Below, one piece after another: positions 1 through 22,792 of a stretch of 22,792 nt of DNA. This DNA comes from a virus. A program made the position numbers and the translations under genes. Position 1 is the stretch's first letter. Every line of letters begins with the position of its first letter. The notes beneath the pieces were generated by a model that was given only the letters and a program-made list of their open reading frames with translations, made no database searches and was not told the origin of the DNA. The stretch lies in the IMG/VR virus record IMGVR_UViG_3300042475_000501, positions 1 to 22,792 of that record; one strand, given 5' to 3'.

Positions 1-307
1 GCGATTCTAGCATGTTTTTATCGTAATAATAGTTATCCTCTACACGGAATCCAACCGACTTAGCCTTCTCTTTCTGACAGTAATCTTTGGCGGCATTACG
101 TAGTGAGCGTGCAACGAGTTTGGTGGATTGCTTGCTGTCATGTGAATCATGCCAGTACTTAACTTTGTTTGGATGCGTAAGAAACCATAGCCATAACTCC
201 TGACGTAAGTCATCAACATCTACCATGCGATACTTACGAGAGAACTCATAGGCAATAGATGAAACTACGCCTTCATATTCCTCGATAAATCTTTTTACCA
301 TCGCCAT
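1..307 (-). CDS. Sigma-70 region 2-like protein (3' truncated by window edge)
   Basis: The frame is open from an ATG at 307 to the left edge, giving about 102 residues of a protein whose C-terminus lies outside the window. Residues 20-42 contain YEFSRKYRMVDVDDLRQELW, which resembles the helical core of sigma-factor region 2, where a DDLxQE segment is typical. A basic segment follows (LVARSLRNAAKDYCQKEKAK). From memory, actinophages carry proteins of this type labelled sigma factor-like or DNA-binding. The gene overlaps the end of the phosphoesterase gene by 13 bases. GAGGG lies about 6-10 bases before the chosen ATG; a second in-frame ATG lies at 301. It may redirect host RNA polymerase to phage promoters, but region 4 is not visible here, so it could be another DNA-binding protein. 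Confidence 0.55.
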   Translation of the reverse strand, partial: MAMVKRFIEEYEGVVSSIAYEFSRKYRMVDVDDLRQELWLWFLTHPNKVKYWHDSHDSKQSTKLVARSLRNAAKDYCQKEKAKSVGFRVEDNYYYDKNMLES

Positions 308-1035
308 GTCTTGCCCTCAACCGTGAAACTATTTTTAACAATAGGCACAATTTGGGGAGTTACATTTTTACCATCCACATGCAAGATACCAAACCCTTGT
401 TGCCAAGTGAATAGTCCTGCTTTAATATATTTCGCATGCTTAATATTCATGAGATGTCCAACTTCCATACCCCATATAGCACGAGAACCATTAGCCCAAG
501 CCTGAGTGTAATGAGCCAGTCCCATACGATGAGTGTGTCCACACACGACAGACATACCACTTCTCTTTGCAAGTCCGAGAGCAGTAGCACCTGCTGTTGG
601 TTGCACATTACCCTCATCACCATGCATAAGAAGCCAACCTGGGGCTATCTCTACAGGTCCATGATAGTAAGTGATACCTAAGTCATCTAACTTAAGAAAC
701 TTTTCAATCTCTAACTCTGGCAATCCTAAGAATCCAGGAGCAGATGAGCGTATCTTGTTGAACAACCTGTCTGAATGGTTGCTACGTACAATGGTATCAA
801 TAGTTAAATCTTCTAGTAACTTAACAGTTGTGTCTCTGTCTTTACCTATTGATCTTTCCCACTCAAGTTCAGTCCCCTTTGCCCAACGACTGATCGACTG
901 GAAATCTATTTCATCTCCAACCGATACTACTGAATCTGGTTGATAGGCATAGATAAATTTCTTGAGTGCATTCACCGCATCTACATCATGAAACGGTGCC
1001 TGCAAATCTGAGACCACGACTATTGCTTTACTCAT
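295..1035 (-). CDS. Calcineurin-like metallophosphoesterase
   Basis: This 246-aa protein carries the ordered metal-binding motifs of the calcineurin-like phosphoesterase fold: SDLQAPFHD (D10, H16), GDEID (D41, D44), SNHSD (N86, H87), MHGDE (H138) and GHTHR (H167, H169). Two deviate from the usual form: the first block is D-L-Q where D-x-H is typical, and the GNHD block reads SNHSD. The family hydrolyses phosphomonoesters or phosphodiesters with two metal ions; the substrate here cannot be read from sequence. Phage members have been proposed to act on nucleic-acid ends or nucleotides. Its start overlaps the HNH gene stop as ATGA, so translation is probably coupled. It is the penultimate visible gene of the DNA-metabolism block. 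Confidence 0.85.
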   Translation of the reverse strand: MSKAIVVVSDLQAPFHDVDAVNALKKFIYAYQPDSVVSVGDEIDFQSISRWAKGTELEWERSIGKDRDTTVKLLEDLTIDTIVRSNHSDRLFNKIRSSAPGFLGLPELEIEKFLKLDDLGITYYHGPVEIAPGWLLMHGDEGNVQPTAGATALGLAKRSGMSVVCGHTHRMGLAHYTQAWANGSRAIWGMEVGHLMNIKHAKYIKAGLFTWQQGFGILHVDGKNVTPQIVPIVKNSFTVEGKTWRW

Positions 1036-1313
1036 TTTTTATTTGCTCGTCTCTTATTTTCTAAGCCCACGTTTTTCTTCTTAGACAAGACCCGTAGGTT
1101 AGATATCTTGTCGCTACCTTTACGTCCACCATTATCTTTATGGTCAACCTCTTGGTTACGCTTCAACTTCTTACCAGTAGCCTTCTTGTAATCAAGACGT
1201 GCTTTATTGGTAGATGTTGTCTCGGTGCTTCCATCCTTTTTCTTACGTTTAATTACGTAAATAGGACGACCACCATTTTGTTTACTTCCCTTGTAAGGTC
1301 CGAATATTTTCAT
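1032..1313 (-). CDS. HNH endonuclease-like small basic protein
   Basis: This 93-aa, very basic protein has an HNH-type core in its C-terminal half: EVDHKDNGG (D57, H58), then KISNLRVL (N72) and KKNVGLENK (N81). These match the DH...N...N spacing of phage and homing HNH nucleases. The N-terminal part (GPYKGSKQNGGRPIYVIKRK) contains a short basic strand-rich region that may contact DNA. No CxxC zinc knuckles are visible. It could be a free-standing homing nuclease or a nuclease acting in packaging or host DNA degradation. It lies in the middle of an operon with ATGA overlaps on both sides (1313/1310 and 1035/1032), which argues that it is an integrated operon member rather than a recent insertion. 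Confidence 0.75.
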   Translation of the reverse strand: MKIFGPYKGSKQNGGRPIYVIKRKKKDGSTETTSTNKARLDYKKATGKKLKRNQEVDHKDNGGRKGSDKISNLRVLSKKKNVGLENKRRANKK

Positions 1314-1525
1314 TCTTCACACTCACATACAAAATCAGCATCCATATCATCAAACACATAATCACTTATACTAAATAGTTCGCCTTCTAAGACTTCATCA
1401 ACGATAGTATCAAGTTCTCCTTGATTGAGTACATACCATTCTGAATTTCCATCTATAGCAAGGTGTATCTTAAAGAACAAACGCATTAACCACTCAAATG
1501 GTTTGCCTAATAAGTATCTTATCAT
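1310..1525 (-). CDS. Hypothetical 71-aa acidic protein
   Basis: I do not recognise this family. The first 25 residues are hydrophobic and basic (MIRYLLGKPFEWLMRLFFKI), suggesting an amphipathic or membrane-touching helix. The remainder is strongly acidic and ends DMDADFVCECEE, with two cysteines. Both ends overlap neighbours as ATGA, at 1525/1522 and 1313/1310, which supports real, coupled translation. A small DNA-mimic or inhibitor-type role would fit the acidic tail, but nothing in the sequence proves it. Confidence 0.65.
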   Translation of the reverse strand: MIRYLLGKPFEWLMRLFFKIHLAIDGNSEWYVLNQGELDTIVDEVLEGELFSISDYVFDDMDADFVCECEE

Positions 1526-1845
1526 TTATCCCATTTTCCTCTCAGTACCAACAATGCGATTATCGCATAGTTTGCTAAGTCCTTAAATGAATCCTCGAAA
1601 GGTTCATGTTCAGGTGCCATATCCCTAACGCTGTCATATAAGTTATTTATACGAGCAGTCTTATCATGGATACGAACTCTTAGGCCATTGATGGCACCAC
1701 CTGGTGCATTTGCTATGTTTTTTGGGCCGTAATCTTTATGCTTAGACAGCAATAAATCTACAAGTTCTTCTACTGTTTCCCATACACCTATCTCAAAGTC
1801 ACTTGGATCAGGAATGTTATTATTTATTTTCGTCACTTTTGCCAT
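1522..1845 (-). CDS. DUF1599 / Nmad1-like nucleotide-metabolism protein
   Basis: This 107-aa protein matches my recollection of the DUF1599 family, also called nucleotide modification associated domain 1. Diagnostic segments are LLSKHKDYGPKNI near residues 33-45, GLRVRIHDKTARINNLY near residues 53-70 and EPFEDSFKDLANYAIIALL near residues 82-100. The helical layout and acidic plus His/Lys residues recall MazG-type all-alpha nucleotide pyrophosphohydrolases. Members are common in phages and have been linked by genomic context to altered nucleotides. No thymidylate-synthase-like, glucosyltransferase or base hydroxylase gene is visible in this block, so a base-modification pathway is not demonstrated. 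The start overlaps the upstream gene by 26 bases. Confidence 0.75.
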   Translation of the reverse strand: MAKVTKINNNIPDPSDFEIGVWETVEELVDLLLSKHKDYGPKNIANAPGGAINGLRVRIHDKTARINNLYDSVRDMAPEHEPFEDSFKDLANYAIIALLVLRGKWDK

Positions 1846-2188
1846 ATTTCTTGAGCATCTCCTCTATACTGTCTATAGTTTCTTTAGTCATTTCCATAGT
1901 CTTGGCTTCGTTAATAAACTTATGGAAAGACTGCTCACCTTCAGATGCATTAACTAGTGATAGGACTAAAGATTGAACTAAGGCATCAGCACACTCTAAG
2001 TGGCCATGCTGTATCTGCTTACTAATCTGTTCAAGAAGTGGAAATAAATCAATACTGTATCTGTTGCTTAAACGTAAACCCCAACTAAATGATACATCAC
2101 AATGTTCCAAGAACATGAATATATCATCGGTCTTAAAGTCACAGTCTCCACACTTAAAGCCTTCTTCTGATGGAATTAATACGGTCAT
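1820..2188 (-). CDS. Hypothetical protein with N-terminal zinc-finger-like motif
   Basis: This 122-aa protein has no family I can name. Residues 13-30 read CGDCDFKTDDIFMFLEHC, a CxxC plus HC arrangement close to a C2H2/C2HC zinc finger. The rest is mostly helical and acidic, ending in a charged tail (MLKKYGKSDENK). It starts with an ATGA overlap at 2188/2185 directly behind the TOPRIM half of the primase, so it is translated with replication proteins and may be a DNA- or protein-binding accessory. A start at 2188 is favoured by the overlap. Confidence 0.65.
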   Translation of the reverse strand: MTVLIPSEEGFKCGDCDFKTDDIFMFLEHCDVSFSWGLRLSNRYSIDLFPLLEQISKQIQHGHLECADALVQSLVLSLVNASEGEQSFHKFINEAKTMEMTKETIDSIEEMLKKYGKSDENK

Positions 2189-2808
2189 TGTGAGTTACTT
2201 ATCTTGTTTTGGAAGTATTCAACACCATGCTTTAAATACATAGAGTTAACATCTTCACCCTCTGGCATTTGTACAGTTACTACATTAGGAAGTTCACGGG
2301 TTAATGATTTAGAAAAGTCATGTCCAGCCTGATCTCCATCAGCAAACATAAATACTTTATCAAAGTCTGCTAGCAATTTAGTGTAATGTTTCTTCCAGTT
2401 ATTCACGCCAGGGACCCCAACCGAAGGTAAACCACAAACATAATCCAACGTGATGGTGTCAATCTCACCTTCACAAATACAAATATATGACGACGCTTTG
2501 AAGAATGACCTAGTATTGAAGAGATGTGTGTTCGCACCAGCCAAGCCCATATACTTCGGTTCTTCTGTTCCCATGGCTCTGAACCTGAGGTCAACCACGC
2601 CTGTACGAGTGATATACGGAATGGAAAGACGGTTTTCATATTGTTCATGACCCGTAACTGGATCTAGCACGACGCCCAATCCCACTTTCTTCGCTACCTC
2701 CAGAGTGATTCCCCGTTCTGCGAGGTAATCCTCCGCTTCGTGAATTGCTGCTGCGTAATACTTTGCTGCTTTGCCCAGAGATTCTCTCTGCGAACTTGAT
2801 TGCTTCAT
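2185..2808 (-). CDS. TOPRIM-domain primase subunit (DnaG-like C-terminal half)
   Basis: This 207-aa product is the catalytic half of a DnaG-type phage primase. Residues 28-45 (DYLAERGITLEVAKKVGLG) match the segment that usually precedes the RNA polymerase core. ENRLSIPY follows, then the TOPRIM motifs CEGEID (E113) and FADGDQAG (D157, D159). It would make RNA primers together with the helicase-like ATPase at 4009-4797. The ATG at 2808 lies inside the zinc-binding-domain gene in another frame; a TAA lies 9 bases upstream in this frame, so the ORF cannot extend further. A purine-rich tract (GGAGAGGGAGGGA) sits 12 bases before the ATG and could act as a ribosome site. The overlap with the upstream frame is 164 bases. 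The alternative is that both halves form one protein by +1 frameshifting. Confidence 0.85.
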   Translation of the reverse strand: MKQSSSQRESLGKAAKYYAAAIHEAEDYLAERGITLEVAKKVGLGVVLDPVTGHEQYENRLSIPYITRTGVVDLRFRAMGTEEPKYMGLAGANTHLFNTRSFFKASSYICICEGEIDTITLDYVCGLPSVGVPGVNNWKKHYTKLLADFDKVFMFADGDQAGHDFSKSLTRELPNVVTVQMPEGEDVNSMYLKHGVEYFQNKISNSQ

Positions 2809-3049
2809 GAAACTTTAGTCCCTCCCTCTCCATAATAATTCTGTAAGTGTCGCCCTTAACTTGGCAGGCGAAACAACAAAATACATTTTCTCCAGTACTG
2901 ACTGTTGCTGACTTGTGGGTGTCATCGTGGAAGGGACATCTGATTGATGACCATCCACTTCGTTCAGGTACCTTTGCTCCATAATGTTCTAATATATCCT
3001 TAATTGGTAGGACATTTACACGTTGTGACTTTCTTGATCCATTGGTCAA
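2645..3049 (-). CDS. Primase CHC2 zinc-binding domain protein (DnaG-like N-terminal half)
   Basis: This 134-aa frame encodes a DnaG zinc-binding domain. IKDILEHYGA (16-25) is the usual lead-in, followed by RCPFHDDTHKSATV (C38, H41) and FCCFACQVKGD (C59, C62), giving the CHC2 zinc site. A helix follows (GLKFHEAIKFAERISG). After this helix the frame becomes low-complexity Ser/Arg/Gly sequence, as expected of an out-of-frame reading of the TOPRIM gene, and stops at 2645. So the natural continuation of the protein is in the other frame (2185-2808). The chosen ATG at 3049 overlaps the resolvase-like gene by 50 bases and is the only in-frame ATG that keeps the full zinc domain. Confidence 0.8.
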   Translation of the reverse strand: MTNGSRKSQRVNVLPIKDILEHYGAKVPERSGWSSIRCPFHDDTHKSATVSTGENVFCCFACQVKGDTYRIIMEREGLKFHEAIKFAERISGQSSKVLRSSNSRSGGLPRRTGNHSGGSEESGIGRRARSSYGS

Positions 3050-3371
3050 AATCTTCTACCACCCATGCTTGATTTATTCCTGCCATTCTACGCTTAATGA
3101 TAACATAAGATGGCGGTACCTCGCTAATTGAGCGAGCACTTGCATAATTCTTTGCTTCAACTACTGCCTCATTCCAGAACTCAGGCAACTTGAGTGCTTT
3201 AGTCGCCTTGAGTTCCAGGATATAAGTTTTACCATTGGCCATGACAACAATGTCGCCTTCGTCTTTAGCCCCCGCCTTCGTTAACCTTTCGGCTATCAAA
3301 CTATTTGAACGTAACCATTTTAGAACAGTTGTTTCAAACAAAGAACCTTTGCGTCCATTTTTGTTGGCCAT
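3000..3371 (-). CDS. Holliday junction resolvase-like PD-(D/E)XK nuclease
   Basis: This 123-aa protein shows a compact restriction-endonuclease fold. GRKGSLFETTVLKWL carries E13 in the first helix, EGDIVVM carries D40, and TYILELKAT carries the E53-x-K55 pair. The order E...D...ExK matches the archaeal Hjc type and phage Holliday-junction-resolvase-like nucleases. It probably resolves branched DNA before packaging or during recombination. It lies between the exported transglycosylase and the primase zinc domain. A VRR-NUC or other structure-specific nuclease is the main alternative. The start ATG follows the previous stop after six bases. Confidence 0.75.
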   Translation of the reverse strand: MANKNGRKGSLFETTVLKWLRSNSLIAERLTKAGAKDEGDIVVMANGKTYILELKATKALKLPEFWNEAVVEAKNYASARSISEVPPSYVIIKRRMAGINQAWVVEDFDQWIKKVTTCKCPTN

Positions 3372-3377
3372 TTAGTC

Positions 3378-3800
3378 TTAGTACCAGCCTTTTCTATCAT
3401 GATGATGAAGCGCTAAAGTAGGCGTTTTATACCGCTTTTTTATGTACTTTAGCCCTAAATCAACTTGTTTGGTTAAGGGTGTATCCTCAGGCATATTAAG
3501 CATTTGGGGTATGCCATACGCTGATGACTTTGGGTTATCTGCTGTGTAATCCCAGCGAGATTCTTTAGTCCAAAGAGTGAGTAATGCTTTCCACTCTCGG
3601 TCATTCCAACCTACTTGCTTTACTTTCATAAATGCATATTTCTTAGCGAGTTTTTTACTTTGACTAATTGTCAAATTTAAGTCTTTACAGATCGGGTTCA
3701 TACGGGTTACGTCCGTAATAGACGCAGCCGCAGGTTGATGCCAAGTACCCGCAAAGACCACAAAACACATTAAGATGTATTTCAGGTTGTTTTTCTTCAT
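3378..3800 (-). CDS. Exported lytic transglycosylase-like protein
   Basis: With the start at 3800 the product is 140 aa. That ATG forms an ATGA overlap with the previous gene (stop 3797) and has AGAGGAGAG in front, so I prefer it to an upstream start at 3848. Residues 1-26 look like a Sec signal peptide: MKKNNLK, then a hydrophobic core, then PAAA before S27. The mature part has a lysozyme-fold transglycosylase signature: LWTKESRWDY with candidate catalytic E80, then SSAYGIPQM, followed by KQVDLGLKYIKKRY. It is shorter than many such domains. It would cut peptidoglycan from outside the membrane. The location inside a replication operon, far from the holin/endolysin cassette, is unusual. The C-terminus has a HHH run. 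Confidence 0.8.
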   Translation of the reverse strand: MKKNNLKYILMCFVVFAGTWHQPAAASITDVTRMNPICKDLNLTISQSKKLAKKYAFMKVKQVGWNDREWKALLTLWTKESRWDYTADNPKSSAYGIPQMLNMPEDTPLTKQVDLGLKYIKKRYKTPTLALHHHDRKGWY

Positions 3801-4012
3801 AGTCTCTCCTCTGTTGGGGCTGTTGCCTTTGTCCCACAGACAGCACACTCCATATCGATAAAGTATGAACTTATTGTATTACTATCGTCATCCCATTCGA
3901 CGAGTAGTTTCCAAACAAAAGAACCACAAGGACATATCTTGGTAGATTCACCACGTATATCCATGGACTCTTTATAGTCTGGTTTTAATTCCCAGATATC
4001 CTTAGCACTCAT
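3797..4012 (-). CDS. Small zinc-ribbon protein
   Basis: This 71-aa protein contains CPCGS (C27, C29) and, about 25 residues later, CAVCG. This is a pattern of two cysteine knuckles expected to bind one zinc. Between them is strand-rich sequence (WKLLVEWDDDSNTISSYFID). It resembles the rubredoxin-like zinc ribbons found in nucleic-acid-binding accessory proteins, although the first knuckle is CxC instead of CxxC. It starts inside the stop of the helicase-like gene (ATGA, 4012/4009) and ends in an ATGA with the transglycosylase gene. Function is unknown; a helicase or primase accessory is a guess from context. Confidence 0.65.
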   Translation of the reverse strand: MSAKDIWELKPDYKESMDIRGESTKICPCGSFVWKLLVEWDDDSNTISSYFIDMECAVCGTKATAPTEERL

Positions 4013-4797
4013 ATTCTTTCAGGGATATCAGAAACTTCCATCATTTCAGGATTAAATTGTAGCCAGAAAGATGTATCTCCACTTGGATCTGCTTTGCCAT
4101 ACCTGTTTTTAACAGGGGCAACTGCAATATATCCAGGAGCATTACTTCCGACTGTACATATCAAGGCTGGCAATTGTGCTACCATTCCTTGCAACGCTGA
4201 TCTAGGCTGGCACGGATTACCAGGGTAAGATTCCTTCGTGTGATGAAGGATAAGAACCGCAGCATTAGTATCTCTTGCAAGATATTTCAGTTCTTTAATT
4301 GTAGAACGCATTCCTGCGAACTCTTCACCACCATCGTTAGCGATATCCATTAGGTTATCAACTACGATTAAGGTTGGTGGACAACCCCATAGTTCCTCAA
4401 AGGCAGAAACTTCTAGATCTAAATCAACCAAAGTAGGGGCTGACTCAAATGACCAAAAGATATGTCCTGAGTTCTCGTTGATTACTTTCCGTGATTCATC
4501 AACATTTTCTATGAGCATCTGTTCAGCCACGGATTGTGATTGACCAGAAATCATTGATAGCAGACGCATAGCCATTGTATGTGCATTAGTATCTGCGCTT
4601 ATATAAAGCGTTGGAACTTTTGTCCTAAGGGCAATCGCAAGGGCAAGTGTTGATTTACCTGCCCCTGGAGTGCCAGCAATCATAGATACTTCTGCCCGTC
4701 TTATGACAATCTTATTGATCTCAAAAGTACGAAATACTGTTGGCAATGGTTCGCCACCAATATCTTTGCTACCTACTGCACGGGCTAAAGTTCTCAT
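4009..4797 (-). CDS. RecA-fold ATPase, DnaB/RepA-type replicative helicase-like
   Basis: This 262-aa protein is a single RecA-type ATPase domain. The Walker A motif is GTPGAGKST (42-50), the Walker B strand is TLIVVDNLMDI, and a following ILHHTKES segment gives the His-containing motif typical of hexameric DnaB/RepA helicases and RadA/KaiC relatives. No N-terminal DnaB domain is present, so loader or primase contacts must differ from DnaB. The N-terminus (residues 1-30) may provide the subunit linker. It lies beside primase and nuclease genes, and its ATG follows the previous stop after three bases. A RecA-like recombination ATPase is the alternative, but no L2 recombinase signature is evident. 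Confidence 0.8.
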   Translation of the reverse strand: MRTLARAVGSKDIGGEPLPTVFRTFEINKIVIRRAEVSMIAGTPGAGKSTLALAIALRTKVPTLYISADTNAHTMAMRLLSMISGQSQSVAEQMLIENVDESRKVINENSGHIFWSFESAPTLVDLDLEVSAFEELWGCPPTLIVVDNLMDIANDGGEEFAGMRSTIKELKYLARDTNAAVLILHHTKESYPGNPCQPRSALQGMVAQLPALICTVGSNAPGYIAVAPVKNRYGKADPSGDTSFWLQFNPEMMEVSDIPERI

Positions 4798-4800
4798 GGC

Positions 4801-5223
4801 TTAAAATGTACTCCACTCAGAGTCAGTACGTCGGATCCATGCTGGCTCACATTGGTCTGGAGTACCCTTTGGTGATGGACACATGAACGCTTTCCATGGT
4901 CCTTTAGCACCAGCACCTGTACGTTTTGTCATCTCACCATGTTTACAGGAACGACCTGATGGTCCAGTACTTGGTGTAAATGTTTGTGTTGGGCTTGATA
5001 CTGGTCTAGCACCTAGACCTTTTGCAAGGTTGCCTACTGCCTCTTCATATGAAGCAGGTACTCCCTCTACTGATGTTGCCATGGTTGAGATTAAATTCTC
5101 AGCCCCGACATCACCCAATATCTGAGTCAAGTTACCCTTGAACTCATCGGCAGTATTACCAGCAATCACAAAGATGCGACCATCTGGTAACTTACTACTA
5201 ACTTGGAAGTTAGCATTAGCCAT
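4801..5223 (-). CDS. Conserved phage protein with C-terminal Cys/His motif (possible ssDNA-binding protein)
   Basis: Using the ATG at 5223 the product is 140 aa; this start has AAAGGAG about six bases upstream, while the frame itself opens further upstream at 5253. The N-terminal half (ANFQVSSKLPDGRIFVIAG, then a helical region) is strand-rich at first. A Pro/Thr/Ser linker follows, and then a C-terminal module with CKHGEM, MCPSP and QCEPAW, a C-H-C-C pattern suggesting zinc binding. I recall similar KGPWKAF..CP endings in phage proteins next to recombination or replication genes, but I cannot name the family. The gene overlaps the nuclease gene by 8 bases and precedes the helicase. A single-strand-binding or annealing role is inferred only from position. 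Confidence 0.65.
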   Translation of the reverse strand: MANANFQVSSKLPDGRIFVIAGNTADEFKGNLTQILGDVGAENLISTMATSVEGVPASYEEAVGNLAKGLGARPVSSPTQTFTPSTGPSGRSCKHGEMTKRTGAGAKGPWKAFMCPSPKGTPDQCEPAWIRRTDSEWSTF

Positions 5224-5983
5224 TGTTTTTCTCCTTTTCTGTGTATTTACCATTCATAAACTTACAGTAGGATAGCACACCACATCGTCCACAGTTGGAC
5301 AAGTTAGGCAAGAATATCTCAGCCTTACGTGCTCTATCAAATTCAGAGTAGATATGTTCTACCTCTTGAGTAGCAAGATGTTCTAGACTCCAAGTGGTTA
5401 CATGACCAGTGCGTGCATCCCAAAAACCCGCTTTGTCCACTTCAAGGCCATCCATCTTGCGCAAAGCCCACGCATAAGTTGCAAGTTGAAGTGGGTGTCT
5501 TTGAGATGACGCCCCTGTCTTAATGTCTAAAAGGACTATCTTGCCATCGTAATCCGTCATCACTCGGTCAATGGCCATCTTTACAACAGTATCTACCAAA
5601 GGAACCTCATACTGTTTTTCGATGTAGTCCTTATAGACACCCCACCCATTGGAACGAAACTCTATCCAACGTTCTAGCATCCATAAACCTTCTCCGTACC
5701 ACCAAGACATATCTTCCCTCTTGGCGTATTCCCAAGAAAGCATATCTCCGTTTAGTTCTTCATCTTCTTTTACTTGTTGAAACCAAGCATCATTCCAAAT
5801 AGTTTCGGCAAACCCAGGATTTAGATCATACATCTCGGTAGCCCTATGGACAGCAGACCCACCCGTAAACCAGACAGCATGTTTCTCGGGTACGCCTTGT
5901 AGTTTTGTTAAGTTGTACTTCCATCCACACTCTTGATAAGTTCCAAGAGAGGAATAGGATATATGTTTAGGTAATTCGTTCAT
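5216..5983 (-). CDS. Cas4/RecB-like PD-(D/E)XK exonuclease with Fe-S cysteines
   Basis: This 255-aa protein contains the full motif set of the RecB/Cas4 nuclease group. In order they are YQECGWKY (C19), GGSAVHRA (H46), AIDRV (D139), LLDIKTG (D153, K155) and QLATY (Q166, Y170). The C-terminus has CGRCGVLSYC (C231, C234, C240), which with C19 gives the four cysteines of a 4Fe-4S cluster as in Cas4 and AddB. Family members degrade or trim DNA ends with 5'-3' or 3'-5' exonuclease activity. No Cas1, Cas2 or CRISPR is visible, so a phage recombination exonuclease role is favoured. It is the first gene of the DNA-metabolism block, 23 bases from the nearest upstream repeat-rich element. Confidence 0.88.
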   Translation of the reverse strand: MNELPKHISYSSLGTYQECGWKYNLTKLQGVPEKHAVWFTGGSAVHRATEMYDLNPGFAETIWNDAWFQQVKEDEELNGDMLSWEYAKREDMSWWYGEGLWMLERWIEFRSNGWGVYKDYIEKQYEVPLVDTVVKMAIDRVMTDYDGKIVLLDIKTGASSQRHPLQLATYAWALRKMDGLEVDKAGFWDARTGHVTTWSLEHLATQEVEHIYSEFDRARKAEIFLPNLSNCGRCGVLSYCKFMNGKYTEKEKNNG

Positions 5984-5987
5984 AACA

Positions 5988-6040
5988 GAACCCTACCACA
6001 CCCTATTGGCTGTCGCCAATCGAACCCTGCCTGAACCCTG
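5988..6040. repeat. Four GAACCCT-type repeats flanking a perfect inverted repeat
   Basis: On the plus strand, GAACCCTA (5988), ACACCCTA (5998), GAACCCTG (6022) and GAACCCTG (6033) repeat with start-to-start steps of 10, 24 and 11 bases. A perfect inverted repeat, ATTGGC-TGTC-GCCAAT (6005-6020), sits between the two pairs. The roughly one-helical-turn steps would place copies on one DNA face. The element ends five bases from the start codon of the exonuclease gene, so it could be an operator, an iteron-like replication site or an RNA hairpin controlling translation. Confidence 0.5.
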
Positions 6041-6053
6041 AAATTAAGAAATG

Positions 6054-6067
6054 CCCCCCTACCCCCC
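6054..6067 (-). other. Paired G6 tracts (possible G-quadruplex half)
   Basis: The minus strand reads GGGGGGTAGGGGGG. With the two downstream CAGGG copies it supplies at least four runs of three or more guanines within about 50 bases, the minimum for an intramolecular G-quadruplex in the transcript or the displaced strand. No such G-runs occur elsewhere in this AT-rich spacer apart from the terminator stem. Confidence 0.35.
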
Positions 6068-6095
6068 ATAAAAATTATGAGTGGTCAGGGAGGCT

Positions 6096-6155
6096 GGTTA
6101 GGCTTTTGCCGTCACCCGTCAATTGAAGTTTCTGCCCCACGGTTTCCCGCAGGGG
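6096..6155 (-). promoter_or_regulatory. Structured 5' leader (two hairpins)
   Basis: The minus strand at 6155-6135 can fold as CCCC-TG-CGG-GAAA-CCG-T-GGGG, a seven-pair hairpin capped by a GNRA-type GAAA loop. Further along, 6116-6096 folds as GGT-GAC-GGC-AAAA-GCC-TA-ACC. Both would lie in the leader of a transcript starting just after the TATAAT box. I do not recognise a named riboswitch class. Confidence 0.35.
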
Positions 6156-6169
6156 TAAGATATATTAAA

Positions 6170-6175
6170 ATTATA
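6170..6175 (-). promoter_or_regulatory. Candidate -10 box for the DNA-metabolism operon
   Basis: The minus strand has a perfect TATAAT embedded in an AT-rich run immediately after the late terminator. No good -35 hexamer sits 16-18 bases upstream. An alternative pairing is TTGCAC with TATCTT 17 bases on, also weak. A phage- or sigma-specific promoter is therefore possible. Confidence 0.35.
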
Positions 6176-6191
6176 AATCGTGCAAAACGAC

Positions 6192-6232
6192 AAAAAGCCC
6201 CCTGTCCTAGGGTGGTTACCTTAGGTAGGGGG
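6192..6232 (-). terminator. Candidate Rho-independent terminator of the late block
   Basis: On the minus strand CCCCCT (6232-6227) pairs with AGGGGG (6203-6198), followed at once by CTTTTT. The loop holds two smaller palindromes, ACCTAAGGT and CCTAGG, which can nest inside. It lies 44 bases after the stop of the holin gene, the last gene of the late block. Confidence 0.6.
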
Positions 6233-6275
6233 ACTTCGTGTCTTAAAACGGCCTTTAAAGGCTATTTAGGGGTAT

Positions 6276-6494
6276 TTATTTGGTACCCAAGCCATACTCT
6301 TTTTCGGTCTTATCTGCCCATTTAGCCAAAGGTCCTGCTATAGAGCCGATTAGGATTGCATACTCAGGAGTGAGGTCAGCAGCGAGTGCTAATCCCATAG
6401 TTACTGCTGATGCTAGAACAGCACGTAGATAAGACTTAAATGCAGCCTTACTTTTCTTGCTTTTCAATTTAGCAATTAGATCTTTCATATCCAT
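6276..6494 (-). CDS. Putative holin
   Basis: This 72-aa protein starts with a Lys-rich cytoplasmic segment (MDMKDLIAKLKSKKSKAAFK). Two hydrophobic stretches follow (YLRAVLASAVTMGLALAAD and EYAILIGSIAGPLAKWA) around a short TP turn, with a charged tail at the end. Size, charge layout and position directly behind the endolysin fit a class II-type phage holin. Holins form membrane holes that release the endolysin at a set time. The gene begins three bases after the endolysin stop. The family name is not certain, and the 67-aa protein at 7068-7271 is a second candidate. Confidence 0.65.
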   Translation of the reverse strand: MDMKDLIAKLKSKKSKAAFKSYLRAVLASAVTMGLALAADLTPEYAILIGSIAGPLAKWADKTEKEYGLGTK

Positions 6495-6497
6495 CCT

Positions 6498-6953
6498 TTA
6501 AGGGCGTGCAACGCCCATTACTAGGGAGTAGGCACGTTTCCTAAGATACACACCATCTCCATTTGACTGACTACCTTTACTGCCACTAGAGGTATTACCC
6601 TCATAGACCGTAAGGTATTTTTTTCCATCGTTACTGGCGCATATCCCAACATGGTCAGGCTGTGCATCACTATCGAACTGGAAGAATACTATATCACCAG
6701 GTTGAGCCTTGCCAACTGGGATTATCTTGCCTTTTTTGGTAAACCACTTAAGTCCCGCATCGCATGATGCAAATCCCTTACGGGTCTGTGCTGCCACCTT
6801 GGATACTATCCCTGCTTTATCAAACACCCAAGATACGAACATAGCACACCAAGGTTGGTTATTAGCACCATACCATTTGCCGTACATATTATTGTTGTTA
6901 CTGCCTACTTCTTTATATCCAAGTTGTGACTTGGCTATGTCTACTACCATCAT
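6498..6953 (-). CDS. Endolysin with CHAP / NlpC-P60-type cysteine peptidase domain
   Basis: The product is 151 aa from the ATG at 6953, which overlaps the stop of the Cys-rich gene as ATGA. The frame has another ATG at 6965, but the overlap supports 6953 or the adjacent 6950. The whole protein is one CHAP-like domain: PWCAMFVSWV places the catalytic cysteine at C36, AQPGDIVFFQF is the conserved turn, PDHVGIC gives H101, and VYEGNT gives E118/N120 as third residue. Such enzymes cut peptidoglycan peptides or the amide bond. No cell-wall-binding domain and no signal peptide are seen, so it needs a holin for export. It sits in the lysis cassette. Confidence 0.88.
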   Translation of the reverse strand: MMVVDIAKSQLGYKEVGSNNNNMYGKWYGANNQPWCAMFVSWVFDKAGIVSKVAAQTRKGFASCDAGLKWFTKKGKIIPVGKAQPGDIVFFQFDSDAQPDHVGICASNDGKKYLTVYEGNTSSGSKGSQSNGDGVYLRKRAYSLVMGVARP

Positions 6954-7081
6954 ATTGACCACCATCCATTGAATCCAGCATCAGGGTTATCTTGTAACCA
7001 CTTTTCTCTTAATTCATTTTGCTTAGGCCAGCATATATCATGTGGCTCACAGCCACAATTCTGACAGTTATTGTCTTCCAT
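6950..7081 (-). CDS. 43-aa cysteine-rich protein in the lysis cassette
   Basis: This short gene encodes 43 residues beginning MEDNNCQNCGCEPHDICWPK and ending with a Trp-rich tail (FNGWWSI). Four cysteines (CxxCxC plus DIC) and one histidine could bind zinc or form disulfides. It overlaps the 67-aa gene by 14 bases and ends in an ATGA overlap with the endolysin start. That positioning, filling the gap exactly, argues that it is translated. I do not recognise the family. A lysis regulator or a small virion protein are both possible. Confidence 0.6.
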   Translation of the reverse strand: MEDNNCQNCGCEPHDICWPKQNELREKWLQDNPDAGFNGWWSI

Positions 7082-7271
7082 TTTGAATCAAAATCTGGTA
7101 GAGGGTGTCTACCTTTTCCTCTAGTCGGTTAACCTGGTCCTTGATACTAGAGCCACCATTTTGCTTAAGTTCAGACAGATAGTATTTAACTAAGTGTCTC
7201 ACACCTAATGCTAAAGAACCAAATAATGTGGTTATGGCTACTGCAAATGCTGCCCAATCTTGCGCTGACAT
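7068..7271 (-). CDS. Small membrane protein with coiled coil (holin-like)
   Basis: This 67-aa protein has one predicted membrane segment (WAAFAVAITTLFGSLALGV, about residues 6-24). A short basic stretch and a C-terminal coiled-coil heptad region follow (IKDQVNRLEEKVDTLYQILI). The layout resembles small phage lysis proteins such as holin partners and XhlA-like proteins. It starts with a TAATG overlap on the stop of the 736-aa tail gene and precedes the endolysin, so it belongs to the lysis cassette. Confidence 0.65.
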   Translation of the reverse strand: MSAQDWAAFAVAITTLFGSLALGVRHLVKYYLSELKQNGGSSIKDQVNRLEEKVDTLYQILIQNGRQ

Positions 7272-9481
7272 TATAAGACCGTTCTAACTGTGATAGTTAA
7301 TAAACCGCCAAACCCATCATAGCGAGCACTAGGTGGTGTCTTACGTGTAAATGATACTTTCTCTACCAAGGCTTGAACCCTTTCTCCAGTTGTAAAGTCT
7401 TGAACATTAATAATATCTCCAGCGGCTTCTATATCTTCTAACTTTTGGATACGCTCCCAAGCACGGCCTTCATATCCAGCCAGTACATTGTATCTATCGG
7501 TTTCCACGTCATAACACCAAACAGGGAACTGAATCAACCGTTGGCGCTTAGTCGCTGGAAGAGATTTTGCCTGAAAGCCCTTGAAAGTTGGGCCAAGACT
7601 GGTATTGCTTGCGCTACGTGAGAGCGTAAATTTATAGGATATAAACTCCTGTGGTCCTTCTGGACTGTTTGTAGCAGCCTCAGGAGTACCAATAGAAGAG
7701 TTATATGTGATAACTGCATAGGTATTATTGTTTGAATCAACAGTTGCTATATCCATAGCACCATTAGCAAATATACCACGGCCACGAATGAACTTATAGT
7801 TCTTAGGTTCTAGTGTTCCATAACGAATAGCACCTGTAGTTAGGTAGCCACTAGATTTTTTAACACTAGGTAACTCTCTGTATACGTGTCCATTAGTAGA
7901 GTTATAGGTTGTACAAAATGCTAGATTATTACTAGTTCCAAAGAAAGCCACACCAGTAGTTTGGTGTTCTGTTGTTTGGGTATATTGTAGATCATTAGCA
8001 TAAGCAAATCTCAAGGATTCACCCTCTACAGAAGTACTTAAATCAATGCGGATAAGACCAGCATCTAATGAACCAATACCTGTAGCACACCATACAAAAC
8101 GATCACGAGCAGCGAAGTCATAGCAAGGCTGTGATGTTTCCACAATAAGTGGACCATAAGATACAGAACCATCTTGGTCATTTACAATGCCAACACGGAC
8201 ACCTTTATTGGTGCCGATCAGCATATATCCTAAGTAGTAGTAAATGTCATAAACAATTTCACCAGGAGGAAACTCAGCAGATACGATTGCTGAAGTCAAT
8301 GTTGGCATAGAGCCAGATGTGTTACTTAGGGTATACTTTTGAATAGTCGAATGTATAGCATTGTGTCCAGCGGTATAAATGGCAGGACCCGAAGCAGTAA
8401 TACCTGTATAAACATAAGTAGTTACAGGGTTTGTATAAAGAGCAGTGGGTAGAGCGGTTGCATTAGGCGCTACCTCAAAAATTTTATTATTAACTGACAT
8501 GACTATGCGATCTTTTACATACTCTAATAGAGCATCTGTTACGGTAGTTCCCGTAGCATAAAACATAGTAACGACATCAGATGTATCGCTAGAATTTCCC
8601 GTTAAAGGCTTCTTGTACATATGCAATTTTGATGCACCACCTTGCGGTGTATTGGTTACCCAATAGGCATATGTACCATCATCACAGATACCATATACAG
8701 GTTCTGCTGAACCAGAGTTGTAATCAATAAAATGTGTTAAACTGCTTGTAGCACTTCCTACTGGAGATACTGCTGCAGAAGTTACATTAGTTGCAGTTTT
8801 AGCGTAGGTAAATGTTGTAGTTGTAGGTACTGTAGTAATAGTATAAGTACCATTAAAGGTAGCATCTACACCAGTAATCACTACTTCCATACCTACTGAA
8901 AGACCATGAGCAGCAGAGGTAGTTAATGTAGCCACGTTTGAGGTTAAGGCTTTATTGCTGACAGAGGCTGTTATAGGTTGATAAACCTTATCTACATCAT
9001 ATCCATCATGAAGCAATACGGCATCTCTGTCGCTATATCTAATAGAACGAACATGCTGACTAGGCTTACCATTTGCTTGTAGGGCAGTAGTTACTTCATG
9101 GTTTTCATAAACATCATTTAATAAAGATACCTGTCCCTTTGTCCAAACATCTACACCTTGAGAGTCGGTAAATCTATAGTTAGTGGATTCTCCTGAAGTT
9201 GGATCATAAAACTTAATACCAGTACCACCATGAAATGATGATTGAGAACGAATCCACCAACCAGTTAGAGATTGCTCTCCTGGTTCTTTGGAGTTGTCAA
9301 ACTGATCTTTACGATAAGGCGCAGTTTCTCTTTGATACGGATTAACATCCGTAGGTGCCAAAATGAAAGGTTCTCCACCAATAGCAACGTCATAGTCTTC
9401 TGCGTTATTTATCCAAAAACCAGCAATACCGGGGTTACCAACATTGAGGGGTAACGATTCGGTTATATCACGACCAGCCAC
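7271..9481 (-). CDS. Large tail protein (nozzle/hub-like, propeller-type)
   Basis: This 736-aa protein opens with a conserved block, DQFDNSKEPGEQSLTGWW followed by RSQSSFHGGTGIKFYDP (residues about 58-95). I recall this block from actinophage minor tail proteins. Residues about 165-245 (from VSNKALTSNVATLTTSAAHG on) form an inserted beta-rich repeat-type domain. The centre has many short strand blocks with WV/YW motifs (YGICDDGTYAYWVT, DRFVWCATGIG) that fit a beta-propeller. The C-terminus ends in a strand (LLTITVRTVL) typical of such tail proteins. It may form the tail tip or nozzle. It is the last structural gene before lysis, ending in a TAATG overlap. Confidence 0.75.
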   Translation of the reverse strand: MAGRDITESLPLNVGNPGIAGFWINNAEDYDVAIGGEPFILAPTDVNPYQRETAPYRKDQFDNSKEPGEQSLTGWWIRSQSSFHGGTGIKFYDPTSGESTNYRFTDSQGVDVWTKGQVSLLNDVYENHEVTTALQANGKPSQHVRSIRYSDRDAVLLHDGYDVDKVYQPITASVSNKALTSNVATLTTSAAHGLSVGMEVVITGVDATFNGTYTITTVPTTTTFTYAKTATNVTSAAVSPVGSATSSLTHFIDYNSGSAEPVYGICDDGTYAYWVTNTPQGGASKLHMYKKPLTGNSSDTSDVVTMFYATGTTVTDALLEYVKDRIVMSVNNKIFEVAPNATALPTALYTNPVTTYVYTGITASGPAIYTAGHNAIHSTIQKYTLSNTSGSMPTLTSAIVSAEFPPGEIVYDIYYYLGYMLIGTNKGVRVGIVNDQDGSVSYGPLIVETSQPCYDFAARDRFVWCATGIGSLDAGLIRIDLSTSVEGESLRFAYANDLQYTQTTEHQTTGVAFFGTSNNLAFCTTYNSTNGHVYRELPSVKKSSGYLTTGAIRYGTLEPKNYKFIRGRGIFANGAMDIATVDSNNNTYAVITYNSSIGTPEAATNSPEGPQEFISYKFTLSRSASNTSLGPTFKGFQAKSLPATKRQRLIQFPVWCYDVETDRYNVLAGYEGRAWERIQKLEDIEAAGDIINVQDFTTGERVQALVEKVSFTRKTPPSARYDGFGGLLTITVRTVL

Positions 9482-9507
9482 AGTGCTCCTTTAAATAGTT
9501 ACGAGTA

Positions 9508-9732
9508 TTACAGTGCTGCGATTTCGTCAGCAGACAAACCTAGTGCTGCTAACTTTGCCTCTGCTGATGCTTTGGCTGCAGCCTTGGCTGTTGCTGCTGC
9601 TTCTTCTTCTGCCTTGCGAGTCGCATAGGCCGCTGCATCTGCTTCTCTTTGAGCAACTTCTGCATCGGTAAGTTCTACCTCAGTAGATATTCCTGTGGAA
9701 CAATCCACAATTACTTTAGTTGGGTTTGGCAT
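9508..9732 (-). CDS. Small Ala/Glu-rich helical phage protein
   Basis: This 74-aa protein has a short beta segment (KVIVDCSTGISTEVELTD), followed by a long helical Ala/Glu/Lys tract (about residues 25-62) and a conserved-looking end, LAALGLSADEIAAL. I recall small proteins of this design in the tail-fibre regions of many aquatic phages, with no assigned function. It lies between the three paralogous surface proteins and the large tail protein. A chaperone or coiled-coil connector role is possible. Confidence 0.65.
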   Translation of the reverse strand: MPNPTKVIVDCSTGISTEVELTDAEVAQREADAAAYATRKAEEEAAATAKAAAKASAEAKLAALGLSADEIAAL

Positions 9733-9748
9733 TGTTTCTCCTTAGTTG

Positions 9749-10258
9749 TTATGATTTTGATATTCCGTATAGGTAAGCGGTTGAGTATTGTAAAAATGTG
9801 CCGCTACTAGGCAAAAGTTTAACTGAAGTGATTGCAGCAGTATTACTCCACAGAGTTGCATAAAATGCTTGGTCGCCTCTAATAGCATTGTTTTCTGCAA
9901 CAGAATCACCACTTACAGATTTGTAGTTAGCACTTGCGTAATTAGTTATATAAATTGAAGCATTGCCAAAAGAACTGGCAGTCATACTAGCAGCAGGAAT
10001 AGTTCCTACTTGGTTGTTTGTATTATTTTGAGATACTGGTGTTCCTGAACCTACGCCAACAATATTTTTCCAACTAAAATTAGAAGAACTATTATTAAAT
10101 TGAATATAAATATCATCAGCATTTGCTGCAATACTTGAACGAAGTGAACATAAGATTTGCAAATCTGTATAAGTAGCAGGTATAGAAGTGAACTCTATGT
10201 TAGCCGCACCACCACTACCAACAGTTGAACTTGCAATTAAAGTATATGTATTAGCCAT
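9749..10258 (-). CDS. Tandem paralogous surface/fibre protein, copy 3
   Basis: This 169-aa beta-rich protein is the third of three neighbouring paralogues. Shared landmarks are the N-terminal YTLIASSTVGSGGAANIEFT..IPATYTDLQ block, a central NY-S/A-N..YK segment (YITNYASANYKSV), a W-x-N/D-x-x-A-I-x-S segment (LWSNTAAITSVKL) and the ending YLYGI. It is rich in Ser, Thr, Asn and Ala and lacks a signal peptide, as expected for virion proteins. It starts in a TAATG overlap with copy 2. Likely it is a receptor-binding or decorating module at the tail or fibre tip; this is inferred from composition and position. Confidence 0.7.
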   Translation of the reverse strand: MANTYTLIASSTVGSGGAANIEFTSIPATYTDLQILCSLRSSIAANADDIYIQFNNSSSNFSWKNIVGVGSGTPVSQNNTNNQVGTIPAASMTASSFGNASIYITNYASANYKSVSGDSVAENNAIRGDQAFYATLWSNTAAITSVKLLPSSGTFLQYSTAYLYGISKS

Positions 10259-10779
10259 TATGCCGCCGCTATTCCGTAGAGTGTGAAGGTTGAGCCTGTA
10301 TCTAAATTATTTGAACCAGTATTTTGTTTAACAGTAATTGAATTTATTGCACTTGCATCCCGCCAACATCCAACTATTGCTTCAGTTCCAGGGCCATTAC
10401 TTGTGGAACCGTTAGAGTACCGACTTAAAACAGTTTTGAAAGTTGTACTGTTTGAATAATTCATTATGTTTGTAATAACAGTTCCAAATGTATTAGAGGC
10501 AGTTGGAATACCCACATTGTAGGTAAGTGTAATGTGAGATTGACTAGTCGCTCTTGCTGAACCAGCAGTTGTACCATCTCCATATAAGTCGGTTAAACTA
10601 TAGCCAGAGGTACTTGAATTAAATTGTAATATTAATCCAAAACCTGCAGTAGTTATTTTCACATTAGATACTAAAACTAAATCAGTATAACTTCCCGAAA
10701 TACTAGAGAAGGTAACTGATGATGCTGCGCTACCTAAAGTAGTTGTTGCTATCGGTTTGTATGTTGTTCCTGCGGCCAT
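10258..10779 (-). CDS. Tandem paralogous surface/fibre protein, copy 2
   Basis: This 173-aa protein follows the same plan as its neighbours: YKPIATTTLGSAASSVTFSS plus SYTDL near the N-terminus, NYSNSTTFKTV in the middle, CWRDASAINSITV and a final FTLYGI. Inner loops (about residues 45-95 and 115-135) differ strongly from the other copies while the framework is kept. This fits a shared fold with varied binding surfaces. The stop overlaps the next start as TAATG. Confidence 0.7.
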   Translation of the reverse strand: MAAGTTYKPIATTTLGSAASSVTFSSISGSYTDLVLVSNVKITTAGFGLILQFNSSTSGYSLTDLYGDGTTAGSARATSQSHITLTYNVGIPTASNTFGTVITNIMNYSNSTTFKTVLSRYSNGSTSNGPGTEAIVGCWRDASAINSITVKQNTGSNNLDTGSTFTLYGIAAA

Positions 10780-10782
10780 TGT

Positions 10783-11391
10783 CTATGCTCCTTTAATTCC
10801 GTATAAAGAAAATTTACTATATTGTGCAAAAGAATAAGCAGGTACAGTAAGTGTGATTGTAGATATAGCATTAGTATTTAACCATAAATTAGATACCATA
10901 GATACAAATCCATTACCATTTCCATCATAACCATTGATACTACGAATAGTTTTATATTTATTTGTATTAGCATAGTCAATAAAATCAAAAATCATAACAC
11001 CAAAAACTGATGTTAAATCATTGCTAGGTGTTACATCTATAAGACCAGCATAACTACCAGTTGCAAGACCTCCAGCGCTGACAGTTGAGCCATCACCAGA
11101 TAGAACGTGACGTGTGTAGTTAGCGGTGCTAGTATCGCTGTTTACTTGACAGAATACACTTGCTGTGTTTTGACCAGTACGAGTGTTTTTTGCAGAAACA
11201 CGAAGTTGTAAATGCTTAAAAGTGTCAGGTATAGAACTGATTGTAATGGTTGCCTGACTACTACTTAATGTAGTTGTTGCAATAGATTCGTAATTGCCAA
11301 AGTCAACGGTAGGATTACCAGCCAAAAAACTAGAGTAATTAGTTCTAGGTGTGGCTAATCCGCCAGCACTAGACAGTTTATAGACACCCAT
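10783..11391 (-). CDS. Tandem paralogous surface/fibre protein, copy 1, with N-terminal extension
   Basis: This 202-aa protein has about 35 extra N-terminal residues (GVYKLSSAGGLATPRTNYSS, then FLAGNP) that the other two copies lack. I recall such GLxTPRTxYxSxLAGN leaders as a docking segment in aquatic phage tail proteins. The rest is the shared domain: YESIATTTLSSSQATITISS, IDYANTNKYKTI, LWLNTNAISTITL and FSLYGI. The extension may anchor this copy to the virion while the others assemble on it. It begins one base after the stop of the 100-aa gene. Confidence 0.7.
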   Translation of the reverse strand: MGVYKLSSAGGLATPRTNYSSFLAGNPTVDFGNYESIATTTLSSSQATITISSIPDTFKHLQLRVSAKNTRTGQNTASVFCQVNSDTSTANYTRHVLSGDGSTVSAGGLATGSYAGLIDVTPSNDLTSVFGVMIFDFIDYANTNKYKTIRSINGYDGNGNGFVSMVSNLWLNTNAISTITLTVPAYSFAQYSKFSLYGIKGA

Positions 11392-11392
11392 A

Positions 11393-11695
11393 TTAGGCTA
11401 TCTCCACTCCTGAGATGTGGAAGTTAACGGTAGTAGCAGATGCTAAACCTTTAATAGTCTGAGTAGCAGTTAGTGGTTGCTTTAATTGTATGATAGTTGA
11501 GTCATTGGCTCCAACGGTTACAGTCTTTGCTAGAACTATATCATTAAGTAATAGTTCGTAAGTAGCAGTTGATGCTGCTGTATTAGTAACAACAATATCA
11601 GTTACTACAGTTGTAGTTGCCGAAGGGGTTGTGTATAGTGTTGTGCTTGATGTTGATGCTGCGCCTCTAAAGAGGATTTTACTTGTTGTAGCCAT
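11393..11695 (-). CDS. Small beta-rich virion protein (100 aa)
   Basis: This 100-aa protein is almost entirely Thr/Ala/Val/Ser-rich beta sequence (TTVVTDIVVTNTAASTATYE, then LLLNDIVLAK). It resembles an Ig-like or jelly-roll strand set and has no Cys. It appears related in design to the 115-aa protein at 13149-13496: both have alternating hydrophobic strands, a short Asn-containing turn in the middle and a terminal strand. It is probably a fibre-associated or decoration protein. Confidence 0.6.
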   Translation of the reverse strand: MATTSKILFRGAASTSSTTLYTTPSATTTVVTDIVVTNTAASTATYELLLNDIVLAKTVTVGANDSTIIQLKQPLTATQTIKGLASATTVNFHISGVEIA

Positions 11696-11717
11696 TAGTT
11701 ACTACCTTTCGTTGTTG

Positions 11718-11852
11718 TTATTTAGAATCCATCACATCTTCAATAATGAGTGGGGTTAAATCTATAGCAGCAACTGCTGCTGATACTTCTGAATCTGTTG
11801 CTAATACTGTGGCTGAACCAGCCAAGTTTGCCAAATCTCTTGCTTTGCTCAT
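11718..11852 (-). CDS. 44-aa SKARDLA-type tail-fibre-associated protein
   Basis: The 44-residue product begins MSKARDLANLAGSATVLATD and continues with SEVSAAVAAI. I recall the S(K/R)(A/S)RDLA lead as a recurring segment in phage tail-fibre proteins, usually part of longer polypeptides. The ATG overlaps the stop of the upstream gene as ATGA (11852/11849), supporting real translation. A free-standing 44-aa version could be a remnant or a small trimerisation or docking piece. The ORF ends IEDVMDSK. Confidence 0.6.
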   Translation of the reverse strand: MSKARDLANLAGSATVLATDSEVSAAVAAIDLTPLIIEDVMDSK

Positions 11853-12196
11853 TGTACTTCCCTCCAAGATAGGTCATCCTCTGACCAGTAGTAGAACTTA
11901 CCTTCTGTTGTAGGCATAGGAGTAGGTGCTTGCCAACGGCAAGTAGCCTCATCTAAGACCCAAGAGTTAAAAGGTTTAGGTGCTATAAAAGCATCCCTTG
12001 TAGCATCATAGGTATAACCAATACCTGCATAGTTTTTACGTATGTTGCCATTGTAAGATGTTCTCTTACATACTTGACCTCTGAAGTTACCATACCAAGT
12101 TTCAGTATCTAATCCTTCAATAAGTTCAGTTTCATCTATACCTGTAATTACCTCAGTAACTACATTATTGTTATTTAAAAAAGCGTAATGTGCCAT
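11849..12196 (-). CDS. Conserved aquatic-phage fibre-region protein (MAHYAF family)
   Basis: Starting at the ATG at 12196 (TAATG overlap with the Gly-rich gene) the product is 115 aa; a TTG at 12205 would add three residues but lacks support. MAHYAFLNNNNVVTEVI, then NYAGIGYTYDATRDAFIAPK, then a Trp-rich end (WQAPTPMP, YYWSEDDLSWREV) form a pattern I remember from many marine and freshwater phages. There it sits beside fibre genes and lacks a known function. The order of blocks is intact, so it is full length. It is probably a virion or assembly protein linked to fibres. Confidence 0.75.
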   Translation of the reverse strand: MAHYAFLNNNNVVTEVITGIDETELIEGLDTETWYGNFRGQVCKRTSYNGNIRKNYAGIGYTYDATRDAFIAPKPFNSWVLDEATCRWQAPTPMPTTEGKFYYWSEDDLSWREVQ

Positions 12197-13149
12197 TATG
12201 CCCAACTCACGTTTCCTGTGCCTGCTGTTATTGTTGTTACTTTAAATCCACCTGAAGGCGAAGCAGTTGAACCTGTTAATCCAGCACCAATGGTAATTGT
12301 TCTTGTATCAGGGTATTTAAGGATTACAACTCCTGAGCCTCCTGCCCCACCTGCTCTGTCCACACCATCTGCTCTACCAGCACCACCGCCACCGCCTCTA
12401 TTAGCAGTTCCAGCAACTCCAGTAGTGGCGGACTTGCCACCCCCTCCAGAGCCTCCCAAACCATCTTCGGCATCACCTCCCCAGCCACCACCTCCACCGC
12501 CACCTGCATATGTAACTGATGAGCCAGTAATTGATGTTGCTACACCAGCGCCACCATTACCACCAATAACAGGTTGATTGTTTGGTCCACCTGAGCCCGA
12601 TGAATTGTTACCTACTGCTCCAGCACCACCACCACCACCAGCGCCTGCGTAACCTACAGTTCCACTTGATTTACCGCCAGCATAACCTTGACCACTTGTA
12701 CCTGTACCACCTGAGGAAGAAGTGGTACCACTAGCGCCACCACCTGAACCACCGTTACCGCCAACACCACCATCGCCATTCTTACCAAATCCACCACCAG
12801 TTGATGTAATTGAACTAAAAACGGAATTAACACCTTGTGAGCCTGCTGTGAGTGCAGGACCAGCAGCGCCACCAGCACCAACTGTAACTGTAACATTACT
12901 ATTTAATGCAACGCCTATTGCAGATTCTAATGAACCACCGCCACCAGTAGCAGTTACAGTGCAACGCATACCTCCAGCACCGCCACCGCCACCGCCTAGA
13001 TAGCCAATAGAACCACCACCTCCGCCACCGCCTGCAACAACTAAATAATCAACTGCGATAGTTCCTAATGGTCCACCACCAAACCAAGAGTTAATAGTGT
13101 TGGCATTGGCAACGCCAGTTAGTCTACTTCTTAAACCATATCTTGACAT
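12196..13149 (-). CDS. Glycine-rich tail adhesin
   Basis: This 317-aa protein has an N-terminal segment (SRYGLRSRLTGVANANTINS, then WFGGG), a strand leading into VDYLVVAGGGGGGG, and then more than 200 residues with many runs of 4-7 Gly. The last region is GGAGGSGVVILKYPDTRTI and a beta-rich end. Gly-run domains of this kind form polyglycine II sandwiches in T-even adhesin gp38-type proteins, where variable loops between Gly runs bind the receptor. Here it probably recognises the host surface. The antisense strand shows CCACCACC runs only because of Gly codons. Both junctions with neighbours are TAATG. Confidence 0.8.
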   Translation of the reverse strand: MSRYGLRSRLTGVANANTINSWFGGGPLGTIAVDYLVVAGGGGGGGSIGYLGGGGGGAGGMRCTVTATGGGGSLESAIGVALNSNVTVTVGAGGAAGPALTAGSQGVNSVFSSITSTGGGFGKNGDGGVGGNGGSGGGASGTTSSSGGTGTSGQGYAGGKSSGTVGYAGAGGGGGAGAVGNNSSGSGGPNNQPVIGGNGGAGVATSITGSSVTYAGGGGGGGWGGDAEDGLGGSGGGGKSATTGVAGTANRGGGGGAGRADGVDRAGGAGGSGVVILKYPDTRTITIGAGLTGSTASPSGGFKVTTITAGTGNVSWA

Positions 13150-13496
13150 TAAGCAATCCTGTTCACATAACCTGTAAGAGTAACTACGTTAGCAGTTGCA
13201 GCAAATGCCTTAACTACAAGTGAGTTTGTTAGTAAGAGTCCAGGAGATACAAGAACTAATCCTGTACCTTCAGCGCCAATGTTAATCTCAATGTTGCCAT
13301 CTGGAGCAGCAGCCTCTCCCCATTCAAGGGTAAGTTTTACTACTGATGCTGATGAGTTATGTGCGTATAACCAAATCTCATCAAGGGCTGTTGCGTGTGC
13401 TGTATGAATAGTTGTTCCTGCTGTAGCGGTTTGAACAACCTTGATGGCTTTACCATCTGTTGAACCACTAAGTTTTAGTTTTGTAAATGTTGCCAT
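13149..13496 (-). CDS. Small beta-rich virion protein (115 aa)
   Basis: This 115-aa protein starts MATFTKLKLSGSTDGKAIKV and continues with alternating hydrophobic strands (VVKLTLEWGEAA, GLVLVSPGLLLTNSLVVKAF) and a final VVTLTGYVNRIA. The likely fold is a small beta sandwich. I recall similar proteins in actinophage and marine phage structural regions without a firm function. It follows the 760-aa fibre with RBS-like GGAAAA and ends in a TAATG overlap with the adhesin, so it may link the two. Confidence 0.65.
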   Translation of the reverse strand: MATFTKLKLSGSTDGKAIKVVQTATAGTTIHTAHATALDEIWLYAHNSSASVVKLTLEWGEAAAPDGNIEINIGAEGTGLVLVSPGLLLTNSLVVKAFAATANVVTLTGYVNRIA

Positions 13497-13506
13497 TGTA
13501 TTTTCC

Positions 13507-15789
13507 TTATCCGAATATTTGTGCGGCTAGTATTGGTTGGTCATCGTCTGCTGGTGGTACTGTTACTGTTCCCCAAGACGCTGAAGAACCATCGGTTGTT
13601 AAGTACTTTCCTGAGTTACCAGTTTGGCTAGGTAGAGCATCTACGGATGCCCACTCAAGTCCTGTTGCAGTTGCTGAGTTAGCCTTTAGGTAATATCCAT
13701 TAGTACCAACAGTTAGTTTGCCAGGTGTATCTGCAGCAGTTGCTACTAGTATATCTCCCTTAGCATCAAAGAGTGCTTTGTCAATAGCAGTCGCTAAGTC
13801 AAAGGCTGTAAAGGTAATAATCTCTAATATATCTCCAGCAGTTAGTGCAGCCAAAGATGCAATGCTTGTTCCGTTAGATGCTGTGTAATCTGTACCACGA
13901 ACTAATAGAACACCATTTAGATATACTTGCTCTTTGCCAGCGATATAGGAAAGTGTTATGCCATTGTCGTCAAGACCAGACTCAGATGTTTCTCCGCCAG
14001 CAGCGGTATACTTATAACGGAAGATTGCTGCAGTTGAGGATATTGAACCCCAAGCAGAACCATTCCAGGCAAACATAGTATCGGTTACTGAGTTCCAATA
14101 TAAAGCACCTTCAATTAATGCATCACCATCATTGTCTACAGATGGAGCAGATGACTTAGCACCTAGGTATCTATCATCAAAGTTATCATAAGTTGTGGCA
14201 GCAGCAGCAGCGGAGGCTGCAGCAGCAGTAGCAGAACCAGCAACCGTGTCTACGTAGACCTTAGTTGCAGCGTCAGCATTGCTCGTAGGAGTTCCTAGTC
14301 CAGTTACTTTAAAGTTATTGGCATCTAGGTTACCTAGTAATTGACCAGTAGTTCTATTTAGATATGTACCTGAAAGGCTAATAGCACCAGTGTTACCATC
14401 AACAGATAGAACTGCATCTGTCGGGGTTAATAGTTCTTGCCAGTTACCTAATGTGGTAGCAGGAGATGCTGTAAGGATAAATGATTTGTTAACATCTGTA
14501 CGAACTGCAACATCACCAACCTGTGCGGTAAGTGCAAGCATTGCAGCCTGTGAAACAACTACTGATGTTTCGGTAATTGCTAATGCAGGTAATTGATTAG
14601 TAGGAATTAATCCAGAACCATCTAGAGATGCGATACCACTTACTGCACCCTTTTGAGTTGTAATGTAATTAAGAGTTACTGCATCTTGAGCATTAGTTGG
14701 GTCAGCAAGTCCTGTAATCTTCTGAGCATTTAATGGTACGGCAGCAGTAGGCGCAGCCATCTGGTCTAAACGAGATGTACGTACCTGTGTATCAAAGTCT
14801 GAGATAGTTGAGGCTGTCTGTGTACCTGTATGGTTAGCACGGGCTAGTGGGTCAGTTGCTAACTTGCTAAGTGCAATAGCAGCACTAGCATTAATATCAG
14901 CATTGACGATAGTTCCATCTACTAAGTCAGCAGAAGTAATAGAACTGTTAAGGCTTAATTTACCATAAGTAATACCAGCAGATGCATTAACATCTGCGTT
15001 AACAATTGTGCCAGTACCAATAGAGGTAACTAGGTTGACTGCGCCAGTACCATCAAAGGATACGGCTGATGCTTCTACATCTCCAGTTAGTTGGAAGTTA
15101 CGGGCTGTCTGTAAAGCAGTTGCAGTAGCAGCATTACCTGTTGCACTACCTGCAGTACCAGATACGTTACCTGTTACGTTACCTGTTAAGTTAGCAGTAA
15201 TAGTACCTGCAGAAAAGTTACCTGAGGCATCACGGGCTACGATAGCCGAGTTAGTATTGGCAGATGTAGCAGTAGTAGCAGAGTTAGATACCTTGCTAGC
15301 AGTTGAGATAGTGGCTAATTTAGTATCTGCAATAGCAGCACTTGCGTTGATGTCAGCATTAACAATGGTACCATCAAGAATCATACCGCTTGTTACTGTG
15401 CCTGTATCTGTAGTCTTGACTAGGTTAGCAAGAGTAATTCCGTGTGCGGTTGTAGTATTTCTAATATGAGCATCAGCATCACGGAAGTCACGGCCAATAG
15501 CCATGTGACGAACCGCAGCACCAGCAGAGTGGGCTATAGCACTAGAAGAGTCTACGTTTCTTTGAATAGTTAATGTGTTATTGCCAGGAGCACTAGGGCT
15601 AATAACCTCTACAATTTCTTCAAGCGCTGTATCTGGATCAATAACCACTACAAATGTTTCACCAACGGCAGGTGTAATTGAAGCAAGAAGACCAGAGGCG
15701 TTGACTACTGTCATTGTAGAAGCACTATTATTAAGTGCTGCTGCTAATGTAGTTTCTTGTGATATGGATGAATATAGTCTAGTTGACAT
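13507..15789 (-). CDS. Repeat-rich tail fibre protein
   Basis: This is a 760-aa fibre. Residues about 10-95 form a beta module ending VDSSSAIAHSAGAAVRH that resembles a module in the adjacent adaptor candidate. Then DADAHIRNTTTAHGI leads into a long Ser/Thr/Ala shaft with three copies of GTIVNADxNASAxI (around residues 139, 260 and 297). Two typical fibre repeats (AQKITGLADPTNAQDAV and NFKVTGLGTPTSNADAA) follow. Next comes a short Ala-rich helix (ATAAAASAAAAATTYDNF) and a C-terminal module with LYWNSVTDTMFAWNGSAW. A final beta segment follows and may trimerise. It starts in a TAATG overlap with the adaptor candidate gene. It should project from the particle and carry receptor-recognising partners. 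Confidence 0.85.
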   Translation of the reverse strand: MSTRLYSSISQETTLAAALNNSASTMTVVNASGLLASITPAVGETFVVVIDPDTALEEIVEVISPSAPGNNTLTIQRNVDSSSAIAHSAGAAVRHMAIGRDFRDADAHIRNTTTAHGITLANLVKTTDTGTVTSGMILDGTIVNADINASAAIADTKLATISTASKVSNSATTATSANTNSAIVARDASGNFSAGTITANLTGNVTGNVSGTAGSATGNAATATALQTARNFQLTGDVEASAVSFDGTGAVNLVTSIGTGTIVNADVNASAGITYGKLSLNSSITSADLVDGTIVNADINASAAIALSKLATDPLARANHTGTQTASTISDFDTQVRTSRLDQMAAPTAAVPLNAQKITGLADPTNAQDAVTLNYITTQKGAVSGIASLDGSGLIPTNQLPALAITETSVVVSQAAMLALTAQVGDVAVRTDVNKSFILTASPATTLGNWQELLTPTDAVLSVDGNTGAISLSGTYLNRTTGQLLGNLDANNFKVTGLGTPTSNADAATKVYVDTVAGSATAAAASAAAAATTYDNFDDRYLGAKSSAPSVDNDGDALIEGALYWNSVTDTMFAWNGSAWGSISSTAAIFRYKYTAAGGETSESGLDDNGITLSYIAGKEQVYLNGVLLVRGTDYTASNGTSIASLAALTAGDILEIITFTAFDLATAIDKALFDAKGDILVATAADTPGKLTVGTNGYYLKANSATATGLEWASVDALPSQTGNSGKYLTTDGSSASWGTVTVPPADDDQPILAAQIFG
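14873..15375. repeat. Three imperfect repeats inside the fibre gene
   Basis: Copies at about 14873-14921, 14970-15015 and 15330-15375 each encode GTIVNADxNASAxI. The DNA copies diverge mainly at third codon positions while the protein is kept, so selection acts on the protein repeat. This suggests old duplications and not recent recombination. Confidence 0.6.
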
Positions 15790-16694
15790 TAGTACCTCGT
15801 ATAGTGGATTTTAGTTGGGTAGACATCTCGGAGTTTTTCTGACTCTTCTGTTAATCTTTGTTGGAACAGAGCGAGTAAGAATCTAGCGGTTGAAGCACCA
15901 GAACCATATTGGATCTTGGTATCTGTTTGATCTGCCTCAGCAGAGGTGTAAGTTAATCTGCCTGGATCAATGAATGATGCTAGGCGATAAGCAGCACCGT
16001 ACAGGATTACATCTTTGCAAGATGAAGGTAATCCAGTCACAGTTTCAAAAACTGCATTGGATGCAGACGCAGTTAATGGAGTTGGCTTCTTAGTATAGAA
16101 TATTTGAATTGTACGGCCAGGTGTTATTGCATCGTATACAGACATGCTTTGTCCTGTTGTAAATACTGTGGTATTTGCCATTGGGTCTTGACGCCATGAC
16201 TTAACAGGTAACCACTCATTAGAGGGACCAGTCACTGACCAAGTTACTGACAGAATAGTCTCTACATCGGCAGGTACTTGGTAGGAAGTTTTAGTGGCTA
16301 CTAATGTAAATGTAGTGCTTCCCACAGCAAATAATTTAGGAAAGACTGCATCAATAGTATCGTTGATAGCCTTCTTTACAACTGATTTAGGAAACGACGG
16401 CGCAACAGTAACTTTCGTGTCAGCAGTATGAGCAGCAGCAGTAGTACCATTGTAACCACGGCCATACGGAGGAACTGTCGCAGTACTCGAAACACGGTCA
16501 TAAGTATCAATCCAAATCAATTCGTCATTTATCTCAATTAAACCTTTGCCAATGTTAGAAACACTTGCGAGGTTAAGCGTTGTACTCGATGTAGTAATAT
16601 TACCAGTTAGGTGAGTGGTTCTATCTTGACGTAATGTATAACCTGATAGGTTAAGTAATACGTCATCTACAAGATCGGCATAGGTAGTTGTCAT
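15789..16694 (-). CDS. Head-tail adaptor candidate
   Basis: This 301-aa protein begins MTTTYADLVDDVLLNLSGYT, a helical start common in phage adaptor/connector proteins. A beta module follows (about residues 28-105: TTHLTGNITTSSTTLNLASV..GRGYNGTTAAAHTADTKV). Then come KSVVKKAINDTIDAVFPKLF, strands, and a C-terminal helical part with DVILYGAAYRLASFIDPGR and LFQQRLTEESEKLRDVYP. This outline recalls the adaptor proteins that sit under the portal in podoviruses. It is the only protein of suitable size between the capsid genes and the fibre. Both junctions are TAATG. Confidence 0.6.
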   Translation of the reverse strand: MTTTYADLVDDVLLNLSGYTLRQDRTTHLTGNITTSSTTLNLASVSNIGKGLIEINDELIWIDTYDRVSSTATVPPYGRGYNGTTAAAHTADTKVTVAPSFPKSVVKKAINDTIDAVFPKLFAVGSTTFTLVATKTSYQVPADVETILSVTWSVTGPSNEWLPVKSWRQDPMANTTVFTTGQSMSVYDAITPGRTIQIFYTKKPTPLTASASNAVFETVTGLPSSCKDVILYGAAYRLASFIDPGRLTYTSAEADQTDTKIQYGSGASTARFLLALFQQRLTEESEKLRDVYPTKIHYTRY

Positions 16695-16966
16695 TAAGAG
16701 GATATCCTTCTAAGGGCTTCTGTTGCTTCTAAGTCACTTGTTGAAGCAAGTAAATTACAAACACCATTGATGTCTAAAAATGTTATTGGATTTGTCTTGC
16801 CAGCCTTACGATTTAGGGCACCCTGTAAACTTTCACCAGTTGTACCTGACCATACGTTGGCTGCTTCTTGATCGCCTCTCCATGCTAAAATAGCAGGATA
16901 AGTGCCACCATTAGCAAGACGATTTAGTTCAGCGCTAAATGTAGAACCTAGAGTTCCAATTGCCAT
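16694..16966 (-). CDS. Conserved small phage structural-region protein (90 aa)
   Basis: This 90-aa protein reads GTLGSTFSAELNRLANGGTY in its N-terminal part, then RGDQEAANVWSGTT, ALNRKAGKT and LDINGVCNLLAST. The pattern is helical with a few polar turns. I recall similar proteins in actinophage structural clusters, without a known role. It lies upstream of the adaptor candidate with a TAATG overlap and could be a minor head-completion or connector protein. Confidence 0.6.
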   Translation of the reverse strand: MAIGTLGSTFSAELNRLANGGTYPAILAWRGDQEAANVWSGTTGESLQGALNRKAGKTNPITFLDINGVCNLLASTSDLEATEALRRISS

Positions 16967-16974
16967 TGTATTCC

Positions 16975-17424
16975 TTACTTACCACGTAGGGCTGGGATTA
17001 GTCCCTTTTTCTTAAATGTTTCTCTGAACTTCTTTGCCTCAGGAGATTTCAATACTCCAGCGACTCCAGATTTCTTAAAACTTGTATCTTTCTTAGCCTT
17101 AGGCTTTGAAGCACTAGGAGCATTGTACTTGAAGTTAGATGAAGTAGCCTTCATAACTCCTTGACCACGTTCTCCAGCACGGAACTCATTTGCTCTAACA
17201 TTCTTAGTGCTAGGGTTTCCTGCACCATATGTAAAGTTAGAACTTGTACGTGTGTTAGCAGGTCCTTTGAATACTACGCCAGTAGGCTTGTAAGTCTTAT
17301 TTTGTGCACTACGGCTTGTGTAATTAGTTCTAGACTTTTTCATAGCCCTAATGTCGCTTTCAAGTATAGCCGCTTGAACACGCATAATTGCTCTGTCAAC
17401 GTCTAAATCAGATGCTTCTTTCAT
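16975..17424 (-). CDS. Basic low-complexity virion-region protein (149 aa)
   Basis: This 149-aa protein has an N-terminal helix (DLDVDRAIMRVQAAILESDI) and then a long, disordered-looking, strongly basic region rich in Ser, Asn, Lys, Thr and Gly. It contains two similar segments: SSNFTYGAGNPS and SSNFKYNAPSAS. The end is basic (AKKFRETFKKKGLIPALRGK). I do not recognise the family. The charge would suit a packaged, DNA-contacting internal protein, and the duplicated SSNF-Y segments may be binding motifs. Confidence 0.6.
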   Translation of the reverse strand: MKEASDLDVDRAIMRVQAAILESDIRAMKKSRTNYTSRSAQNKTYKPTGVVFKGPANTRTSSNFTYGAGNPSTKNVRANEFRAGERGQGVMKATSSNFKYNAPSASKPKAKKDTSFKKSGVAGVLKSPEAKKFRETFKKKGLIPALRGK

Positions 17425-17435
17425 TGTTTTCCTCG

Positions 17436-17600
17436 CTATTTCTTTTTAGTGGATTTTCTTGCTACTGCAGCATTATCTACAAGATTAGGGTAAGGTCTAC
17501 CTGCGGCCTTTGCCCTTGCTTTAGCAGCGCTTTTTTGGGCTGGTGTTAATGTCTTAGAAGTTTTTTTAGGGTTCTTCTTATCCCAAAATTGTTTTTTCAT
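17436..17600 (-). CDS. Small basic phage protein (54 aa)
   Basis: Starting at 17600 (ATGA overlap with the previous stop at 17597) the product is 54 aa; an ATG at 17606 adds two residues and is equally possible. The sequence MKKQFWDKKNPKKTSKTLTP, then AKARAKAAGRPYPNLVDNAA and a KSTKKK end, is strongly basic. I remember the AKAAGRPYPNLVDN segment in small phage proteins of capsid regions, without known function. It is one of at least six short basic proteins clustered here. Confidence 0.6.
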   Translation of the reverse strand: MKKQFWDKKNPKKTSKTLTPAQKSAAKARAKAAGRPYPNLVDNAAVARKSTKKK

Positions 17601-17875
17601 CGGCATGTACAATCCCAAGCCCGTAAGGACTTGTTTATTCTAGAGTTTGGATTATTCGCAGTTTTAGCAGAAGTCAGTTTGGACTTCATACCACACATAC
17701 GACTGCAAAAAGATTTACGTCTTGCTGCAGATTTAGGTGATCTCTTAGCCTCAGCCCTTTTAACAGGAGGCTTCAGGTTCATGCCCTGTGCCTTAGCAGA
17801 AGCCCTTCCTCTGGCGTTTAAACCGCCTTTAGGATTCTTTCCCGCTTTCCTCTGCCACGCTGGTGTCGTTGCCAT
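17597..17875 (-). CDS. DUF6321-like small basic phage protein
   Basis: With the ATG at 17875 the product is 92 aa and begins MATTPAWQRKAGKNPKGGLN. It continues ARGRASAKAQGMNLKPPVK, RRKSFCSRMCGMKSKL and NNPNSRINKSLRAW, a highly recognisable block order that I associate with DUF6321-type proteins widespread in aquatic phages. The frame extends upstream to 17917, but that part lies within the glycosyltransferase gene and does not match the family start. Four cysteines (FCSRMC and the DCTC end) may bind metal. Function is unknown. Confidence 0.7.
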   Translation of the reverse strand: MATTPAWQRKAGKNPKGGLNARGRASAKAQGMNLKPPVKRAEAKRSPKSAARRKSFCSRMCGMKSKLTSAKTANNPNSRINKSLRAWDCTCR

Positions 17876-18560
17876 TTTTCTTACTCCCAAATATTGCGTT
17901 ATAGTAATGAACATCAAATGAGAATCTCTTCATATGCGGAGCCAAGGCTCCTGTATGGCACCATAGTGGAATCTTTACTTGGTGACATATAGCAAAGAAG
18001 TAAATATCTTCTCCTACGAAACTATCAGCCTTGCCCTGTTCGGCAAATAAGCGAATGTCTCCCTTATCATCTCTAATCTTTTTAACAACACTTCTGTGCA
18101 TTAAGATTAATCCCATACCCGCTGCATCAACTTGAATTAGTTGATCCTTTGGCATAGGGTGAATTCTCTTAGAAAATACTCTGCCATCTTCATTTGCAAA
18201 CTTGAAGATAGTAGGCATTGGAATCATAAGAGGTTCCTCAGGATTATCTGAGGTAAAATAAACTCCAGTAATCATAGGCTTGGACCATTTGTCCTTAACA
18301 TTCCAAAGTTTCATAAATATCTCTGGATTAATTACTACATCTGAATCTACCCACAGTAGCCACTCTGATTTATTAGAGTCATACCAATGGTTTATTAACC
18401 GATCACGCTGTCTAGCGATCTGATTACCACCACTACGGATGGTTGATTCAAACTTAATACCTGATTGAAGTAACACATCGGTTACCCCAAGCATAAACAT
18501 TCCGTCTACGTTGCCGTTGTCACACCAGGCTAGAGATACGGTTTCCTGTTTTTGTTTCAT
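17829..18560 (-). CDS. GT-A fold glycosyltransferase in the head-gene cluster
   Basis: This 243-aa protein has GT-A features: an N-terminal substrate-binding strand (ETVSLAWCDNGNVDG), a GGNQIARQRDRLI helix, the metal-binding DxD motif in WLLWVDSDVVI (D72, D74), AAGMGLILMHR in mid-protein and the later FVGEDIYF acidic motif. No membrane segment is present. It would transfer a sugar from a nucleotide-sugar donor to an acceptor. Its place among capsid-proximal genes suggests a virion protein or the host surface as acceptor instead of DNA, which is inference. RBS GGGGAA precedes the ATG. It overlaps the 56-aa gene by 41 bases and the next gene by 47. Confidence 0.8.
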   Translation of the reverse strand: MKQKQETVSLAWCDNGNVDGMFMLGVTDVLLQSGIKFESTIRSGGNQIARQRDRLINHWYDSNKSEWLLWVDSDVVINPEIFMKLWNVKDKWSKPMITGVYFTSDNPEEPLMIPMPTIFKFANEDGRVFSKRIHPMPKDQLIQVDAAGMGLILMHRSVVKKIRDDKGDIRLFAEQGKADSFVGEDIYFFAICHQVKIPLWCHTGALAPHMKRFSFDVHYYNAIFGSKKNGNDTSVAEESGKES

Positions 18561-18690
18561 TTATTATTTCCCCTGTTTTCATGTCCTTACGAAGTTTGAC
18601 GCTTCCGTCTTTTCGCATAATAATAATCATACCATCCTTGATTAGAGACTTGTTAAATCCATCATGTCTCTTACGCTGTCCCGATGACAT
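18520..18690 (-). CDS. 56-aa basic protein
   Basis: This short gene reads MSSGQRKRHDGFNKSLIKDG, continues MIIIMRKDGSVKLRKDM, and ends NETKTGNRISSLV. It begins with a TAATG overlap on the 112-aa gene and runs 41 bases into the glycosyltransferase gene in another frame. The hydrophobic MIIIM strand followed by a basic KDGSVKLRKD turn suggests a two-stranded beta hairpin. I do not recognise it. The exact coupling is the main evidence that it is made. Confidence 0.55.
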   Translation of the reverse strand: MSSGQRKRHDGFNKSLIKDGMIIIMRKDGSVKLRKDMKTGEIINETKTGNRISSLV

Positions 18691-19028
18691 TACTTTTTCT
18701 TAGGTGTCTTGTTAATGTACTTTCCACCCTTAAGTTGGTCAGAACGAGTACCTTTTTTACCTTTAGTAACTGCAGCACCAACTTCTTTTATTTGACGCTT
18801 TAGATTCCATCTAGCACGAGTATCATTATCTACAAGAGTCTGTAATTGTTTAGATCCAGGTTGAGCACCTTGACCTCTTTGGAAGCCAGCCTTTTGGTCA
18901 GTCCAGAAAGCAGTATTAACATCACGAACTTCTCTAGCAACTGTTCCTACACGACCTGCAATAGATGATAGGAAGTTTGGATTCTGACGTGACTTATCAC
19001 TACCAGATGAACGAGACATATTTGCCAT
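18690..19028 (-). CDS. Basic virion-region protein (112 aa)
   Basis: This 112-aa protein is highly basic (MSRSSGSDKSRQNPNFLSSI, AREVRDVNTAFWTDQKAGFQ, a long KGKKGTRSDQLKGG region and KTPKKK end). Most of it seems disordered with one helix. It lies in a chain of TAATG junctions with its neighbours. I do not recognise the family. Internal head protein or DNA-condensing protein is a composition-based guess. Confidence 0.6.
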   Translation of the reverse strand: MANMSRSSGSDKSRQNPNFLSSIAGRVGTVAREVRDVNTAFWTDQKAGFQRGQGAQPGSKQLQTLVDNDTRARWNLKRQIKEVGAAVTKGKKGTRSDQLKGGKYINKTPKKK

Positions 19029-19153
19029 TATTTTTTCTTTCTACGAGTTACAACTATTTTACCATTCTTTTCAGATACTTTCATACCTGCAGATTCGGTC
19101 TGTCTTTTAAGTTGATTATACTTTTGAGCAACAGTTAGTTTTGCCTTAGGCAT
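19028..19153 (-). CDS. 41-aa basic microprotein
   Basis: The product is MPKAKLTVAQKYNQLKRQTE, then SAGMKVSEKNGKIVV and TRRKKK. It looks like one helix followed by a short beta hairpin. Its start codon overlaps the stop of the preceding 44-aa gene, and its own stop overlaps the next start, both as TAATG. This supports translation by coupled reinitiation. No family is recognised. Confidence 0.55.
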   Translation of the reverse strand: MPKAKLTVAQKYNQLKRQTESAGMKVSEKNGKIVVTRRKKK

Positions 19154-19287
19154 TACTTCTTCTTACCCATTTTCTTCATAACAGCCTTCTTCATAACCAT
19201 TTTCTTGCCAGTCTTCTTAGCATCTTTTTTGGCCATGGCCATACCCTTAGCGGTGTATGCGTATTCTTTTTTTCCTACTTTTGGCAT
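19153..19287 (-). CDS. 44-aa lysine-rich microprotein
   Basis: The product starts MPKVGKKEYAYTAKGMAMAK and then consists of repeated Met/Lys patterns ending KKK; 17 of 44 residues are Lys and seven are Met. I recall MPKVGKK(x)YTAKGM starts in small proteins of aquatic phage capsid regions. It is flanked by TAATG junctions on both sides. The composition suits a nucleic-acid-binding or virion-packaged protein. Confidence 0.6.
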   Translation of the reverse strand: MPKVGKKEYAYTAKGMAMAKKDAKKTGKKMVMKKAVMKKMGKKK

Positions 19288-19562
19288 TAGATTATTCCTC
19301 TTCCTGGTTCATCGGCTTTGAATGCTTTGCCGAAGTGATTTGATGCAGCAACTGCTGCTTGGATATCTTTTAACTTTGTGGAAGCAGGTTGAATACCTTG
19401 TGCTCTCGCATTACGGTAAGCCTGTAGTTCCCCATCCCACTTCTTAGTTGACATCGAGGTGCGTGTAGAAGCCTCACCAGGACTCAATTGTAAAGCGGAA
19501 ATCTTGCAACCAAAACATCCTTCAACTTCTACTGGATGTGTTCTCTGTCTATGTAATGACAT
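19287..19562 (-). CDS. Conserved capsid-region protein (91 aa)
   Basis: This 91-aa protein begins MSLHRQRTHPVEVEGCFGCK followed by ISALQLSPGEA. The GCFGCK knuckle (two Cys) with upstream His might bind a metal. A helical part follows (WDGELQAYRNARAQG and LKDIQAAVAASNHFGKAF). I recall the HP(V)..GCFGCK lead in actinophage proteins beside the capsid gene, function unknown. The gene ends in a TAATG overlap with the Lys-rich microprotein. Confidence 0.65.
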   Translation of the reverse strand: MSLHRQRTHPVEVEGCFGCKISALQLSPGEASTRTSMSTKKWDGELQAYRNARAQGIQPASTKLKDIQAAVAASNHFGKAFKADEPGRGII

Positions 19563-19572
19563 ATATCCCCTG

Positions 19573-19839
19573 TTATACGGTTTCTGTTGTTACAGTATAC
19601 CCTGCTGCTTCTAATGACGCTTTTTCAGCAAGAGTAACTTCATACTTACTTCCACCTAGATAGTAGGCTTCTGCTGCATTTAGTTCATCAATGTAAGGAT
19701 ATCTAGCCTGACGATAAACGCCGTTCTCTTTAATAACACTTATGCCACGTCGTAACTTATATCTGATGTGTAACTTGTTATATCCCGCTGGACCCTCTTC
19801 AATATAAGGTGTCTCAAAGTAATACTTTGTTGTTGGCAT
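19573..19839 (-). CDS. Conserved capsid-region protein (88 aa)
   Basis: This 88-aa protein, MPTTKYYFETPYIEEGPAGY and onward, has an N-terminal beta part with LHIRYKLRRGISVIKENGVY and a C-terminal helix ending SLEAAGYTVTTE. It is the first gene after the major capsid protein, across a 69-base spacer containing a strong hairpin. The small size, beta content and position are compatible with a decoration or head-stabilising protein, but I cannot name a family. Confidence 0.65.
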   Translation of the reverse strand: MPTTKYYFETPYIEEGPAGYNKLHIRYKLRRGISVIKENGVYRQARYPYIDELNAAEAYYLGGSKYEVTLAEKASLEAAGYTVTTETV

Positions 19840-19861
19840 TTGTCTCCTTAAATAAGTTTAC

Positions 19862-19897
19862 AGATAGGGCTAAAGTTTCCCTTAGCCCCACCTATCT
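19862..19897 (-). terminator. Hairpin after the major capsid gene (attenuator or processing site)
   Basis: The minus strand can fold AGATAG-(GTGG)-GGCTAA around the 8-base loop GGGAAACT with TTAGCC-CTATCT: twelve pairs with a four-base bulge. It begins 12 bases after the capsid stop. No U-run follows, so it is a weak classical terminator and could instead reduce read-through or protect capsid mRNA. Confidence 0.5.
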
Positions 19898-19908
19898 AAT
19901 TACTTAGA

Positions 19909-20889
19909 CTAGGCTGCTGGACGAACTGCTGATGCAGTTTGTACACGCCATAGGGCATCTGAACGGTATAGGTTCCATCCAAGTACGCCGTACCATCCGA
20001 TTGGACGTAGACGCATTAACTTGTCTGTAACTGGACCGATAACTGTATGTGGCTCTTCAGCAACAGCCTCAGCAAGTGCCTGTTGACCCATGATGAATGT
20101 GTCGTAGACGCGAGTCTGAGTTGTGCCTGAACCAGCACCAGCCTGTGAGTTAGGTAGACGTGGAGACTCGATGAAAGCAACGCCTTCAAAAGTTCCAATC
20201 TCGCCTGCGTAAATTCCTGCTGGATTTACGTACTCTGCAGGTTGACGCCATGCAGCGGTTCCAGTCTCAGCACGAAGATCGTGTGAAACTTCTGGGTGGA
20301 TGTATGAAGCAAATAGGTTTCCACGACGTGGAACTACGTTTGCTGCACGCATCTTCGCTACTACGTAGCGGATATCTTTCGCCTTGATTGTATCAGTTGC
20401 AGATACACCAGTTACAGCAGCAGTTGAAATTGCTCCTGCGATCTCACGGATTACTTGAGTTCCGCCAGCAAGAACGCCGCGAACTACTATATCTAGAGAA
20501 TCATTCATGTTGAATGCAACGATATTAGCAAGTGCTGGCTCTACATCAGCAAGGCTGAATAGGTCCAACTTGCGAGTTGAAATGATTGAGTTACCGTACT
20601 CATTTAGAGTAACAGCAACAGATGTTGTAGCAGGTACTGCTACTGCATCTACGTCACTGGTTTCAGTTAGTGTAGATGTCTTAACTGCCAAGTCGTTGTA
20701 AACTTGGAACAGTACGCTTGAACCAGCGTGGGTTTGTGATACGGGCTTCTTATCAGCCACAGCACGGAATGACGGTACGGAACGAAGAGCGAACTCTACG
20801 AGACGGTCATACGCCTGGGTTACAAGATTAGCACCGACCACTGTGCCTGATTGCCCTGAAGGCAAGGCGGCAGCGGTAAATAATGACAT
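19909..20889 (-). CDS. Major capsid protein, N4-gp56 type
   Basis: This 326-aa protein shows the expected features of the N4-gp56 major capsid family of HK97-like folds: N-terminal AYDRLVEFALRSVPSFRAVA, VYNDLAVKTSTLTETSDVDA followed by VAVTLNEYGNSIISTRKL, NDSLDIVVRGVLAGGTQ, VVAKMRAANVVPRRGNLFAS followed by YIHPEVSHDLRAETGTAAWR, GEIGTFEGVAFIESPRLP and FIMGQQALAEAVAEEPH. The C-terminus is KLMRLRPIGWYGVLGWNLYR. It builds the capsid shell. The upstream neighbour is a scaffold candidate, with 32 bases between them that include AAAGGAT as RBS. No long N-terminal delta domain is present, consistent with a separate scaffold protein. Confidence 0.9.
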   Translation of the reverse strand: MSLFTAAALPSGQSGTVVGANLVTQAYDRLVEFALRSVPSFRAVADKKPVSQTHAGSSVLFQVYNDLAVKTSTLTETSDVDAVAVPATTSVAVTLNEYGNSIISTRKLDLFSLADVEPALANIVAFNMNDSLDIVVRGVLAGGTQVIREIAGAISTAAVTGVSATDTIKAKDIRYVVAKMRAANVVPRRGNLFASYIHPEVSHDLRAETGTAAWRQPAEYVNPAGIYAGEIGTFEGVAFIESPRLPNSQAGAGSGTTQTRVYDTFIMGQQALAEAVAEEPHTVIGPVTDKLMRLRPIGWYGVLGWNLYRSDALWRVQTASAVRPAA

Positions 20890-20921
20890 TTAGTCATATC
20901 CTTTCGGTTGGTTTGAAATTA

Positions 20922-21407
20922 CTACGATTTTGAACCGTAGATTAGGTTTAGAATATCTTCGGCAGATTCAGCGGATTGAATTCTTATGCTCATATCCTCT
21001 GCTTTGTCGGGGGATAAAGCCCCAGTTGTTACATTATCCATTTGTCGCAGAGATGCGACATCCTTAGAATCTATCTCTTTCTTTGGTTGTAGTTGAATAC
21101 CGAATACATCAGCATTCTGCTCTAACCAACCTGAGATCGCTTCCTCAGAAGCATCTAAGTCATTTGGTATGAATGTGGCAACCTTTGGGTTTACGCCACG
21201 GGATGCAAATACATCCTTCAAAACCCGCTCTCTTTGGGACTTGGTGAGTTCTCCTAGGGAGGACTCCAGTTCCTTGCTTCGTCTTTGCTCCACCTTTAAG
21301 GCTTTGCGTAGTTTCTTTACAAGGTCTGTATCAGAATCAAATGTTGTCGTATCGACATCATCTTCCTCTTCATTTTCATCCCAGTAGTTTTCGCGGTTGT
21401 TGCTCAT
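20922..21407 (-). CDS. Capsid scaffolding protein candidate
   Basis: This 161-aa protein has a very acidic N-terminus (YWDENEEEDDVDTTTFDSDT), then a heptad-rich helix (DLVKKLRKALKVEQRRSKEL, ESSLGELTKSQRERVLKDVF), a small middle part (GVNPKVATFIPNDLDASEEA) and a helical C-terminus. Acidic start plus coiled coil directly upstream of the capsid gene is the classic layout of a scaffold that binds capsid subunits and leaves before maturation. The RBS GGGAGAGG precedes the ATG. Confidence 0.75.
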   Translation of the reverse strand: MSNNRENYWDENEEEDDVDTTTFDSDTDLVKKLRKALKVEQRRSKELESSLGELTKSQRERVLKDVFASRGVNPKVATFIPNDLDASEEAISGWLEQNADVFGIQLQPKKEIDSKDVASLRQMDNVTTGALSPDKAEDMSIRIQSAESAEDILNLIYGSKS

Positions 21408-21425
21408 AGCAACCTCTCCCTTTTC

Positions 21426-21500
21426 TTAGTAGTTGGCGTACGCCTCAATATAGATAGGGGCATTTATATTGGCTCGTACTATCGGTCTAATACGCCGCAT
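21426..21500 (-). CDS. Possible 24-aa microprotein
   Basis: An ATG at 21500 opens MRRIRPIVRANINAPIYIEA and ends YANY. It fills most of the 123-base gap between the minor virion gene and the scaffold gene and stops 18 bases before the scaffold ATG, leaving room only for the scaffold RBS. Composition looks protein-like, but no clear RBS precedes it, so it may be chance. Confidence 0.3.
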   Translation of the reverse strand: MRRIRPIVRANINAPIYIEAYANY

Positions 21501-21530
21501 GGGGCCGATGGATCCATGTCGGGATTCTAG

Positions 21531-22792
21531 TTAGATTGCTCCTAATGTACTTCCAGTACTTAGGCTTTGAGAAGTCGTTCCTGCTGATCCTTGGAAACTT
21601 CTAGCAGCCAATTCAGCAAGTCTCTTACGTCGTTCTGATTCAAGTCCTTTAAACTGTTCTGCTTCAAGTTCTGTTTGAATACTCTGCTTGCTAGCACCTT
21701 CAGCACGTTCAAAAATACCAGAGTACTTAGTCATAGGCTCTAATGTTCCTGCAATGTTTTCATAACCCTTAGAGGCTAATGCAGTTACTTGTGCTTCACT
21801 AAGTCCTTGTGCAGTTAAAGCAGCACCATATTGCTCGGCAGTTGTTTTATCAAATGCAACTCCTACGGCAGGGTTGGCTCTACGAACTGCCTCTATTGCA
21901 AATGCTGCTGTATTAATATTCTGTTGCATCTTTTCAGTACCAACATTTGCATCCATATAGAAATCTGTAAGATCTTCTTTGGCATTGATATATCCAAGTT
22001 TTTGCAAAGTGTCAGTAACTGCAGGATCTGCAGAAATAGCCTTTAGACGGGCAGTATTAGCAAGCATATCTAAATCAGCAACACTTCGTCTATTCTTTAA
22101 ATATTTTTGGATATAATCTTGGCTTACAAATTTATCACTAACCCCGTATTTATCCCTTACGCCCTTATATCCCTCAACAGCGTTAAACAATTCAGATGCA
22201 CTATATTTAGCATTATCTGCTAAAGCATCGTTATAAAAACCATATGATGAGTAGAATGGAGAGTTTAATACAGTTCCTTTTTTGGTTGTATAACTCTTAG
22301 TGTTTAAATAGATATCAATAGCAGAATCTGCATCTATGCCATCTTTTAATAAATCAGTTAGGAATGTAACAGAACTATCTACTAGGCTAGAAGGAAATCC
22401 TCTACCAAGAAGCATAGCCTTAATAACCTGTACATCGGTAGTACCTACTACAGTCTCTTCTTCTTGACCATAGGAAGGATTTGGCTCAAAACCAGTAGAA
22501 CCATCACTATAGATTAAATCATATCCGATTACTTTACCTTTTGAATCATACTTGGCTATACGACTAACTAATGTCTTAGTTGTAGTTTCAGTTTTTCCAG
22601 GCACATAACCAGTTGCAGTTCTAGTAGTTCCAATTGGAATTGGTCCAACAAATTGGTTAGAAGGTACTGCTGGTACAAATGCATTAGGTATTGCTTTTCC
22701 AGTAGATTTTGTACTAGACTTTGGAGTTACTACAGGAGCAGACTTGGCTGCTGCAATAGATGCAGGGCTACCATAAAGATTAATAGTTTGTG
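21531..22792 (-). CDS. Large minor/internal virion protein (5' truncated by window edge)
   Basis: The frame is open from the right edge (first whole codon ends at 22790) to the stop at 21531, giving about 420 residues. A GTG at 22604 is internal and not a real start, because the frame continues upstream without a stop (SAPVVTPKSSTKSTGKAIPN). Upstream is a low-complexity Pro/Ser/Thr/Ala linker, then a beta segment (GYDLIYSDGSTGF), then a long helical domain with ASELFNAVEGYKGVRDKYGV, DFYMDANVGTEKMQQNINTA and GLSEAQVTALASKGYENIAG. The ending is helical and then Ser/Gly-rich. The helical domain resembles, from memory, an actinophage minor structural protein between portal and scaffold. It may be an internal or ejected protein. 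Confidence 0.6.
   Translation of the reverse strand, partial: QTINLYGSPASIAAAKSAPVVTPKSSTKSTGKAIPNAFVPAVPSNQFVGPIPIGTTRTATGYVPGKTETTTKTLVSRIAKYDSKGKVIGYDLIYSDGSTGFEPNPSYGQEEETVVGTTDVQVIKAMLLGRGFPSSLVDSSVTFLTDLLKDGIDADSAIDIYLNTKSYTTKKGTVLNSPFYSSYGFYNDALADNAKYSASELFNAVEGYKGVRDKYGVSDKFVSQDYIQKYLKNRRSVADLDMLANTARLKAISADPAVTDTLQKLGYINAKEDLTDFYMDANVGTEKMQQNINTAAFAIEAVRRANPAVGVAFDKTTAEQYGAALTAQGLSEAQVTALASKGYENIAGTLEPMTKYSGIFERAEGASKQSIQTELEAEQFKGLESERRKRLAELAARSFQGSAGTTSQSLSTGSTLGAI

Follow-up and report, generated by a model that had tools for sequence, protein, structure and literature searches.

The window, by which we mean the whole stretch of viral DNA that was analysed (22,792 nucleotides, IMG/VR record IMGVR_UViG_3300042475_000501), carries three tandem genes, c1, c2 and c3, numbered here as slots 1, 2 and 3, and a small ORF that follows them:

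10783..11391, minus strand: c1 (slot 1), 202 aa, an N-terminal leader followed by an all-beta head; the proposed anchor subunit
10258..10779, minus strand: c2 (slot 2), 173 aa, a leaderless head
9749..10258, minus strand: c3 (slot 3), 169 aa, a leaderless head
9508..9732, minus strand: small Ala/Glu-rich ORF of 74 aa after slot 3, its start region conserved as judged by eye

The genes c1 and c2 lie in one frame, with the c1 stop plus a single codon (three bases) between them, and the ATG of c3 shares one base with the stop of c2, and 134 of 182 triplets (among the matches listed) have this one-base overlap where slot 3 begins. Since the genes overlap or nearly touch, the three proteins would probably be made by coupled translation and in similar amounts. 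An ORF resembling the small one was found after slot 3 in 119 of the 176 cases having enough sequence (among the matches listed), and a family search with the window's own copy (9508-9732) gave nothing above the cut-off. A gene with a match to a tail-fibre family (13507-15789) lies upstream of the three. A long Pro-rich ORF on the plus strand (12188-12577), antisense to a Gly-rich gene (12196-13149), is most likely the codon mirror of that gene and no gene itself.

An earlier note on this DNA had described the three products as paralogs that share conserved blocks, and the paralogy was borne out: the proteins align pairwise over ~170 residues at 31-33% identity in all three pairs, blastp returned E-values of 5.7e-15 (c1/c2), 7e-12 (c1/c3) and 2e-10 (c2/c3), and the local alignment scores were 11 to 17 SD over those of 500 shuffles, none of which reached the observed score. 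The neighbouring 100-aa protein scored against c1-c3 not better than its own shuffles. The blocks themselves were recovered, with two small corrections, when the alignment was checked by eye. IATTTL (c1 and c2), IASSTV (c3) and LYGI (near the end of all three) are present and the leader motif GGLATPRT indeed occurs in c1 only; the central motif, described as beginning with NY, reads DYANTNKYK in c1, with D instead of N, and the segment described as AI-S/T-I/V-T reads AITSVKL in c3. The strong divergence claimed for the sequence between the blocks of c1-c3 was found as well, and entropy is highest in the same two stretches (alignment columns ~40-50 and ~80-90) in each slot (174 triplets, among the matches listed).

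For c1, c2 and c3 no match was obtained in PHROGs (E<=1) and nothing above the cut-off in Pfam; the hits that did occur for the family were under the cut-off or confined to a single member, such as BCSC_C with c3 (E 0.002) and phrog_35103, which one slot-1 protein out of 80 matched. Among PDB sequences, a profile built from 80 slot-1 proteins had no match at E<=1. The collar domain PF07484 was rejected as an assignment, with no match to c1-c3 at E<=1 and, at E<=0.1, none in 80 slot-1 proteins; the slot-2 and slot-3 proteins from other phages that this check covered are those of the loci L008 and L015 and one of L111.

The AlphaFold2 model of c3 (pLDDT 91.5, pTM 0.87) consists of twelve strands and zero helices, and c1 and c2 modelled as one chain (AlphaFold2; pLDDT 79.4, pTM 0.77) gave two domains of twelve and eleven strands with similar spacing; in the leader of c1 (residues 1-31) the pLDDT was below 50 (AlphaFold2). 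The three copies are all predicted to be all-beta with a similar run of strands, as compared along the sequence, and the mismatch of folds that would have spoken against the earlier note was not seen. For two well-folded domains whose mutual placement is unknown we would expect a pTM of about 0.5 (own estimate). Because the observed 0.77 exceeds this, a defined placement of c1 relative to c2 is weakly suggested; tandem homologous domains with a two-residue join can flatter the pTM. The c3 fold had 150 matches at E<=1e-3 among predicted viral proteins, and the names among the listed matches included Gly-rich, FN3, Stf side-tail-fibre repeat and collagen repeat. Fold matches in the PDB were weak (VIA Z up to 7.5, under the caution limit of Z 8) and were tied below Z 8 between lectin-like sandwiches, GH32 C-terminal domains, a phage baseplate cup and others. 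For instance, galectins and L-type lectins matched c3 with Foldseek E-values of 2e-3 and worse and VIA Z of 5.5-6.8 (caution limit 8), and the Tuc2009 RBP head (5e7f) was a weak Foldseek match (E 2.9e-3, TM 0.30). The T4 gp37 structure 2XGF was not among the PDB fold matches listed and may still occur beyond these.

Relatives were collected by scanning viral contigs with slot profiles, keeping the best 80 loci per scan out of the larger number that matched and counting as a set member any ORF of at least 60 aa with a slot-profile i-Evalue <1e-5. Because of this way of collecting, single-copy distant relatives are under-sampled; weak single matches to the slot profiles were seen in L076, L186, L202 and L315. 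The window itself (L005-L007) and further copies of its phage (L166, and L001, a 100% match) were left out of the counts, and a scan of a genome collection added 3 loci, among them L240. Once loci with a common member and identical flanks had been merged, the ordered array 1-2-3 was present in 281 of 303 distinct loci (among the matches listed), namely 274 with pure 123 units (single, double or triple), 6 with one extra match and 1 with a multiple array cut at the locus end. The remaining 22 loci are partial, and in all of them the set lies no more than 750 nt from the end of the locus towards which the missing slot would be expected. The first set, in which loci were merged by identical domain, had given 174 full 1-2-3 arrays and 16 partial ones, each near the end on the missing-slot side, out of 190 distinct loci (among the matches listed), before two further scans of viral contigs and the genome scan brought the total to 303. 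Of the 303, 110 were collected only when the slot profiles already existed, and these consist of 103 loci with pure units, 5 partial ones, 1 cut multiple and 1 locus with an extra match. Slot loss away from the locus ends or a changed order was found in none of the 303 listed loci, and every complete relative examined has the same ordered set of three. A fixed set with one of each slot in a fixed order fits the heteromeric tip proposed by the earlier note.

The exceptions that appear in a simple distance count are due to inserts that separate slots, to a slot 1 divided in two (L037), to weak extra matches and to sets of longer proteins. A stretch of ~360-560 nt lies between two slots in L023, L048, L052, L074, L173, L175, L177 and L181, and in L037 (3913-4480) slot 1 is represented by two overlapping ORFs, perhaps through a frameshift or an assembly error. 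Two or three sets were found in 15 loci, where the majority of the slot-1 genes have their own leader (among the matches listed); the second set of L329 has no slot-1 leader, and slot-1 ORFs without an ATG occur in L111, L201 and L347. The only ORF found with two family domains is in L063 (4989-6299), joining slot 3 to slot 1 of the next set, and the sequence between its two domains is FN3-like by eye.

In a FastTree phylogeny of 498 domains (156 triplets and 5 double sets, among the matches listed) positions 1, 2 and 3 form three clades with one sequence misplaced of the 498. The best clades hold 166/166 of the slot-1 domains, 166/166 of the slot-2 domains (plus one intruder) and 165/166 of the slot-3 domains, with supports of 0.68, which is low, 0.93 and 0.999, respectively. 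Similarly, the nearest neighbour at <80% identity belongs to the same slot for 497 of the 498 domains. As the positions form slot clades, the triplication is old and each slot a lineage of its own, which rules out a recent local duplication. The duplication followed by loop diversification that had been suggested before does not hold if read as recent.

The slots also differ in what is attached to the head. An N-extension of at least 12 aa, measured to the first Met of the ORF and scored as a leader, is present on slot 1 in 208 of 281 triplets and on slots 2 and 3 in 5 and 13 (among the matches listed); slots 2 and 3 have a median N-extension of 1 residue. For 67 of the 73 slot-1 genes without a scored leader, the upstream portion of the ORF contains no ATG. 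Gly-rich C-terminal extensions have the reverse distribution (slot 1 0/281, slot 2 14/281 and slot 3 25/281, among the matches listed), and Gly_rich_2 matched all three extensions that were scanned (slots 2 and 3 of L015, slot 3 of L111). These extensions are roughly 270 aa long on slots 2 and 3 of L015 (3387-6075) and L111 (538-10497) and on slot 3 of L117 (6087-7460); L111, on a contig of 136 kb, has three extension-bearing sets in a row. On a pond MAG contig (L240, 3028-4509) slot 1 stands behind a Gly_rich_2 stretch in one 493-aa ORF, after which come ordinary slots 2 and 3. Both the leader counts and L240 support the view, put forward in the earlier note for copy 1, that slot 1 is the anchor: as a rule slot 1 alone would dock the trio on the tail through its N-terminal leader or a stalk, and slots 2 and 3 would as a rule be leaderless, with Gly-rich C-terminal domains in some phages.

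An anchor on slot 1 could also belong to a stacked chain, a tip of fixed order in which c1 docks on the tail, c2 on c1 and c3 on c2, perhaps each as a homo-oligomer. The gene order would then reflect a possible assembly order, and the usual restriction of the leader to slot 1 as well as the predicted mutual placement of c1 and c2 (pTM 0.77) are in line with it. However, such a chain is quite unlikely in our judgement, as slots 2 and 3 lack docking segments (the median extension of one residue given above) and because in one set of L015 slot 2 as well as slot 3 bears a Gly-rich C-terminal domain, which suggests equivalent positions and not stacked ones.

In a phage collection c1 and c3 matched only OX376640 and OX376641, which are the Planktophila phages LanE43AprE7 (E7) and LanE43AprF5 (F5) (PMC10202952). 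Their neighbourhood is similar to that of the window; the triplet is complete in E7 (L008), and in F5 (L009) slot 1 is cut by the end of the record. A 736-aa protein of the window is 57% identical to its counterparts in these two records, and the remaining 35 matching records are Streptomyces phages (29) and Microbacterium phages (6), for which reason the window is probably that of an actinophage. A relative of this protein occurs in 66 loci, and 133 loci have a relative of a 414-aa protein of L004; no locus has both (loci of a few kb, among the matches listed). The ordered trio thus occurs in at least two different gene neighbourhoods. In L004 the 127-aa gene directly upstream of slot 1 matches minor tail, tail fibre and also head/virion-structural families, and relatives of it were found in 205 of the 303 loci (among the matches listed). 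Trimeric capsid decorations exist, and the trio might be a heteromer of a head fibre or of the capsid surface that is variable by chance and has no part in host recognition. Both neighbourhoods speak against this, with the window's trio downstream of a gene with a tail-fibre match (13507-15789) and that of L004 following a gene which matches minor tail and tail fibre (besides its virion-structural match), as do the Gly-rich domains fused to some slot proteins and the earlier suggestion that the region of E7 and F5 is related to host recognition (PMC10202952), and we consider a decoration very improbable.

In 48 of the 50 pairs among the 281 triplets that have at least one slot above 85% identity another slot is below 70%, and 35 of 37 pairs were mosaic when the count was repeated without merging by identical domain. 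Flanks were taken as homologous if an alignment of no less than 450 nt with a DNA identity of at least 85% was present on either side, and a core was taken as replaced if its protein identity was <70%. The 35 flank-homologous pairs, which come from 36 loci and are not independent, had all three cores replaced in 30 cases, one or two in 4 and none in 1, that is, at least one replaced core in 34 of 35. A comparison of the window with L168 illustrates the pattern:

11200..11716, minus strand: conserved island A (100-aa gene, c1 leader and c1 N-terminal block), 88.1% DNA identity to L168
10804..11199, minus strand: variable core of c1, which blastn did not match to L168 (E<=1e-15), with both sides matching
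10672..10803, minus strand: conserved island B (c1 C-terminal LYGI block and c2 N-terminal block), 83.8% to L168
10302..10671, minus strand: variable core of c2, likewise unmatched in L168 by blastn (E<=1e-15)
10236..10301, minus strand: conserved island C (c2 C-terminal block and c3 start), 97.0% to L168 over 66 nt
9785..10235, minus strand: variable core of c3, likewise unmatched in L168 by blastn (E<=1e-15)
9536..9784, minus strand: conserved island D (c3 C-terminal block and most of the downstream small gene), 83.5% to L168

The DNA identity at the junctions between slots was 0.771 (60 junctions in the 30 all-replaced pairs) versus 0.612 in random pairs (262 junctions, 150 pairs), whereas that of the cores was 0.569 versus 0.542, junctions with a gap >80 nt being left out of this comparison; therefore the ends stay and the cores change. 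The edges of the high-identity blocks coincide with the ends of the conserved protein blocks, and they do not fix the exact crossover points. The window also shares 6484-9511 at 90% with L015, though the triplet of the latter bears Gly-rich extensions.

As the replaced cores of related phages differ almost as much as the cores of random pairs do, point mutation of loops can be dismissed as the main source of the differences between such phages. The loop diversification of the earlier note thus gives way to exchange of whole cores as the main difference between related phages, and for the same reason the test for positive selection in the loops that it proposed is unsuited. The swapped-core pattern also differs from the point-wise variation in targets of diversity-generating retroelements. 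Mantel correlations between the distance matrices of the slots were low (0.17-0.30), yet above all 200 permutations. The slots are thus exchanged largely independently and any interface between them would have to be generic. Independent exchange of highly variable cores in all three slots, together with the occurrence of the same fold on other fibre-like viral proteins, might be taken to mean that each slot forms its own homotrimeric head and that the three adhesins bind three different receptors, the multi-specific set of the earlier note. This is nevertheless rather unlikely: separate adhesins would not need a constant order and an unbroken set, as seen in the 303 listed loci without loss away from the ends, and separate docking is left unexplained because slots 2 and 3 seldom have an N-terminal leader (5 and 13, versus 208 on slot 1, of 281).

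We consider it fairly probable that c1, c2 and c3 are instead the subunits of one heterotrimeric 1:1:1 receptor-binding head of a tailed phage, with slot 1 as its anchor and the swapping of cores as its source of diversity. The three subunits would have the all-beta head fold in common and would most likely come together in a 1:1:1 ratio; their N-terminal blocks and C-terminal LYGI blocks would form a constant shared frame, and the variable core would meet the host. Cores would be exchanged slot by slot between phages, so that new receptor specificities could arise by combination. A role of c1-c3 in host recognition is suggested by the position of the genes, their variability and the company in which the domain is found. 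Several observations count against the heterotrimer: a fixed number and order fits stacked or separately docked adhesins equally well, the Mantel linkage is low, 73 of 281 slot-1 proteins have no scored leader while 5 and 13 proteins of slots 2 and 3 do have N-extensions, the support of the slot-1 clade is just 0.68 and the PDB fold matches are weak.

The heads of phage fibres are usually homotrimers made from one gene as three identical chains, like the lactococcal RBP heads (e.g. that of Tuc2009) and the T4 gp37 tip. Like these, the c1-c3 heads are small and, as predicted, all-beta, but they are encoded by three ordered genes that belong to separate lineages. Heteromeric beta heads in which variable parts are combined on a constant framework are known from the C1q head and from the pairing of antibody chains, an analogy to c1-c3 in which we claim no kinship. 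A closer precedent is Dishui Lake Virophage 2 (DSLV2), in which three consecutive tail genes that form clades by position were proposed to encode a single heterotrimer, a receptor-binding head, with support from AlphaFold3, co-purification, a native band near 55 kDa and negative stain (PMC12724248). Its tail proteins were reported to have a PF07484 collar domain and to resemble T4 gp37 (2XGF) (PMC12724248). The c1-c3 family shares with these tripartite tail proteins the three consecutive ordered genes (in 281 of 303 listed loci) and clades that follow array position. In contrast to the virophage with its PF07484 domain, c1-c3 are found in a tailed phage and have no PF07484 match, and an anchor leader on one slot and core exchange, as found here, are not described for DSLV2 in the accessible part of that paper (PMC12724248). 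The DSLV2 tail would thus work alike and give the idea a precedent, and the family appears to be a different one, set apart by PF07484. The heterotrimer described in PMC10966104 is a different one, a baseplate wedge. In the literature searched, which left preprints and most subscription journals outside, we found no description of the phage cassette as an ordered trio or of its core exchange.

Whether in many tailed phages, at least some of them of freshwater Actinobacteriota, host recognition is set by an ordered three-subunit head with separately swapped cores and a slot-1 anchor is, in our view, evenly balanced. If true, an ordered trio with core-by-core reassortment would be a different route to recognition diversity than that of homotrimer heads, and it would account for the variable island that was described in phages infecting an abundant actinobacterial order of freshwater. 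The three core sequences per phage could then be a simple handle for predicting who infects whom, and E7 and F5, being isolated phages with a cultured host, could be used for testing (PMC10202952). The 5-kb variable island of E7 and F5 was described as including 'three proteins encoding DUF2541' and as possibly related to host recognition, with no slot or complex described for the three genes in the accessible part of that paper (PMC10202952). From the gene order we read these three DUF2541-named genes as slots 1-3. The DUF2541 family itself (PF10807) was rejected as an assignment, since it matched 0 of 7 records at E<=10, both Planktophila phages included, with a positive Escherichia coli control. 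A pattern scan for leader-like peptides on other genes picked up two Gly-rich ORFs of E7 (L008).
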